This document shows positions 1 to 64,000 of a DNA stretch of 64,000 nt, in pieces. Below the pieces are notes generated by a model. That model made no database searches. It was not told the DNA's origin and worked only from the letters and a program-made list of their open reading frames with translations. The translations under genes were made by a program, and so were the position numbers. The DNA comes from Rhodococcoides corynebacterioides. Its GTDB lineage: Bacteria; Actinomycetota; Actinomycetes; Mycobacteriales; Mycobacteriaceae. The DNA is taken from assembly GCF_019834675.1 (NCBI RefSeq), contig NZ_JABUBU010000001.1:806001-870000 (forward strand). Reading direction: 5' to 3'. Each line of letters opens with the position of its first letter. The stretch's first letter is position 1.

Positions 1-369
1 CTCGCCCACCTCGCGGAGAAGGCGGGCCTGTCGGTGTCCGCGGTGCAGGCGCGGGTGCGTCGACTCGAATCGTCCGGCGTCGTCACCGGGTACACGGCGC
101 GCGTCGATCACGAGGTGTTGGGGGAGCCGCTGACGGCGTTCGTCGCCATCACCCCGCTGGACCCGACGGCGCCCGACGACGCCCCGGCGAGACTGCGTGA
201 CCTCGACGGCGTCCGCGCCTGCCATTCCGTGGCCGGCGAGGACAGCTACGTCCTGCTGGTGCGCGTCGGCTCCCCCCGCGACCTCGAACACCTGCTGCAG
301 CGGATCCGCACCACCGCCGGAGTGAACACGCGCAGCACCATCGTGCTGCAGACCTTCTACGACGAGTAG
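1..369 (+). CDS. lrpA: Lrp/AsnC-family transcriptional regulator, 5'-truncated by window edge
   Basis: The reading frame is open from base 1, so the N-terminus lies outside the window; 122 residues remain. What is left begins in the recognition part of the winged helix-turn-helix (LAEKAGLSVSAVQARVRRLE) and continues into the RAM ligand-binding domain, with the typical GEDSYVLLVRV strand near the C-terminus. Lrp/AsnC proteins are octameric DNA-binding regulators that sense amino acids. Its position near accA3 resembles M. tuberculosis lrpA (Rv3291c), but lat, the lysine aminotransferase gene beside it there, is not seen downstream here. The family call is sound; orthology to lrpA is inferred from position. 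Confidence 0.85.
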   Translation, partial: LAHLAEKAGLSVSAVQARVRRLESSGVVTGYTARVDHEVLGEPLTAFVAITPLDPTAPDDAPARLRDLDGVRACHSVAGEDSYVLLVRVGSPRDLEHLLQRIRTTAGVNTRSTIVLQTFYDE

Positions 370-373
370 CCGA

Positions 374-418
374 GCCGAGTAGGCGAGAGCCGAGTTGGTG
401 AGACCCGAGTAGGTGAGC
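374..418. repeat. Three tandem 15-bp units directly after the Lrp stop codon
   Basis: Units at 374-388, 389-403 and 404-418 read GCCGAGTAGGCGAGA, GCCGAGTTGGTGAGA and CCCGAGTAGGTGAGC. The array starts four bases after the Lrp stop codon and lies in the spacer before the methyltransferase gene. There is no obvious stem-loop. Confidence 0.85.
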
Positions 419-465
419 GCCGCACGGCCGGATTACGAGCCGCGACCCGGGGGCATACAGCCCCC

Positions 466-981
466 ATGCCGATGAGTTCGACCGAGGGAAAGTCCTGGAC
501 CCGCGATCGCGTGTTCGCGCTGGCGGAGGAGGGGCCGGTGTCGGTGCTCGACATCGGCCCCGGCGTCGGGACGTACGCGAAATTGCTGGCCGGGCCGCAC
601 GTGAGCCGACTGACGGGCATCGAGATCTGGCAGCCCTACGTCGACACCTATCGGCTGCACGAGTACTACGACGAGATCGTCGTGGGCGACGCGCGCAAGG
701 TCGACCTGCCGGACGCGGACGTGGTGATCATCGGTGACGTCGCCGAGCACATGACGGAGGCGGACGCCCTCACGCTGTGGGAGCGCTGCACCGCGGCGGC
801 GCGCAAGGCCGTCTACCTGTCCATCCCGATCGTGCACTACCCCCAGCACGAGATCGAGGGCAATCCGCACGAGATCCACGTCGACGAGGACTGGAACCAC
901 GAGCGCGTCCTCGCGGCCTTCGACGGCATCGGCGCGTACGAACTCGGCAGCGAGGTCGGCGTCTACGAACGCCGCGTCTGA
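466..981 (+). CDS. Class I SAM-dependent methyltransferase-like protein
   Basis: The protein has 171 residues. Motif I of a Rossmann-fold methyltransferase is visible (VLDIGPGVGTYAKLL, about residues 25-40), followed by the acidic end of beta-2 (GIEIWQPYVD) and a motif-III/IV region (ADVVIIGDVAEHM) that resembles small-molecule methyltransferases. The substrate is not evident. The ATG at 466 is the first good start; a weak GGGGG lies about 13 bases upstream. The 3' end overlaps the convergent HAD gene by 19 bp. The protein is short for the fold and has no recognisable accessory domain, so it could also be a class I-like protein with another role. Confidence 0.7.
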   Translation: MPMSSTEGKSWTRDRVFALAEEGPVSVLDIGPGVGTYAKLLAGPHVSRLTGIEIWQPYVDTYRLHEYYDEIVVGDARKVDLPDADVVIIGDVAEHMTEADALTLWERCTAAARKAVYLSIPIVHYPQHEIEGNPHEIHVDEDWNHERVLAAFDGIGAYELGSEVGVYERRV

Positions 982-1697
982 GCGCCTGTTCGGGCGAGCA
1001 CGGCTCCGAGCTCGACGAGGTCCCGGACCACGACGTCCCAGTCGCCCGTCGGCCCGGGATCCGCGCCGCCGGGGCCGTGTTCGAGCGGTCGGCGCACGAA
1101 CGCCGTGCGAAGGCCGCAGGCCTGCGCCGCTGCGAGATCGTCGTTGTGCGCCGCCACCATCAGGCACCGCTCCGGCTCCAGATCGAGCAGGTCGGCGGTC
1201 CGCAGGTAGCTCTCCGGCGTCGGCTTGTACGCCCGCACCACCTGGGCGCCCAGAATCGTGTCCCACGGCAGCCCGGCGTTCCGCGCCATGTCCAGCAGCA
1301 GCGAGACGTTGCCGTTGGACAGCGGCGCCACCGGCACCAGACCCCGAATCGCGGTGAGTCCTGCGACCGAATCCGGCCACGGCGGGAGCGCGTGCCACGC
1401 CGCGTTCAGGGCGTCGACGGCCGCACCGTCCACGTCGATCCCGAGCTCGGTCAGCAGATCCACCAGGCTCTCCCGGTGCAGGACATCGAGTGCGGTGAAC
1501 CCCCGCGTTCCCTGGCGGATCGGCTGCATCGACGGCTGATACCGCGCCCGCCACCGGTCCGCGAAGTCGAACGGATCGAGGTCGACGCGATCGGGTGCGT
1601 GCGCCGCGAACCAGCTTCGCGCGGCCGACGCGATGCCGGACCGCCAGTCCACGACGGTGCCGAAGACGTCGAACAGCGCGACGCGGACGTCGATCAT
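963..1697 (-). CDS. HAD-superfamily hydrolase, 2-haloacid dehalogenase type II-like
   Basis: The protein has 244 residues. The nucleophile motif is FDVFGTVVDW (Asp10) rather than the DxDGT of phosphatases, as in L-2-haloacid dehalogenases. Further HAD motifs follow: LSNGN (motif II), YKPTPESY (motif III Lys) and VAAHNDDLAAA (motif IV, the AAHxxDL form). These suggest hydrolytic dehalogenation of 2-haloacids or a related small acid, in the cytoplasm. The start ATG at 1697 overlaps the stop of the DUF1707 gene in an ATGA, so the two are translationally coupled. The substrate is inferred from the family only. Confidence 0.8.
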   Translation of the reverse strand: MIDVRVALFDVFGTVVDWRSGIASAARSWFAAHAPDRVDLDPFDFADRWRARYQPSMQPIRQGTRGFTALDVLHRESLVDLLTELGIDVDGAAVDALNAAWHALPPWPDSVAGLTAIRGLVPVAPLSNGNVSLLLDMARNAGLPWDTILGAQVVRAYKPTPESYLRTADLLDLEPERCLMVAAHNDDLAAAQACGLRTAFVRRPLEHGPGGADPGPTGDWDVVVRDLVELGAVLARTGAQTRRS

Positions 1698-2110
1698 CGG
1701 TCGTCGCGGCCGGCGAAGAGCAGTGCGCCCGCCGCCGGGATCGCGAGGAACCACAGCCAGGTGCCGGTCACGAAGAAGAGCACCGTCGCCGCGATCGGCA
1801 CCAGGGCCATGACGGCGCGCCGCCAGTCACGGCCGGCGCCGGTGTCCGAGACGGCCGGCGTGGACTTCTCGCCCGTCACGGCCGTGGACGACCCGTCCGT
1901 CGAGGACGAGGGCACCAGGTCGGCTCCCGCGCCGGGCAGGTCGGCGAACAGCGGGACCAACTCGCCGCGGGTCACGGCACGACCGACCGCCGCCGACCGC
2001 TCGTCGAACTCGGCGGGCGAGAGGCGTCCGGCCGCGAAATGCTCCCCGAGCAGCGAGAACGCGCGTTCGCGCTCCGCGGTACCGATACGAACGTCCGGAC
2101 TGTCGGCCAT
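1694..2110 (-). CDS. DUF1707 (SHOCT-like) domain membrane protein
   Basis: The protein has 138 residues. The N-terminal half (residues 6-60, RIGTAERERAFSLLGEHF...LSPAEFDER) is the DUF1707 domain common in actinobacteria. A Ser/Thr-rich linker follows, then two closely spaced hydrophobic segments (about 100-118 and 120-133) that should form a short hairpin membrane anchor. The role of DUF1707 proteins is unknown; the domain is often the cytoplasmic part of small membrane proteins. It lies 45 bases after the accA3 stop on the same strand and is coupled to the HAD gene by an ATGA overlap. Confidence 0.8.
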   Translation of the reverse strand: MADSPDVRIGTAERERAFSLLGEHFAAGRLSPAEFDERSAAVGRAVTRGELVPLFADLPGAGADLVPSSSTDGSSTAVTGEKSTPAVSDTGAGRDWRRAVMALVPIAATVLFFVTGTWLWFLAIPAAGALLFAGRDDR

Positions 2111-2155
2111 GCCGCGAGCCTAGACCGCCCACCGGAAACCCGCGGGGCGCACGCG

Positions 2156-3946
2156 TCACTTCAGTTCGGCGAGCACCGTGCCCTGGGTGATGGCCGAGCC
2201 GGGCTCGACGGACAGACCGGTCACGATGCCGTCCTTGTGCGCGTTGACCGGGTTCTCCATCTTCATGGCCTCGAGGACGGCGATGAGGTCACCTGCGGCG
2301 ACCTCCTGGCCCTCGGTGACGGCCACCTTGACGACGGTGCCCTGCATCGGCGCGGTGACGGCGTCGCCGGATGCGGCGCCCGCTCCGCCGCCGCCGCGCT
2401 TGCGGGCGGTGGGCTTGCGGCGAATCGCGCCGTCGGACGGTGCGCCGCCGCCGAACGAGAACTGTCCGGGCAGCGAGACCTCGATGCGGCGTCCGCCGAC
2501 CTCGACCACGACGTTCTGGCGGGGAGCGTCGTCCCCCTCCTCGATCGGGGCGCCGGCAGTGAACGGCTCGACGGTGTTGTCCCATTCCGTCTCGATCCAC
2601 CGGGTGTGGACGGAGAAGCCGTTCTCGTCGCCGACGAACGCCGGGTCGGAGACGACGGCGCGGTGGAACGGGATGACGGTCGCGAGGCCCTCGACCGTGA
2701 ACTCGGCCAGGGCGCGACGGGAGCGGGCGAGCGCCTCCTCGCGGGTGGCACCGGTGACGATCAGCTTGGCCAGCATGGAGTCGAACTGTCCGCCGATGAC
2801 GGAACCGGACTCGACACCGGAGTCGACGCGCACGCCGGGGCCCTCGGGGGCGACGAACGTGGTGACCGGGCCGGGAGCGGGGAGGAAGCCACGGCCGGCG
2901 TCCTCGCCGTTGATGCGGAACTCGAACGAGTGGCCACGCGGAGCCGGATCCTCGGTGATGGAGAGCTCGTCACCGTTGGCGATGCGGAACTGCTGCAGCA
3001 CCAGGTCGATGCCGGAGGTCTCCTCGGTGACGGGGTGTTCGACCTGCAGGCGGGTGTTGACCTCGAGGAACGACACCAGGCCGTCCTGGCCGACGAGGTA
3101 CTCGACGGTGCCGGCGCCGTAGTACCCGGCCTCCCGGCAGATGGCCTTGGCGGAGCTGTGGATCGACTGGCGCTGCTCGTCGGTGAGGAACGGCGCGGGG
3201 GCTTCCTCGACGAGCTTCTGGAACCGACGCTGCAGCGAGCAGTCGCGGGTGCCGGCGACGACGACGTTGCCGTGCTGGTCCGCGATGACCTGAGCCTCGA
3301 CGTGGCGCGGCTTGTCGAGGTACCGCTCGACGAAGCACTCGCCGCGACCGAACGCGGCCACGGCCTCGCGGGTGGCGGAGTCGAACAGCTCGGGGATCTC
3401 CTCGCGGGTGCGGGCGACCTTCATGCCGCGCCCGCCACCGCCGAAGGCGGCCTTGATGGCGATGGGCAGGCCGTGCTCGTCGGCGAAGGCGAGGATCTCG
3501 TCGGCATCCTTCACCGGCTCCGAGGTGCCGGGAACCGACGGTGCCTTCGCGCGGGCGGCGATGTGGCGGGCGGTGACCTTGTCGCCGAGGTCGCGGATGG
3601 ACTGCGGGGACGGCCCGATCCAGATGAGGCCGGCGTCGATCACGGCCTGGGCGAAGTCGGCGTTCTCGGAGAGGAACCCATAGCCCGGGTGGACCGAGTC
3701 GGCGCCGGACTTGGTGGCGGCGTCGATGATTTTCTCGATGTCGAGGTACGACTCGGCGGAGGTCTGCCCGCCCAGCGCGAACGCCTCGTCGGCCAGCCGC
3801 ACGAAGGGCGCGCCGGCGTCGGGGTCCGCGTAGACCGCGACGGAGGTGTAGCCGGCGTCGGCCGCAGCTCGGATCACACGAACGGCAATCTCACCGCGGT
3901 TGGCGACGAGAACCTTGCTGATTCGAGATGTGGCGTGGCTGGGCAC
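2156..3946 (-). CDS. accA3: Acetyl/propionyl-CoA carboxylase alpha chain (biotin carboxylase + BCCP)
   Basis: The protein has 596 residues. The N-terminal biotin carboxylase part starts [18 protein letters not shown], followed by the ATP-grasp region ([15 protein letters not shown]) and [14 protein letters not shown]. The C-terminal BCCP carries EAMKMENP, whose central Lys is biotinylated. AccA3 is the shared alpha subunit that carboxylates biotin for the AccD4/5/6 carboxyltransferases, supplying malonyl- and methylmalonyl-CoA for fatty and mycolic acids. The GTG at 3946 is preferred over upstream ATGs because AGGAGG lies just before it. In related genomes it adjoins sufE; here an acyltransferase gene sits between them. 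Confidence 0.96.
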
Positions 3947-4042
3947 GAAGCCTCCTGTGCAGGTCGAGTGGTCGTGGATCCGAGCGTGACGCATCCCTGC
4001 ATACACGGACGCGGCGACGGATGGACATCCTTGTATCGGAGT

Positions 4043-5548
4043 CTAGGTGGGCGACATTTCGTCGACGCAGGTGCCCTGTGACACAGCACGGTCGGTGCCC
4101 GGAGGCACAGCACGGTCGGTCGCCCCGGACACGGCGTCCGTCACCACGAAGGTGCCGTCGCGGACCACCCGAGCGAGTGCGGCGCGCACGGCGGCGAGGT
4201 AGTCGTGCACGGCCGCCGTCGCCCGGTCGGTGCCGGGGAAGCGCGCCGACACGTTGACGCCCTGCGGGGTGCGATGGAACCAGAGGTAGACGTCGTGGTC
4301 GTACTTGCGACTGCGCAAGGCCCGCGCCCGGACGTCGGGCCACGTCTCGGCGTCGGGCGCGAACCGCACGTCCATGAACGAGACGACGAAGCGCGGCTCG
4401 GTGTCGATGCCCGCCGCCCGGCCGACGACGTCCATGGGCACGCGGGAGACCGTGCGGGTCCGGGACAGGTCGGTCCCGGCGCGCCGTACCAGGTCGGCGA
4501 AGGAGTCGCCCGCGGCGACCTCGACGTCGACGGGACCGAGCCCGACGAACCACCCGAGCGACGCCGCCCAGGACGGGTCGTGCCGGGTGTGCATGGGTGT
4601 GACGGTGCGGAAGCGGTCCGCCCCGGCGGTGGTGTGCGCTGCGGCGGCGAGCGCTGCCGTCAGCCCCGCGAGGAAACCCGGCCCGGCCCGGCGGCACGCG
4701 ACGGTGAAGGCCTCGGCTTCGTCGGCGTCCATGATCCAGGCCGACAGCCCGCTCTGCACGACGCGTTGGGACGGCTTCTCGCCGATGGGGAGTGGGAAGG
4801 CCGGGAACAGGCCGTCCTCCTCGGCGAGGAAGTCGCTCCACTCGGCCGCGGCGGTCGCTGTCGCGTCGACGTCGGTGCACCGCTCCCGCTCGGCCACGCC
4901 GAAGTCCAGGTAGCTGCTGGTGGGGAACAGGCCGGCCGGGACGCCGGAGATCTGCTCGGTGTAGAGGCGGGTCAGTTCGTGGGCGATCAGCACGATGGAC
5001 AGGCCGTCGATGATCGAGTGGTCGGCGGCGAAGAACACCGTGAACCGATCGGCGAGGGCGGGATCCGACGGCTCGACGGTCGCGAACGCGTACGACGGCC
5101 ACGCGAGCGGCGAGGTGTACTCGTCGAAGAGGTGCTGCAGGTGCGCGTACACCTCGTCGCCGCGGGCGCACTCGTCCTGACGGATGACCCAGATGTCGGT
5201 CGCTCCCACCGGCGCGGTCACGCGCGAGAGTGCTCCCGTCTCCGGGTCGACGGTGGCGTTGGTGCGCATGGGCTCGTGCCGGTCGATCCAGGCGAGCACG
5301 GCGGCGCGGAAGGCGTCGACGTCCAGCGGTCCCGCGATGTCGAACGCGGTGCCGAGCCAGGACTCCCGTCCGGCCGACGGATGCGCGAGAGTGCGACGCA
5401 GGTGCGCCTCGTGCACGAACGAGGTGGGGCGATCGTCACGCCTCCAGCCGGCGTTCTCCGGAGTCGACGCGTGGGGGCCGACGCTGGGAATCCACTCGGT
5501 GATCGTGCCGGCGGACACCGGGTAGTCGACCAGTTCGGTGAACTCCAC
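4043..5548 (-). CDS. PapA-type acyltransferase 1 (condensation-domain fold)
   Basis: The protein has 501 residues. It has the layout of mycobacterial PapA1/2/3: an N-terminal WIPSVGP segment, an FVHEAHLRRTL segment, the catalytic motif DHSIIDG (His177, Asp181), then LFPAFPLPIG, SLGWFVGLGPVDV, RFVVSFMDVR and VYLWFHRTPQGVNVSARFPG. Such enzymes transfer acyl groups to sugars or polyketide products. The first His of HHxxxDG is Asp. GTG at 5548 is chosen because the first residues then align with the paralogue at 10821-12299; GGAAGGA lies upstream. The C-terminal tail has a doubled TDRAV(P/S) unit. It is inserted between sufE and accA3. Substrates are unknown. Confidence 0.85.
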   Translation of the reverse strand: MEFTELVDYPVSAGTITEWIPSVGPHASTPENAGWRRDDRPTSFVHEAHLRRTLAHPSAGRESWLGTAFDIAGPLDVDAFRAAVLAWIDRHEPMRTNATVDPETGALSRVTAPVGATDIWVIRQDECARGDEVYAHLQHLFDEYTSPLAWPSYAFATVEPSDPALADRFTVFFAADHSIIDGLSIVLIAHELTRLYTEQISGVPAGLFPTSSYLDFGVAERERCTDVDATATAAAEWSDFLAEEDGLFPAFPLPIGEKPSQRVVQSGLSAWIMDADEAEAFTVACRRAGPGFLAGLTAALAAAAHTTAGADRFRTVTPMHTRHDPSWAASLGWFVGLGPVDVEVAAGDSFADLVRRAGTDLSRTRTVSRVPMDVVGRAAGIDTEPRFVVSFMDVRFAPDAETWPDVRARALRSRKYDHDVYLWFHRTPQGVNVSARFPGTDRATAAVHDYLAAVRAALARVVRDGTFVVTDAVSGATDRAVPPGTDRAVSQGTCVDEMSPT

Positions 5549-5737
5549 GGGTGTCGACCGTCCTTCCGGGGCGTCGGTCTCGATCGGGGTGGGAGCGAGA
5601 CCGGTCGGCTGTGCGCGGCCCGCCGGGGATGGTCGGCGGGCGGCGCCGAATCGCACCCAGTCTAGCGGCCGTCGAAGAGTTGTCAGGACAAAGGTCGGTC
5701 CCCGCCGGTGTCTCCCCGTCCCGACCGCACAGACCGG

Positions 5738-6157
5738 CTAGCCCCGCAGACGACGCTTGACGCGCCCGAGCATCGCCGACATCCCCCGCAGCCGCAGGGG
5801 ACTCACCGCGTCGGCCAGGCCGAGCTCGGTGTAGAAGTCGTCCGGCACCGCGAGGATCTCCTCGGCCGGCAGCCCGTCGAGGCCCTGCGCGAGGATCGAC
5901 GCGAACCCGCGGGTGGTCGGCGCCTCCGGCGGTGCGCTGAAGAACAGGCGCACCGCCGAGCGGTCGTCGTCGTCGACGGACAGGAAGAGCGGCGACTGGC
6001 ACTCCGGCACCGGCTCCATCGCGGCCTGCTCGAGCCCGGCCGGCAACGGCGGCAGCTCGGTGCTGAACTCGAGCAGCAGCGTGATCTTGTCCTGACCGTC
6101 GACGGCCTTGAAGTCGTCGACGATCTCGGCGAGCGGGGCCGGCAACGTACCGGTCAC
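5738..6157 (-). CDS. sufE: SufE-like sulfur acceptor protein
   Basis: The protein has 139 residues and is a complete SufE fold. The conserved sulfur-accepting cysteine is in [12 protein letters not shown] (Cys53). SufE proteins accept persulfide sulfur from a cysteine desulfurase or, in this context, possibly from the adjacent rhodanese. The GTG start at 6157 overlaps the sseA stop as GTGA, so translation is coupled to sseA. The sseA-sufE pair is conserved in mycobacteria. Confidence 0.9.
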
Positions 6158-7041
6158 GGTGCGGCCCCGGGATCCTCGCCGCGCACGATCGGCGTCCGGA
6201 CGGCGTTGCCCCACTCGGTCCACGAACCGTCGTAGTTGCGGACCTTCTCGTGCCCGAGGAGGTGGGTCAGCACGAACCAGGTGTGGCTCGACCGCTCGCC
6301 GATGCGGCAGTAGGCGACGACGTCGGCGTCGGCGTCCACGTCCGCGTAGACCTCGTCGAGTTCGGCGCGCGACTTGAAGCGCCCGTCCGGTGCCGCGGCC
6401 TTGGCCCAGGGGATGGAGACGGCGGTGGGGATGTGGCCACCGCGCAGCGCACCCTCGTCCGGGTAGTCGGGCATGTGGGTCCGCTCGCCGGTGTACTCGG
6501 CGGGCGAGCGCACGTCGACCAGGGGACCCGACCCGAGGTGGGCGAGGACGTCGTCCTTGAACGCGCGGATGGCGGCGTCGTCACGCTCGACGACGGGGTA
6601 GTCGGTGGGCGTGACGTCGGGAACGTCGAGAGTGGTGTCGCGGTTCTCGGCCAGCCAGGCGTCGCGGCCGCCGTCGAGCAGGCGCACGTCCTCGTGGCCG
6701 AACAGGGTGAACACCCACAGCGCGTACGCGGCCCACCAGTTGCTCTTGTCGCCGTAGACGACGATGGTGTCGTCGCGGGAGATGCCCTTGCGACTCATGA
6801 GGGCCGCGAACTGCTCGCCGTCGATGTAGTCGCGGGTGACCGGATCGTTGAGGTCGAGGTGCCAGTCGATCTTCACCGCACCGGGAATGTGGCCGACGTC
6901 GTAGAGCAGGACGTCCTCGTCGGATTCGACGACCTTCAGTCCGGGGGTGCCGATGTTGGCGGACAGCCACTGCGTCGTGACGAGTCGTTCGGGGTGAGCG
7001 AACGACGCGAAAGCGGGATGGGGATCGGGCGCGACGGACAC
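6154..7041 (-). CDS. sseA: Thiosulfate/3-mercaptopyruvate sulfurtransferase (two-domain rhodanese)
   Basis: The protein has 295 residues, the usual length for SseA. It has two rhodanese domains: an inactive N-terminal one ([18 protein letters not shown] at the loop position) and a catalytic C-terminal one with [13 protein letters not shown], where Cys245 heads the active-site loop. It transfers sulfane sulfur to a thiophilic acceptor and probably works with SufE, the next gene. The GTG at 7041 has AGGAG eight bases upstream. Longer in-frame starts run through maf and are not credible. Confidence 0.93.
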
Positions 7042-7085
7042 GTGCGGCTCCTGAGCTGATCGGGGTGGACTTGCCTTCCGCGATC

Positions 7086-7763
7086 CTAGGTGTCGCGACC
7101 CCGGCCCGCCCACAACGCCGAGACCGTGACGTTCACCTCGCCGAGCAGTCGGCGCACGAGGGGCAGCCCGAGGCCCACCACCGACGACGGGTCGCCGTCG
7201 ATGCCGTCCACGAACCATCCACCCAGTCCGTCGAGCGTGAAAGCCCCTGCGACGGCGAGAGGTTCGCCGGAGGCGAGGTACGCCTCGAGGTCGTCCGGAT
7301 CGGGGGTGCCGAAGCGCACGACGGTGCCCGAGTGCCGGGCCGCGCGCGCGGTGATCCGCCCGTCGTCGAGTCGCAGGACGCAGTGGCCGGTGAGCAGTTC
7401 CCCGGCCGACCCGGCCATCACGGACCACCGGTCGCGGGCGGTGTCGACGTCGTGGGGTTTGCCGACCAGCGTGCCCCCGATCGAGAGCATCGAGTCGCAT
7501 CCGACGACGACGACGGTGCCGTCGGCGAGGTCGGGGTCGGCCGCCACGGCCTCGGCGACCACTTCGGCCTTGGCCGTGGCGAGTTCGGTCACCACCACCG
7601 AGTGGGCGACGCCGGGCCCGAGGGTGCGGACGACCGCGTCCTCGTCGACGTCGGAGACCCGCACGAGGGGGTCGACGCCGGCGGCGCGCAGCAGTGCCAG
7701 CCGGGCGGGCGAACGGGATGCGAGAACCAGGCGCACCGGGCGCACCGGGTTCGAGGACGTCAT
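7086..7763 (-). CDS. maf: Maf-like nucleotide pyrophosphatase
   Basis: The protein has 225 residues. It starts with the Maf signature [18 protein letters not shown] and contains the VVVGCDSML motif, with the catalytic Asp, and the [13 protein letters not shown] motif. Maf proteins hydrolyse non-canonical or modified nucleoside triphosphates (house-cleaning) and have been linked to septum control. Its start overlaps the accE5 stop by an ATGA. The accE5-maf-sseA-sufE order matches mycobacteria. Confidence 0.93.
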
Positions 7764-7993
7764 CGGGGTGGGCGCGCGATGCCGCTGCCGAAGGCGAACG
7801 GCGAGAAGGCCCGCAGGTCACGGTGCAGGCGCGTGGGGTGGCCCCAGGTGTCGAGCACCGGTTCCGGCGCCGGAGCGCTCGCCGACGACGCCGCGGCGAG
7901 CACGGTCACCAGGGCAGCCAGCTCCTCGTCGGACGGGTTGCCCCGCACGACGCGAACGGCGGGGGCCGGAGCGGTCTCGTCCGCTGCGCTCAC
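7760..7993 (-). CDS. accE5: Acyl-CoA carboxylase epsilon subunit
   Basis: A 77-residue protein with the epsilon-subunit signature: [20 protein letters not shown] near the N-terminus, an Ala/Pro-rich middle and a conserved Trp-containing C-terminus ([11 protein letters not shown]). The epsilon subunit stabilises and activates the AccA3-AccD5 complex. In mycobacteria accE5 directly follows accD5; here the two are about 11 kb apart, separated by the glycosyltransferase/acyltransferase genes, while accE5-maf stay coupled by ATGA. Confidence 0.9.
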
Positions 7994-8048
7994 GTGGTTC
8001 CTCCGATGCGGTCGATCCGATGGATCGGGCGGCTGGGTGATCGGGTGG

Positions 8049-9395
8049 CTACCTTACCGGGCCGGTCGCGGCGGGAACGCGCGCCGCCCGAGCGAGCGCA
8101 CCCAGGTGTGTTCGGACGCGGTCGACCAGCACGTCCACGGTGGCCCCTGCGGTGGCGGTGTCCGGATACCGGGTGCGCAGGGCCAGTCCGCCGCGGGTGC
8201 GCGAGAACCAGATCTGGACGTCGTCGGCGTCGGTCACCGCGGAGACGTGGCGGGCGTCGAGCGCCGCGTGGGCGTCGTGACCCGGCAGGCGCCGGTAATC
8301 GACGTACGACGCCATGAACACGTCCCGCCGCGGTCGACGGAGGTCGCCGACCGCCCGCACGACGGTGTCGATCGGAACGGCGCCCAGGGGGAGAGCCTCG
8401 CGGAGGGCGAGGGCGGCCGTGACCGCCGTGTCGCGAATGTTCGCCGACAGCTCGACGGTGATCGGGGCGTTGGTCACGTACCACCCCACGGCGCCGGCCT
8501 CCGCCGGCAGCGTCCGCGTGTGCAACGGGAAGAGCAGGGACAGCGGACCGGTGCTGCCGGTCGTGTCGGCGACGCCGTGGGCCAGCGCGGCCAGCGCGGC
8601 GGCGAACGGTCCCACGCCGAGACCCCGGCACGCCGCGTCGGCCGTCGGCGCGTCGATCAGGGTGTCGTCGCGCAGGATTGCCCGCCGCACCTCGCCGTCG
8701 TGCACGCCCGTCGCGCCGGGGAAACGCGGCGCCGCGTCCCCGTGTGCCCGCAGGAAGCGGACCCAGGACGCCACCCGGGCGTCCTGCGGATCGACGACGG
8801 TGCCCGACTCCCGTTCGCAGTGCGCCCCGAACGCCGGCGGCGGGGTCGGGTCGACGGGCTCGCCCCGGTAGAGCCGAACGAACTCGTCGAGCATGACGGT
8901 GAGCGACCACGCGTCGCCGAGGGCGTGATCGACGGCGACGACCACGGTCGATCGATCGGGCCGATCCACCGCGGCCACGGCGACCGGGGGCGTGGACCAC
9001 TGCGCACACCGCTCGTCGACGAACGCGGTGATCACGTCCCGAGCCTGCTCGGGTGAGGTGACCGTCCGGGTCGACGCCGGGACCACGGCCAGCGACCCCG
9101 GCGGGTGAACCGCCCGGCGCAGTCCCGTTCCCGTCGACCGGAACGAGGTGCGCAACGCCTCGTGTCGGTCCAGCAGCGTCGTCACGGCACGCGCGAGGTC
9201 GGCGCGGCGGAGGGGGCCCGGCACCTCCACGGCGAGAGCCAGCCACGTTCGCGGCGCCTCGCCCGACAGATGCGTGCGCTGGTTGAACGACGGCGGCGCG
9301 TCCTGTACCCGAGCGGCCGCGGCGTCACCGGACACCGCCCACAGCATTGCGGTACCAGGCCGCGGCACCAGGTCGTCCGCACCGATCACGCGCAT
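8049..9395 (-). CDS. PapA-type acyltransferase 4
   Basis: The protein has 448 residues. PapA features in order: PRPGTAMLWAVS, PPSFNQRTHLSG, RHEALRTSFRS, catalytic DHALGDA (His157, Asp161; Gly of DG replaced by Ala, first His by Asp), GAVGWYVTNAPITVEL, VPIDTVVRAV and a C-terminal VQIWFSRTRGGLALRTRYPD. It is predicted to transfer an acyl group from CoA or a carrier to a hydroxyl. It is the last gene of the minus-strand glycolipid group and is followed after 55 bases by accE5. Its start lies in a 24-bp direct repeat (9383-9432). It is the most divergent of the four PapA copies here. Confidence 0.83.
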   Translation of the reverse strand: MRVIGADDLVPRPGTAMLWAVSGDAAAARVQDAPPSFNQRTHLSGEAPRTWLALAVEVPGPLRRADLARAVTTLLDRHEALRTSFRSTGTGLRRAVHPPGSLAVVPASTRTVTSPEQARDVITAFVDERCAQWSTPPVAVAAVDRPDRSTVVVAVDHALGDAWSLTVMLDEFVRLYRGEPVDPTPPPAFGAHCERESGTVVDPQDARVASWVRFLRAHGDAAPRFPGATGVHDGEVRRAILRDDTLIDAPTADAACRGLGVGPFAAALAALAHGVADTTGSTGPLSLLFPLHTRTLPAEAGAVGWYVTNAPITVELSANIRDTAVTAALALREALPLGAVPIDTVVRAVGDLRRPRRDVFMASYVDYRRLPGHDAHAALDARHVSAVTDADDVQIWFSRTRGGLALRTRYPDTATAGATVDVLVDRVRTHLGALARAARVPAATGPVR

Positions 9396-9432
9396 CGCAC
9401 GTCCGCATCGATCACGCGCATCGCACGTCCGC
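9383..9432. repeat. 24-bp perfect direct repeat, 26-bp period, at a stop/start junction
   Basis: Bases 9383-9406 and 9409-9432 are identical copies of a 24-mer beginning CGATCACGCGCATCGCACG. The first copy carries the ATG start of acyltransferase 4 (9395). The second carries the stop codon of acyltransferase 3 (9414-9412) and an extra ATG in the same relative place (9421). A local duplication of the start region seems to have extended the 3' end of the upstream gene. Confidence 0.9.
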
Positions 9433-10824
9433 GGACACCTGCGCGCGCACGACGTCGGTCAGCACGTCGATCAGGCGATCGTGGTAGCGCCGCACCGTCC
9501 GGCGAGCCGTCGGTGTCGACGGGATCTGCGCGCCGAGGTAGAGGTGCCGGTGGTCGCGGTTGAACCACATGGAGGCGTTGGCCGTTCGGCCCTCACCCGT
9601 GAACAGCACGGCCCGCTCGTCCGCCGGGGTGCCGGAACCCGGGAATCGGCGGAAGTCGAGGTAGGAGAACAGTTGTGGGCTGCGCGCCAGCCCCGCTCCG
9701 CCGACACCGCCCGCGCCGAGCAGTTCCAGGACTCGGCCGATGGGAACGGACGCCGCCGCCTTGGCCCGCGCGTACGCGCCGGTCGCCGAGCGGACCACGT
9801 CGGCGAAGTCGTCCCCGGTGCGCACGGGGAAGGTGACCGGAGAGAAGGCGCAGAACCACCCCTGCGACAACGCGAACGGCCCGCGGTGGCGGGTGGAGAG
9901 CACGGCGATCCCGTCGTATCGGCCCGTTCCGGCCAGGTCGTGTTCGACGAGGGCGCAGGCGGCGAAGAGTCCGCTGGTGAACGTTCCGCCGGCGTCACGG
10001 CACACCCGCTCGAACACGTCGGCCTCGGCCGCGGTGAGGAGATCGCGCTCCACCGGTTCCATCGGTGCGGCCTCGCCCGGGGCGAGCCCGAGATCGAGCG
10101 GGAAACGGGGAAGGCCGCCGTCGTGCCGGGACACCACGTCGATCCAGTCGGCGAGTTCGGGGGACCGGAGGTCGTACGTTGGGGACACCTCCTCCTCGAT
10201 CCGGACGTGATCGAGGAAGCTGCCCTGGTGCTCGGTCAGGTCGAGGGCCGGGGCCCCCGTGACCTCGGCGCGGTAGAGATCCGCCAGTTCGGCGATCACG
10301 CTCACCTGGGACGCGCCGTCGGAGAACGCGTGGTCCGCGCCGTAGTACAGCGAGAAACTGCCGGGTCGCCGGATCGCGCCGACGGCCACCGGGGGCCACG
10401 ACAGCGGCGTCGCGTCGCGGGAGAGCCTGTCGCGCACTGCCTCTCGCACGGCATCGGTCGAGGCGGCGGAGCCGGCGACGACGGGCACGAGTGCCGCCTC
10501 GGCCGGTACGCGGTGGCGCCGCACGGACCCGTCGTGAACGGAGAACCACGTCCGCAGACCCTCGTGTCGGGCGAGGAACACCGCCACGGCTCGGGTCAGC
10601 GCGGCGGTGTCGAGATCGCCGTCGATCTCCGTCGCCGAGCCGAGGAATCCGGTGTGTCGTTCACCGCGGCGCAGTGCGGCCTCCACACCGCGGACGTGGT
10701 TGGCCTGCAGGAAGGACGCCGGCACCGGGTGCGTGTCGGCGTCGTCGGGGGTGGCCGCGGTGGGACGCCACTCGAGCATCTCGCCGGGGGCCGGTCGCCA
10801 GTTCGCCATCGCGGTGATGATCAC
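9412..10824 (-). CDS. PapA-type acyltransferase 3
   Basis: The protein has 470 residues. The closest visible layout is that of trehalose-acylating PapA proteins: WRPAPGEMLEWRP, ASFLQANHVRG, RHEGLRTWF, catalytic DHAFSDG (His165, Asp169), GGLPRFPLDLG, LSQGWFCAFSPVTFPV, VPIGRVLELL, FSYLDFRRFPG and ASMWFNRDHRHLYLGAQIPS. GTG at 10824 forms a GTGA overlap with the upstream acyltransferase and has GGGAGG seven bases upstream; an ATG at 10809 is the alternative. The last codons lie in the 24-bp repeat and may have been added by that duplication. The acyl donor and acceptor are unknown. Confidence 0.86.
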   Translation of the reverse strand: MIITAMANWRPAPGEMLEWRPTAATPDDADTHPVPASFLQANHVRGVEAALRRGERHTGFLGSATEIDGDLDTAALTRAVAVFLARHEGLRTWFSVHDGSVRRHRVPAEAALVPVVAGSAASTDAVREAVRDRLSRDATPLSWPPVAVGAIRRPGSFSLYYGADHAFSDGASQVSVIAELADLYRAEVTGAPALDLTEHQGSFLDHVRIEEEVSPTYDLRSPELADWIDVVSRHDGGLPRFPLDLGLAPGEAAPMEPVERDLLTAAEADVFERVCRDAGGTFTSGLFAACALVEHDLAGTGRYDGIAVLSTRHRGPFALSQGWFCAFSPVTFPVRTGDDFADVVRSATGAYARAKAAASVPIGRVLELLGAGGVGGAGLARSPQLFSYLDFRRFPGSGTPADERAVLFTGEGRTANASMWFNRDHRHLYLGAQIPSTPTARRTVRRYHDRLIDVLTDVVRAQVSADVRCA

Positions 10825-12299
10825 GCCCGAACCTCCCGCCGCGCGCTGTGGATCGGAGTGGACCGCTCGACGATCTCCGCGCCGGACGCCAGGGCTTCGA
10901 CGACACTGCGGCAGCGGGTCACGAACCGGTGGACCGCGGCGGTGGCCGCGTCCGTACCGGGGAAGCGCGCCGACAGGAACAGTCCCTCCCGGGTGCGCAG
11001 GAACCACAGGTAGACCTCGGTGTCCGAGTACGTGGCGCTGCGGAGCGGTTGAACCCGCCACGCCGGCCACGAGGCCGCGTCGGGGACGTGGCGCAGGTCG
11101 AGGTAGCTGACGACGAAGCGGGGGACGTCGACGACGCCGAGCAGAGCCGCGATGGCGGACCACGGCCAACTCTCCAGGCCGGCCACGGCGCGCACGCTCT
11201 CGGCGGCCGTCACCAGTGCGGTGTCGACGTGGTCGGAGTCCACCTCCACGCTCACCGGGACGACGCCGACGAACCAGCCGACGGCGCGCGCGAATTCGGG
11301 CGCGTACCGGGTGTGCATCGGCATCACGAAGCGGCACGGACCGGCGGTGTCGACGCCGGGTGTCGGATCGGTCGAGCGCTGCGCGAGGGCGACGACGGCC
11401 GCGACGCCCGCCGTGAGCGACGCGTCGCTCCGGCGGCATCGGGCGGCGAACTCCGCGGTGGTCTCCGGTGCGGCGATCGAGACGGACAGCGCGCCCTGCC
11501 GGGTCGTGGCGGTCGGCTCCTCGGCGCGGTGGCGCGGCGCCGGGAGCAGGGGGAACGCCGGGAACGGGCCGTCCCGCAGGAAGCGGTCCCAGACGGCGAC
11601 GGCCTCGGAGTCGGCGGTCACGTCGTCTCCGGTGCGGCGGTCGTGCACGCTGTAGTCGAGATGGCTCCCGATCCCGGGCAGGTCGTGCTCGCGGGCGTCG
11701 AGCTCGTGGTCGTAGAGCCGGCGAATCTCGCCGACCGACAACAGCATCGAGTACGCGTCCATGACGGAGTGGTCGGCTCCGAACACCACCAGGAAGCGAC
11801 TGCGGTCCACGTGCAGGAACCCGGTGTCGGACACCGTGGCGATCAGCACGTGCGGCCAGCGGAACGGCGAGAGTCCGCGGCCGAGGTAGGTGATCAGGTG
11901 GTCGTGAACATCCGCCCCCGATCGCAACCCGACGACGCGGTCGACCGCCGTGACGGCGGACGGGTCGATCGTGCGGCGAGTCAGGTCGTCGCCCACGGCG
12001 TCGACGGTGGTGCGGAGCGCCTCGTGTCGCGCGATCCACCGCTGCACCGTCCGCCGCATCGCCTCCGGATCGTAGGTCCGGTCGATCTCGAGGACGGCGC
12101 CGATCCATTCGGCGTTCCCGGTGGGGCCGGTCGTGTCGAGGGCGCGGCTCCGGTCGAGGCTGTGACGCAGGTGGGCTTCGTGGGTGAACGCCAGGGGGCG
12201 CGCGTCGGGGCGCCACGCGGCCGCGTCCGCCACGGACGGGGTCCATTCCGTCACCACTCCGTCCGGGAGGGGGTAGTCGGCGAGTTCGGTGAAATGCAT
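10821..12299 (-). CDS. PapA-type acyltransferase 2
   Basis: The protein has 492 residues and is the closest paralogue of the 4043-5548 protein. Both start with FTEL.DYP, have EWxPSV and HEAHLR, and carry the catalytic His and Asp at residues 177 and 181 (here DHSVMDA). The C-terminal RFVVSYLDLRHVPDAASW and VYLWFLRTREGLFLSARFPG also match. The first His of HHxxxDG is Asp and the last Gly is Ala. The gene follows the GT2 gene after 68 bases and is coupled by GTGA to acyltransferase 3. The paralogue pair suggests two acylations of similar chemistry. Confidence 0.86.
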   Translation of the reverse strand: MHFTELADYPLPDGVVTEWTPSVADAAAWRPDARPLAFTHEAHLRHSLDRSRALDTTGPTGNAEWIGAVLEIDRTYDPEAMRRTVQRWIARHEALRTTVDAVGDDLTRRTIDPSAVTAVDRVVGLRSGADVHDHLITYLGRGLSPFRWPHVLIATVSDTGFLHVDRSRFLVVFGADHSVMDAYSMLLSVGEIRRLYDHELDAREHDLPGIGSHLDYSVHDRRTGDDVTADSEAVAVWDRFLRDGPFPAFPLLPAPRHRAEEPTATTRQGALSVSIAAPETTAEFAARCRRSDASLTAGVAAVVALAQRSTDPTPGVDTAGPCRFVMPMHTRYAPEFARAVGWFVGVVPVSVEVDSDHVDTALVTAAESVRAVAGLESWPWSAIAALLGVVDVPRFVVSYLDLRHVPDAASWPAWRVQPLRSATYSDTEVYLWFLRTREGLFLSARFPGTDAATAAVHRFVTRCRSVVEALASGAEIVERSTPIHSARREVRA

Positions 12300-12367
12300 G
12301 TCGGCCGTCCTGATCTCGGGGAGGTTGGCGGTCGTCCGGGTGATCCGGGGACTCGTCGAACGGACTG

Positions 12368-13207
12368 TCAGGGCATACCGCGTGCGGCGGGGATCGGGGT
12401 GCGGGTGGCCGTGCGGACGACCAGCAGGCGCGCGGCGTGCAGGACCACCACGCCCGGGACGTAGAGCGCGGCCGCGGCCACCGCGAGACCGAATCGCCGG
12501 TGCAGCAACAACGTTCGGGGCAGGCAGACCATGTATCGGACGAATTCGCTAGTCGGGGAGTGCATTCGGCGGGGAGAGACACCCACCGTGAGATCGGCGA
12601 GGAAGCCGTTGCGTCCGCCGGCGGCGCGCACGCACAGTCCCATGTCGACGTCCTCGAACACGTCGCGACGGTCGGACACGCGATCGCGGATGACCTCCCA
12701 GGTGGCGCGGCGCAGAATCATGTTGGAGCCGTACAGGACCGGCACGTCGCGCACCTCCGGAGCGCGGCGTCGGCCGAACGGCGAGAATCGGTTCTTGGCC
12801 CGGGCGGCGGCGGTGCCGTAGGGCAGGTCGTACGCCTCGCCCCGGCCGCAGACGGCCCACCAGCGGCCGTCGGTGTCGCGGGTGAGGAAGTCGCGGACGG
12901 TGCGGGCCCAGTCGGGCCCGACGCGGGTGTCGGCGTCGATGCGGGCGATCAGGTCACCGCGGGAGGCGTCCATCCCGGTGTTGCGGGCGAACACCAGCCC
13001 CTGACGGTGCTCGGTGACGGTGCGGATCAGCGGTGACCGAGCGGCGCGATCCGCCACGATGTCGGCGGTGCGATCGCGGGAGTTGTTGTCCACCACGATG
13101 ATCTCGTCGATGTCGGCGGCTTGGGCACACAGCAGGTCGAGGCACGATCCGATGGACTCCTCCTCGTCGTAGGCGGGGATCACCACCGAGAGGGTCAGTC
13201 GGGGCAC
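12368..13207 (-). CDS. Family 2 glycosyltransferase with C-terminal membrane segment
   Basis: The protein has 279 residues. The GT-A signature is clear: LSVVIPAYDEEESIGSCL, IIVVDNNSRDRTADIV, ARNTGMDASRGDLIARIDADTRVGPDW with the DAD metal-binding motif, and the acceptor-side FEDVDMGLCVRAAG. A hydrophobic stretch at about 240-265 probably anchors it to the membrane. It transfers a sugar from a nucleotide sugar. The GTG at 13207 overlaps the 3' end of the upstream glycosyltransferase by 13 bases and has CAGGAGAG upstream. Its place between glycosyltransferase and acyltransferase genes suggests it builds the same product. Confidence 0.85.
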   Translation of the reverse strand: MPRLTLSVVIPAYDEEESIGSCLDLLCAQAADIDEIIVVDNNSRDRTADIVADRAARSPLIRTVTEHRQGLVFARNTGMDASRGDLIARIDADTRVGPDWARTVRDFLTRDTDGRWWAVCGRGEAYDLPYGTAAARAKNRFSPFGRRRAPEVRDVPVLYGSNMILRRATWEVIRDRVSDRRDVFEDVDMGLCVRAAGGRNGFLADLTVGVSPRRMHSPTSEFVRYMVCLPRTLLLHRRFGLAVAAAALYVPGVVVLHAARLLVVRTATRTPIPAARGMP

Positions 13208-14511
13208 GGCACTCTCCTGTCGGTTGCGCGCTCGAGCGCGTCGGCCGCGGCTCGGACCGCGACGTCCGGCGGTACGAGCTCTCGGGCGAGGGCGGCGGCG
13301 CGAATGCGGGTGTCGGGATGCAGCACTCGATCGAGTGCGCGGCCGAGGGCGGCGCCGCAAGCGGCTCGCACGGGCATGCTCGCGCCGGCACCGAGTGCGG
13401 TGACGCGCGCGCCCCACAGCGGTTGGTCGGCCCCGATCGAGCAGACCAGCGTGGGGCACCCGGCGCGCAGTCCGGCCGCGACGGTGCCGGCCCCGCCGTG
13501 GTGCACGACGGCGGCGCAGCGGGGAAGAACGGTGCGATGGTCCACCTGGTCGACCCACCGCACTCGGTCCGGGGCGGCGCGTCTCGGGTCGCGGCCGGCG
13601 GTGTCGGTGCCGGCCGCGCCGAGTCCCGACCAGCCACCGGCGACGAGGACGCGGTGTCCGCGACGTCCCAGCTCGCCGAGGAGCGCCTCGATCACGGCGG
13701 GCCCGTCGGGCACGGTCATGCTGCCGAATCCGACGTAGACCGGCGCCGGCCCGGCGGACAGCCAGGCGTCGAGGTCGGGACGGAGCCCGGCGGGACCACC
13801 GGTGGGGCGCAGGAAACCCACGAGAGGCCGGCGCGCGCCCCACTCGCCCGTGAGCGTCGGGAAGAGGGCCGGGTCGTAGGCCTGGATCTCGGTGGTCCCG
13901 AGCCGGCGCAGGCGCCGGGCCACCGACGACGACGCCGCGGGGAGGCCGAGATCGCGTCGGTGCGCGGCCTCGGTCGCGCGGGCGGCGCGCCAGAGCGCCC
14001 GATCGAGCGCATGCCAGCCGGCCAGGCGAACCGGTCCCGGCACACGGCCCGGGAGCGGGGGGAAGGAGACCGCGCGCGTCGGACGCACGGGGCACAGGTG
14101 GACGGGCACGTACGGCACACCCAGCCGCTCGGCGACGTCGAGCGCCGCCTCCTGGCCGACGTTCGAGCCGATCACGACGTCCGAACCGTCGGCGACGGCG
14201 AGCAGATCGCGTCGGGTGCGGATTCCGTCCTCGGTGGCGAGAGCCGTCGCCGCGCGAAGTCGACGGACGGGGTTGCGGGACTTGATCTCCCGAGTGGCCG
14301 TCGACGACGCCAGCGTACGGGCCGTGTCCGGTCCACAGGCCGACACCACGGCAGTCGGGGCGGCGGCGGCCAGTCGGCGGCGTACGTCGTCGACGACGTT
14401 GGGAGGGACCGCGACCCGCACCGGCCGGCCGCGGCGGACGAGTTCCTCGGCGAGCGCGATGCCCGGCTCGACGTCCCCTCGGCTGCCCTGGAACACCAGG
14501 GTCGACACCAT
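13195..14511 (-). CDS. GT1/GT28-type glycosyltransferase (GDVxP family), copy 1
   Basis: The protein has 438 residues. The N-terminal Glyco_transf_28-type motif GSRGDVEPGIALAEELVRRG and the C-terminal nucleotide-sugar motif VVHHGGAGTVAAGLRAG with DQPLWG place it with mycobacterial glycopeptidolipid/phenolic-glycolipid glycosyltransferases and sterol glucosyltransferase-like enzymes. It should transfer a hexose or deoxyhexose to a lipid or glycolipid acceptor on the cytoplasmic side. ATG at 14511 has an excellent GAAGGAGG site. It heads the minus-strand operon. The donor sugar cannot be deduced. Confidence 0.88.
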   Translation of the reverse strand: MVSTLVFQGSRGDVEPGIALAEELVRRGRPVRVAVPPNVVDDVRRRLAAAAPTAVVSACGPDTARTLASSTATREIKSRNPVRRLRAATALATEDGIRTRRDLLAVADGSDVVIGSNVGQEAALDVAERLGVPYVPVHLCPVRPTRAVSFPPLPGRVPGPVRLAGWHALDRALWRAARATEAAHRRDLGLPAASSSVARRLRRLGTTEIQAYDPALFPTLTGEWGARRPLVGFLRPTGGPAGLRPDLDAWLSAGPAPVYVGFGSMTVPDGPAVIEALLGELGRRGHRVLVAGGWSGLGAAGTDTAGRDPRRAAPDRVRWVDQVDHRTVLPRCAAVVHHGGAGTVAAGLRAGCPTLVCSIGADQPLWGARVTALGAGASMPVRAACGAALGRALDRVLHPDTRIRAAALARELVPPDVAVRAAADALERATDRRVPCPD

Positions 14512-15022
14512 CCGAGTCCTCCTTCCGTTCCGCTGCTCACTCTGCGAGAAGTCCTCTCGCACCGGGGGATCGATCGATTGGCGCGGCACTCGTGGTCGGG
14601 GCCGCGATCGCGCCGACCCGGCGAACGGCCGTCGTCGACGACGGATCGTTCGACTCGGTACCGAGTCGCGTGTCAGCGACGATGGCAGACGATCGCGGAG
14701 GCCGCCAATCGAGACGGCGTGGATCACACCCTTCGCACGGGGGTGACCGGTCTCATGGTCTCCGTGACCGGGGCGAACGCCGGTGACATGCACCGTATTC
14801 ACCGCGGAAACACGCAGTTAACGGACGCAATGCATTGTGAGACAAAGTCATTGGTGACGGATCGCGAAGGTCTGTGACCATCCAGTGATCGCGCGGTCGT
14901 CCGTTGTCGCCTGACGGAAAACTCGTCGCGTCGACCCGTCCGCGACACCGCCGCTGCCGAACCCGCCGCAGTGTTCTGCGAGCAGTGTCCTGCACGCGCT
15001 GTCGAGACCGGAAGGAGAACCG
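14512..15022. other. 511-bp divergent intergenic region between two glycosyltransferase genes
   Basis: No coding sequence is credible here. The region must hold promoters for both arms of the glycolipid locus. A stretch at about 14785-14880 is visibly richer in A and T than its surroundings and contains the palindrome CAATGCATTG at 14828-14837. Shine-Dalgarno sites lie at both edges. I see no third gene, RNA gene or repeat array. Confidence 0.7.
14816..14845 (-). promoter_or_regulatory. Candidate promoter with palindromic operator, minus-strand glycolipid operon
   Basis: Read on the minus strand, TTGTCT (14845-14840) and TTAACT (14821-14816) are 18 bases apart, a plausible -35/-10 pair. The perfect 10-bp palindrome CAATGCATTG (14828-14837) lies in the spacer, where a repressor would block the promoter. 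The implied leader to the ATG at 14511 is about 300 nt, which is long and lowers confidence. Confidence 0.35.
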
Positions 15023-16285
15023 ATGCGTGTCGTCGTCGCCGTGAGCGGCACCAGGGGGGACGTCCAGCCGGCGGCCCATCTGGCGGCGGAACTGCACTCC
15101 CGATCCCACGACGTGGTGGCGGCATTCCCGCCCAATCTGCTCTCGCTCGCGTCCGACCACGGTGTCCCGGTCGAGCCGTTCGGGTACGACACGCGGGCGC
15201 ACCTGGCCTCGGACGCGGTGCGACGGGGCGCGCACGGATCGGTGATCGACCGCGTCCGGTCCGCCGGTGAGCTGTGGAATCTCGGGTGGTCGGAGATGGT
15301 CGCGGACCTGTCCGCCGTCGTCCACCGGGAGCGTCCCGACGTCGTCGTCACCGGGATCACCACCGAGCAGGTCGCGGTCCCGCTCGCGGAGTCGGTTCGG
15401 GCGGCGGTGGTCGGTCTGCACCACGCGCCGGTCCGCACCAACGACGTCCATCTGCCCGGTTTCGGCGCGGACGGTCTGCCTGCTCCGGTGACGCGGGCGG
15501 CCTGGTCCGCCTACGAAACCGTGCTGTGGACCGCCACCCGGCGCCGGGAGAACACGCTGCGCGCCGGGCTGGGGTTGCCATCCGCGCGGCGTCCCGTGCC
15601 GTACCGACTCGCGGATGCCGGCGCCCTCGAGATCCAGGCGTACGACGCGGCGCTCTGCCCGCCGCCCGCGGGCGGCGATGGCGCCCGCCGACCTCTCGTC
15701 GGCTTTCTCGGTGGCGCGCCGCCGTCGTCGCCGCTGCCCGCGGGACTGGCGGCCTGGCTGGACCGCGGTGACCCGCCGGTGCACATCGGATTCGGCTCGA
15801 TGCCGCTGCGGGCTGCGGGGCGGTCCCTGCGCCGGGTAACCGAGGCGGTGCGATCACTGGGCCTGCGCGCCCTGGTCGCGCCCGGGTGGAACGATCTCGC
15901 CGACGATGACGCGCTCGGAACGGCCCCGGACGTGCGGGTGCTCACCGGCGACGTCGACCACGCCGCGGTGTTCCCCCGCTGCTGCGTGGTCGTCCATCAC
16001 GGCGGGGCCGGGACCACGGCCGCGGTCCTGCGCGCCGGACGCCCCGCCGTCGTGCGGCCGGTGTCGGCGGATCAGCCGTTCTGGGGGCGGCGGCTCGAGG
16101 ACGCCGGCGCCGGCGTGATGCTCCGGGGTGACGATCCGTCCCCGGCCGCGTGGGCGGCCGCGATCGAGTCGGCCGCGGCGTGCTCGGACGAGGCGCGTCG
16201 GGTGGGGGACGCCCTCGTCGATCCGGAGGACGCGGTCGCCCGAGCGGCGGACCTCGTGGAGTCCCGACTCCCGGTCGCGCGATGA
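15023..16285 (+). CDS. GT1/GT28-type glycosyltransferase (GDVxP family), copy 2
   Basis: The protein has 420 residues. It is a divergent paralogue of the 13195-14511 protein: N-terminal VVVAVSGTRGDVQPAAHLAAEL, the shared ALEIQAYDAAL segment, the FGSMPLRAAG loop and the C-terminal VVHHGGAGTTAAVLRAG plus DQPFWG. The two proteins probably add different sugars, or act at different steps, on the same lipid scaffold. GGAAGGAG lies seven bases before the ATG. The stop overlaps the next start as ATGA, coupling it to the first WS/DGAT-like gene. Confidence 0.88.
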   Translation: MRVVVAVSGTRGDVQPAAHLAAELHSRSHDVVAAFPPNLLSLASDHGVPVEPFGYDTRAHLASDAVRRGAHGSVIDRVRSAGELWNLGWSEMVADLSAVVHRERPDVVVTGITTEQVAVPLAESVRAAVVGLHHAPVRTNDVHLPGFGADGLPAPVTRAAWSAYETVLWTATRRRENTLRAGLGLPSARRPVPYRLADAGALEIQAYDAALCPPPAGGDGARRPLVGFLGGAPPSSPLPAGLAAWLDRGDPPVHIGFGSMPLRAAGRSLRRVTEAVRSLGLRALVAPGWNDLADDDALGTAPDVRVLTGDVDHAAVFPRCCVVVHHGGAGTTAAVLRAGRPAVVRPVSADQPFWGRRLEDAGAGVMLRGDDPSPAAWAAAIESAAACSDEARRVGDALVDPEDAVARAADLVESRLPVAR

Positions 16286-17646
16286 GCCGCCTCCAGGACC
16301 AGGACTTCACGTACTGGTTTCTGCGCGAGGCCTTCGGCTGGGACGTGGTGCTGCAGCTGACGTGGATGTTCGACACTGCACCGGCGACGGCCGCGGTGCA
16401 GGACTTCACCGACGCGCTGACCGCGAGTCGGCTGCACCGACGGGTGGTGCGGCCCCGCATCCCGCCGGCCCGGCCGTCCTGGGTGCGCTCGACCGCCGAT
16501 CCCGTCCTGTCCGCCCGGGACGCCCCCGTGCCCGCCGACGAGCGGGACGCGTGGGCGCGCGCGCTGCTGCGGACGAGCGACCTCGACGCCGAGGCGGGTC
16601 GCTGCTGGGCCGTGCACCTCGCCCCGGACGACCACGGCGGCGCCGTCCTCTCCCTGACCTGCCTGCACCTGGCGGCCGACGGTCGCGCCCTCACCACGGC
16701 GGCGACCGATGCGGCCGCGGCGACGCGCATGCGTGCCCCCGCACCGTCGACTCTCTCGACGCGCCCGCCCGGCCCCGTCGACGACCTCGTGGACGCCGGC
16801 CTGCAGGTCGGCCGTGCCGCCCGGGGGACGGCCCGAGCCGTGCGCGCCGCGCTGACGTCGCGGACCGCCGGCACCGGGGAGACGTCCGGAGCGCGTCCCG
16901 CCGCGATGCCCGCGCGCCCGCCGAGGTCCGCACCGGCGATACGGGCCCCGCGAGCGCACCCGTCCTGGGTGGTCGTCGACACCGACACCGACCACTGGGC
17001 GGAACGCGCCGCGCGGTACGGCGGCACACCGAACTCGTTGTTCGTGGCCGTCGTCGCCGGCGCGCTCTACGCGTCCGGATACGCCGCGCCGGGCGACCCC
17101 GTAAGCATCGGGGTTCCGGTCAGTCTTCGCGGACCCGATGCCGCGGACGATCAGCGCAGCAACGCGACCGGAGGGGTGACCGTCGTCGTCGACGATCGTC
17201 CCTCCGCGGGTGGCGACCTCGGCCCCGTGCGGGCCCGGTGCCGGGCGGCGTTCACCGCCGTCGGCGCCGGTGATCGACCCGCCGCCTACCACCTGCAGTC
17301 GCTCCTGCAGGTGCTGCCGATCGCGCTGGTCACGCGCGTGGTCATGGCCGGGCCCTCCGGCATGCCGGACGCGGTGGCGTCGAACCTGGGTCGGTTCGAC
17401 GGGTTGGCGCGGATGGGCGACGCGACGGCGACGTCCGTCTCGTTCCGCGGTGATGCGCGCGGTGTCCGCCCGGACCGTCCGGAGCGATTCGGTGAGGGAG
17501 TGCAGTCGTGGTTGCTCGAGACCGAGGGCCGAACGACGTTCGCCGTGGCCGGTTTCGACGAGACCTGTGTCGGAACCGTGTCCGCGTTGCGCGACGCCGT
17601 GCGGGCCGAACTGGATGCGTGGGGGGTGCGCGGTGACGTCGCGTGA
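16282..17646 (+). CDS. Short WS/DGAT-like acyltransferase, copy A
   Basis: The protein has 454 residues. It resembles the wax-ester synthase/diacylglycerol acyltransferase family: catalytic HLAADG (His129, Asp133, matching the second His and Asp of HHxxxDG) and the GGTPNSLFVAVVAGALYASG segment that corresponds to the family's GGTxND motif. A low-complexity Ala/Pro/Arg linker (about 155-220) separates the halves. It is highly divergent from the TAG synthase at 56901. Given ATGA coupling to a glycosyltransferase, an acylation step in glycolipid assembly is more likely than storage-lipid synthesis. ATG at 16282 is chosen for that overlap. Confidence 0.75.
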   Translation: MSRLQDQDFTYWFLREAFGWDVVLQLTWMFDTAPATAAVQDFTDALTASRLHRRVVRPRIPPARPSWVRSTADPVLSARDAPVPADERDAWARALLRTSDLDAEAGRCWAVHLAPDDHGGAVLSLTCLHLAADGRALTTAATDAAAATRMRAPAPSTLSTRPPGPVDDLVDAGLQVGRAARGTARAVRAALTSRTAGTGETSGARPAAMPARPPRSAPAIRAPRAHPSWVVVDTDTDHWAERAARYGGTPNSLFVAVVAGALYASGYAAPGDPVSIGVPVSLRGPDAADDQRSNATGGVTVVVDDRPSAGGDLGPVRARCRAAFTAVGAGDRPAAYHLQSLLQVLPIALVTRVVMAGPSGMPDAVASNLGRFDGLARMGDATATSVSFRGDARGVRPDRPERFGEGVQSWLLETEGRTTFAVAGFDETCVGTVSALRDAVRAELDAWGVRGDVA

Positions 17647-19066
17647 GGCAGCGAAGACCACGGACACGGCGGCCGATCCGGCGGACCGGGTGGCCGGCGC
17701 CGACGAGTCCTACGACCTGGCGGAGCGGCTGTTCGGGTGGACCGCGCCGATCCAGTTCGCCTGGGTCCTGGGCGACGATCCGGGGCACGACGCGGTGGTC
17801 GACTGGGCAACGGCGTTGGCGCGCGGCGGTTTCGGTCGCCGGATCGTGCGCACCCGGGTGCCGGTCGCTCGGCACCGCTGGGTCCGGTCGGACCGACCAC
17901 CGACGGTGTACGCGGAGCCGACGATCCTGAACGACGACGCCGACACCGCCGTCGGCGCCTGGCTCGACCGCCGGTTGCGGGACGTCGACCTCGATCCCGG
18001 TGCGGGACGGGGCTTCACGGTGGAGTACGCCCACACCCGTTCGGGCCGAGTGGTTCTCACGCTCCTGGTGTCCCACATGATCGCCGACGGTCACGCCGTG
18101 CACGACGCCCTCCGCGACGCGCGACGATCGGCCGAGCACCGGCTGGGGTCGGTGCGCGGTCTCCCGACGGCGTCCGAGGTGTCCGGGTGGTCGGGCGTGC
18201 GCGGTGATCTGCTCGACGCCGCGTCGCAGATTCCGGCGATCGTCCGCGCGAGCGCCGTGATCGGGCGGGCGGGGGTGCGGGCGGTGCTGGGGCGGTCGGC
18301 CACGGCGGCGCCGGTGTCGGACGCACCGTCGGGGTCCGACGTGGTGGGTGAACCCGGGGACCGCCCCGCCCCGCCGCAGCGGGACGCTGAGGCCACTCTG
18401 GCCGTCGTCGACGTTCCGAGGGCGCAGTTCGAGGCGCGCGCCGCCGCCCTGGGCGGAACTCCCAACAGCCTGTTCACGGCGGTGTTGACCGGCGTCCTGC
18501 GCGCGACGGGGCACGCGATACCGCCGGGTGGTACCCGAGTCTGCATCGCGGTGGACACCCGCTCCGACGGCGACGACCGGGCGAACGCGTCCGGCGGCGT
18601 GTGGATCCGGCTGGCGGGGCCGGTCGGACCGGAGACGGGGCTCGGGACCATCCGGCGGCTGAGCAAGGAGGCCTTCGCACGCTACGCGGCGACGGACGAC
18701 GCGGTGGTCGACCATCTGCAGGCCGTCGCCCGGTTGCTGCCGGATCCCGTCCTCGGGCGCGTGATGAAGGCCGTCCCCGGACCGGACATCACCGTGTCCA
18801 ATCTCGGTGCGGCCCCGGCGGAGTCGCTGGCCCCACTGGGCACCCCGGCCGAGCGGTTCGCGATCCGCGCCGTGATGCAGGGGCGTTCCGCGGCCGACCG
18901 GCGAGCGCAGGGTCCGGCGCTGGCGGCGTGGTCCGTGCAGTACGCCGACACCGTCACCGTGACGGTCTTCGGGATCCACCCCGACCTGCTGGGCGACCCC
19001 GCCGTCGTGCGATCGGTCCTGGCCGCGGAACTGACTCGGTGGGGCCTCGATCACCGGTTCTGGTGA
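17633..19066 (+). CDS. Short WS/DGAT-like acyltransferase, copy B
   Basis: The protein has 477 residues and is paralogous to the preceding one. SHMIADG carries the catalytic pair (His148, Asp152) and LGGTPNSLFTAVLTGVLRATG matches the same C-terminal motif. An N-terminal YDLAERLFGWTAPIQFAWVL parallels copy A. The GTG at 17633, preceded by GGGGGGTG, overlaps the end of copy A by 14 bases. Tandem copies may act as partners or on successive positions. It ends in a hairpin facing accD5. Confidence 0.75.
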   Translation: MTSREAAKTTDTAADPADRVAGADESYDLAERLFGWTAPIQFAWVLGDDPGHDAVVDWATALARGGFGRRIVRTRVPVARHRWVRSDRPPTVYAEPTILNDDADTAVGAWLDRRLRDVDLDPGAGRGFTVEYAHTRSGRVVLTLLVSHMIADGHAVHDALRDARRSAEHRLGSVRGLPTASEVSGWSGVRGDLLDAASQIPAIVRASAVIGRAGVRAVLGRSATAAPVSDAPSGSDVVGEPGDRPAPPQRDAEATLAVVDVPRAQFEARAAALGGTPNSLFTAVLTGVLRATGHAIPPGGTRVCIAVDTRSDGDDRANASGGVWIRLAGPVGPETGLGTIRRLSKEAFARYAATDDAVVDHLQAVARLLPDPVLGRVMKAVPGPDITVSNLGAAPAESLAPLGTPAERFAIRAVMQGRSAADRRAQGPALAAWSVQYADTVTVTVFGIHPDLLGDPAVVRSVLAAELTRWGLDHRFW

Positions 19067-19069
19067 TCG
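19048..19069. terminator. Hairpin across the stop codon, convergent with accD5
   Basis: CGATCACC (19048-19055) pairs perfectly with GGTGATCG (19062-19069) around a 6-nt loop. The stop codon of WS/DGAT copy B (19064-19066) is inside the right arm. No U-tract follows. It may end transcription from either side. Confidence 0.45.
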
Positions 19070-19094
19070 TGACCCCACCGGTCGGATCGGAACG

Positions 19095-20765
19095 TCAGAG
19101 CGGGATGTTGCCGTGCTTCTTCGGGGGCAGGGTGACGTACTTGCGCTCGAGCAGGCGCAGCGCGGTGACGATCTGCCCGCGGGTGTGGCTCGGCGGGATC
19201 ACCGCGTCGACGTAGCCGCGCTCGGCGGCGACGTACGGGTTGACCAGGGTGTCCTCGTACTCGTTCTGCAGTTCGAGGCGCAGCGCGTCGACGTCGTCGC
19301 CGTTCTTCGCGGCCTCGAGCAGGCGCTTGCGGTAGACGAAGCCGACCGCCCCGGACGCGCCCATGACGGCGATCTGGGCGGTGGGCCAGGCGAGGTTGAT
19401 GTCGGCGCCCATGTGCTTGGAGCCCATGACGTCGTACGCGCCGCCGTACGCCTTGCGGGTGATGACGGTAATCTTGCCGACCGTCGCCTCGCCGTAGGCG
19501 TAGAGCAGCTTGGCGCCGCGCCGGATGATGCCGTCGAACTCCTGGCCGGTGCCGGGCAGGAAGCCGGGGACGTCGACGAGCGTGACGATCGGGATGTTGA
19601 AGCAGTCGCACGTCCGGACGAAGCGGGCGGCCTTCTCGGAGGCGTCGATGTCCAGCGTGCCGGCGAACGACGTCGGCTGGTTGGCCACGATGCCGACGCT
19701 GCGGCCGTCGACCCGTCCGAAGCCGACGATGATGTTGCGCGCGCGGCCTTCCTGGACCTCGAGGAACTCGTCGTCGTCGAGGATGCGGCGGATGACCTCG
19801 TGCATGTCGTACGGGGTGTTCGGCGAGTCCGGGATCAGCGAGTCCAGCTCGAGGTCCTCCGCGGTGAGGGAGTCCTCGATGGATCCGTCGATCGGGTCCG
19901 TCGGCGCCAGGCGCGGTGCGGCGGCCTGGTTGTTCGACGGGAGGTAGCCGAGGAGGTCGCGGACGTAGTCGAGGGCGTCCTGCTCGTCGGCGGCGACGTA
20001 GTGCGCGACACCCGACTTCTCCATGTGGGTGTGGGCGCCGCCGAGGTCCTCCATGGTGACCGTCTCGCCGGTGACCGTCTTGATGACGTCGGGTCCGGTG
20101 ACGAACATCTGCGAGGTCTTGTCGACCATGACGACGAAGTCGGTCAGGGCGGGGGAGTAGACGTGACCGCCCGCCGCGGGACCCATGATGAGCGAGATCT
20201 GCGGGACGACGCCGGACATGCGCACGTTCCGGTGGAAGATCTCGCCGTACAGGCCGAGGGAGACCACGCCCTCCTGGATGCGTGCGCCGGCGCCCTCGTT
20301 GATCCCGACGAGGGGACGGCCGGTCTTGAGGGCCAGGTCCATGACCTTGACGATCTTCTCGCCGTAGATCTCGCCGAGGCTGCCGCCGAAGACGGTGGCG
20401 TCCTGGGAGAAGACGCAGACGTCGCGGCCGTCGACGGTGCCGTAGCCGGTGACGACGCCGTCGCCGAAGGGGCGGTTGTCCGCGAGGCCGAAGTTCACGC
20501 TGCGGTGGCGGGCGAGGGCGTCGAGCTCGACGAAGGAGCCCTCGTCGAGCAGGGCCTCGATGCGCTCGCGGGCGGTCAGCTTGCCCTTGGCGTGCACCTT
20601 CTCCACGGCGGCGTCGCCCATGGGGCGCTCGGCCTGAGCCCGGCGGGCGCCCAGCTCGGCGAGCTTGCCTGCGGTGGTGTGAATGTCGGGTGCCGGCGCC
20701 GCCGACCCCTCGGCATCGTCCCGAGCAACGGATTCCTGCGCCGCGGCGTCCTGCACACTCGTCAT
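19095..20765 (-). CDS. accD5: Acyl-CoA carboxylase beta (carboxyltransferase) subunit
   Basis: The protein has 556 residues. Both carboxyltransferase halves are present: the acyl-CoA site around [21 protein letters not shown] and [17 protein letters not shown], and the biotin site around [13 protein letters not shown] and [17 protein letters not shown]. AccD5 with AccA3 and AccE5 forms propionyl-CoA carboxylase, giving methylmalonyl-CoA for methyl-branched lipids. ATG at 20765 is chosen over an ATG 48 bases upstream to match family N-termini. It is back-to-back with birA, which biotinylates AccA3. Separation from accE5 is unusual. Confidence 0.95.
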
Positions 20766-20841
20766 AGCCTTGCACTGTAACGACTCCCGCGACCGGGCCG
20801 TGCGCCCGGTCACGCTCCCCCGAGCAGCGTCGGCCTGTCTC

Positions 20842-20847
20842 TATGCT
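20842..20847 (+). promoter_or_regulatory. Putative -10 box for leaderless birA
   Basis: TATGCT (TANNNT) ends eight bases before the birA ATG at 20856, and no Shine-Dalgarno sequence is present. This spacing fits a leaderless transcript. Confidence 0.5.
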
Positions 20848-20855
20848 CGAACCCC

Positions 20856-21746
20856 ATGGCGGACAACCGTGACCCCGGCCCAGCAGCGGGACCCGGGCTC
20901 TGGACCGATCTCGACCGGGCGCCGCTCGACGGCCGCGCCATCACGCGTGCGCTGGTGTCCGGCCCGCGTGCGTCGTGGGCCGAGGTGACGGTGGTGCCGC
21001 GCACCGGATCGACCAACGCCGATCTGCTCGCCGCCGCGCCGACGGCGGCGGACCGCACCGCCGTGATCGCCGACGTCCAGGACGCCGGTCGGGGCCGGCA
21101 CTCGCGGTCCTTCACCGCGCCGCCTCGATCCCAGGTGACGGTGTCCGCGCTGGTCCGCCTGCCGGGCATCGCCCCCGACGTCGTCGGGTGGATGCCGTTG
21201 CTGACCGGCATCACCGTCGTCGACGTCCTGCGGTCGGTGTGCGAGGTGGACGCCGTCCTGAAGTGGCCCAACGACGTCCTGCTGACCGGCGACCGCGCGC
21301 CCGGCAAGGTCGCCGGAATCCTGGTGGAGGTCGCGGCGGGGTCGCCGGTGATGACGGTGGTCGCGGGGGTCGGCATCAACGTGACCCCGACGGCGGCGGA
21401 GCTGCCGGTCGCGACGGCGACCTCGCTGCGCGCGGCGGGCGCGGCGGTGCTCGATCGAGGAACCATCGCGAGGGCGTTCCTGCGCGCGTTCGGCTCGGCG
21501 GTGGACGACTGGCGCGACAGCGGGTGGGACACCGCCGCCCTGGCGCAGCTCTACCGCGCGCGCTGCGACACGCTGGGTCGCTCGGTGCGCGTGACCATGC
21601 CGGGCGAGGTGGTCCTCGTGGGGACGGCGACGGACGTCGACGCGCACGGCCGCATCGTCGTCGCTCCCGAGGACGGATCCGAGCCGGTCGCCGTCTCGGC
21701 GGGAGACGTCACGCACCTGCGTCCCGTCGTCGACACGGGGGAGTGA
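20856..21746 (+). CDS. birA: Biotin-[acetyl-CoA-carboxylase] ligase
   Basis: The protein has 296 residues. Catalytic features are intact: TGSTNADLL, the adenylate loop DAGRGRHSRSF (GRGRxxR), LKWPNDVLL, GKVAGILVE and VGVGINV, followed by the small C-terminal SH3-like domain. It lacks the N-terminal helix-turn-helix of E. coli BirA, so it is a monofunctional ligase. It attaches biotin to the AccA3 BCCP domain. It is divergent from accD5, as in mycobacteria, and one base from the PH-domain gene. Confidence 0.95.
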   Translation: MADNRDPGPAAGPGLWTDLDRAPLDGRAITRALVSGPRASWAEVTVVPRTGSTNADLLAAAPTAADRTAVIADVQDAGRGRHSRSFTAPPRSQVTVSALVRLPGIAPDVVGWMPLLTGITVVDVLRSVCEVDAVLKWPNDVLLTGDRAPGKVAGILVEVAAGSPVMTVVAGVGINVTPTAAELPVATATSLRAAGAAVLDRGTIARAFLRAFGSAVDDWRDSGWDTAALAQLYRARCDTLGRSVRVTMPGEVVLVGTATDVDAHGRIVVAPEDGSEPVAVSAGDVTHLRPVVDTGE

Positions 21747-21747
21747 C

Positions 21748-22269
21748 ATGGCCTTCCCCCGCGACGCGATCGGGCCCGACGAGGACGTCGCCCTGCACCG
21801 TCATCCCCACTGGAAGATGCTCGTCCTGCCCGCCCTGACCGCGCTGGTGGTGACCGCGCTCGCCGGCTTCCTCGCGGGCGTCGCCGAGCGCACCACCGAC
21901 GGGACCGCCCGCACGGCCGCCATCGCGGCCGTCGGCGTCGCCTGGGCCGCGATCGTCACGCTGCGGACGGTGGTTCCGGTGGTGCGGTGGCGCACGACGC
22001 ACTTCGTCGTCACCGACCGGCGCGTGATCGTCCGCCAGGGAGTACTGACCCACCACGGCACCGACATCCCGCTCGCCCGGATCGCCAACGTCCAGTTCCG
22101 GCACGGTGTGGTCGACCGAATGCTGCGCACCGGCACGCTGGTCGTCGTCGCCGGGTCGGACGATCCCCTCGAGTTCGACGACGTCCCGGACGTCGAACGG
22201 GTGCATTCGCTGCTGTACCACCACGTGGTGTCGGACGATGCGGGCGGCGACCGGCGCTGGACCTCGTAG
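21748..22269 (+). CDS. Bacterial PH-domain (DUF304) membrane protein
   Basis: The protein has 173 residues. After a short polar N-terminus (ALHRHPHWKMLVLPAL), two hydrophobic segments (about 26-46 and 56-76) are followed by a bPH2-type domain containing VTDRRVIVRQGVLTHHGTDIPLARIANVQF. The position after birA matches M. tuberculosis Rv3278c. The function is unknown; such proteins are membrane-anchored beta-barrel-like domains. GGGGGAG precedes the ATG. The TAG stop forms the first half of a TAGGGT box for the next gene. Confidence 0.87.
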   Translation: MAFPRDAIGPDEDVALHRHPHWKMLVLPALTALVVTALAGFLAGVAERTTDGTARTAAIAAVGVAWAAIVTLRTVVPVVRWRTTHFVVTDRRVIVRQGVLTHHGTDIPLARIANVQFRHGVVDRMLRTGTLVVVAGSDDPLEFDDVPDVERVHSLLYHHVVSDDAGGDRRWTS

Positions 22270-22272
22270 GGT
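22267..22272 (+). promoter_or_regulatory. Putative -10 box TAGGGT overlapping a stop codon, leaderless response regulator
   Basis: TAGGGT starts with the TAG stop of the PH-domain gene and is followed by six bases and then the GTG at 22279. No ribosome-binding site is visible, so a leaderless transcript is likely, uncoupling the regulator from birA. Confidence 0.55.
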
Positions 22273-22278
22273 GGTCCG

Positions 22279-22962
22279 GTGACCGACGTTCTGCTCGCCG
22301 AAGACGACGAGGCCATCGCGGCGCCGCTGTCGCGGGCCCTCGGCCGCGAGGGCTACACCGTGACCGTCGAACGGACGGGTCCGGACGCGCTCGCCCGCGC
22401 GCTCGACGGCAGCTTCGATCTGCTGATCCTCGACCTGGGCCTCCCCGGAATGGACGGCCTCGAGGTCTGCCGCCAGATCCGCGCGTCGACGTCCGATCTG
22501 GCCGTCCTGATGCTCACCGCTCGGACCGACGAGGTGGACTTCGTGGTGGGGCTCGACGCCGGCGCCGACGACTACGTGTCGAAGCCGTTCCGCCTGGCCG
22601 AGCTGATGGCGCGGGTGCGCGCCCTGCTGCGTCGGCGCGGTCCCACCGCCGAGGACACCCCGGTCGAGGTGGGCGGTCTGCGCCTCGAACCCGCCGCGCG
22701 CCGCGTCCTGCTCGACGGCACAGAGATCAGCCTGGCCAACAAGGAGTACGAGCTGCTGAAGATCCTGCTCGACCACGCCGGTCAGGTGGTCTCCCGCGAG
22801 ACCATCCTGCGCGAGGTGTGGGGCGACGTGGAGCTGCGCGGATCGAAGACGCTCGACATGCACATGTCCTGGCTGCGTCGGAAGATCGGCGACGAGGGGC
22901 CCGTCGCGGAGCGGCGCATCGCGACCGTGCGGGGCGTCGGCTTCCGCATCAACACCGACTGA
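22279..22962 (+). CDS. OmpR/PhoB-family response regulator
   Basis: The protein has 227 residues. The receiver domain has the acidic pair EDD (residues 8-10), the phospho-acceptor Asp52 in LILDLGLPGMDG, Thr80 and Lys102 (VSKPF). The C-terminal winged helix ends RRIATVRGVGFRINTD. It is paired with the histidine kinase four bases downstream. The stimulus and targets are unknown; PH-domain and GtrA neighbours hint at an envelope role, but this is inference. Confidence 0.92.
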   Translation: MTDVLLAEDDEAIAAPLSRALGREGYTVTVERTGPDALARALDGSFDLLILDLGLPGMDGLEVCRQIRASTSDLAVLMLTARTDEVDFVVGLDAGADDYVSKPFRLAELMARVRALLRRRGPTAEDTPVEVGGLRLEPAARRVLLDGTEISLANKEYELLKILLDHAGQVVSRETILREVWGDVELRGSKTLDMHMSWLRRKIGDEGPVAERRIATVRGVGFRINTD

Positions 22963-22966
22963 GCCG

Positions 22967-24271
22967 ATGCGTCGTCGCATTCTCCAGGCCATCCTCGCGG
23001 TGGTCATCCTCACCGGCCTGCTTCTCGGCATCCCCCTGACCTACACCGCCTGGCTCTGGGTGGAGGACTTCACTCGCGGTGACATGCGGTTACGACTCGA
23101 CCGGCTCGCCGCAGAGATCATCGAGCAGGAGGGCGGCGACGGTCGCGTGGACGGGACGCTGGACACCACGTCGCTGCGCCTCGCGGTCCCCACCGGCGGC
23201 CGGCTCGAGGTGGTCTATCCGACGCCCGAGAACCCGGCCACCCGCGTCGACATCGGGACGGCGTCGGTGGAGCGGCCCATCGAGGAGTCGCTGTCGATGG
23301 GCACCTCCGGATCGCTCCGGCTCGAGATCCCCTCGGCGCAGATGCGCACCTCCCAGGCACAGGCCGTCGGCGCCGTCGCGCTGGTGGTCCTGGCCTCGAT
23401 CGCCGCCGGCACGATCGTCGCGGTGCTGACCGCGCGGCGTCTCGCCGATCCGCTGCAACAGGTGGCGGGGCGGGCGGCGCGGCTCGCCGAGGGGGACTTC
23501 CGCAAGGACGCCACACGGCACGGCATCCCGGAACTCGACCGCGTGTCCGACGTCCTCGACTCCGCCACCGTGGAGATCGTCGGGCGCCTGCAGCGCGAGC
23601 ACGCGTTGGTCGCGGACGTCTCCCATCAACTGCGCAGTCGTCTGACCGCGGTGCGCCTGCGCCTCGACGAGCTCTCCGAGCACCCGGACCCCGAGGTGGT
23701 CACCGAAGCCAACGAGGCGATGGCACAGGTGGATCGACTCACCGACGCCATCGACGACCTGGTGCGATCGTCGCGCGACGACGGGTCCGCCGGTGCCGCG
23801 GAAGTGGCCGTGCTGCCCGAACTGCAGGTGGTGGTCGAGGACTGGCGTCGCACGTTCGACGACGCCGGACGCACCCTCACCCTCACCGGCGACGCCGCGT
23901 TGACGGCGTCGGTCACCGACACCCGGCTCCGCGAAGCGGTCTCGGTACTCATCCACAACGCCCTCGACCACGGCGGCGGGGACTGCGTGGTCACGGTGCG
24001 CGCGGTCAGCGGTCGCGAGCACCGCGAGCCGACGGTGCGGGTGGACGTCGCCGACTCCGGTGCCGGCGTGTCCGACGAGCTCGCCCCCCACATCTTCGAC
24101 CGGGGATTCTCGGGCGCCGGATCGACGGGCGTGGGGCTCGCGCTCGCACGGGCGTTGGTGGAGGCCGACGGCGGTCGGCTGGAGCTGCAGCGACGGCGGC
24201 CGGCGATGTTCACGGTCTTTCTGCCCGCCCCGACGCCGCGGGTGTCCAGTCCGCCGGCGGAGCCGCGGTAG
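22967..24271 (+). CDS. Sensor histidine kinase with variant H-box
   Basis: The protein has 434 residues. It has one membrane helix near residues 8-30, an extracytoplasmic region (about 35-130), a second helix (133-155), a HAMP domain, then the dimerisation domain DVSHQLRSRLTAVRLRLDEL with phospho-acceptor His220 and an HATPase_c domain (VLIHNALDHGGG, DSGAGVS, GVGLALARALVEADGG). The usual Pro after HELRT/HQLRT is replaced by Arg. It phosphorylates the upstream regulator. The C-terminal tail is Pro-rich. Confidence 0.9.
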   Translation: MRRRILQAILAVVILTGLLLGIPLTYTAWLWVEDFTRGDMRLRLDRLAAEIIEQEGGDGRVDGTLDTTSLRLAVPTGGRLEVVYPTPENPATRVDIGTASVERPIEESLSMGTSGSLRLEIPSAQMRTSQAQAVGAVALVVLASIAAGTIVAVLTARRLADPLQQVAGRAARLAEGDFRKDATRHGIPELDRVSDVLDSATVEIVGRLQREHALVADVSHQLRSRLTAVRLRLDELSEHPDPEVVTEANEAMAQVDRLTDAIDDLVRSSRDDGSAGAAEVAVLPELQVVVEDWRRTFDDAGRTLTLTGDAALTASVTDTRLREAVSVLIHNALDHGGGDCVVTVRAVSGREHREPTVRVDVADSGAGVSDELAPHIFDRGFSGAGSTGVGLALARALVEADGGRLELQRRRPAMFTVFLPAPTPRVSSPPAEPR

Positions 24272-24399
24272 GCGGGTGAGCGGCGGACGACCGTCCGTGC
24301 GGGACACTCCTCCCGGGTGTCACCCGACTCGCGAGCGGCACCCCGGTTTCGATGCGGCGGCCCCGATCGGAAGAGCCGCTCCGGAACGCGGGCCCCGCT

Positions 24400-24419
24400 C
24401 GGGCCGGTCGATCGGCCCG
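24400..24419. terminator. GC-rich hairpin downstream of gtrA
   Basis: CGGGCCG (24400-24406) pairs with CGGCCCG (24413-24419) around a 6-nt loop. It lies 15 bases past the end of gtrA on its strand and about 130 bases past the convergent kinase gene. The 24272-24434 gap holds no gene. Confidence 0.45.
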
Positions 24420-24434
24420 GTGACGAGTTCGGGC

Positions 24435-25046
24435 TCAGCTGTGGCCCATGAACGGCGCCTGCTGGCCATCGGGGTCGAGATCGTCGTCGTTCAGCTCGGT
24501 GTCCGTGCGCGGATTGCCGTGGTGGTCGAACTCGTCGAGGGGGTTGGCGATGACGCCGCGACCGTTCTCATCGGGGAACGCGAATCGGCGCAGGGCCCAG
24601 AACCGGAACGCCATCTGCAGCAGATTGCCGATGACGTAGTTGAGGACGAAGTCGATGATCACCAGCGCGGTGAGACTGGTGGCGCCCTCGCGGATGTCGA
24701 ACACGTTGTTGGCGATCCACAGCGGTGCGGCGCTGAGCAGCACCCCGATGCCGCTGATCGTGAAGAAGAGCAGGGCCTCGTGGTGACGCTCGCGCCCGCC
24801 GCGGTTCTTGAACGACCACTCCCGGTTGAGGATGTAGCTCAGGATCGTGGCCAGCACTCCGGAGAGAACCTTGGCGACCACCGGCTTGCTCTCGAGCACG
24901 GTCAGGCTCAACGAGTAGAAGATCGTCAGGTCGAACACCATGGTGGTGGCGCCGACGATGGCGAACTTGATCAGTTCCGCATGGCGCAGCGCGACATCCC
25001 GAAACGGTTGCGGAATGCTGGCAACCACACGATCCATCACAGGCAC
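24435..25046 (-). CDS. GtrA-family membrane protein
   Basis: The protein has 203 residues. It has four hydrophobic segments, starting FAIVGATTMVFDLTIFYSLSL, with the GtrA signature YILNREWSFKNR after the second and RFWALRRFAFP after the fourth, then a polar acidic tail. GtrA proteins are thought to help translocate polyprenyl-linked sugars in cell-surface glycan synthesis. The location opposite purK matches Rv3277. GTG at 25046 is preferred because TAAACT (25060-25055, minus strand) ends eight bases before it; ATG at 25037 is the alternative. Confidence 0.87.
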   Translation of the reverse strand: MPVMDRVVASIPQPFRDVALRHAELIKFAIVGATTMVFDLTIFYSLSLTVLESKPVVAKVLSGVLATILSYILNREWSFKNRGGRERHHEALLFFTISGIGVLLSAAPLWIANNVFDIREGATSLTALVIIDFVLNYVIGNLLQMAFRFWALRRFAFPDENGRGVIANPLDEFDHHGNPRTDTELNDDDLDPDGQQAPFMGHS

Positions 25047-25054
25047 GATTGGTT

Positions 25055-25060
25055 AGTTTA
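25055..25060 (-). promoter_or_regulatory. Putative -10 box TAAACT for gtrA
   Basis: On the minus strand TAAACT (TANNNT) is followed by eight bases and then the GTG of gtrA at 25046. This fits a leaderless or very short-leader transcript. Confidence 0.4.
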
Positions 25061-25148
25061 CGAACGGATCGGCGCGATCCCTAATCTCGCCACGCAGGAA
25101 CGCCCACCCCGGACGGTCGCGGGACCGCCTCGTGACACGATATGGGCC

Positions 25149-26414
25149 GTGACGGAGAACCCGACCGAAGTCCCGCCCCGTGAGGAACCGCCCCGCGATC
25201 GCATGACCTCGATGCCGGTGGTCGCGATGATCGGTGGAGGTCAGCTGGCGCGGATGACCCACCAGGCGGCGATCGAGCTGGGGCAGACGCTGCGTGTGCT
25301 GTCCGGCAGCGCGACCGAACCGGCGGCGAGGGTCAGCGCCGACGTGGTGCTCGGGTCGCACACCGATCTGGCCGCGCTGCGCGAGGTCGCCAGAGGGGCG
25401 CACGCCCTGACCTTCGACCACGAGCACGTGCCCACCGAGCACCTCGACACCCTCGTCGCGGAGGGCGTGAACGTCCAGCCGCCGCCGACGGCCCTGGTGT
25501 TCGCCCAGGACAAGCTGAAGATGCGCGCGCGCCTGCGCGAGCTGGGGCTCCCGGTCCCGGACTTCGCGCCGGTGGCCTCGGAGGCGGACCTGGTGGAGTT
25601 CGGCGAGGCCCACGGCTGGCGAATCGTGATCAAGACGGTGCGCGGCGGATACGACGGCCGCGGCGTCTGGCTCCCCGACACCGCCGACGAGGCCACGGCC
25701 GTGGTGCGCGAGCAGCTCGCCGCGGGTGCCCCGCTGATGGTCGAGCAGCGGGTGGAGATGGTCCGCGAACTGTCCGCGATGGTCGCGCGGTCCCCGTTCG
25801 GGCAGGGCGCCACGTGGCCGGTCGTGGAGACGGTGCAGCGGAAGGGTCAGTGTGCGGTGGCCATCGCCCCCGCGCCCGGTCTGTCCGACGACGCCGCGGC
25901 GGACGCCGAGCACATCGCGCTCCGGGTGGCCTCCGAACTCGGCGTCGTCGGGGTCATGGCGGTGGAGATGTTCGAGAAGGCCGACGGCTCGGTCTCGATC
26001 AACGAACTCGCCATGCGACCGCACAACTCGGGACACTGGACGCAGGACGGCGCGCGGACCTCGCAGTTCGAGCAACACCTGCGGGCCGTCCTGGACTACC
26101 CGCTGGGCGACTGCTCGCCGACGGCTCCGGTCACGGTCATGGCGAACGTCCTCGGGGCACCGGCCGAGCCGGACCTGTCGATGGACGAGCGGCTGCACCA
26201 CCTCTTCGCCCGCATGCCGGACGCGAAGGTGCACCTCTACGACAAGGGCGAGCGGCCCGATCGCAAGATCGGCCACGTGAACGTCGTCGGCGCTGCCGGT
26301 GGGTCGCCCGACGACCCGGCGTACGTCGCCGACATCAGAGAACGCGCCGAGCGCGCCGCGCACTGGCTCTCGCACGGCGTCTGGACCGACGGATGGGACC
26401 CGCACCATGGCTGA
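25149..26414 (+). CDS. purK: N5-carboxyaminoimidazole ribonucleotide synthase
   Basis: The protein has 421 residues. It is an ATP-grasp enzyme: nucleotide-binding N-terminus [15 protein letters not shown], the ATP-grasp core [14 protein letters not shown], and the family signature [18 protein letters not shown]. It converts AIR, ATP and bicarbonate to N5-CAIR in purine synthesis. The GTG at 25149 adds 18 residues before an in-frame ATG at 25203, which is a possible alternative. The 3' end overlaps purE by eight bases. The purK-purE pair is standard. Confidence 0.94.
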
Positions 26415-26922
26415 CAGCACCACCACCGGCGCCCGGGTGGGCATCGTCATGGGCAGCGACTCGGACTGGCCCGTGATGGAGGCGGCCGCCGAGGCCGTCG
26501 CCGAGTTCGGCGTGCGCTTCGAGGTCGGCGTGGTGTCCGCCCACCGCACCCCGCAGCGGATGCTCGACTACGCCCGCGACGCCGCCGACCGCGGCATCGA
26601 GGTGATCGTCGCCGGAGCCGGAGGTGCGGCGCACCTGCCGGGCATGGTCGCCTCCGCGACGCCGCTGCCGGTGATCGGCGTGCCGGTGCCGCTGAAGTAC
26701 CTCGACGGGATGGACTCGCTGCTGTCGATCGTGCAGATGCCCGCGGGGGTACCGGTGGCCACCGTCTCGATCGGGGGCGCCCGCAACGCCGGCCTGCTCG
26801 CGGTCCGCATCCTCGGTGCGTCCGACCCCGCCCTGCGCGGGCGGATTGCGGAGTTCCAACGCGGCCTCGAGCAGATGGTGCTCGAGAAGGACGAGGCCCT
26901 GCGGCGGTCCCTGCTCGGATGA
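26407..26922 (+). CDS. purE: N5-carboxyaminoimidazole ribonucleotide mutase
   Basis: The protein has 171 residues, a complete class I PurE. Signatures are [31 protein letters not shown] with the catalytic His, [39 protein letters not shown] and the [10 protein letters not shown] segment. It converts N5-CAIR to CAIR. It starts inside the end of purK and ends in an ATGA overlap with the next small gene, so three genes form one translationally coupled unit. Confidence 0.96.
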
Positions 26923-27332
26923 CCGCTCCGCTGCGGGTGTCGCGGACGACCGTCCGCGCGGTGTCGCGCGACAGTCGTCAGGTGGCGTTCGCTACGCGGG
27001 TCGCGCTGCTGTGGGGCGCACTGTGGGGCGGCCGGGTCGAGTGGGACCGAGAGTCGGCGCTGCTCGTCTGCCACGGCATGCGCGCCGGCTACGGCCGCGG
27101 CGGCACGTGCGTCGGTGCGGTCTTCCTGACCGGTCCCGTGACGCCGGGTCGTGCCCTCGCCGACCCGCGGCGGCGCCGCGCCCTGCTCACCCACGAGGCC
27201 GTGCACGCCGAGCAGTGGCGTCGATACGGGGTGTCGTTCGCGATCCGCTACCTCGTCGAGGAAGTGCGCCGACCGGGAGCGGCCAATCGCTTCGAGATCG
27301 AGGCCGGGCTGTCCGACGGCGGCTACCGCTGA
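26919..27332 (+). CDS. Small HExxH-motif protein coupled to purE
   Basis: The protein has 137 residues and is of unknown function. The central feature is [16 protein letters not shown], an HExxH zinc-metallopeptidase-type motif, followed by a hydrophobic/amphipathic segment ([11 protein letters not shown]) and a downstream FEIEAGL whose Glu could be a third ligand (HExxH...E), as in gluzincin-like folds. The N-terminal region has one moderately hydrophobic stretch ([15 protein letters not shown]). The ATGA overlap with purE indicates coupled expression, not shared chemistry. I cannot name a family with certainty. Confidence 0.75.
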
Positions 27333-27348
27333 CGACCGCGCCGATCCC

Positions 27349-28068
27349 TCACGCCGGGAACGAGTGCGTGACCTTCTCCGTCGTTCGCCGACGGTCCTGC
27401 GCGGCGTCGTCGGCGTTGGCGACCTGCACCAGCGACGCACCGGCCGCCAGGATGGCGACGAGACCGTCGACGACGGCGTCCGCATCCGGCCACGGCGCCG
27501 TCGACAGGACCCGACTCGACGTGTCCCACGAGCGATCCGCCGCGCGGCGTCGGGCGTCGCCCAGGACGTCGGCCGCGCTCCGGCCGCCGAGGGCGGGTCC
27601 GGTGCCCGACGGCGTGAAGGCGTCACCGTGCACGCGCACCGCGGTCGCGTAGTCGGTGACCCCGATGGGCAGATGCGGCAGCGGACGGCCGAACGGGTCG
27701 AGGGAGAGCGCCGCCACTTCGCTCTCGTCGGCGTCGTCCAGACCCGCGGACGTGACCAGTGCGACGTCGGCGGCGACGGCTCCGTCGGCCGCGCCGATGA
27801 CGGTGTGCGCGCCCGCCCACCAGGCGCCCAGCAGAACCGCGGCGGTCTGCCAGTGCGCCGGCAGGTCCACTCGCACGGCGTCGCCGGGAGCGACGCCCAG
27901 CTCGTCCCGCAGGAAGTTGGCCGTCTTCGCGGCCCAGTTGGCCAGCGTCAGGGCGGACAGTTCGATGCGCTCGCCGGTGGCGTCGTCGTAGTAGGTGACG
28001 CGCGGGCCGGCGGGGTCGGACTCGAGGATCGGGGTGAGAAGCAGGTCGGTCAGGGTGCGATCGGTCAC
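27349..28068 (-). CDS. TIGR03089-family protein (partial acyl-CoA synthetase-like)
   Basis: The protein has 239 residues. It resembles the N-terminal part of AMP-dependent acyl-CoA synthetases (YYDDATGERIELSALTLANWAAKTANFL; LPAHWQTAAVLLGAWWAGA) but lacks the phosphate-binding loop and C-terminal domain, so adenylating activity is unlikely. The family is restricted to actinobacteria and usually neighbours the LCP gene, as in Rv3268. The GTG at 28068 has GAGAGG upstream; an earlier ATG would intrude on the spacer. The role is unknown. Confidence 0.82.
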   Translation of the reverse strand: MTDRTLTDLLLTPILESDPAGPRVTYYDDATGERIELSALTLANWAAKTANFLRDELGVAPGDAVRVDLPAHWQTAAVLLGAWWAGAHTVIGAADGAVAADVALVTSAGLDDADESEVAALSLDPFGRPLPHLPIGVTDYATAVRVHGDAFTPSGTGPALGGRSAADVLGDARRRAADRSWDTSSRVLSTAPWPDADAVVDGLVAILAAGASLVQVANADDAAQDRRRTTEKVTHSFPA

Positions 28069-28091
28069 GGCGTCGCCTCTCGGTTCACGTA

Positions 28092-29708
28092 CTAGTTCAC
28101 GCACTGGGGTCCGGTGGACCCGGCGTCGATGGGATCGGCCGCGACGGGAGCCGGGGTGGGTGCGTCGCCCGCGGACGTCACGCCGGTGATCGCGGACGAC
28201 GGCGTACCGGTGCCCGAGTAGTCCGACGCGAGCACGAGGCGCACCGTGCCCGAGGGCAGGGAGTCGTCGACGGCCGTCGACGACGCACCGACACGCGCCG
28301 CCACCGCCTGTGCGGCGTCGTCGTCCGAGGGGCTCGAATACACGGTGGTGGTGTCGACGGACGTGCCCTCGTAGTTGCCCACCTCGCCGGTGCGGAAGCC
28401 CTCGGCGCCCAGCGTCGAGGACACGGACGAGGCCAGACCGCTGATGCCGGAATCGTTGGCGACGTCCACGGTGACCGTCGACGGGTCGATCTGCGGAACG
28501 TCGGGTGCGTCGGGATCGGTGGCGGGCGGCGCGTCGTCACCCAGCAGTCCGCGCACCCAGTTCTGCACCTCGGTCGGGTCGACGGCGACGATGGACTCGC
28601 CGTAGTCGGTCATACCGTTGATGTCCGCGACCGGGATGGTCTCGAAGGTGACGTTGCCGCCGGCGAGGTCCTGCAGATTGGTGGCGAACTGCAGGACGTC
28701 CCAGTCGTCGTCGAGGACCACGGACCGCGAGACGGCGTTGGACAACTGGCCGAGGGTTCCCGGGTTGCTCAGGGTGCCGGCGCTGAGCACCTTGCGCACC
28801 AGCGACGCCATGAACACCTGCTGGCGCACGATGCGGTCGAGGTCGCCGCGCGGCAGATCGTGCCGTTGCCGGACGAAGCTGAGCGCGTCGGAGCCGTTCA
28901 GGGTCTGGTCGCCGGCCGGAAAGTTCGCTCCCGACAGCGGCTCGTCGACGGGAGCGTTCAGGCAGACGTCGACACCGCCCACGGCGTCGGTGAGCAGTAC
29001 GAAGCCCAGGAGGCCGACCTCGGCGTAGTGATCGACGGTCACGCCGGTCAGACCGGCCACCGCGGAGACGAGGGCCTCGCGGCCGGCCTGGGTGGACTCG
29101 CGATCCGCCTCGTCGTCGGGGACGCCGCTCTCGACCAGTTCGAGGCGCTTCTCCTCCTTGGTGGCGCCGTAGGCGGCGTTGATCTTGCTGTTGCCGAGAC
29201 CCGGCACGGCCACGTAGGAGTCGCGGGGGATGGAGATGGCCGTGGCGGACGATCCGTCGTTGGGAACGCGGATCAGCAGGATGGTGTCGGTGTTGTTCGC
29301 GACCTCCTCGCCGGCCCGCAGGGAGGCGAGTTCGGAGGCGGACAGCGGATTGCCGTGGGCGTCGGTCCGGCTGTCGGTACCGACCATGAGGATGTCGACG
29401 GCGCCGTCGGCGGCGCCGCCGAGCCCCAGGTCGGAGACGGTCGCGAGGCTGCTGCGCAGGGAGTCGATGCTGCGCCACGCCACGCCCGTCACCAGCACCG
29501 CGGCGGCCGACAGGGACGCGACGGCGATGCGGCCCCACGGGCGTCCGGGCGTCGTGGGGGATCGGTGACGCGTGCGGGGAGGCGGCCGACGGCCGGTCCC
29601 GGAGCGGTCGCCCGCATCCGATCGGTCGTCGGTCCGACCGGGTCGGCGGCCTGTCGCGTATTCGTGGCGACCACGCGGCGACCCGGGGTTCGTCACAGAA
29701 TCCGTCAC
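28092..29708 (-). CDS. lcp1: LytR-CpsA-Psr (LCP) family cell-wall ligase with LytR_C domain
   Basis: The protein has 538 residues. A basic, Pro/Arg-rich cytoplasmic N-terminus (1-58) precedes one membrane helix (about 59-78). The extracytoplasmic LCP domain has DILMVGTDSRTD, ISIPRDSYVAVPG, KINAAYG and LSFVRQRHDLPRGDLDR, including the Arg and Asp residues that bind polyprenyl pyrophosphate. A Thr/Asp-rich linker leads to a LytR_C domain (VTVDVANDSGISGLA). Lcp1 joins arabinogalactan to peptidoglycan in mycobacteria. It is divergent from rmlD-wbbL, which make the rhamnosyl linker. Confidence 0.9.
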   Translation of the reverse strand: MTDSVTNPGSPRGRHEYATGRRPGRTDDRSDAGDRSGTGRRPPPRTRHRSPTTPGRPWGRIAVASLSAAAVLVTGVAWRSIDSLRSSLATVSDLGLGGAADGAVDILMVGTDSRTDAHGNPLSASELASLRAGEEVANNTDTILLIRVPNDGSSATAISIPRDSYVAVPGLGNSKINAAYGATKEEKRLELVESGVPDDEADRESTQAGREALVSAVAGLTGVTVDHYAEVGLLGFVLLTDAVGGVDVCLNAPVDEPLSGANFPAGDQTLNGSDALSFVRQRHDLPRGDLDRIVRQQVFMASLVRKVLSAGTLSNPGTLGQLSNAVSRSVVLDDDWDVLQFATNLQDLAGGNVTFETIPVADINGMTDYGESIVAVDPTEVQNWVRGLLGDDAPPATDPDAPDVPQIDPSTVTVDVANDSGISGLASSVSSTLGAEGFRTGEVGNYEGTSVDTTTVYSSPSDDDAAQAVAARVGASSTAVDDSLPSGTVRLVLASDYSGTGTPSSAITGVTSAGDAPTPAPVAADPIDAGSTGPQCVN

Positions 29709-29776
29709 CGGTCCAGGCTAACGGCCCCACCTCGGTGGTCCACGCAAGCGGTCGCGGCGTGCCACACTCTTCGCCT

Positions 29777-30661
29777 GTGACACCAACCGCAGCCGCCCGT
29801 CCGATCGTCGTGACCGGGGCGGCCGGTCAGCTGGGACGACAGGTGGTCCGACGCGGCGGCGGCGCGGCGGTGGGATTCGGATCCACCGACCTCGACATCA
29901 CCGATCCGGCGTCGATCGCGGCGACGATCACCGGTGAGTGCGTGGTGATCAACTGCGCGGCCCACACCGCGGTGGACGCGGCGGAGACCGACGTCGAGAA
30001 CGCCGAGCGGCTCAACGTCCTCGGCCCGCGGTTGCTGGCGGAGCGGTGCGCCGAGGTGGGTGCCCAGCTGGTGCACGTCTCCACCGACTACGTGTTCCCG
30101 GGCGACGCCCGGACCCCGTACGAGCCGTCGGACCCGACGGGTCCGCGCACCGTGTACGGCCGAACCAAGCTGGCGGGCGAGCGCGCCGTCCTGGCGGCGC
30201 TGCCCGGAGCAACCGTGGTGCGGACGGCATGGGTCTACACCGGTGTCGGCACCGACTTCGTGGCGACGATGCTCCGCCTCGAACGCGAGCGCGACACCGT
30301 GACCGTGGTGGGCGATCAGGTCGGATCCCCGACGTACGCGGCGGATCTGGCGGACGGACTGCTCGAGGCCGCGGGCATCGTGGGGGCGCTGCCCCCCGTC
30401 GTCCACGCGACCGGAGGCGGGTCGGCCTCCTGGTTCGATCTCGCGCGTGCGGTGTTCGAGGGCGTCGGCGCGGACCCGGAACGGGTCCGGCCCTGCACCA
30501 GCGCGGACTTCCCCCGGCCGGCCCCGCGCCCCGCCTACTCGGTGCTCTCGCCGCTGTCCTGGGCCGGGTCCGGGCTGACCCCGCTGCGACCCTGGCGAGA
30601 TGCGCTGGCCGCCGCGCTCGCGGCTCGGGCGGACGACGACGGACGGTCGGGTGGCCGATAG
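29777..30661 (+). CDS. rmlD: dTDP-4-dehydrorhamnose reductase
   Basis: The protein has 294 residues. The SDR fold is shown by VVTGAAGQLGRQVV (GxxGxxG), NCAAHTAVDAAE, VSTDYVFPGD and YGRTKLAGE (YxxxK catalytic pair). It produces dTDP-L-rhamnose, the donor for the rhamnosyl linker of arabinogalactan. GTG at 29777 is chosen; CACACT ends eight bases before it, suggesting a short leader or none. The TAG stop is part of a TAGGGT box for wbbL. Confidence 0.93.
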   Translation: MTPTAAARPIVVTGAAGQLGRQVVRRGGGAAVGFGSTDLDITDPASIAATITGECVVINCAAHTAVDAAETDVENAERLNVLGPRLLAERCAEVGAQLVHVSTDYVFPGDARTPYEPSDPTGPRTVYGRTKLAGERAVLAALPGATVVRTAWVYTGVGTDFVATMLRLERERDTVTVVGDQVGSPTYAADLADGLLEAAGIVGALPPVVHATGGGSASWFDLARAVFEGVGADPERVRPCTSADFPRPAPRPAYSVLSPLSWAGSGLTPLRPWRDALAAALAARADDDGRSGGR

Positions 30662-30664
30662 GGT
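30659..30664 (+). promoter_or_regulatory. Putative -10 box TAGGGT overlapping the rmlD stop, leaderless wbbL
   Basis: TAGGGT begins with the rmlD TAG stop and is followed by seven bases, then GTG at 30672. The arrangement repeats that at 22267. Confidence 0.5.
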
Positions 30665-30671
30665 GACCGGC

Positions 30672-31604
30672 GTGAACGCGCCTCTCGCCGTCGTGACGGT
30701 GACCTACTCGCCCGGAGAGCACCTCCGCACGTTCCTCGATTCGTTGGCGACGGCGACCACCCGGCCGGTCACGGTTCTGCTGGCCGACAACGGGTCCACC
30801 GACGGAGCACCGGAAGCCGCCGAGCGCGAGCGGGACAACGTGCGGTTGGTCCGCACGGGGGAGAACATCGGGTACGGCGGCGCCGCCAATCGGGCTGTCG
30901 CCCTGGCCGACTCGTCGGCCGAGTTCGTCATGGTGGTCAATCCGGACGTCCGCTGGTCACCGGGGTCCATCGACGAGTTGCTCGCCGCGGCGGAGCGCTG
31001 GCCCCGCGCGGGATCGCTCGGCCCGCTGATCCTCGAGCCCGACGGCTCCCGCTACCCGTCCGCCCGACGGGTGCCGGACCTGACGTCCGGATCGCTGCAC
31101 GCCGTGCTCGGATCGGTCTGGCCCACCAACCCGTGGACCCGCCGGTACCGCCAGGACACCGACGCCGTGGACGAACGCCCCGTCGGATGGCTGTCCGGCT
31201 CCTGCCTGCTGCTGCGGCGAGCGGCCTTCGAGTCCGTGGGGGGCTTCGACTCCCGCTACTTCATGTACATGGAGGACGTCGACCTCGGCGATCGACTCGG
31301 CCGGGCCGGGTGGCTCAACGTCTACGTGCCCGACGCCGTCGTCACCCACGCGAAAGGTCATGCGGCGGGCCGACATCCGGAGTCGATGCTCCCGGCGCAC
31401 CACGAGAGCGCCTATCGCTTCCAGGCGGATCGTCATCCCGCGCCGTGGCAGGCCCCCCTGCGCGGGGTACTCCGGCTCGGTCTGGCGGTGCGCTCGCGCA
31501 TCGTCGTGGCAGCCGCGTTGCGCCGCCGCGACGGGGCTGATGGGGTACCGGGGGACGACGCACCACACACGCAGGTCGGGACCGGCGAACGACGAGAGAG
31601 GTAG
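30672..31604 (+). CDS. wbbL: dTDP-Rha:GlcNAc-PP-decaprenol rhamnosyltransferase
   Basis: The protein has 310 residues and is a GT2 glycosyltransferase: VVTVTYSPGEHLRTFLDSL, LLADNGSTDG, NIGYGGAANRAV, VNPDVRWSPGS and the acceptor-binding YFMYMEDVDLGDRLGRAGW. It adds rhamnose to GlcNAc-pyrophosphoryl-decaprenol, forming the mycolyl-arabinogalactan linker. The start is set at GTG 30672 from the TAGGGT box; GTGs at 30651 and 30663 are alternatives. It lies just upstream of manC, separated by six bases. Confidence 0.92.
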   Translation: MNAPLAVVTVTYSPGEHLRTFLDSLATATTRPVTVLLADNGSTDGAPEAAERERDNVRLVRTGENIGYGGAANRAVALADSSAEFVMVVNPDVRWSPGSIDELLAAAERWPRAGSLGPLILEPDGSRYPSARRVPDLTSGSLHAVLGSVWPTNPWTRRYRQDTDAVDERPVGWLSGSCLLLRRAAFESVGGFDSRYFMYMEDVDLGDRLGRAGWLNVYVPDAVVTHAKGHAAGRHPESMLPAHHESAYRFQADRHPAPWQAPLRGVLRLGLAVRSRIVVAAALRRRDGADGVPGDDAPHTQVGTGERRER

Positions 31605-31610
31605 ATCGCG

Positions 31611-32687
31611 ATGACAGCTCCGGCAACGGATGCCGTGGTTCTGGTGGGAGGCAAGGGAACTCGGCTGCGGCCGCTGACCCTCTCGGCTCCCAAGCCGATG
31701 CTGCCGACGGCGGGACTGCCGTTCCTCGAACACCTGCTGGCCAGGATCAAGGCCGCGGGTATCGACCACGTGGTGCTCGGCACCTCGTTCAAGGCCGAGG
31801 TGTTCGAGGAGCACTTCGGCGACGGCAGCGACCTCGGTCTCGAGCTCGAGTACGTCTTCGAGTCCGAGCCCCTCGGCACCGGCGGCGGCATCCGCAACGT
31901 GCTGCCGCGACTGCGTGCGGACCACGTCATGGTGTTCAACGGGGACGTGCTCGGCGGCACGGATCTGCGCGCGGTGCTCGACACGCACCACTCGTCCGAG
32001 GCCGACGTGACCCTGCACCTCGTGCGGGTGGGTGACCCGCGTGCGTTCGGCTGCGTGCCGACCGACGAGGACGGGCGGGTCACCGCGTTCCTCGAGAAGA
32101 CCCAGGATCCGCCCACGGACCAGATCAACGCCGGCTGCTACGTGTTCCGGCGCGAGATCATCGAGCAGATCGCGGAGGGGCGCCCCGTCTCGGTCGAGCG
32201 CGAGGTGTTCCCCGCGTTGCTCGCCGAGGGCAAGCGCGTCTACGGCCACGTCGACGCCGCGTACTGGCGCGACATGGGAACCCCCGAGGACTTCGTCAAG
32301 GGGTCGGCGGATCTGGTGCGCGGCATCGCCCCGTCACCGGCGCTCGACGGCACGCGCGGTGAGTCGTTGGTGCACCCGGGAGCCGGGGTCGCGCCGGGGG
32401 CGCTGCTCATCGGCGGCACGGTGGTCGGACGCGGCGCCGAGGTCGGCGCGGGTGCCCGGCTCGACGGCGCCGTGGTGTTCGACGGCGCCGTGGTCGAAGC
32501 CGGTGCGGTGGTCGAGCGCTCGATTCTCGGCTTCGGTGCGCGGATCGGACCGCGAGCGCTGGTGCGCGACGCCGTGATCGGCGACGGAGCCAACGTGGGT
32601 GCGCGATGCGAACTGCTGCGCGGCGCTCGGGTCTGGCCCGGAGTCACGTTGCCGGACGGCGGCGTTCGGTTCTCCACCGACGTCTGA
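31611..32687 (+). CDS. manC: Mannose-1-phosphate guanylyltransferase (GDP-mannose pyrophosphorylase)
   Basis: The protein has 358 residues. The nucleotidyltransferase domain has VLVGGKGTRLRPLTLSAPKPMLP, EPLGTGGGIRNVL, FNGDVLGG and WRDMGTPEDFVKG. The C-terminal part is a left-handed beta-helix of hexapeptide repeats (GALLIGGTVVGRGAEVGAGARL...). It makes GDP-mannose for mannans and lipoarabinomannan. GAGAGG precedes the ATG. The name follows the ManA/ManB/ManC usage; the M. tuberculosis orthologue Rv3264c has also been called manB. Confidence 0.92.
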   Translation: MTAPATDAVVLVGGKGTRLRPLTLSAPKPMLPTAGLPFLEHLLARIKAAGIDHVVLGTSFKAEVFEEHFGDGSDLGLELEYVFESEPLGTGGGIRNVLPRLRADHVMVFNGDVLGGTDLRAVLDTHHSSEADVTLHLVRVGDPRAFGCVPTDEDGRVTAFLEKTQDPPTDQINAGCYVFRREIIEQIAEGRPVSVEREVFPALLAEGKRVYGHVDAAYWRDMGTPEDFVKGSADLVRGIAPSPALDGTRGESLVHPGAGVAPGALLIGGTVVGRGAEVGAGARLDGAVVFDGAVVEAGAVVERSILGFGARIGPRALVRDAVIGDGANVGARCELLRGARVWPGVTLPDGGVRFSTDV

Positions 32688-32707
32688 GCACCCTCAGCGG
32701 GCGTCGG
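32677..32707. terminator. Bipartite hairpin covering both stop codons of manC and the NUDIX gene
   Basis: Outer arms CCGACG (32677-32682) and CGTCGG (32702-32707) and inner arms CTGAG (32684-32688) and CTCAG (32693-32697) form an interrupted stem with a CACC loop. The stop codons of both convergent genes lie inside. No U-tract is present; a bidirectional terminator is likely. Confidence 0.5.
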
Positions 32708-33260
32708 CCCGATCGATCATGGCGCGCAGCGCGTCACGTTCGGCGCCCTCCGGACCGTCGGGGAGGGCGTCGATCGGCCACCAGCGCAGGTCCGTCGACT
32801 CCGCGCTGCGGACGATCGGCACGTCCTGCGCGTCGGCCGCGGCGCGGACGACGAAGCGCAGGTCGAGATGTCGGGTGGGCACGCCCAGCGAGCAGGTGAT
32901 GGGGTGCGTGTGCGCGTCCAGGAGTTCCGGCTCGAGCGTGAGCTCGTCGATCCCGCTCTCCTCCCGGGCCTCGCGCAGCGCGGCGTCCCGGACGGTCCGG
33001 TCGTCGGGTTCGCAGTGACCGCCCAGCTGCAACCACCGACCCACGCGCGGGTGCAGCGTGAGCAGGACGTGGCGGCCGCCCCGGTCGAGCAGCACCGCCG
33101 ACGCCGTGATGTGGCCGGCGGCGCTCTCGCGCAGGCACGCGCGCGGTTCGGCGGCGAGGAACGCCAGCGTGGTGTGCCGCAGCGAGTCGGCCGCCGCGTC
33201 GTCCGTCCGCCACTCGGTCAGCACGTCGACGGCGGACTCGTGCAGCGTCGCGGCGCTCAT
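32694..33260 (-). CDS. NUDIX hydrolase
   Basis: The protein has 188 residues. The Nudix box is present as [24 protein letters not shown] with the REAREES core. The preceding strand [17 protein letters not shown] and a C-terminal [11 protein letters not shown] segment fit the MutT/ADP-ribose family. The substrate is not evident. The start overlaps the fbiB stop as ATGA; close coupling to F420 genes may mean a role in nucleotide clean-up there, but that is speculation. Confidence 0.88.
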
Positions 33261-34597
33261 CGCAGCACCAGGACGTCGTCGACCGACGTGGCCGGCCGCG
33301 GTGTCGGCCGGTCCGCGGGCACGCCGATCGCGACGGCTCCGACGGGGAGCCAGGACGGGGGAAGGTCGAGCACCCGCGCGACCTCCTCGGGCGCGAAGAT
33401 GGTCGAGCCGATCCAGCACGAGCCGAGGCCCCGCACGGACAGTCCCACCAGGAACGCCTGCACGGCCGCGCCGGCCGCGACGGTGAACATGGTCCGCTCG
33501 GCAGCACGGCGACGGGCGTCGGGATAGGCGTGTTCACCGTCGGGAACGAGGAACGGGAGGACGACGGTCGGCGCGTCTCGCAGGATGCGCCCGCGTGCGA
33601 CCCGCGCGTCGATCGAGCCGGCGGTGCGGGGGTCGGCGGCGAGGTCGCTGCGCCAGCGTCGTTCCATCGCGTCGAGGAGGACGGTCCGCTGGTGCCCGTC
33701 GGCGAGGTGGACGAACCGCATGGGGCGAGTGTGGTGCGGGGCGGGTGCCGTGACGGCGTCGGCGACGGCCGCGCGCACCGCGGCGGGGTCCACCGGGTCC
33801 GCGGTGAAGCGGCGGACCGAACGGCGGCCGGGGACCGCCCCGAGCGCACCGCGCCGCATCGCTTCCTCGGTGCCGAGCCAGAACAGGTCGTCCTCGCCGG
33901 GGCGCACCAGATCCCGTGCGCTCGACCCGTCGTCGGCGACCGCGAGGCCGCGCACGACGGCGACGGGGACGCCGCCGAGCTTGCCCTTGACCAGATCGCC
34001 CGCGGCGGCCAGTTCGTCCGCGAGGGCCACCTCGGTGACCAGCAGTTCGTTCCCCTGCCCGTCGCGTTCACCGGCGTAGCCGTGCAGGACCGGGAGACCG
34101 GCCGCGCCGATCGCGTTGTCCGTCTGGCCGTTTCGCCACGCGCGGCCCATCGTGTCGGTGATCACCACGGCCACCCGGACGTCGAGGCGGGCCTGCAGGT
34201 CCGCGCGCAGGGCGCGGGCCGAGGCGTCGGGATCCTCCGGCAGCAGCGCGAGTTCGTCGCCGACGACGTTGGATCCGTCGATGCCCGAGGCCGCCTGCAC
34301 GATGCCGAGGCGGTTCTCGGTGATGAGCGTGCGTCCGCGCTGCGCCAGCACCCGTACGGCTTCCTGCTCGACCAGGATGCGCCGCAGCGCATCTCGGGCC
34401 TCGGGATCGGTCGGGGACACCACCAGTCGTCCCTCGACCTTGGAGACGATCTTGCTGGTGACCACCAGGACGTCGCCGTCGCGGATCCACGGGGCCGCCG
34501 ACGCCAGTGCGGCGCCGAGATCGCCCCCGGGACGGAACTCGGGGAGACCGGTGACCGGCAGGATCTCCACCGACCCGCCGGGCGCGTGATCGCTCAC
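33257..34597 (-). CDS. fbiB: Bifunctional F420:gamma-glutamyl ligase / dehydro-F420 reductase
   Basis: The protein has 446 residues. The N-terminal CofE-like ligase domain contains [33 protein letters not shown] and [21 protein letters not shown]. The C-terminal half is an FMN-binding nitroreductase-fold domain ([31 protein letters not shown]). Together they complete and poly-glutamylate coenzyme F420. GTG at 34597 overlaps the fbiA stop as GTGA. The two-domain fusion is the standard actinobacterial form. Confidence 0.95.
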
Positions 34598-35556
34598 GCC
34601 ACGCCCGCCACGTCCAGTGCGGCCCGCACCATGGCGGCGGTCGCCGCCGGATCCGACATGACGAGCGGGATCGCGCGCGTGGTGACACCGGGCACGTCCG
34701 CGGTGTCGCCCTCGTCGACCAGCCAGGCGTCGAGCAGACCGGTGCCACTGCGGGCGCCGTAGTGACGTCCGATGCCCTCGGCCGAGGTCTCCACGCCGAT
34801 CACCGACAGGCACTCGTCCGCCATGCCCCGCAGCGGTCGGCCCGCGATGACGGGGGACAGGCCCACCACCGGTGCCGCGGTCGTTCGCAGCGCGGAGCGC
34901 ATCCCGGGGACGGCGAGGATCGCGCCGATGCTCACGACCGGGTTGGACGGAGCCAACAGGACCACGTCCGCCTCCGAGATCGCGTCCAGCACACCGGGAG
35001 CCGGTGACGCCTGCTCGGCGCCGACGAAGGCGAAGCTGTGCGTGGGCACCGCGGCGCGATGACGCACCCACCACTCCTGGAAGTGCACCGCCTTGCGGGT
35101 GTCGTCGTCGGACTCGGGGTCGGTGATCACGACGTGGGTCTCGCACCGATCGTCGGTGACGGGCAGCAACCGGACGCCGGGGGACCACCGCACGCACAGC
35201 GCCTCGACGACGGCGGAGAGCGGATAGCCGGCCCGCAACATCCGGGTGCGGACGAGATGGGTGGCGATGTCCCGGTCGCCGAGACCGAACCAGTCCGGTC
35301 GAGCGCCGTAGGCCGCGAGTTCCTCCTTGACACTCCAGCTTTCGCCGCGCCGGCCCCACCCGCGGTCGAGGTCGATGCCGTCGCCGAGGGTGTACATGCA
35401 CGTGTCGAGATCCGGCGTGATGCGCAGTCCGTGCATCCACACGTCGTCGCCCACGTTCACCACGGCCGTGATCTCGTCGGCGTCGGTCAGCAGCTCACGC
35501 ACGCCTTGCAGGAAGCGCGCTCCGCCGACGCCACCCACCAGAACGGTCACCTTCAT
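34594..35556 (-). CDS. fbiA: Phosphoenolpyruvyl/2-phospho-L-lactate transferase
   Basis: The protein has 320 residues. CofD family: [61 protein letters not shown], and [19 protein letters not shown] with [11 protein letters not shown]. It joins the phosphoenolpyruvyl moiety to Fo in F420 synthesis. ATG at 35556 is chosen, with a weak GAAGGTG upstream; the protein then begins exactly at the conserved MKVTVLVGG. It is divergent from whiB2 and coupled to fbiB. Confidence 0.95.
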
Positions 35557-35668
35557 GGACACACCTTCATGACCGACGACCCTATGCCTTGCGCGGTTCG
35601 CTCCCGTTCGTGCCCGTCGCGCCGCCCGTGCGGTGGGTGGGGTTTGCCGCGCGGAGCGGTCGGGTAGA

Positions 35669-35709
35669 GGGGGTGTGGCGAGGTGGGGCCGGTGGGGGAT
35701 CTGCGGGGG
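35669..35709 (+). other. Potential G-quadruplex tract upstream of fbiA
   Basis: Four G tracts of 4-5 bases (35669-35673, 35685-35688, 35694-35698, 35705-35709) are separated by loops of 11, 5 and 6 bases. They lie on the non-template strand for whiB2 and 113-153 bases upstream of the fbiA start. Folding is a prediction only. Confidence 0.45.
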
Positions 35710-35788
35710 CCGACGGCGATAACACACCGTGGTTGTTCCCTGCCCGGAAAACGGGGGGCGTGATGGTATGGCAAAAAGCGCTCTCCGC

Positions 35789-35818
35789 TTGACCGCGACA
35801 CACCGCGGCGTGTCTAAT
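35789..35818 (+). promoter_or_regulatory. Candidate whiB2 promoter with WhiA-type GACAC inverted pair in the spacer
   Basis: TTGACC (35789-35794) and TCTAAT (35813-35818) are 18 bases apart. Between them lies GACAC (35797-35801), eight bases, then GTGTC (35810-35814), an imperfect 18-bp palindrome. GACAC is the binding motif reported for WhiA in Streptomyces. A bound protein would cover the core promoter. The implied leader is about 190 nt. Confidence 0.5.
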
Positions 35819-35874
35819 CACAGTCATGTCATTACCGGTTCGGACGGCGGAATCGCTTGCAGCGAACCACCGTT

Positions 35875-35888
35875 CGAACACGTGTTCG
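35875..35888. promoter_or_regulatory. 14-bp palindrome resembling a LexA (SOS) box, whiB2 leader
   Basis: CGAACACGTGTTCG is a perfect palindrome. In context TCGAAC-ACGT-GTTCGC differs from the mycobacterial SOS box TCGAAC-N4-GTTCGA only in the last base. It lies about 125 bases before whiB2, downstream of the candidate promoter. Confidence 0.5.
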
Positions 35889-36012
35889 CTCGCGTCGTCG
35901 CGAGTGCGCGCATCGCGATCCGGCTTCACGGTCGATCCTCGACACCAGTGACCGACAACGACCGCACCGCCGCTTCTCGGCGGGGCGCGCAGAAGAAGAG
36001 GAGGCGGACGTG

Positions 36013-36486
<474 letters not shown>

Positions 36487-36497
36487 CCCGGTCCGGC

Positions 36498-36539
36498 GGG
36501 TCGGGACCGGCCGGGATCGGGTCGGGACCAGCCGGGATC
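36498..36539. repeat. Two tandem 21-bp units after the whiB2 stop codon
   Basis: Units 36498-36518 and 36519-36539 begin GGGTCGGGACC and differ at one base. They fill most of the 56-bp gap between whiB2 and the convergent zincin-like gene. Internal CCGG/GACC elements could also fold. Confidence 0.85.
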
Positions 36540-36542
36540 GGC

Positions 36543-37052
36543 TCAGTCCAGCGGGTCGGGATCGACCACGTCCGGCGTGACGCCGAGGTAGGTCGCCACC
36601 TGCTCCACCAGCACGTCGTGCACCAGCGCCGTCAGGTCGCGGGTGCTGCGCGCGCGGCGCTCGAGGGGACGACGGAACACGACGATGCGCGCGCGGACGG
36701 TCGCGCCGCGCTTGTCCACCCCGGCCGGGATGAGACGGGACAGCGGCACCGGTCCCTCCGCCACCACCTCCGGCGGCCACGTCACCGACGTCGGGTCGAC
36801 CGCCCGAATCTTCGGCACGTCGTCGACCGCGATGTCGAGCTTCATCAGACGCTCGTGCCAGCGACGCTCGATGGGGGCGAAGGCCTCGAGGACGGCGGCG
36901 TCGAACTGCTGTGCGCGCGAACGCCGTCCGGGCACCGACTCCGGCAGGAGCACGCCCCGCATGCCGCGACCGCGTCGGGTGGCGGAGCGCGACGTGGAGG
37001 GTCGGGTACGCCCGGAACGCGATTGTCCGGAGGAGGAACCGTGGGGCGACAC
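36543..37052 (-). CDS. Zincin-like metallopeptidase-family protein with degenerate active site
   Basis: The protein has 169 residues. The basic Ser/Arg-rich N-terminus is followed by a conserved core (FDAAVLEAFAPIERRWHERLMKLDIAVDDVP; RARIVVFRRPLERRA) typical of the Rv3259-type metallopeptidase family. Where active relatives have a VHEIAHHFG-type motif, this protein has VLVEQVATYLG, so both His ligands are absent. It is probably a non-catalytic member. GTG at 37052 is chosen because TACCAT (37064-37059) ends six bases before it. Confidence 0.78.
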   Translation of the reverse strand: MSPHGSSSGQSRSGRTRPSTSRSATRRGRGMRGVLLPESVPGRRSRAQQFDAAVLEAFAPIERRWHERLMKLDIAVDDVPKIRAVDPTSVTWPPEVVAEGPVPLSRLIPAGVDKRGATVRARIVVFRRPLERRARSTRDLTALVHDVLVEQVATYLGVTPDVVDPDPLD

Positions 37053-37058
37053 CCGAAC

Positions 37059-37064
37059 ATGGTA
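37059..37064 (-). promoter_or_regulatory. Putative -10 box TACCAT, leaderless zincin-like gene
   Basis: On the minus strand TACCAT (TANNNT) is followed by six bases and GTG at 37052. No Shine-Dalgarno sequence is seen. Confidence 0.5.
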
Positions 37065-37137
37065 CGGCGACCGGTTCCGGCCTCGTCGCATCGGCGGTCA
37101 CCGTCGTGTCGGCTGTTCGGTTGCTCGCTCCGCGGGT

Positions 37138-37143
37138 TAGGGT
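37138..37143 (+). promoter_or_regulatory. Putative -10 box TAGGGT, leaderless DUF3499 gene
   Basis: TAGGGT is followed by seven bases and GTG at 37151. With the TACCAT box 74 bases away on the other strand it makes a compact divergent promoter pair. Confidence 0.5.
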
Positions 37144-37150
37144 GCTGGCT

Positions 37151-37567
37151 GTGAGAGCTGTGCGGGGATGTTGCCGACCGGGGTGCAACCGACCGGCCGT
37201 GGCGACGTTGACCTACGTCTACTCCGATTCCACCGCCGTCGTCGGTCCACTGGCGACCGTCGACGAGCCCCACTCGTGGGATCTGTGCGAGGTGCACGGC
37301 TCGTCGATCACCGCACCCAAGGGCTGGGACATGGTCCGGTACGAGGGTGGCTTCGCGACGTCCGGACCGGACGAGGACGACCTGACCGCGTTGGCGGAGG
37401 CCGTGCGCGAGGCCGGCGCCCGCGATCGCGGCCCGCGGGCCCGGACGAACGCGATGCCCGATTCGGGCCCGTCCGACGGCGGCGTCGCCGGAATCGTCCC
37501 GACGATGCCGACCGCACGCACCGGCCGACGCGGCCACCTGCGCGTGCTGCCCGACCCGTCGTCCTGA
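37151..37567 (+). CDS. DUF3499 family protein
   Basis: The protein has 138 residues. The conserved part is residues 4-65: RGCCRPGCNRPAVATLTYVYSDSTAVVGPL and WDLCEVHGSSITAPKGWDMVRYE. The CC...C and C..H residues suggest a small zinc-ribbon-like fold. The C-terminal half is variable and low in complexity. It is the actinobacterial DUF3499 protein that sits before manB (Rv3258c). The function is unknown. GTG at 37151 is set by the TAGGGT box. Confidence 0.85.
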   Translation: MRAVRGCCRPGCNRPAVATLTYVYSDSTAVVGPLATVDEPHSWDLCEVHGSSITAPKGWDMVRYEGGFATSGPDEDDLTALAEAVREAGARDRGPRARTNAMPDSGPSDGGVAGIVPTMPTARTGRRGHLRVLPDPSS

Positions 37568-37760
37568 ACCCGGCGCGGCGGCCGTGACGGGCCGACGCGG
37601 CTACCCCTCCCGACGGCGCTCGGGGCACTAGGCTTCTCCCGTACCCACCGAACCCCGTGTGGGTCCGTCGCCGACGGTGGCGCATCACGCGCCCGCGGCG
37701 ATCGTTCGTGATTCGGTGTGCGCACCGTCTCGTTCCCACCACCTCCGAGGAGACAATGTC

Positions 37761-39128
37761 GTGGCTCGATCAGCGGACCTGGTCACAGCGGTCATCAAGG
37801 CGTACGACGTGCGGGGCGTCGTCGGGGAACAGATCGACGAGGACTTCGTCCGGGACGTGGGGGCGTCGTTCGCGCGGCTCGTCGGTGCCGAGGGTGCCGA
37901 CCGTGTGGTGATCGGACACGACATGCGGGATTCGTCGCCCGCGCTGGCCGCGGCGTTCGCCGAGGGCGTCGTCTCCCGCGGACTCGACGTCGTGCACATC
38001 GGCCTGGCGTCGACGGACCAGCTCTACTTCGCGTCGGGCCGATTCGACTGCCCCGGAGCGATGTTCACCGCCAGCCACAACCCCGCCCGTTACAACGGCA
38101 TCAAGCTGTGCCGGGCCGGCGCCAAGCCGGTGGGACAGGACTCGGGGCTCGCGACCATCTCCGCCGACGTGATCGAGGGGGTGCCCGCCGCCGACGGTCC
38201 CCGCGGCGAGATCACCACTCGTGACGTCCTCGGCGACTACGCGGAGTTCGTCCGCACTCTGGTCGACATCGCGTCGATCCGGCCGTTGAGCGTCGCCGTC
38301 GACGCGGGCAACGGCATGGGCGGGCACACCGTGCCCGCGGTGCTCGGCGACACCGTGCTCACCGTGCACCCCCTCTACTTCGAGCTCGACGGGACCTTCC
38401 CCAACCATGAGGCCAACCCGCTCGAGCCGGCCAACCTGGTCGACCTGCAGGCGTACGTCCGGGAGACCGGGGCGGACATCGGGCTCGCGTTCGACGGCGA
38501 CGCCGACCGGTGCTTCGTGGTCGACGAGCGGGGCGAGCCCGTGTCGCCGTCGGCGATCACCGCCCTCGTCGCCGAGCGGGAGCTCGCCGCGCACCCGTCG
38601 TCGACGATCATCCACAACCTGATCACGTCGCGGTCGGTGCCAGAGCTGGTGGAGTCGCTGGGGGGACACCCGGTGCGCACCCGTGTCGGTCACTCCTTCA
38701 TCAAGGCGCTCATGGCCGAGACCGGCGCCGTGTTCGGTGGCGAGCACTCGGCGCACTACTACTTCCGCGAGTTCTGGGGAGCCGACTCCGGCATGCTGGC
38801 GGCGCTGCACGTGTTGGCCGCACTCGGCTCGCAGGACGCTCCGCTGTCCGAGCTCATGGCGCGGTACGAGGTCTACGCCGCCTCGGGCGAGATCAACTCC
38901 ACCGTCGCCGACGCCGCCGAGCGCACCCGCGCCGTCGTCGACGCGTTCGCCGACCGCACGGTGGCCGTCGATCGTCTGGACGGCGTCACCGTCGACCTCG
39001 GCGACCACACCTGGTTCAACCTGCGCGCCTCGAACACCGAACCGCTGCTGCGCCTGAACGTCGAGGCCCCCACGGCCGCGGACGTCGATCGACTGACGAC
39101 GGAGATCCTCGGCATCGTTCGGGCGTGA
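37761..39128 (+). CDS. manB: Phosphomannomutase/phosphoglucomutase
   Basis: The protein has 455 residues. Alpha-D-phosphohexomutase family: KAYDVRGVVGEQIDEDF, the catalytic Ser loop TASHNPARYNGIK, the metal-binding loop FDGDADRCF, the sugar-binding GGEHSAHYYF and the phosphate-binding ASNTEPLLRLN. It converts mannose-6-phosphate to mannose-1-phosphate, feeding ManC. GTG at 37761 has GAGGAG eight bases upstream. It heads a manB-tobH-manA run. The 37568-37760 spacer holds inverted repeats (ACCCAC...GTGGGT) but no gene. Confidence 0.95.
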   Translation: MARSADLVTAVIKAYDVRGVVGEQIDEDFVRDVGASFARLVGAEGADRVVIGHDMRDSSPALAAAFAEGVVSRGLDVVHIGLASTDQLYFASGRFDCPGAMFTASHNPARYNGIKLCRAGAKPVGQDSGLATISADVIEGVPAADGPRGEITTRDVLGDYAEFVRTLVDIASIRPLSVAVDAGNGMGGHTVPAVLGDTVLTVHPLYFELDGTFPNHEANPLEPANLVDLQAYVRETGADIGLAFDGDADRCFVVDERGEPVSPSAITALVAERELAAHPSSTIIHNLITSRSVPELVESLGGHPVRTRVGHSFIKALMAETGAVFGGEHSAHYYFREFWGADSGMLAALHVLAALGSQDAPLSELMARYEVYAASGEINSTVADAAERTRAVVDAFADRTVAVDRLDGVTVDLGDHTWFNLRASNTEPLLRLNVEAPTAADVDRLTTEILGIVRA

Positions 39129-39197
39129 ACCGGGTAGTCCCTGGCATGGTGGAGGGCACCGTCCGAGAGGCCGGTGCGCGCACGAGAGGTGGGTGAG

Positions 39198-40397
39198 ATG
39201 GCCGAGATGTCCGAGATCTCCGAGTACCCCGAGTTCTCGCGGCTGTCGGCGACCGATCCGTCGACGCCCGTCGACCTCGACGACGCCGATGCCGTGACCC
39301 GCGCCGATCGCGCCGGCGTGCTCCACGCGTCCGCGCTGGCGGGCGCGCAGATCCGGGCGACCGCTGCCGCGGTCTCCGAGGGTGCGCTGGCCCGGCTGGA
39401 CGGTGTTCGGCCGCGCGCGGTCGTGGTGGTCGCCCCGTCCGGCCCCGCCCGCCGGGCCGCCGGACTCGTCTCCGCCCTGTCGGCGTCCGCCGGCGTGCCC
39501 ATGGTGCTCGCACCGTCCACCCCGTCCTGGGTGGGCCCCCTCGACGTCGTCGTCGTCGCGGGTGACGACGCCGGCGACCCCGCCCTCGCCCGGTCCGTGG
39601 ACGCCGCCGTGCGTCGCCGCGCCGACGTGGTGGTGACGGTGCCGGACGAGGGGCCGGTGGCCGACGCCGGCGCCGGCCGCGTGATGGCGCTGCCGCCCCG
39701 CGTGCGCCTGCCCGACCGCCACGGTTTCGCGCGCCACGTCGCGTCGATCGCGGCCGTGCTCGCCGCGGTCGACCCGGCCTCGGCCGTCGGCGATCTCGCG
39801 GCGGTGGCGGACGTCGTGGACGCGGAGTCGGCGCGGCACCACGCCTCCGTCGAGGTGTTCCGCAATCCGGCCAAGTCGTTGGCGTCGCGCCTGCTCGGTC
39901 GACGGGTCCTGCTGACCGGGGACGGCGTCGTCGCCACCGAGGTCGCCCGTCACGGCGCGGCGGTGCTGCTCCGGGCGGCCGGGATCGTCGCCGCGTCGAG
40001 CGAGCTGTCGGACGCGGTCGCGGTGGTCCACGAGTTCGGTTCCGTGGGCGGTGATCCCGACGGCGGTGCCGCGCGGGGCGGCGGCGCGGACTACGACCCG
40101 CTCTTCCACGACGATCAGATCGACGGCCCCCGCCCGGCGGATCCGGTCCGCATCCTCACCGTGTCGATCGACCCCGACGACTCGTCGGTCCGCCGCCGCG
40201 TCGCCGTCCTGGGCGAGGTGGACGTGATCCGCGCCGACGACGTCGCCGGCGACACGCCGTCGGTGGACGCGGGCGTCGCGCCCGCGCCGGGTGCGGCGTC
40301 GACCGCGAATCCCGCTGTCGCGCTGCGTCACTGCCTGGTCCTGGCCGCCCGGCTCGAGGCCGCGGCGGCGTACGTCCATCTCGCCGGTGGCCGATGA
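39198..40397 (+). CDS. TobH-like protein (SIS-domain-like)
   Basis: The protein has 399 residues. It resembles the TobH/Rv3256c family found between phosphomannomutase and mannose-6-phosphate isomerase genes. The region PRAVVVVAPSGPARRAAGLVSAL suggests a sugar-isomerase (SIS) type fold, like the C-terminal part of bifunctional PGI/PMI, but catalytic residues are not clear. ATG at 39198 follows GAGGTGGGTGAG; ATG 39207 is possible. A structural or regulatory role in mannose metabolism is inferred from position. Confidence 0.82.
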   Translation: MAEMSEISEYPEFSRLSATDPSTPVDLDDADAVTRADRAGVLHASALAGAQIRATAAAVSEGALARLDGVRPRAVVVVAPSGPARRAAGLVSALSASAGVPMVLAPSTPSWVGPLDVVVVAGDDAGDPALARSVDAAVRRRADVVVTVPDEGPVADAGAGRVMALPPRVRLPDRHGFARHVASIAAVLAAVDPASAVGDLAAVADVVDAESARHHASVEVFRNPAKSLASRLLGRRVLLTGDGVVATEVARHGAAVLLRAAGIVAASSELSDAVAVVHEFGSVGGDPDGGAARGGGADYDPLFHDDQIDGPRPADPVRILTVSIDPDDSSVRRRVAVLGEVDVIRADDVAGDTPSVDAGVAPAPGAASTANPAVALRHCLVLAARLEAAAAYVHLAGGR

Positions 40398-40470
40398 CGG
40401 CCGACGCGACGCAACATCCCGCCGCCGTCCGACCGGACGACGGCTCGACGGTGACGACAGGCGGTCGAAC

Positions 40471-41727
40471 GTGAACCTTCTCGACGGTGCGGCTCGGTCC
40501 TATGCCTGGGGGTCGCGGACGGCGCTCGCGGAACTCCGCGGACTTCCCTCGCCCACCCGACATCCCGAGGCGGAACTGTGGTTCGGGGCGCACCCCGGCG
40601 ATCCCGCGCATCTGGTCTCCGAGGCCGGACCCACCTCGCTGCTGGAGGCGATCGATCGGGACCCCGTCGGTCAACTCGGCGCCGCGGTGGCCGAGCGGTT
40701 CGACTCCCGGCTGCCGTTCCTGGTGAAGTTCCTCGCGGCCGACGAGCCGCTCTCGCTGCAGGCGCACCCGTCGTTGGACCAGGCCCGCGAGGGCTACCGC
40801 CGCGAGAACGCGGCCGGCGTGCCCATCGACGCGTCGGTGCGCAACTACCGGGACGCCAACCACAAGCCGGAACTGGTCGTCGCGCTCACCGAGTTCGACG
40901 CCCTGGCCGGCTTCCGCGTCCCGCGCGAGACCATCGAGCTCTTCGCGCTGCTCGGCGCGGAGGAGCTGGCGCCGTATCAGCGCATGCTCGAGGACCAGCC
41001 GGACGCGATCGGTCTGCGGACCCTCTTCACGTCGTGGATCACGCTGCCGCAGCGGGCGCTGGACGCCGTGCTGCCCGCGGTGCTCGACGCCTGCGTGCGG
41101 GCGCTGGAGCGCGCGGAGACCACGCGTGACCGCCGGTTCGTGGCCGAGCTGCGGACCGTGCTCGAACTCGGGGAGTACTACCCGGGTGACGCGGGGGTTC
41201 TCGCGGCGCTGCTGCTGAACCGGGTCACGCTCCGCCCGGGGGAGGCGCTCTACCTCGACGCCGGCAACCTGCACGCCTACCTGCGCGGAACCGCGGTGGA
41301 AATCATGGCGAACTCCGACAACGTGTTGCGCGGTGGGCTGACGCCCAAGCACGTCGACGTGCCGGAACTGCTGCGCGTGCTCGACTTCGAGCCGTTGCCG
41401 TCGCCGGTGCTCGAGTCGCGGACGCAACCGGACGGCTCGGTGCGCTACCCGACGCCCGCGCCGGAGTTCGCGCTCACCAGAGTCGAACTGAGCAGTGGTG
41501 CGGGGGCCGACGGCGCGGGGTCCTCGCCGTACACGTTGGGTCCGCTGGACCGGCCGCGCATCCTGCTGTGCGTGCACGGCAGCGTGCAGGTCCGCGCCGG
41601 CGGCGCGACGTTGCCGCTCCAGCGGGGTCATGCCCTGTGGATCGCCGCCTCCGACCCCGATCCCGAACTCTGCGCGGCGACGGAGGACGCGACGGTGTTC
41701 GTCGCCGAGGTCGGCTCCGTCGATTAG
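40471..41727 (+). CDS. manA: Mannose-6-phosphate isomerase (type I)
   Basis: The protein has 418 residues. Type I PMI: the early AARSYAWGSRTALAEL, zinc-site segments LSLQAHPSLDQA and NHKPELVVALTEFDALAGFR, and YLDAGNLHAYLRGTAVEIMANSDNVLRGGLTPKHVDVPELL. It interconverts fructose-6-phosphate and mannose-6-phosphate and supplies ManB. GTG at 40471 gives the usual VNLLDGAARSYAWG start. It is followed immediately by a 13-bp tandem repeat. Confidence 0.95.
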   Translation: MNLLDGAARSYAWGSRTALAELRGLPSPTRHPEAELWFGAHPGDPAHLVSEAGPTSLLEAIDRDPVGQLGAAVAERFDSRLPFLVKFLAADEPLSLQAHPSLDQAREGYRRENAAGVPIDASVRNYRDANHKPELVVALTEFDALAGFRVPRETIELFALLGAEELAPYQRMLEDQPDAIGLRTLFTSWITLPQRALDAVLPAVLDACVRALERAETTRDRRFVAELRTVLELGEYYPGDAGVLAALLLNRVTLRPGEALYLDAGNLHAYLRGTAVEIMANSDNVLRGGLTPKHVDVPELLRVLDFEPLPSPVLESRTQPDGSVRYPTPAPEFALTRVELSSGAGADGAGSSPYTLGPLDRPRILLCVHGSVQVRAGGATLPLQRGHALWIAASDPDPELCAATEDATVFVAEVGSVD

Positions 41728-41728
41728 C

Positions 41729-41754
41729 TCGGTCGACCAGGTCGGTCGAGCAGG
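41729..41754. repeat. Two tandem 13-bp units after the manA stop codon
   Basis: TCGGTCGACCAGG (41729-41741) and TCGGTCGAGCAGG (41742-41754) differ at one base, and a further degenerate TCTGTCGGTG follows. The array starts one base after the stop codon. Confidence 0.8.
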
Positions 41755-41866
41755 TCTGTCGGTGTGACGCACCGGGCACCCGTTGACCCGTTGTGACCTG
41801 TCCTCGTGTGACGATAGGGCGCACAGCGCCGTCGTCGACGGTGCGCGGACGCGAAGGAGCACGCCG

Positions 41867-43375
41867 GTGACGAGTCACGGCAAGGGCGCGACCGGGGAGC
41901 CGGTGACCGGTTCCGGAGGAGGTCTTCGGCGAACCAAGTCGATCGAGCAGTCCATCCGGGACACCGACGAGCCCGACACCAAACTGAAGAAGACGCTGAA
42001 CTCCTGGGACCTCACGGTCTTCGGCGTCGCCGTCGCGGTCGGCGCGGGCATCTTCACCCTGACCGCGCGGACGGCCGGCAACGTCGCGGGTCCCGCCGTC
42101 TCGCTGGCATTCGTCTTCGCCGCGATCGCGTGCGGCCTCGCCGCACTCTGCTACGCCGAGTTCGCCTCCACCGTTCCGGTCGCCGGCAGTGCGTACACCT
42201 TCAGCTACGCGACGTTCGGCGAGTTCATCGCCTGGATCATCGGGTGGGACCTCATCCTCGAGTTCGCGCTGGCCGCCGCGGTCGTCGCCAAGGGGTGGTC
42301 GCTCTACCTCGGCGAGGTGCTCGGCACCGCGTCGCCGGTCGCGAGCATCGGCGGAATCGACGTCGACTGGGGCGCCCTGCTCATCGTGGTCGTCCTGTCG
42401 GTGCTGCTGGTCACGGGCGTGAAGATCTCCTCGCGCGTCTCGCTGATCATCACCGCCATCAAGGTGGCCGTCGTCCTGCTCATCGTCGTGGTGGGTGCCT
42501 TCTACATCAAGGCGGCCAACTACAGCCCGTACATCCCGCCGGCCGAGCCGGCGGAGGCCGAGAGCGGACTGACCCAGTCGCTGTTCTCCTTCGTCACCGG
42601 CGCCGAGGGCAGCAACTTCGGCTGGTACGGCCTGCTCGCCGCCGCCAGCCTGGTGTTCTTCGCCTTCATCGGCTTCGACATCGTCGCCACCACGGCGGAG
42701 GAGACGGTCGACCCGCAGCGGTCCCTGCCGCGCGGCATCCTCGGCTCGCTCGCGATCGTCACCGTGCTGTACGTCGCAGTGACCCTGATCCTCACCGGCA
42801 TGGTCAACTACACCGAACTGGCCGGTGATTCGTCCACGCTGGCCACCGCCTTCGAGCTCAACGGCATCACCTGGGCCCAGCAGATCATCTCCTTCGGCGC
42901 TCTCGCCGGCCTCACGACGGTGGTCATGGTGCTGCTGCTCGGGCAGTCCCGCGTGCTGTTCGCGATGTCGCGCGACGGACTGATGCCGCGCGCGCTGGCC
43001 AAGACCGGCTCGCGCGGTACCCCGGTGCGCATCACCGTCGTCGTCGCCGTGGTGGTCGCCGTTCTCGCCACGTTCTTCCCCATCGGGACGTTGGAGGAGA
43101 TGGTCAACATCGGCACGCTGTTCGCCTTCGTCCTGGTCTCGATCGGCGTCGTCGTGTTGCGTCGGACTCGCCCGGATCTCCAGCGGGGGTTCCGGACCCC
43201 GCTGGTGCCGCTGGTGCCGATCCTCGCGGTCGTCGCCTGCCTCTGGCTGATGGTCAATTTGTCCGTCGAGACCTGGATGCGATTCGTGATCTGGATGGCA
43301 CTCGGCGTCGTCATCTATTTCGCCTACTCGCGCCGGCACTCCGTGCTCGGTCGACAGCAGGCCGGACTCGAGTAG
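41867..43375 (+). CDS. APC-superfamily amino-acid permease
   Basis: The protein has 502 residues with about twelve hydrophobic segments. The first segment carries the APC signature GVAVAVGAGIFTLTARTAGNVAGPAV; FIGFDIVATTAEETVDPQRSLPRGI is the conserved loop after a middle helix. It probably imports cationic or neutral amino acids by proton symport. GTG at 41867 has AAGGAG eight bases upstream. The position next to manA matches M. tuberculosis Rv3253c. The substrate is not predictable. Confidence 0.9.
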   Translation: MTSHGKGATGEPVTGSGGGLRRTKSIEQSIRDTDEPDTKLKKTLNSWDLTVFGVAVAVGAGIFTLTARTAGNVAGPAVSLAFVFAAIACGLAALCYAEFASTVPVAGSAYTFSYATFGEFIAWIIGWDLILEFALAAAVVAKGWSLYLGEVLGTASPVASIGGIDVDWGALLIVVVLSVLLVTGVKISSRVSLIITAIKVAVVLLIVVVGAFYIKAANYSPYIPPAEPAEAESGLTQSLFSFVTGAEGSNFGWYGLLAAASLVFFAFIGFDIVATTAEETVDPQRSLPRGILGSLAIVTVLYVAVTLILTGMVNYTELAGDSSTLATAFELNGITWAQQIISFGALAGLTTVVMVLLLGQSRVLFAMSRDGLMPRALAKTGSRGTPVRITVVVAVVVAVLATFFPIGTLEEMVNIGTLFAFVLVSIGVVVLRRTRPDLQRGFRTPLVPLVPILAVVACLWLMVNLSVETWMRFVIWMALGVVIYFAYSRRHSVLGRQQAGLE

Positions 43376-43545
43376 TCGCCCGACCACCGAACCCCCCGGC
43401 CCGCCGGACGTTCGTGAGGCAGCGAAACGGTCCGATGGTATGTTTTCGGCGGATGTGACGTTTCGATCACCCGTCCCGGCGGTCGTGCTCGGCGACGCGC
43501 TCGTGGCATCGGGATGAATCGACACCGGGGGAGGAGCGTGACACG

Positions 43546-44718
43546 GTGACGCGCGGATGGCGGGATCCGAAGAGGTATCTGTGGCCGTTGGGCATCCTGG
43601 CCCCGGCGTCGTCGTTGCTGCCGTCGCAGTTGGTGCTGCACACCGGGTCGCCCCTTTTCTGGTGGAGCGGGGTGCTGGTCTTCTTCGTCCTGATCCCGCT
43701 GCTGGACGTCCTGGCGGGTGCCGACGGCAGCAATCCGCCGGACGACGAGGTGCGCGATCTCCAGCAGGACCGCTTCTACCGCTGGTGCACCTTCCTGTTC
43801 CTCCCGGTGCAGTACGTCGGGCTCGTCGTCGCCTGCTGGCTGGTGGCGTTCGGAACGTTGTCCACCGTCGACCGCATCGGCTACGCGGTGTCGGTCGGTC
43901 TGGTCGGCGGCATCGGCATCAACGCCGCGCACGAACTCGGGCACCGGGTCGAGCGGGCGGAGCGCCGCCTGGCCAAGATCGCGCTCGCGCAGAGTTGCTA
44001 CGGGCACTTCGTCGTCGAGCACAATCGCGGCCACCACGTGCGCGTCGCGACGCCCGAGGACCCGGCCAGCGCCCGTCTCGGCGAATCGCTCTACCGGTTC
44101 TTCCCCCGCACGATCCTCGGCGGGGTGCGCTCGGCGTGGGCACTCGAGCGCGACCGACTCCGTCGACGGGGCCGACGCGTCCTCTCGCTGCGGAACGACG
44201 TGCTCACCGCCTGGAGCCTGTCGGTCCTGCTGTTCGGAGTGCTCGTCGCGGCGTTCGGACCGGTGGTCCTGCCCTTCCTCCTCGTGCAGGCCGTGACCGG
44301 CGTCCTGTTGCTCGAGTCGGTGAACTACATCGAGCACTACGGCTTGCGGCGGCAGCGGACGGCCACCGGCCGCTACGAGCGCTGCGCACCCCGGCACAGC
44401 TGGAACAGCGACCACATCGTCACCAACATCTTCCTGTACCACCTGCAGCGGCACAGCGACCACCACGCCAACCCCGGCCGACGGTTCCAGACGCTGCGGT
44501 CTTTCGACGAGTCTCCGCAGCTGCCGGCGGGGTACGCGACGATGGTGCTGCTCGCCGCCGTCCCGCCGCTCTGGCGGCGCGTCATGGATCCGAAGGTGGT
44601 CGACCACTACGACGGTGACGTGACGCGTGCGAATCTCGACCCGAGCGCCGCCGACCGACTGCGCGCCCGGTTCCCGGTGAGTTCCACCGCCGACACCGGG
44701 GTCGCCGTCAGGGGATAA
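43546..44718 (+). CDS. alkB: Alkane 1-monooxygenase
   Basis: The protein has 390 residues with several membrane segments. All His motifs of AlkB are present: HELGH (129-133), EHNRGHH (158-164), the AlkB-specific NYIEHYGL (260-267) and LQRHSDHH (300-307). It hydroxylates the terminal carbon of n-alkanes with a di-iron site in the membrane. GTG at 43546 has GAGGAG nine bases upstream. No rubredoxin or TetR genes follow, unlike the usual alkB-rubA-rubB-alkU order; sahH comes next. Electrons must come from elsewhere. Confidence 0.93.
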
Positions 44719-44725
44719 CCTGGGT

Positions 44726-44753
44726 TGGCGATCACCAGCCGCGTCGATCGCCA
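44726..44753 (+). promoter_or_regulatory. Stem-loop in the sahH leader
   Basis: TGGCGATC (44726-44733) pairs with GATCGCCA (44746-44753) around a 12-nt loop, ending 24 bases before the sahH ATG. A TAACCT box at 44716-44721 could be a -10 element, though the hairpin would then sit at the very 5' end of the transcript. It could affect translation, or be an operator. Confidence 0.4.
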
Positions 44754-44777
44754 GCCGACCAGGGAGTGCCCCCAGAC

Positions 44778-46307
<1,530 letters not shown>

Positions 46308-46345
46308 CCGCAGGCGCCCGAGAACGACCGAGGAGTCGATCGCAC

Positions 46346-47029
46346 GTGGGAAGGCTCATCGCCGTCGAAGGGGTCGACGGGGCCGGCAAGTTCACCCTGT
46401 CGTCGCGCCTGGTGCGGGCCTGGGAGCGGGCGGGAATCGACGCGGTCCGCGTCGGTTTCCCCCGCTACGGGGAGTCGATCCACGCGGACCTCGCGGCGGA
46501 GGCGTTGGCCGGCGAGCACGGTGATCTCGCCCGCGGCGTGAACTCCATGGCCGTGCTCTTCGCACTCGATCGTGCCGGTGCGGCCGCGGACCTGCGCCGC
46601 ATGCTGCACCGGCACGACGTCGTCCTGCTCGATCGGTACGTCGCGTCCAACGCCGCGTACTCGGCCGCGCGGAGGGGCGAGGACGCGGCGGGGCCGACGG
46701 TCGAGTGGGTGCGCGCCCTGGAGTTCGACCGTCTGGTCCTGCCGGTCCCGGACGTGCAGGTGTACCTCGAGGTGCCGGTCTCGGTGGCCGAGGAGCGCGC
46801 CCGCGGTCGGGAGGCCGCGGACGAGTCCCGCGCGCGCGACGTCTACGAGCGCGACGGCGGTCTGCAGGAGCGCACCGCGGCGGTGTACGCGGGCCTCGCG
46901 GCACGGTCCTGGATGTCCCCCTGGGTGGTCGTCGGAAGCGGCGCGGCGGTGGAGGACGAGGCCGACAGCGACCGACTCGCCGCGCAACTGCTGGATCGGA
47001 CCGCGGAGTCGGACGGGATGACACGATAG
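46346..47029 (+). CDS. tmk: Thymidylate kinase
   Basis: The protein has 227 residues. P-loop EGVDGAGKFTLSSRL (Phe replaces the usual Ser/Thr in GKS/GKT, as such substitutions occur in actinobacterial enzymes), DRYVASNAAYSAA (DRY/H motif) and a lid-like RGREAADESRARDVYER. It phosphorylates dTMP to dTDP. GTG at 46346 has GAGGAG ten bases upstream. The order sahH-tmk-mtrA-mtrB-lpqB is conserved in mycobacteria. Confidence 0.93.
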   Translation: MGRLIAVEGVDGAGKFTLSSRLVRAWERAGIDAVRVGFPRYGESIHADLAAEALAGEHGDLARGVNSMAVLFALDRAGAAADLRRMLHRHDVVLLDRYVASNAAYSAARRGEDAAGPTVEWVRALEFDRLVLPVPDVQVYLEVPVSVAEERARGREAADESRARDVYERDGGLQERTAAVYAGLAARSWMSPWVVVGSGAAVEDEADSDRLAAQLLDRTAESDGMTR

Positions 47030-47033
47030 GGCC

Positions 47034-47711
47034 ATGAAGCCACGCATTCTGGTCGTCGACGACGACACGGCCCTGGCCGAGATGCTCACCATCGTGCTCC
47101 GCGGTGAGGGTTTCGAGCCGTTCGTGGTCGGGGACGGCACCCAAGCCCTGTCGGCGGTCCGCGAGAACCGCCCCGACCTGGTGCTGCTCGATCTGATGCT
47201 GCCCGGAATGAACGGGATCGACGTGTGCCGCGTCCTGCGCGCCGATTCCGGCGTGCCCATCGTGATGTTGACGGCCAAGACGGACACGGTGGACGTCGTC
47301 CTCGGGTTGGAGTCCGGCGCGGACGACTACATCATGAAGCCGTTCAAGCCCAAGGAACTCGTCGCCCGCGTCCGCGCCCGGCTGCGTCGCACCGAGGAGG
47401 AGCCGGCCGAGCTCCTCTCGATCGGCGACGTGGTCATCGACGTTCCCGCGCACAAGGTCACGCGCGACGGCGAGCTGATCTCCCTGACGCCGCTCGAGTT
47501 CGACCTGCTGGTGGCGTTGGCGCGCAAGCCGCGTCAGGTGTTCACTCGGGAGGTGCTGCTCGAGCAGGTGTGGGGGTACCGCCACGCCGCGGACACGCGG
47601 CTGGTGAACGTGCACGTCCAGCGTCTGCGCGCCAAGGTCGAGACCGACCCGGAGAATCCCGAGGTGGTGCTCACCGTGCGTGGTGTGGGGTACAAGGCCG
47701 GACCGCCGTGA
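47034..47711 (+). CDS. mtrA: Essential response regulator MtrA
   Basis: The protein has 225 residues. The receiver domain has [12 protein letters not shown] (Asp9-11), the phospho-acceptor Asp53 ([11 protein letters not shown]), Thr and MKPF Lys residues; the winged helix includes [26 protein letters not shown] and ends [13 protein letters not shown]. MtrA controls cell division, DnaA/replication-linked and cell-wall hydrolase genes in mycobacteria and corynebacteria. It starts four bases after tmk, with CACGAT six bases before its ATG as a possible leaderless -10. Confidence 0.96.
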
Positions 47712-47739
47712 CCGACGGGGTCCCCGGACGAGGAGGTCG

Positions 47740-49422
47740 GTGATCTTCACGTCCCGTTCGCGACGCCGCATCAACGGCACCTTCTCGCCGGTGATGCGCT
47801 GGGCGCGGTCCGTCTGGGCCGCGGCCGGTCACGCGTGGCGCCGTTCCCTCCAGCTGCGGGTGGTGGTGTCGACCCTGACGCTGTCCTTCGTCGTCATCTC
47901 CGTGCTGGGGGTCGTGCTCACCGGCCAGATCACCGACCGGCTGCTGGACACGAAGATCGACGCGGCCACCAAGGAGCTCGACCGCGCCCGCTCGTCGGTG
48001 GAGAGTCAGCTCGCCGGGGACGACTCGACGTCCGTCGCCAACCGGCTCGAGCTCGCCCGCAGTGGGCTGACCAGTCGCGACGGCGACACCACGTCCGAGG
48101 GTGGGTCCGCGGGCACGTTCGATCCCGTTCTGCTCGTGCGCGGGGACGGCGCCCGCCGGGAACTGTCCACCGGCCCGGCCGATCAGATTCCCGACTCCCT
48201 GCGCGCGTTCGTCCAGGCCGACCAGATCAGCTACCAGTTCGCCCAGGTGTCCGAGCCCGGGGGCTACTCCGGCCCGGCGCTCATCGTCGGCAGCCCGACG
48301 GCGTCCGACCTGCCGGACCTCGAGCTCTACCTGGTCTTCCCGCTTGCCGGTGAGGACCGCTCGCTCGCGCTGGTCCGCGGCACCCTGCTGATCGGTGGCG
48401 CAGTTCTGATGGTGCTGCTGGCGGCGGTGTCGTTGCTGGTCGCCCGGCAGGTGGTCCTGCCCATCCGGTCGGCCTCGCGGATCGCCGTGCGCTTCGCGGA
48501 CGGGCGACTCAAGGAGCGCATGCCGGTGCGGGGCGAGGACGACATCGCGCGGCTCGCGATGTCCTTCAACGAGATGGCGGAGAGCCTGTCCAAGCAGATC
48601 ACGCAGCTCGAGGAGTTCGGCAACCTGCAGCGGCAGTTCACCTCGGACGTCTCGCACGAGCTGCGGACCCCGCTCACGACGGTGCGCATGGCCGCGGAAC
48701 TCATCCACGACGGGTCGGACGAGCTCGACCCCCTGCTCAAGCGCTCGTCGGAACTGTTGGTGGCGGAGCTGGACCGGTTCGAGACGTTGCTGTCGGACCT
48801 GCTCGAGATCTCCCGGCACGACGCGGGCGTCGCCGAACTCGCCGCCGAGCAGTTGGACCTGCGCATGTGTGCGCGCGCCGCGATCTCCACGGTCCGGCAC
48901 CTCGCGCGCGAGACGGGAACCGAGTTGATCGTCGACATGCCGGACGAGCCGGTCGAGGCCGCGGTGGACCCGCGCCGGGTCGAGCGTGTCCTGCGGAACC
49001 TGCTCGCCAACGCCCTCGACCACGGCGAGGGCAAGCCCGTTCTGCTGCGTCTGCGCGCGGACGACGACGCCGCGGCGTTCGTGGTCCGCGACCAGGGCGT
49101 GGGTCTGCGTCCCGGCGAGGAGAAGCTGGTCTTCAACCGATTTTGGCGGTCAGATCCCTCGCGGGTGCGGCGATCCGGCGGCACCGGGCTCGGCCTGGCG
49201 ATCTCGCTGGAGGACGCCCGCCTGCACGACGGCAAGCTCGAGGCCTGGGGCGAACCCGGGCAGGGTGCGTGCTTCCGGCTGACGCTGCCGCGGGTGCGTG
49301 GTCGCAAGGTGGTGTCCAGCCCGCTGCCGCTGCGCCCGAGCGGGCACCGGTACGCCACCGGCCAGCCGCTGCCCGCCGCCCGACCGGAAGGTGTCGGAGC
49401 GTCGGCGGGGGAGCGCCGATGA
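47740..49422 (+). CDS. mtrB: Sensor histidine kinase MtrB
   Basis: The protein has 560 residues. A basic cytoplasmic N-terminus, first helix (about 44-64, [19 protein letters not shown]), a large extracytoplasmic domain, second helix (about 205-228), HAMP, the H-box [19 protein letters not shown] and an HATPase_c domain ([33 protein letters not shown]). GTG at 47740 gives [10 protein letters not shown], matching the family start, although AGGAGG is only three bases away. The stop overlaps lpqB as ATGA. Confidence 0.95.
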
Positions 49423-51194
49423 CCGCCGGCGGGTCGCGGCGCGCCCTGCTCGTCCTCGGCGCGATCGTGACGCTGCTGGTGTCCGGCTGCGCGTCGCTCC
49501 CGACCTCCTCCGCACCCCAGGCCATCGGCACCGTCGCGCGCGGCCCCGTCGCCGAGGAACTGCCCGAACCCACACCCGGCCGGGAGCCGAACCTCCTGGT
49601 CCGAGACTTCGTCAAGGCCAGCACCGACCCGACGGACAGCCACGCGGCCGCCCGGCAGTTCCTCACCCCCGAGGCCGCGGACCGGTGGAACGACGGCGCG
49701 CTCGCCATCGTCGTCGACAAGATCGACGTGCTCGAGGAGGCCCGGACGGACGACTCCGTCGAGTACACCGTCCGCGCCAACCGCGTCGGCCAGCTCGACA
49801 CCGGTGGGCAGTACCGCGCCGAGCAGGGGTCCTTCGAGACCAAGCTGACTCTCGTGCTGCGCGACGGCCAATGGCGCATCGACGAGTTGCCGTCGGGTGT
49901 CGTGCTGGACCGTACGCAGTTCCTCGGCGCGTACCAGCGCCGGTCGCTGTACTTCGTCGACCCCACCGGCACCACGCTGGTGCCGGACCAGCGGTGGATC
50001 GCGACGTCCCAGGACCGCATGGCCGACACCCTGATGTCCCTGCTGCAGGCCGGTCCCCGCTTGTCGCTCGAGCCGGCGGTGCGCAACGTCGTCAACGGGC
50101 TGTCGACGGCGCAGGCGATCACCAAGGCGGACGGCCGACCCACCGGCGTCGGCGTCGGGCCTGGCGGTGTCCGCATCGACCTGCGCGGGGCGGGTCCGCT
50201 CGACCGCGCGACCCGATCACTCCTGGCCGCGCAGATCGTCTGGACCCTGGCCGGCGCGGAGGTCTCGGGACCCTACGTGCTGCTCGCCGACGGTGCCCCC
50301 CTCGATCCCGAGTATCCGGACGGGTGGACCACCGCGGACCTCGCCGAGTTCGATCCCGCCCTCCCGCCGGGGACGGACGTCGGGCTGCACGCGCTGCGCA
50401 ACGGGAGCCTGGTGCGCGTCGACGAGAACGCCGTCACGCCGGTGCCCGGGTTCTTCGGCACGGTCGACACCATTCGGTCGATCGCGCTCTCGACGGACGG
50501 CACCCTGGTGGCCGCGGTGTCCGACACGGGTCGTCCCGCACCGCAACCGCCGGACGCCCTGCTCATCGGCTCCTACGGCGGATCGGCGTTCCCCGTGGCC
50601 GAGGGTGGCACCATCACCCGGCCCACCTGGGGTCCCGACCGCGACGCCGTCTGGGCGGTGATCGACGGATCCGTCGTCCGCCGTGCGGTGCGCGATCCGG
50701 CCACCGGCCAGGTGTCGTTGACCGACGTCGAGTCGTCCGAAATCGCCGAGCTCGGCGGTCAGATCACCGAACTGCGGCTCTCCCGCGACGGCGTGCGCGC
50801 CGCGCTCGTCGTCGACGGGGCGGTCTACGTCTGCGTCGTGGTCCGGCGCGCCGACGGCAGCTACTCGCTGCGTGAGCCGGAGGCCGTGGCCGCCGGCCTG
50901 GCCAGCGCCGCGTTGTCGCTGGACTGGAGCACCGGCGACACCGTCGTGGTGGCCCGCGCCGCGACGGACATCCCGATCGTGCAGGTGGCCGTCGACGGTT
51001 CGCGATTGGACGGGCTCCCGAGCCGCAATCTGACCGCGCCGGTGGTGTCCGTGGACGCGACCCCGACCACCACCTACGTGGCCGATTCGCGGGCGGTCTT
51101 CGAGATCGACGACACCGATCCCGCGTCCGACCGGTACTGGCGCGAGGTGCCCGGACTCACCGGTGCGAAGGCGGTCCCGGTCCTCCCGGGCTGA
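49419..51194 (+). CDS. lpqB: Lipoprotein LpqB (MtrAB accessory)
   Basis: The protein has 591 residues. The signal peptide ends in the lipobox LLVSGCAS, with the lipid-modified Cys at about residue 25. A GerMN-like region follows ([25 protein letters not shown]), then a beta-propeller-like C-terminal half ([27 protein letters not shown]). LpqB binds the MtrB sensor domain and modulates MtrA signalling. It is coupled to mtrB by ATGA. Confidence 0.94.
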
Positions 51195-51246
51195 GTCGTC
51201 CGTGCTCCGACGGTGCCTGTCGGGGGCGTCCGGCACACTGCCGCGC

Positions 51247-51924
51247 ATGGGGGAACGGTGGTCCGCGGCGGTACGGGCGGGGACGGATCTGGTGCTGCCG
51301 CGGGAATGCGGTGGATGCGGCGCGGCGAGCACGGCCTGGTGCTCGCGGTGCGCGGCGGCACTCGCGCAGCCGCCACGGGCGGTGCGATCGACCGTCGACG
51401 TCGGCGCACCGTGCTTCGCGCTGGGGTCCTACGCGGGGCCGCACCGCGCGGCCGTCGTGGCGGCGAAGGAACGCGGCCGACGAGACCTCGCCGGTCCGCT
51501 CGGTCGCGCCCTGGCCGGCGCCGTCACCGCCCTGCGCGAGTCCGGCGATCTCGACCCCGCGGAACTTGCGCCCCTGGTGCTGGTCCCGGCGCCGTCCCGT
51601 CGTCGCGCGGCGCGCCGGCGCGGGGGAGATCCGGTGGTCCGCCTCTGTGCGGCGGCCGCGGCGGCCCTCGCGCCCGAAGCCGTGACGGTTGCGCGGGTGC
51701 TGACCGTCGACGGCCGCGTCCGCGACTCGGTGGGACTGACCGCCGCGCAGCGCGCCGAGAATCTCGCGGGCCGCATCGCGGTGCGTCCGCGGTCGCCCCG
51801 TGGCCCCGTGGTCCTGATCGACGACGTCCTGACCACCGGAACCACCGCCGCCGAATCGGTGGCGGCGCTGCGCTCGGCGGGCGTCGGCGTCGATGCGGTC
51901 GTGGTCGTCGGGGCGGTGCGGTAG
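51247..51924 (+). CDS. ComF-family phosphoribosyltransferase-like protein
   Basis: The protein has 225 residues. An N-terminal zinc-ribbon (RECGGCGAASTAWCSRC) precedes a type I phosphoribosyltransferase fold with the PRPP loop VVLIDDVLTTGTTAAES. ComF proteins are linked to DNA uptake in competent bacteria; in actinobacteria the role is unclear. ATG at 51247 is used, with CACACT seven bases upstream as a possible leaderless box; GTG at 51202 is an alternative. The context equals Rv3242c, between lpqB and hpf. Confidence 0.88.
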   Translation: MGERWSAAVRAGTDLVLPRECGGCGAASTAWCSRCAAALAQPPRAVRSTVDVGAPCFALGSYAGPHRAAVVAAKERGRRDLAGPLGRALAGAVTALRESGDLDPAELAPLVLVPAPSRRRAARRRGGDPVVRLCAAAAAALAPEAVTVARVLTVDGRVRDSVGLTAAQRAENLAGRIAVRPRSPRGPVVLIDDVLTTGTTAAESVAALRSAGVGVDAVVVVGAVR

Positions 51925-51941
51925 GGGGGCGGACGCCCCCC
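51924..51941 (+). terminator. GC hairpin overlapping the comF stop codon
   Basis: GGGGGGC (51924-51930) pairs with GCCCCCC (51935-51941) around a GGAC loop. The last base of the stop codon is the first base of the stem. There is no U-tract, as is common in actinobacteria. Confidence 0.6.
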
Positions 51942-52106
51942 GCGGGAGTTGCTGAACGGCGAATGTGAATATCCGGCTAACGGTGGCAGACGTCCACGTG
52001 AGCGACTACGGTCGGGGCCACGCTCGATCACGTTCGACACCAGGCCGGGAGGTGATGCCTCTACACCTGGCGCCGGGCATTCAGCGCTCCGGTGCCCTCG
52101 CTTTCC

Positions 52107-52131
52107 CTGTGCGACAACACTGTTCGCACAG
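52107..52131. promoter_or_regulatory. 8-bp inverted repeat upstream of hpf
   Basis: CTGTGCGA (52107-52114) and TCGCACAG (52124-52131) are perfect inverted repeats with a 9-nt spacer, ending 20 bases before the hpf ATG and just before its GGGAGG site. It could be an operator or a leader stem that affects ribosome access. Confidence 0.45.
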
Positions 52132-52150
52132 CATCGATCGGGAGGTACGT

Positions 52151-52975
52151 ATGACGACGTCGCCGACTACGGCAGCACACACGACGGCAGCACAGGCCAA
52201 CACCCATCGGGTGCACGCCCATCCCCGCGAGACCCACGGCCCGGGGCCCGAGATCACCCGCACCAGCCCGCCCGAGTCGCCCGGCTCGTCCGATGCCACC
52301 GGCGCCGCCGGCTCGTCGGTCGACTGGTTCGACGACGCTCCGCCGCCCGCGCCCGGCGCCGCCCCGACCGAGGCCGCCGCCGACGTCGTCGTCAAGGGTC
52401 GCAACGTCGAGATCCCCGATCACTTCCGAATTCACGTGTCGCAGAAGCTCGCTCGCGTCGAGCGATTCGATCCGACCATCCACCTGTTCGACGTCGAACT
52501 CATGCACGAGCGCAACCGGCGCCAGGCGAAGAGTTGCCAGCGCGTCGAGATCACCGCGCGCGGCAAGGGTCCCGTGGTGCGGGCCGAGGCGTGCGCGGAC
52601 AGCTTCTACGGCGCGCTCGACGCGGCCGTGGCCAAGCTCGAGAACCGCTTGCGGCGCACCAAGGATCGCCGCAAGGTCCACTACGGCGAGAAGCGTCCGG
52701 TCTCGGTCGCGGAGGCCACCGCGGCCCTGCAGGAGACCGTCGACGCCGCTCCGGCCGAGGCGTTCGACTCTATCGACGCCGAGCCGACCGACGGTCCCGG
52801 CCGGATCGTGCGCACCAAGGAGCACCCGGCCGTGCCCATGACGGTCGACGACGCGCTCTACGAGATGGAACTCGTCGGGCACGATTTCTTCCTGTTCCAC
52901 GACAAGGAGTCGGACCGGCCGTCGGTGGTGTACCGCCGGCACGCGTTCGACTACGGATTGCTGCGGCTGTCCTGA
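52151..52975 (+). CDS. hpf: Long-form ribosome hibernation-promoting factor
   Basis: The protein has 274 residues. After a variable His/Pro/Ala-rich N-terminal extension (1-75), the ribosome-binding domain is [29 protein letters not shown]...[19 protein letters not shown], and the C-terminal dimerisation domain is [45 protein letters not shown]. Long HPF dimerises 70S ribosomes into inactive 100S particles in starvation or hypoxia. ATG at 52151 has GGGAGG five bases upstream. The position before secA equals Rv3241c. Confidence 0.95.
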
Positions 52976-52996
52976 CCCGCTGTCGACCCCTCGGCT

Positions 52997-53035
52997 CCGC
53001 CGGGTGTCCCCGCCTCGCGCGGGGGCGCCCGGCGG
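52997..53035 (+). terminator. Strong terminator hairpin between hpf and secA
   Basis: A 17-bp stem (52997-53013 with 53019-53035; two G-U pairs, CTCGC loop) begins 21 bases after the hpf stop. It should separate hpf from secA transcription. No U-tract follows. Confidence 0.65.
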
Positions 53036-53177
53036 CGTCGTGTCGGCCGCACAGCGACCTGTCGGGCGCGGCGCCTACGATGGATGCGCCGAGGGTGCCG
53101 TGCACCCTCGGTGGAGTCGCGCTCACGCGGCGGCTCCGCCGGACCCCTGTACCCGAACCCGAGGACGAGTAAAGACC

Positions 53178-56126
<2,949 letters not shown>

Positions 56127-56136
56127 ATCGGCCGTC

Positions 56137-56664
56137 TCACGACAGCCGCAGGCTCGTCACCGTCCACGACGAGCCTGCGGTTCGGCCGAGCGTGAGTTGC
56201 GCCGCGACGGCGAAGCGCCGCTCACCGCGGGAGTAGGACCCGAACACCTCCATTCGCCCTGCCGCCGCGGGGCGGACGTGCACCGTCCGGATCACCGCCA
56301 CGCCGGCCGCACGTCCGGGCACGTCGGTCGTCGCCAGGGCCGCGACCATGCCGAGCACGGCGGGGGAGACCGCGCGGCGCAGCGACGACGGCGCCCGACG
56401 CCGGTCGATCACCTCGAACACGCCGCGGAGCAGGCGGTCCGCCGCCGCGCGGGCGGCGATCGTCGCGGGGTCCGGGCGGACGGCGGTGCGCGGCGGTCCG
56501 AGCCGCTCGGGGGATCGGCCCGTGTGCGGGCCGGGTCGTCGTGCGGACAGGCGTCCCACGGAGGCGTGGGGGGCGACGGGCGCGGTCGAGGTCGCGGGTG
56601 CGGTGCCCTCGAACGGGGGCTCGGATGCGGGCAGGCGGTCCAGTCGGACCTCGGTGTGCGGCAT
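56137..56664 (-). CDS. DUF6459-like small protein (conserved near secA)
   Basis: The protein has 175 residues. The conserved part is about residues 75-175: ARAAADRLLRGVFEVIDRRRAPSSLRRAVSPAVLGMVAAL, VRTVHV-type strand and a C-terminal RRFAVAAQLTLGRTAGSSW. This is a small alpha/beta domain common next to secA in actinobacteria, with no known function. The N-terminal 75 residues are low complexity. ATG at 56664 is used. The last codons form the stem-loop 56146-56180. Confidence 0.7.
   Translation of the reverse strand: MPHTEVRLDRLPASEPPFEGTAPATSTAPVAPHASVGRLSARRPGPHTGRSPERLGPPRTAVRPDPATIAARAAADRLLRGVFEVIDRRRAPSSLRRAVSPAVLGMVAALATTDVPGRAAGVAVIRTVHVRPAAAGRMEVFGSYSRGERRFAVAAQLTLGRTAGSSWTVTSLRLS
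56146..56180 (+). terminator. 13-bp perfect hairpin after secA, inside the convergent gene
   Basis: CCGCAGGCTCGTC (56146-56158) pairs perfectly with GACGAGCCTGCGG (56168-56180), 9-nt loop. It is 20 bases past the secA stop and lies wholly within the last codons of the convergent DUF6459-like gene. Confidence 0.65.
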
Positions 56665-56900
56665 GTCGCCGAGTGTGGCCCGCGCGACGCGCTCGGGAAC
56701 AGCGCCGGAGTCGATGTCTCTCCGTCTCACAGGACGGCGGTGCGGAGTCGGGGCAACCCCCGACCGGTCGACGGAACCGCTCCGACCGGCGCGGTGGATC
56801 GCGTGCGAGACTAGGGCCGACGACGACGAGTGCCGACACGACTGTGCCGAGACGACCGGCGGCCGGACCCCGGTGGTCCGACTATCGAGGGGGATGTGCG

Positions 56901-58325
56901 GTGGCCACCAGACTCACCACTCAGGATGCCTCGTTCTACTTTCTCGAGGCGGGGACCACGCCGATGCACGTGGGGTCGCTGGCGGTGTTCCGGACGCCGC
57001 GGGGCGGTTTCACCTACGACGAGCTGTTGACGCTGGTCGAGAGTCGACTGGCGCTGGTGCCGCGGTACCGACAGAAGGTGCGCGAGGTGGCCTTCGGGCT
57101 CGCGCGCCCGGTGTGGGTGGACGACCGCGACTTCGACATCACCTATCACATCCGCCGATCGGCCCTGCCCAAGCCGGGATCGACCGAGCAGCTCCACGAT
57201 CTGGTCGCACGGTTGACCTCGCGCCCCCTCGACCGGACCCGCCCGCTGTGGGAGATGTACCTCGTGGAGGGGTTGGCGCGCAACAGGTTCGCCATCTTCA
57301 CCAAGTCGCACTCGGCTCTGGTCGACGGCGACACCGCGCTCGAGATCAGCCAGGTGATCCTCGACGACGCCAAGTCGCCCCCGCCCCTGGCGGAGGAGCT
57401 GTGGATGCCGGCGCGGGAGCCGTCGGACAAGGCCCTGGTGGTCTCCGCGCTGGCGGAGATGGTCGCGCGGCCCGGTGAGGCGGTCGAGGCGGTGCGGGGT
57501 GCCGTCGGCGACGTCGCGCAGGCCGCCAACGGCGCCGTCCGGGCGGTGGCCAAGGTGGCGGCCGTGGTGCGCACGGCGGCGCTGACGGCCCCGACCAGCC
57601 CGCTCAACACCACCATCTCGCGGAACCGGCGTTTCTCGGTCGCGCGCACCGACCTCGACGACTACCGCGCGGTGCGTGCCCGGTTCGGCGGCACGGTCAA
57701 CGACGTCGTGCTCACCGTGGTGGCGGGGGCGCTGCGCAACTGGTTGCTCTCGCGGGGCGAGCCGCTCGGCCCGTACACCACGGTGCGCGCACTCGTTCCG
57801 CTCTCGGTGCACGCGCCCGCGGCGGTGGGCGAGGACACCGTGGGTCATCCGGCCGGTCAGGTGGAGTCGTTTCTGGTGGACCTGCCGGTGGGGGAGCCGA
57901 ACGCGGTGGTCCGTCTGTCCCACGTCGCGCACGCCACCGAGGCGCACGGTCGGCAGGGGCGCGGGGTCACGGCGTCGACCCTGATGAAGCTCTCCGGATT
58001 CGCGCCCGCCACGTTGCACGCCATGGGCGCCCGCGTGGGATCCAGTCTCTCGCAACGGATGTTCAACATCGTCGTGACCAACGTTCCCGGCCCGCAGTTC
58101 CCGCTCTACGCGGGCGGCGCGCGGATGCTCGAGATGTACCCGGTGCCGCCGCTGGTGCGCAATCAGGCGATGACCATCGGACTCACGTCCTACGACGGCC
58201 ACGTCTACTACGGCGTGAACGCCGACCGCGCCGCGATGCCGGACATCGACGTCGTCACCACCTTGCTGTACGAGGCGCTCGACGAACTCGTCGACGCCAC
58301 CTCCGACGGCAAGTCCGTCCGATGA
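56901..58325 (+). CDS. tgs3: WS/DGAT-family acyltransferase with HSxxxDG variant
   Basis: The protein has 474 residues, full-length for wax-ester synthase/diacylglycerol acyltransferases. The N-terminal signature DASFYFLEAGTTPMHVGSLAVF, PLWEMYLVEGL, and C-terminal GGTVNDVVLTVVAGALRNWL and NVPGPQFPLYAGGA are typical. The active-site HHxxxDG reads HSALVDG (His137, Ser138, Asp142), so the catalytic second His is Ser. The place between secA and the ferredoxin reductase corresponds to the tgs3 region (Rv3233c/Rv3234c). Activity is doubtful. GTG at 56901 follows GAGGGGG. Confidence 0.85.
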   Translation: MATRLTTQDASFYFLEAGTTPMHVGSLAVFRTPRGGFTYDELLTLVESRLALVPRYRQKVREVAFGLARPVWVDDRDFDITYHIRRSALPKPGSTEQLHDLVARLTSRPLDRTRPLWEMYLVEGLARNRFAIFTKSHSALVDGDTALEISQVILDDAKSPPPLAEELWMPAREPSDKALVVSALAEMVARPGEAVEAVRGAVGDVAQAANGAVRAVAKVAAVVRTAALTAPTSPLNTTISRNRRFSVARTDLDDYRAVRARFGGTVNDVVLTVVAGALRNWLLSRGEPLGPYTTVRALVPLSVHAPAAVGEDTVGHPAGQVESFLVDLPVGEPNAVVRLSHVAHATEAHGRQGRGVTASTLMKLSGFAPATLHAMGARVGSSLSQRMFNIVVTNVPGPQFPLYAGGARMLEMYPVPPLVRNQAMTIGLTSYDGHVYYGVNADRAAMPDIDVVTTLLYEALDELVDATSDGKSVR

Positions 58326-58344
58326 CCCCGAAAGCGAGGCGTTC

Positions 58345-58866
58345 GTGAGGGTGTTCGTTCCCGCGACGACGACCATGCTGCGCACGCTGCTCGCGGACGG
58401 TGAGTTCTCGCCGATCTCGCGGACGGCGTTCGCGGTCACGCCGACGCTGCGCGAGGCCTACTCGTCCGGAGACGACGACGAACTGGCGGACGTCGCGCTA
58501 CGGGAGGCCGCCCGGGCGTCGTTGCGTCTGCTCGGCGGCGAGGAGCACGACGAGACCGACGGTGACGCACCCGCCCCGTCGGCGGCGCGTCGCGTCGTCG
58601 TCGCGGCGGACGTCGATCCGGTGACCCTGCGCCCCGATCTCGACGACGCGGTGGTGCGGCTGCCGCAGCCGCTGTCGTTGCGGGACGTCGCGTCGGTCCA
58701 CGTCGATCTCGCCGAGGCGGAGACCGCCGTGCGCGCGGCCGTGGAGGTGGTCGACGCCGCGGATCTCGGCGACGCCGACGCCGAGTTCGTCCTCGGCGAC
58801 GCCGAGGATCACGAGCTCGCCTGGTACGCACCGCAGGAGATTCCGTTTCTGCTCGACCTGATGTGA
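58345..58866 (+). CDS. DUF6912 family protein
   Basis: The protein has 173 residues. It is a small, acidic soluble protein starting [21 protein letters not shown] with conserved [20 protein letters not shown] and [17 protein letters not shown] near the end. It corresponds to Rv3231c; the function is unknown. GTG at 58345 lies 17 bases after the WS/DGAT stop, with GAAAGCGAGG between. It may form one operon with the WS/DGAT. Confidence 0.82.
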
Positions 58867-58922
58867 TCGGCTCGTCGCGGCCCGACGTCGAAACCGATCG
58901 ACGATTCGGGGACAATGGCCGC

Positions 58923-60038
58923 ATGGGATTGAAGGACTGGCTCGAGGCACCGGTGTCCGGGGCGGCCGTGCCGCGGCGGCCCGCGTTGAACGCGGTGCGC
59001 GGCGCACTGACCCGCATCACCACTCCGCTCATCCCCGACGACTATCTCCACCTGGCCAACCCGCTGTGGTCCGCGCGGGAGCTGCGGGGGCGCATCGTGC
59101 GCGTGGAGAAGTTGACCGACACGGCGGCCACGCTGGTCATCAAGCCCGGCTGGGGCTTCGACTTCGACTACCGACCGGGTCAGTACATCGGGATCGGGTT
59201 GCACGTCGACGGTCGCTGGCACTGGCGGTCCTACTCGCTGACCTCGGCGCCGGACTGGAAGGACAAGCAGATCTCCATTGCCGTGAAGGCGATGCCGGAG
59301 GGGTTCCTGTCCTCCCATCTGGTGGACGGCGTGAAGACGGGGACCATCGTGCGGCTCGCCGCCCCGAAGGGTGACTTCGCGCTGCCCGAGCCGCCGCCGG
59401 AGAAGATCCTCTTCGTCACCGCGGGCAGCGGCATCACACCGGTCATCGGCATGCTGCGCAGTCTCGACACGCGCGGGCACATGCCCGACGTTGTGCACGT
59501 GCACTCGGCGCCGTCGCGCGCGGACGTGATGTTCGGCGCCGAACTCGACGCGTTGCACGCGAAGTACGACTCGGTGGTCTCCCACGTGCAGTTGACGCGA
59601 TCGGACGGCAAGTTCGACCTGCGATCGCTCGACGAGCGGTTCCCCGACTGGCGCGAGCGGCAGACGTGGGCGTGCGGGCCGGTCGCGATGCTCGACGAGG
59701 TCGAGGCGCACTGGACCGAGGCCGGGGTGGCGGACCGGTTGCACACCGAGCGGTTCGAGATCGCCCGCACCGGTGCCGCCGAGGACGGCGGCACGGTGAC
59801 GTTCGCGCGGTCGGGCAGATCGGTCGAGGCGGACGGGGCCACGACCCTGCTCGAGGCCGGGGAGAGCGCGGGTGTGCGGATGCCGTTCGGCTGCCGCATG
59901 GGCATCTGCCAGACCTGCGTGGTGGCAGTGGCGGACGGACATGTGCGCGACCTGCGGTCGGGCAAGGAGCACACGCGCGGGGAGCGCATCCAGACCTGTG
60001 TGTCCGCGGCGGCGGGGGACTGCACCCTCGAGCTGTGA
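58923..60038 (+). CDS. Ferredoxin reductase-like FAD/2Fe-2S oxidoreductase (desaturase electron donor)
   Basis: The protein has 371 residues. Domains: FAD-binding ([15 protein letters not shown]), NAD(P)-binding ([26 protein letters not shown]) and a C-terminal plant-type [2Fe-2S] ferredoxin ([11 protein letters not shown] plus IQTC). It is the Rv3230c type, which passes NADPH electrons to the stearoyl-CoA desaturase DesA3. ATG at 58923 is preceded by GACAAT six bases upstream, a leaderless arrangement; a GTG at 58863 would add 20 non-conserved residues. Confidence 0.92.
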
Positions 60039-60039
60039 G

Positions 60040-60074
60040 GGCCGGCGGGGCGGGTGTGTCGCACCCCGGCGGCC
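60040..60074 (+). terminator. Possible interrupted hairpin after the ferredoxin reductase gene
   Basis: Outer arms GGCCG and CGGCC (60040-60044, 60070-60074) and inner arms GGGTG and CACCC (60052-60056, 60062-60066) form a broken stem. If it works, the desaturases depend on their own promoter; TATTGT at 60132-60137 is a possible -10. Confidence 0.35.
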
Positions 60075-60248
60075 GCGCCGACTGTGACGTAGCCCGCGCG
60101 GAAGGCACACCCGGCTCTCAGGCGGGTCCGCTATTGTCGGTCGTGGCTGCCCGCCCGTTCGGCGCGAGGCACACCCCCCACCGCTCGGTCCACGGACCCG
60201 GCGCCGGCGAGGGAAAGCCGCCACGAGACCACTGGGAGTACCACCCAC

Positions 60249-61514
60249 ATGGCGATCACTGACATTCTGGAATTCGCCCACCTGACCGACGAGGACATCG
60301 AGTCGTTCGGACGGGAGCTCGACGCCATCCGCCGCGACGTCGAGGAGTCCCGCGGACAGCGCGACGCGACCTACATCCGACGCACCATCGCGCTCCAGCG
60401 GTCGCTGGAGGTGGGGGGCCGACTCGCCATTCTGTGCTCGCGGTGGCGATCCGCCGCGCTGCTCGGCACCGGCCTGCTGGCCGCGAGCAAGATCATCGAG
60501 AACATGGAGCTCGGGCACAACGTGTCCCACGGTCAGTGGGACTGGATGAACGATCCCGAGATCCACTCGACCTCGTGGGAGTGGGACCAGACCGGTCCGT
60601 CCGACCACTGGAAGCGCGCGCACAACTACTCCCATCACACCTACACCAACATCGTCGGCATGGACGACGACATCGGCTTCGGCATCCTGCGCATGACGCG
60701 GGACGAGCAGTGGCGTCCGATCAACCTCCTGCAGCCGGTCGCGAACCTGATTCTCGCCCTGACCTTCGAGTGGGGGATCGCGCTGCACGATCTCGACGCG
60801 TCCAAGAAGGAGCGCGGGGTCGACCCGATGCAGCTCCTGTCCGAGCCCAACAAGGAGTTCGCCCGCAAGGTGGCGACGCAGGTGGGGAAGGACTTCGTGT
60901 TCTTCCCGGCCCTCGCCGGGCCGGCCTGGCGTCGGGCGATCGGCGCCAATCTCACCGCCAACGTGATCCGGAATCTCTGGGCCTACGCCGTCATCTTCTG
61001 CGGCCACTTCCCGGACGGCGCCGAGAAGTTCACGATGGGCCAGTTCGAGACCGAGACGCACGAGGAGTGGTACCTGCGTCAGATGCTCGGCAGCGCCAAC
61101 TTCCACGCCGGCCCCACCATGGCGTTCTTCAGCGGCAATCTCTGCTACCAGATCGAGCACCACATGTTCCCGGACCTGCCGAGCAACCGGTACCCGGAGA
61201 TCGCCGAGCGCGTGCGGCAGCTGTGCGACAAGTACGACCTGCCGTACACCACGGGTCACCTGCCCGCGCAGTACTGGAAGGCGCTGCGGACCATCTTCAA
61301 GCTGTCGCTGCCGGACAAGTGGCTGCGGCGGACCTCGGACGATGCGCCGGAGACCAGTTCGGAGCGCCGGTTCCACGGCCCGGCGTCCACCGTCGTCGAC
61401 CGCCTCCGCTTCGACCCGGTCACCGGACGCAAGCGTGGCCTGCGGTCGGCCATGCAGGAAGCACGGCGTGAGGCCCGCCGCGCTGTGAAGGCGCACACAC
61501 CTTCGGCACCGTAA
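60249..61514 (+). CDS. desA3: Membrane fatty-acyl desaturase, copy 1 (DesA3-like)
   Basis: The protein has 421 residues. The three histidine boxes are GHNVSH, HNYSHH and QIEHHMFP, which bind the di-iron centre. It corresponds to DesA3 (Rv3229c), the stearoyl-CoA delta-9 desaturase that makes oleate with the adjacent reductase. Two to three hydrophobic stretches surround the boxes. GGGAG lies before the ATG. The C-terminal tail is basic. The next gene is a close paralogue. Confidence 0.93.
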   Translation: MAITDILEFAHLTDEDIESFGRELDAIRRDVEESRGQRDATYIRRTIALQRSLEVGGRLAILCSRWRSAALLGTGLLAASKIIENMELGHNVSHGQWDWMNDPEIHSTSWEWDQTGPSDHWKRAHNYSHHTYTNIVGMDDDIGFGILRMTRDEQWRPINLLQPVANLILALTFEWGIALHDLDASKKERGVDPMQLLSEPNKEFARKVATQVGKDFVFFPALAGPAWRRAIGANLTANVIRNLWAYAVIFCGHFPDGAEKFTMGQFETETHEEWYLRQMLGSANFHAGPTMAFFSGNLCYQIEHHMFPDLPSNRYPEIAERVRQLCDKYDLPYTTGHLPAQYWKALRTIFKLSLPDKWLRRTSDDAPETSSERRFHGPASTVVDRLRFDPVTGRKRGLRSAMQEARREARRAVKAHTPSAP

Positions 61515-61543
61515 CCTACGGATGCGTAAGTTCCGGTAGGGTA
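61512..61543. promoter_or_regulatory. Near-perfect inverted repeat between the two desaturase genes
   Basis: TAACCTAC (61512-61519) and GTAGGGTA (61536-61543) are inverted repeats with one mismatch and a 16-nt spacer. TAGGGT (61537-61542) also fits a -10 box. The left arm includes the stop codon of copy 1. Either an operator for copy 2 or its promoter. Confidence 0.4.
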
Positions 61544-61596
61544 AGGACGGTACGACCCCGTCACCGGGGTTCCCCCACCTGCCGAGGAGTGCATTC

Positions 61597-62850
61597 ATGG
61601 CGATCTCCGATGTCAAGGAATACGCCCACCTCACGGACGCCGACGTCGAGGCCATCGGCCACGAGCTGGACGCGATCCGCCGTGAGATCGAGGCCTCGCG
61701 CGGTGAGAAGGATGCGCGCTACGTCCGCAACACCATTCGCTTCCAGCGCACGCTCGAGGCGGTCGGCCGCACCACGATGCTGGCCAGCAACCACCGTGCG
61801 GCGTGGTGGGCGGGCAGCGCGATGCTCGGCGTCTCCAAGATCGTCGAGAACATGGAGCTCGGCCACAACGTCATGCACGGCCAGTGGGACTGGATGAACG
61901 ATCCGGAGATCCACTCCACCTCGTGGGAGTGGGACAACACCGGCCCGTCCGAGCACTGGAAGCAGACCCACAACTACATCCATCACAAGTACACCAACGT
62001 GCTCGGGATGGACGACGACATCGGCTACGGCCTGATCCGCGTCACCCGCGATCGCCGGTGGACGCCCTTCAACGCGGGCAACCTCGTCTACAACACGCTG
62101 CTCATGCTGCTGTTCGAGTACGGCGTGGCGGTGCAGCACCTCGAGCTCGGCAAGGTCGCCAAGGGTCGTGTCTCCAAGGAGGAGACGCGCCGCAAGCTCG
62201 CCGAGGTGGGCGAGAAGGTCGGCAAGCAGATGCTCAAGGACTACGCGCTGACCCCGGCGGTGTCGTCGTTGTCGCCGGCCGCGTCGTTCCGGAAGACGTT
62301 GACCGCCAACATCATGGCGAACGTCATCCGCAACGTCTGGACCAACGCCGTGATCTTCTGCGGTCACTTCCCGGACGGTGCGGAGAAGTTCACCCGCCAC
62401 GACATGAAGGACGAGACGCAGGGCCAGTGGTACCTGCGCCAGATGCTCGGCAGCGCGAACTTCGAGGCCGGCCCCGTGCTCGCCTTCATGAGTGGCAACC
62501 TCTGCTACCAGATCGAGCACCACGTCTTCCCGGATCTGCCGAGCAACCGCCTCGCGCAGATCAGCGTGAAGGTGCGCGAGCTGTGCGAGAAGTACGACCT
62601 GCCCTACACCACCGGGTCGTTCCCCGCGCAGTACGCCAAGTCCTGGCGCACCATCGCCAAGCTGTCGCTGCCGGACCGGTTCCTCAAGGCCACCGCCGAC
62701 GACGCCCCGGAGACCGCGTCCGAGCGGCGTTTCGGTGGCCACACCACCGCCGTGGTCGACCCGGCCACCGGTCGGCGCAAGGGCCTGCTGTCGGCCCTCG
62801 CCGAGTCGAAGAGCGGCCGCGGCCTGCGTGCGCGGTTCGGTCGCCGCTGA
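61597..62850 (+). CDS. Membrane fatty-acyl desaturase, copy 2 (DesA3-like)
   Basis: The protein has 417 residues and aligns with copy 1 over its whole length. Histidine boxes are GHNVMH, HNYIHH and QIEHHVFP. Differences are concentrated in the membrane stretch at about 60-80, the 140-200 region and the C-terminal tail. The copies may differ in chain length or regulation. GAGGAG lies seven bases before the ATG. It ends 38 bases before a 16-bp hairpin in rsgA. Confidence 0.92.
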   Translation: MAISDVKEYAHLTDADVEAIGHELDAIRREIEASRGEKDARYVRNTIRFQRTLEAVGRTTMLASNHRAAWWAGSAMLGVSKIVENMELGHNVMHGQWDWMNDPEIHSTSWEWDNTGPSEHWKQTHNYIHHKYTNVLGMDDDIGYGLIRVTRDRRWTPFNAGNLVYNTLLMLLFEYGVAVQHLELGKVAKGRVSKEETRRKLAEVGEKVGKQMLKDYALTPAVSSLSPAASFRKTLTANIMANVIRNVWTNAVIFCGHFPDGAEKFTRHDMKDETQGQWYLRQMLGSANFEAGPVLAFMSGNLCYQIEHHVFPDLPSNRLAQISVKVRELCEKYDLPYTTGSFPAQYAKSWRTIAKLSLPDRFLKATADDAPETASERRFGGHTTAVVDPATGRRKGLLSALAESKSGRGLRARFGRR

Positions 62851-62854
62851 CCCG

Positions 62855-63844
62855 TCACCAGGTGTCGTTGGACATCAGCGCCACCAGCAGGCGACGCACC
62901 GCGGCCACGCGGTGCGTCGCCTGACCTGTCAGCGAGTCCAGTGCGCACTCCGGATCCGCCGGAGGGCCCAGGTGCGTGCACCCGCGCGGGCAGTCCGCGG
63001 CGGTCTCCGCGAGATCAGAGAACGCCGCCACCACGTCCTCCGGGGAGATGTGGGCGAGCCCGAAACTGCGGATGCCGGGGGTGTCGATCACCCAGCCGCC
63101 GCCCTCGAGGGGCAGCGCCACCGACTGCGTGGAGGTGTGCCGGCCCTTGCCGACGCCGGAGACCACCCCGGTCGCGCGGTCGGCCCCGGGCACCAGTCTG
63201 TTGACCAGCGTGGACTTTCCCACGCCGGAGTGGCCGATCAGCGCCGACGATTGTCCGGCGATCCGAGCCGTCAGCTCGGCGAGCGGCCGGTCGCGCCCCA
63301 CCAGGACCACCGGAACGTCGAGTCCGGCGAACATCGCTGCGAAGTCGTCGGCGTCGGCCAGATCGTCCTTCGTCAGACACAGCACGGGCCGCAGGCCGCC
63401 GACGAACGCGGCCACCATGGCCCGCTCGACGAAGCCCGAGCGGGGCGGCGGGTCGGCCAGCGCCACCACGATGAGAAGCATGTCCGCGTTCGCCACGACC
63501 ACGCGCTCGTACGGATCGGTGTCGTCGGCGGTGCGGCGCAACACCGTTCGGCGATCCTCGACGCGCACGATGCGGGCGAGGGCGTCGGTCCTACCGGACG
63601 TGTCCCCGACGACACCGACACTGTCGCCGACCACGATCGGTGTGCGTCCGAGTTCCCGTGCGCGCATCGCGACGACGACGCGACCGGGGTCGTCGTCCAG
63701 TGCGCACCCCCACCGTCCGCGGTCGACGGACACGACCATCGCGCGTCGGGCGTCGGCGTGGGTGGGCCGCGTCTTGGTCCGCGGGCGCGTGCCCTTGCCG
63801 GGCCGGATGCGGACGTCCGACTCGTCGTAGCGGCGGGGGGTCAG
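62855..63844 (-). CDS. rsgA: Small ribosomal subunit GTPase RsgA (probable CTG start)
   Basis: The protein has 329 residues, equal to the mycobacterial length. An OB-fold domain is followed by a circularly permuted GTPase with TKDD (G4), [14 protein letters not shown] (G1), and DTPGIRSFG (G3), then a zinc-binding C-terminus ([16 protein letters not shown]). RsgA matures the 30S subunit. The conserved N-terminus [19 protein letters not shown] has no ATG/GTG/TTG just before it. CTG at 63844 overlaps the aroA stop as CTGA and has GGAGGG six bases upstream; ATG at 63910 would overlap aroA by 70 bases. Confidence 0.9.
62888..62923 (+). terminator. 16-bp perfect hairpin after desaturase 2, inside rsgA
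   Basis: CAGGCGACGCACCGCG (62888-62903) pairs perfectly with its complement at 62908-62923 around a GCCA loop. It starts 38 bases after the desaturase stop and lies wholly in the 3' coding part of convergent rsgA. Confidence 0.65.
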
Positions 63845-64000
63845 GACTTGCCCTCCGCGTGCGAGGTCGAGGTGGACGCGACGGCGTCGTCGCCCAGCAT
63901 CCGCGCCCACAGGCCCGCGAAGCCCGGCAGGGTCTTCGCGGTGGAGTCGATGTCGTCGACCCGCACGCCGGGCACCACCAGACCGACGACGGCTCCGGCG
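63841..64000 (-). CDS. aroA: 3-phosphoshikimate 1-carboxyvinyltransferase (EPSP synthase), C-terminal end only
   Basis: About 52 C-terminal residues lie in the window; the rest is beyond its right edge. The sequence [20 protein letters not shown], then [14 protein letters not shown], is the conserved end of AroA, followed by a variable Ser/Thr tail ending EGKS. AroA makes EPSP in the shikimate pathway. The stop TGA is shared with the CTG start proposed for rsgA. The aroA-rsgA order equals Rv3227-Rv3228. Confidence 0.85.

Follow-up and report, generated by a model that had tools for sequence, protein, structure and literature searches.

The whiB2 promoter of Rhodococcoides corynebacterioides carries a predicted McdR operator and candidate GACAC sites for WhiA and WhiB2

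Here we present an analysis of the whiB2 promoter contained in the window, a 64,000-nucleotide stretch of the R. corynebacterioides genome. The most conserved block of this promoter is the operator of the MerR-type repressor McdR. On balance, and with some reserve, we favor a reading in which a primary-sigma promoter bears two layers of regulatory sites, the McdR operator and the GACAC sites of WhiA and WhiB2. In the first layer, McdR bound over the -10 element and the start site would block whiB2 transcription. In the second, one or two single GACAC sites in the spacer would most likely bind WhiA together with WhiB2, and WhiB2 would in this way hold down transcription of its own gene at sites within the core promoter; here we infer both the binding and its sign. 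The case for the McdR layer, made by comparison of sequences, is strong, while direct autoregulation of whiB2 by WhiA/WhiB2 is plausible and would probably be repressive. The arrangement suggests that whiB2 is held in check from two sides, by the GACAC sites and by the McdR operator. The site types are familiar, the McdR operator being already known, but their combination in one promoter is new, and our literature search found no description of the GACAC arrangement in the whiB2 promoter of this lineage.

Background

In actinobacteria, the time at which cells divide is set by proteins of the WhiB2 class. In mycobacteria, where whiB2 is essential (review, PMC6282962), the gene is subject to repression by McdR (Rv1830), which binds around the whiB2 start site, as established by EMSA and mutation; mutating the arms of the operator or altering the length of its spacer abolished the effect (PMC9040748). 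An independent study reported a protein-DNA Kd of 0.33 uM for the Mtb McdR at the whiB2 promoter (PMC10336103). In the reverse direction, mycobacterial WhiB2 activates mcdR through its motif, cGACACGc (PMC9040748).

The core of this motif is shared with WhiA, which binds GACAC as a monomer and in either orientation, most GACAC copies in Streptomyces being unbound in vivo (PMC3781837). The review mentioned above also states that WhcD stimulates the binding of WhiA in Corynebacterium and that WhiB2 has been reported to bind its own promoter (PMC6282962).

Results

The whiB2 gene and its core promoter

The features of the whiB2 promoter are collected in Table 1. The encoded protein finds its best matches among WhiB2 orthologues across the genus and the family, and the neighbors of the gene are cofD, cofE, a zincin-like metallopeptidase gene and a phosphomannomutase gene. 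For comparison, about 180 orthologous whiB2 upstream regions were anchored on the dyad element downstream of the -10. Most of these promoters have TTGACC at the equivalent place, with TTGACT as its counterpart in Streptomyces, and a -10 of the form T[CG]TAAT is kept in most loci of the Mycobacteriales, Amycolatopsis and Streptomyces. In the window promoter the two elements are separated by a spacer of 18 bp.

Table 1. Features of the whiB2 locus, in window coordinates
Feature	Position	Strand	Basis or remarks
-35 element TTGACC, whiB2 promoter	35789..35794	+	sequence
Left GACAC, candidate WhiA/WhiB2 site	35797..35801	+	context CGACACAC, 7/8 against the mycobacterial WhiB2 box cGACACGc
Right GACAC (GTGTC on the plus strand)	35810..35814	-	minus-strand context aGACACGc, 7/8 against cGACACGc
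-10 element TCTAAT, whiB2 promoter	35813..35818	+	sequence
McdR/ResR (Rv1830) operator AATCACA-gtca-TGTCATT	35816..35833	.	overlaps the -10 and the predicted start
whiB2 (WhiB/WhcD class) CDS, 157 aa	36013..36486, ATG 36013	+	Pfam Whib, E=1.7e-26

The McdR operator

The dyad used as anchor was noticed in the alignment as an inverted repeat before it was identified as a published operator. In the window it reads AATCACAgtcaTGTCATT, a perfect match to the published AATnACAnnnnTGTnATT with its 12 fixed bases and 4-bp centre, and it begins inside the -10 element, the same place that it occupies in the orthologues. It is the only match to this operator in the whole 4.02-Mb genome, to which the genome-wide tests were applied as pattern searches. 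Among the 180 orthologous promoters, defined as those scoring at least 11/12 for the operator, 165 have all 12 fixed bases; the Streptomyces whiB loci match it at 10/12. Almost every whiB2 promoter sampled from the family thus has the operator proven in mycobacteria.

The cognate regulator is also encoded here. An mcdR orthologue lies two genes downstream of ftsR, in the order gcvH-garA-ftsR-Rv1829-Rv1830, and is 84-90% identical to its orthologues in the genomes of genus g2, which we read as Mycobacterium from whiB2 promoters matching those of named loci. Across the family, mcdR was found in 60 of 61 sampled genomes. Since the operator match is exact and unique and mcdR is present, McdR would be expected to repress whiB2 here, as experiments have established in mycobacteria. 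The earlier note on this DNA had identified the GACAC pair described below, and in doing so passed over this stronger element overlapping the -10.

The inverted GACAC pair

The inverted GACAC-N8-GTGTC that had been claimed between TTGACC and TCTAAT ahead of whiB2 is present exactly as described. The element, GACACACCGCGGCGTGTC, occupies positions 35797-35814, with 8 bases separating the left GACAC from the right GTGTC, whose last two bases are also the first two of the -10. The full WhiB2 box cGACACGc is present at neither of the two copies. As a motif the pair does not stand out by its numbers: the window contains 189 copies of GACAC where 258 would be expected, GACAC-N(4-12)-GTGTC shows no excess there (2 seen, 2.5 expected), GACAC-N8-GTGTC occurs at 13 sites genome-wide, compared with 6 for the reversed control pattern, and GACACACCGCGGCGTGTC itself has a single exact copy in the genome. 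With counts as unremarkable as these, the case for anything more than chance rests on positional conservation in orthologous promoters.

The two halves of the pair behave differently in this respect. Within the genus of the window species, the right GTGTC is kept in 28 of 28 distinct promoters, and it reads GTGTG in several other genera; as part of it belongs to the -10, the promoter by itself can account for this conservation, and WhiA cannot be given sole credit. The left GACAC is kept in 14 of the same 28 promoters, the remainder reading, for example, GACGT, GACGC, GGCAC, AACAC or AGCAG at that place, and it is absent from all mycobacterial (g2) whiB2 promoters sampled. The centre of the pair varies among congeners (CCTGGA, CCTGTG, CCTGTA or CCTGGC), and across orthologues the two half-sites stand 7, 8 or 9 bp apart. 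The offset of the left GACAC from the -35, in contrast, is nearly constant: of 48 loci, 44 have it at 3 bp and the remaining 4 at 2 bp.

Outside the genus, a spacer GACAC is found in genera g62, g63, g65, g71, g75 and g79 and in named whiB2 loci of Nocardia, Gordonia, Prescottella and R. koreensis; the spacers of R. koreensis, Prescottella and g75/g79 contain the exact cGACACGc. When the window genus was removed and one promoter was taken per cluster, 8.2 of 49 clusters had GACAC 2-4 bp downstream of TTGAC, as against an expectation of about 0.4 drawn from the flanking DNA of the same loci, an excess that persists at four clustering thresholds and for which binomial values are only indicative, because the clusters are related by descent. 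With the window genus included, GACAC was present anywhere in the spacer in 12 of 49 representatives, as against 0.9 with shuffled spacers.

Alternative readings of the GACAC pair

Do these observations require that the spacer sites be functional? A simpler reading, which we hold to be possible but do not favor, is that function resides in the core promoter and the McdR operator only, the GACAC pair arising on the right from constraint on the -10 and on the left from neutral spacer sequence. In favor of this reading, many close relatives do without the left GACAC, which is lost in half of the genus; the right GTGTC, universal in the genus, overlaps the -10, and the motifs are no more frequent in the window than chance predicts. 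It is countered by the repeated finding of GACAC 2-4 bp past TTGAC, which in several genera far exceeds both the flank and the shuffle controls, with the adjacent spacer bases differing.

Because several genera have the left half at the same fixed distance from the -35, the action of a GACAC-reading factor, WhiA/WhiB2, on whiB2 is a reasonable proposal, and the preferred two-layer reading retains it. WhiA is encoded in this genome. Against the proposal, GACAC has only 5 bases and, as noted, is mostly unbound in Streptomyces, and our literature search did not turn up any account of WhiA or WhiB2 occupying the whiB2 promoter of a rhodococcus. The earlier suggestion that WhiA, with WhiB2, controls whiB2 survives in this form: the pair is real and lies over a well-conserved promoter, its left half keeps its register with the -35, and some whiB2 promoters of the Rhodococcus group have the exact cGACACGc. 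What found no support is that orthologous promoters keep the inverted pair as one element, given the loss of the left half from half of the genus's distinct promoters and from all mycobacteria sampled, and the three different spacings.

The fixed -35 offset, combined with a variable 7-9 bp distance between GACAC and GTGTC and a dispensable left half, points to two single sites and not to a rigid dimer operator; the variable centre, the variable half-site spacing and the dispensable left half rule the latter out for the GACAC pair. As sites inside the core promoter, they would be expected to limit whiB2 transcription when occupied by WhiA/WhiB2.

The opposite sign has also to be weighed. WhiA and WhiB2 could activate whiB2 from the left GACAC in its fixed -35 register, for instance via sigma region 4, which would amount to positive autoregulation. 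The offset from the -35 is indeed nearly fixed while the spacing on the -10 side varies, several Wbl proteins bind sigma region 4 (PMC6282962), and WhiB2 acts as an activator at the cGACACGc of mcdR (PMC9040748). However, a protein bound between the -35 and the -10, as it would be at this site, usually blocks polymerase, whereas the activating box of mycobacterial mcdR lies near -55, and we consider activation a live but rather unlikely alternative. Least probable is that GACACACCGCGGCGTGTC is the operator of some other, dimeric repressor: it is close to an 18-bp palindrome, with one mismatched pair around a central CCGCGG, and this dyad is near-perfect in the window species and close relatives, but its centre, its half-site spacing and its left half are not maintained and it has no second exact copy in the genome.

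The feedback arm through mcdR

The second half of the published mycobacterial loop was followed at the mcdR promoter. The cGACACGc box is present, as CGACACGC, in 12 of 12 g2 (Mycobacterium) mcdR promoters, about 43 bp upstream of the mcdR -10 in the one case measured. It was found in 0 of 47 mcdR promoters of non-g2 genera, this genome included, where the nearest sequence to the WhiB2 box is CGACAGGC. On this comparison, the action of WhiB2 on mcdR via cGACACGc appears to be limited to Mycobacterium. The box near -55 in mycobacterial mcdR, set against GACAC inside the whiB2 core promoter, suggests opposite signs of action, and since this lineage has no cGACACGc at mcdR and has GACAC at whiB2, the feedback here may be direct.

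We tentatively raise the possibility that negative feedback by WhiB2 has been rewired between lineages, passing through McdR in mycobacteria and acting directly, by WhiA/WhiB2 at the whiB2 promoter, in Rhodococcus and some relatives, with the McdR operator as the constant part. The contrast between the mcdR and whiB2 boxes suggests such rewiring and does not demonstrate it, because it amounts essentially to one clade, Mycobacterium, and is not a statistical test. Were it true, Streptomyces, with its WhiAB-bldO-whiB circuit, would represent a third wiring.

Discussion

The closest known system is the McdR/ResR-WhiB2 loop of mycobacteria (Rv1830 and Rv3260c; PMC9040748, PMC10336103). The two share the operator sequence, its location at the whiB2 -10 and start, and the possession of mcdR; here, however, the mcdR promoter is without cGACACGc and GACAC stands in the whiB2 promoter itself.

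With the WhiA-WhiB co-regulation of Streptomyces (PMC3781837, PMC4850268), the window genome has in common the GACAC core and the presence of both WhiA and a WhiB orthologue, but Streptomyces whiB has no spacer GACAC. The reported direct regulators of Streptomyces whiB are BldD, BldO and BldM, and WhiA is described there as autoregulating whiA, not whiB (PMC5485038). BldO offers a parallel of another kind, in that both systems have a repressor sitting over the -10 and start site at equivalent promoters, although BldO and its site, TGxAATTxCA, differ from McdR and its operator; a BldO-type site was not seen at the window whiB2 promoter. WhiAB activates bldO in a topology like that of WhiB2 and mcdR (PMC5485038), so that the same loop topology recurs with different parts.

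A role for a WhiB2-class protein in assisting WhiA has precedent in a non-sporulating relative, Corynebacterium glutamicum, where WhcD and WhiA act together; the target there is ftsZ (cited in PMC6282962), not the whcD promoter.

Several further features of the region and of related promoters were recorded. Just 5' of the whiB2 -35, at 35760-35790, lies a TGATGGTATTG-like A/T-rich stretch that is conserved throughout the genus and is possibly an UP element or a further site. No known RNA element was matched around whiB2 at the Rfam gathering threshold. The whiB2 leader, of about 190 nt, contains further genus-level conservation at 35834-35880, including ATCGCTTGCAGCGAA with short inverted repeats. 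Elsewhere in the genome, the sole other TTGAC-GACAC-GTGT arrangement is at G000:C3:90243-90271 (L285).

An inverted repeat of the CACCCTCAACTTGAGGTTGAG type is found 5' of mcdR in this genome (L194:3215-3245) and in most genera, Mycobacterium not being among them. It resembles the published FtsR motif AACCCTAAAGTAAAGGTTGAGGGTA, and control of mcdR by FtsR is possible on this resemblance. FtsR was also considered as a binder of the whiB2 dyad and was rejected, its published motif being unlike the dyad. Finally, in promoters outside the family (L068, L069, L071 and others), an ACAC-NN-GTGT-like repeat, for example GACACAGGTGTAATCACA, is located right at the whiB -10.

Follow-up and report, generated by a model that had tools for sequence, protein, structure and literature searches.

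Repeated loss of the second motif histidine in a secA-linked WS/DGAT subfamily of actinobacteria

The gene described here raises the question of what a full-length WS/DGAT homologue does when the second histidine of its HHxxxDG motif is replaced by serine. It lies in a stretch of 64,000 nucleotides from Rhodococcoides corynebacterioides, hereafter called the window, and is listed with its neighbours in Table 1. Stoveken is said to have found in 2009 that both histidines are essential in AtfA, and loss of the second one should therefore abolish or strongly reduce acyl transfer. In relatives with solved structures or studied by mutation, as far as the available text of two papers goes, catalysis is credited to the second histidine, which operates on the reacting groups, and a structural role is ascribed to the first (PMC11948995, PMC7804268).

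Table 1. Features of the window discussed in the text
Feature	Position	Strand	Evidence
SecA, conserved upstream neighbour	53004..56126	+	PF07517, NF009538; synteny
WS/DGAT homologue (Atf10/Tgs3-type)	56901..58325	+	474 aa, GTG start, no internal stop
PLW motif, residues 115-117, retained	57243..57251	+	P115 and W117 in 100% of HH and non-HH members
Active-site motif HSALVDG, residues 137-143	57309..57329	+	translation; alignment with 6chj and 7nxg
TCG codon of Ser138, second-His position	57312..57314	+	alignment; HS in 37/37 congeners
ND motif, residues 267-268, retained	57699..57704	+	95% and 98% in non-HH members
DUF6912 protein (PF21853), conserved downstream neighbour	58345..58866	+	200.8 bits; synteny
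Ferredoxin/flavin-type oxidoreductase, window's lineage only	58863..60038	+	PF00970, PF00175, PF00111
Fatty acid desaturase, window's lineage only	60249..61514	+	PF00487
Second fatty acid desaturase	61597..62850	+	PF00487

Domains, fold and motif of the window protein

The window protein gives full-length matches to PF03007 (1.3e-83) and PF06974 (5e-23) and reaches 492 bits against TIGR02946, for which the cut-off is 310. An AlphaFold2 model calculated from 97 sequences (mean pLDDT 84.6, with low confidence for residues 141-150, where the mean is 75) is closest to the Marinobacter WS/DGAT 6chj (Z 40.6, rmsd 2.3 over 345 aa); the Acinetobacter WS/DGAT 7nxg matches with Z 38.2, and AzeD, condensation domains, PapA5 and BAHD-type proteins follow. 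The BAHD-type matches include complexes of maize GL2 (9lpg, Z 18.2; 9uu3, Z 17.3). The protein resembles 6chj and 7nxg, to which it is 34% and 32% identical over aligned residues, in its fold and its PLW and ND motifs, but these two enzymes have HHxxxDG and the window protein has HSxxxDG. Its motif stands in the context K-S-H137-S138-A-L-V-D-G, and phmmer alignments with both structures pair H137 with the first histidine and S138 with the second. Both domains, the two-lobed fold and the PLW and ND motifs are those of a WS/DGAT; because the motif reads HSALVDG and the second histidine is absent, we class the protein as a WS/DGAT homologue and not as a canonical HHxxxDG enzyme.

A preliminary description made from the letters of this DNA had seen Ser138 in place of the histidine to which catalysis is attributed, in a protein otherwise full-length and well conserved and encoded by a secA-linked gene. 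All of this is borne out: by the alignment with 6chj and 7nxg and the TCG codon, by the available text of PMC11948995 as regards the role of the second histidine, by the two full-length domain matches and the retained PLW and ND motifs, and by synteny. Four PF03007 matches occur in the window's genome, namely the protein itself, a canonical HHSLVDG paralogue and two weak partial ones, and the nearest named matches of the window protein come from Rhodococcoides and Rhodococcus. The orthologue is present in 37 of 37 genomes of the genus and has HS in every one of them, which rules out a base-calling or sequencing error at Ser138, one of the outcomes that the preliminary description had named as undoing its claim.

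Loss of the second histidine across the secA-linked subfamily

A serine at this position was already in print. In R. jostii RHA1, the second histidine was noted in 2008 to be changed to Lys, Ser and Pro in Atf4, Atf10 and Atf14, respectively, and atf10 lies near desaturase genes (available text of PMC2667194). Since Atf10 (ro06332) shares with the window protein the motif with Ser, the length of 474 aa and the neighbourhood, it is the orthologue, and the serine by itself was thus already known. In the accessible part of that paper Atf10 is the subject of one sentence, with no assay and, unlike the analysis presented here, no His-less subfamily; on the recurrence of such losses in bacterial WS/DGATs, searches of an open-access library yielded just this sentence. 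The gene is the actinobacterial WS/DGAT orthologue that has been passed on vertically next to secA and is called Atf10 in R. jostii, and the new part is the recurrent, clade-wide loss of the second histidine with conservation intact. The preliminary interpretation is supported in part; it overlooked both the printed serine of Atf10 and the recurrence throughout the subfamily.

From named genomes the 80 best of 566 loci were taken as relatives, and the second histidine is found in none of the 80. In this set most Rhodococcus and the Nocardia have Ser at the position; Gln is seen in all 28 mycobacteria and all 5 Pseudonocardia, Glu in Lolliginicoccus, and Ala in R. marinonascens as well as two Aldersonia. 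In wider samples, a WS/DGAT search that included paralogues matched 128 of 150 genomes of the order and 83 of 148 of the class. The dereplicated set contained 143 sequences, and a tree was built from it without the motif columns. The window protein groups with the secA-linked WS/DGATs (the Atf10/Tgs3 subfamily, 107 members), which a branch with a support of 89, unstarred, separates from 36 paralogues. Alignment of the secA-linked homologues at position 138, as had been suggested in the preliminary description, revealed HH in 43 of the 107 dereplicated members, all actinobacterial relatives, and a missing second histidine in 64, where it is replaced by Q (22), S (16), P (9), E (6), A (4), R (3) or, once each, N, L, Y and C.

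HH is present in 36 of 36 paralogues and the second histidine in 38 of 38 control PF03007 proteins from outside the subfamily (L269-L306), so that all 74 PF03007 proteins read from beyond the subfamily retain it; as some of the 38 controls are near-duplicates and Atf4 and Atf14 of RHA1 are not among the placed proteins, loss outside the subfamily is to be considered rare, not absent. One WS/DGAT paralogue, L289, exhibits the reverse change: its motif reads KFSHTLSDG, with the first histidine gone and the second present.

Parsimony gives 12 changes of the second histidine on the 143-row tree or 13 on a 112-row tree calculated with a mixture model, and 15 or 16 losses if the residue was never regained, counts that are approximate because weak support is common among the inner branches (on the 143-row tree, 46 of 140 are open). 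Seven pairs of second-histidine change lie on well-supported separate paths of the 112-row tree. A fitted model put the rate of histidine gain near 0 and the ancestral state at HHxxxDG together with a patatin gene. The trees and the model show that the second histidine was lost many times from a reconstructed HHxxxDG ancestor. Twelve of the 29 genomes chosen for a further test have exactly one PF03007 match; this single protein is His-less in ten (five with Q, two with S and one each with P, A and C) and has HH in two. The His-less protein is no spare copy.

By gene order, and in agreement with the preliminary description, we take the window locus to be orthologous to the Tgs3 locus (Rv3234c plus Rv3233c) of M. 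tuberculosis, and from this position we infer that the window gene corresponds to Tgs3 of that organism. Rv3233c (196 aa) and Rv3234c (271 aa) are a single 469-aa gene, Mb3262c, in M. bovis, and the gene is marked as full-length in two other columns of the accessible comparison (PMC2277376). The split, which the preliminary description had read as a hint of relaxed or altered function, is lineage-specific and therefore gives no general hint of this kind. According to a review, available in part, HHxxxDG is present in all 15 M. tuberculosis genes (PMC3503283); the 28 HQ mycobacterial loci, among which the M. tuberculosis sequence is not represented, make this statement doubtful for the Tgs3 locus. 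Apart from being split in H37Rv, Tgs3 differs from the window gene by reported activity: the accessible text of another review lists Tgs3 (Rv3234c) among the four most active M. tuberculosis DGATs in E. coli lysates (PMC9578982). Under multiple stress 10 other tgs genes are described as rising, and Rv3233c and Rv3234c as the two that are repressed (PMC2698117, available text).

Constraint and gene neighbourhood

On the subfamily tree, position 137 underwent no change and position 138 underwent 27, so that chance is not an issue for the loss of the second histidine. With these 27 changes on 107 rows, position 138 ranks at the 59th percentile when all columns are compared; not one change fell on P115, W117, E118, K135, H137 or R243, and D268, N267, D142 and G143 changed 2, 5, 7 and 8 times. 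D142 is kept in 86% of His-less compared with 98% of HH members, and the corresponding values for G143 are 83% and 81%; judged by these columns, D142 is slightly freer in His-less members and the rest is held. In L064 (R. tukisamuensis) the motif reads HSALVGD, with both the second histidine and the order of DG altered.

Since P, L, Y, R and E all occur at position 138, conservation of one particular chemistry is impossible at this site, and R. marinonascens (L066) has Ala within the Ser clade. The proposal of Ser138 as a new nucleophile was rejected in its general form because residues vary freely at the position, with Ala in L066; from this pattern, Ser138 is no special new catalytic residue. 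The alignments show a site 138 that is no longer constrained, within a fold and structural motifs that are strictly conserved under purifying selection.

dN/dS was determined according to Nei-Gojobori for 21 pairs, from 206 sequences after the paralogues L234 and L251 had been set aside. For the window gene and its two nearest species the values are 0.050 and 0.053. Other HS pairs range from 0.009 to 0.061, except for a nearly identical pair with 0 and a more distant one with 0.119; HQ pairs lie at 0.018-0.172 and HH pairs at 0.113-0.263, a comparison across classes that is rough because the HH pairs are more distant. The window gene is clearly under purifying selection, which contradicts the relaxed function considered in the preliminary description. 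Thirteen candidate columns were tried with independent pairs for a residue compensating the loss. Among the columns listed none was consistent: 140L came nearest (4.5 same versus 0.6 opposite of 7 pairs, median p 0.22, not significant), and 344H (0.4 of 7) and 264C (0.0 of 7) showed no consistent change.

In the window, the gene is flanked by secA upstream and the DUF6912 gene downstream. Among subfamily loci with enough flank, DUF6912 accompanies 73 of 86 and secA 49 of 80, values that miss some neighbours owing to 6 kb flanks and an identity-based search (L192 was scored without DUF6912, yet has it). Broken down by motif and again counting loci with enough flank, secA lies upstream of 10 of 25 with HH and 39 of 55 without the second histidine; for DUF6912 on the downstream side the corresponding values are 25 of 28 and 48 of 58. 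Reductase and desaturase genes accompany 21 of 56 His-less loci, all 21 belonging to the window's lineage, and none of the 25 HH loci. The two desaturase genes of the window stand in tandem behind the ferredoxin-type reductase gene; in several relatives outside Rhodococcus, both desaturase queries match a single desaturase gene at the corresponding location.

HH members have a gene for a patatin-like phospholipase (PF01734) between the acyltransferase and DUF6912 genes (e.g., L149, L151, L153, L158, L164, L168 and L169). It was counted in the 105 of 107 rows with enough flank and is present in 26 of 32 HHxxxDG members; where HH is kept but DG is broken the count is 2 of 9, and among His-less members it is 8 of 64. 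The association is strong with rows taken as independent (Fisher p 8e-9). It was not confirmed when the tree was taken into account, neither by independent pairs (1.2 versus 0.1 of 7) nor by a Pagel-type likelihood test (p 0.22), and is a lead only. The acyltransferase and the patatin lipase may be an ancestral pair.

Possible functions of the His-less proteins

The best reading, to which we assign a probability of about one half, is that the gene encodes a maintained acyltransferase-fold protein that would have been released from His-dependent acyl transfer. A gene so carefully kept in mycobacteria and many soil bacteria despite recurrent loss of the histidine probably has a different or a histidine-free job; position 138 accepts almost anything and the framework is frozen, which points to a selected function that no longer depends on His-based acyl transfer. 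Such a pseudo-acyltransferase would still fold and bind acyl-CoA or lipid between its two lobes. This binding might be the way in which it acts, with the protein serving as an acyl carrier or buffer, for instance, or else it might modulate a neighbouring lipid enzyme, in the window's lineage the adjacent desaturase/reductase set, and Ser138 would have no special role of its own. As His-less members of other lineages do not share the association with desaturase genes, one common partner is unsupported.

The most likely form, a lipid- or acyl-CoA-binding pseudo-acyltransferase, would have a precedent in the same fold in maize GL2. The GLOSSY2/CER2-like BAHD proteins have the HxxxD acyltransferase fold and serve as partners of an elongase in lipid synthesis, and complementation of cer2 by GL2 does not require the HXXXDX motif to be intact (PMC11269236, available text). 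They differ from the window protein in their plant origin, their single-His motif and their established elongase partner, and the likeness, at Z 17-18 in the fold comparison, is one of analogy only. The reading as a pseudo-acyltransferase is favoured by the lack of the second histidine in 64 of 107 members versus 0 of 74 other proteins, the 7 well-supported separate paths, the low dN/dS and the 10 of 12 single-PF03007 genomes. Counting against it are the reported lysate activity of Tgs3, the conservation of the substrate-tunnel motifs, which fits an enzyme equally well, and, in the accessible text of the respective papers, an active HQxxxDM condensation domain (PMC11546977) and the trace activity retained by RzmA H140V (PMC7804268).

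These points would suit an acyltransferase that works without the second histidine, with proximity and orientation in the tunnel (substrate-assisted attack) being enough at a low rate or with a more reactive acceptor. The Tgs3 activity reports (PMC9578982; table of PMC3503283) speak for it, but concern lysates and a 271-aa half protein and come via reviews available in part. PLW, ND, K135 and D142 are mostly retained, and in available text on condensation domains, where base or positioner is a matter of debate, the second histidine has been argued to position the substrate and not to act as base (PMC7804268, PMC11546977). The HQxxxDM domain in question, ORF18 of streptothricin biosynthesis, belongs to the same superfamily as the window protein and has likewise replaced its second histidine naturally; unlike the latter, it is an active NRPS condensation domain, and its Gln contributes to activity (PMC11546977, accessible part). 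On the other hand, P, L, Y, R and E should not be equally tolerable beside a reacting carbonyl, and there is the reported need of AtfA for both histidines. A weak His-independent enzyme is a serious, if less probable, alternative.

That the invariant H137 took over as general base, or supports a different reaction, we consider improbable. H137 is indeed found in 107 of 107 subfamily members and other WS/DGATs can lose the first histidine, as in L289 and, according to available text, in Rv2484c and TrWSD4/5 of T. roseum (PMC5513132) and in the archaeal motif NHxxxDG (PMC11948995). It is, however, just as invariant in the members that keep the second histidine and in the 36 paralogues, the first histidine is described as structural (PMC7804268, PMC11948995, accessible text), and in none of the candidate columns listed does a residue change consistently after the loss on independent paths. 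The use of the first histidine, offered in the preliminary description, is thereby weakened. Decay of the window gene or an error in its sequence, for which the split locus of M. tuberculosis H37Rv and the likewise missing DG part of some subfamily members might speak, is refuted for the window's genus and practically without a chance, given HS in all congeners, a dN/dS of about 0.05, a full-length open frame, strictly conserved motifs and a His-less protein as the single PF03007 protein of 10 complete or near-complete genomes.

Returning to the pseudo-acyltransferase, we tentatively suggest, with some way to go before we would call it probable, that an ancient syntenic actinobacterial protein of the acyltransferase fold may have become a non-catalytic lipid- or acyl-CoA-binding partner in some fifteen lineages, including the mycobacteria, where 'triacylglycerol synthase 3' would be a pseudo-enzyme, and that loss of the downstream gene for a patatin-like lipase out of an ancestral operon tended to accompany this transition. 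The matter bears on whether mycobacterial Tgs3 counts as a TAG synthase at all. If the second histidine can be dropped with function kept, the subfamily offers natural experiments on its role across the HHxxxDG superfamily. In several genomes the protein is the only PF03007 member, and a knockout there would give a clean answer.

As to the downstream neighbour, 148 of the 150 genomes sampled from the order contain DUF6912, as a rule with one match each, and the WS/DGAT search matched 128 of 150; DUF6912 as an obligate partner was rejected. A model of the DUF6912 protein (pLDDT 95.9) gives only weak matches, to chains of tRNA 2'-phosphotransferase and of the ADP-ribosyltransferase fold (Z up to 7.3; Foldseek E above 0.3).
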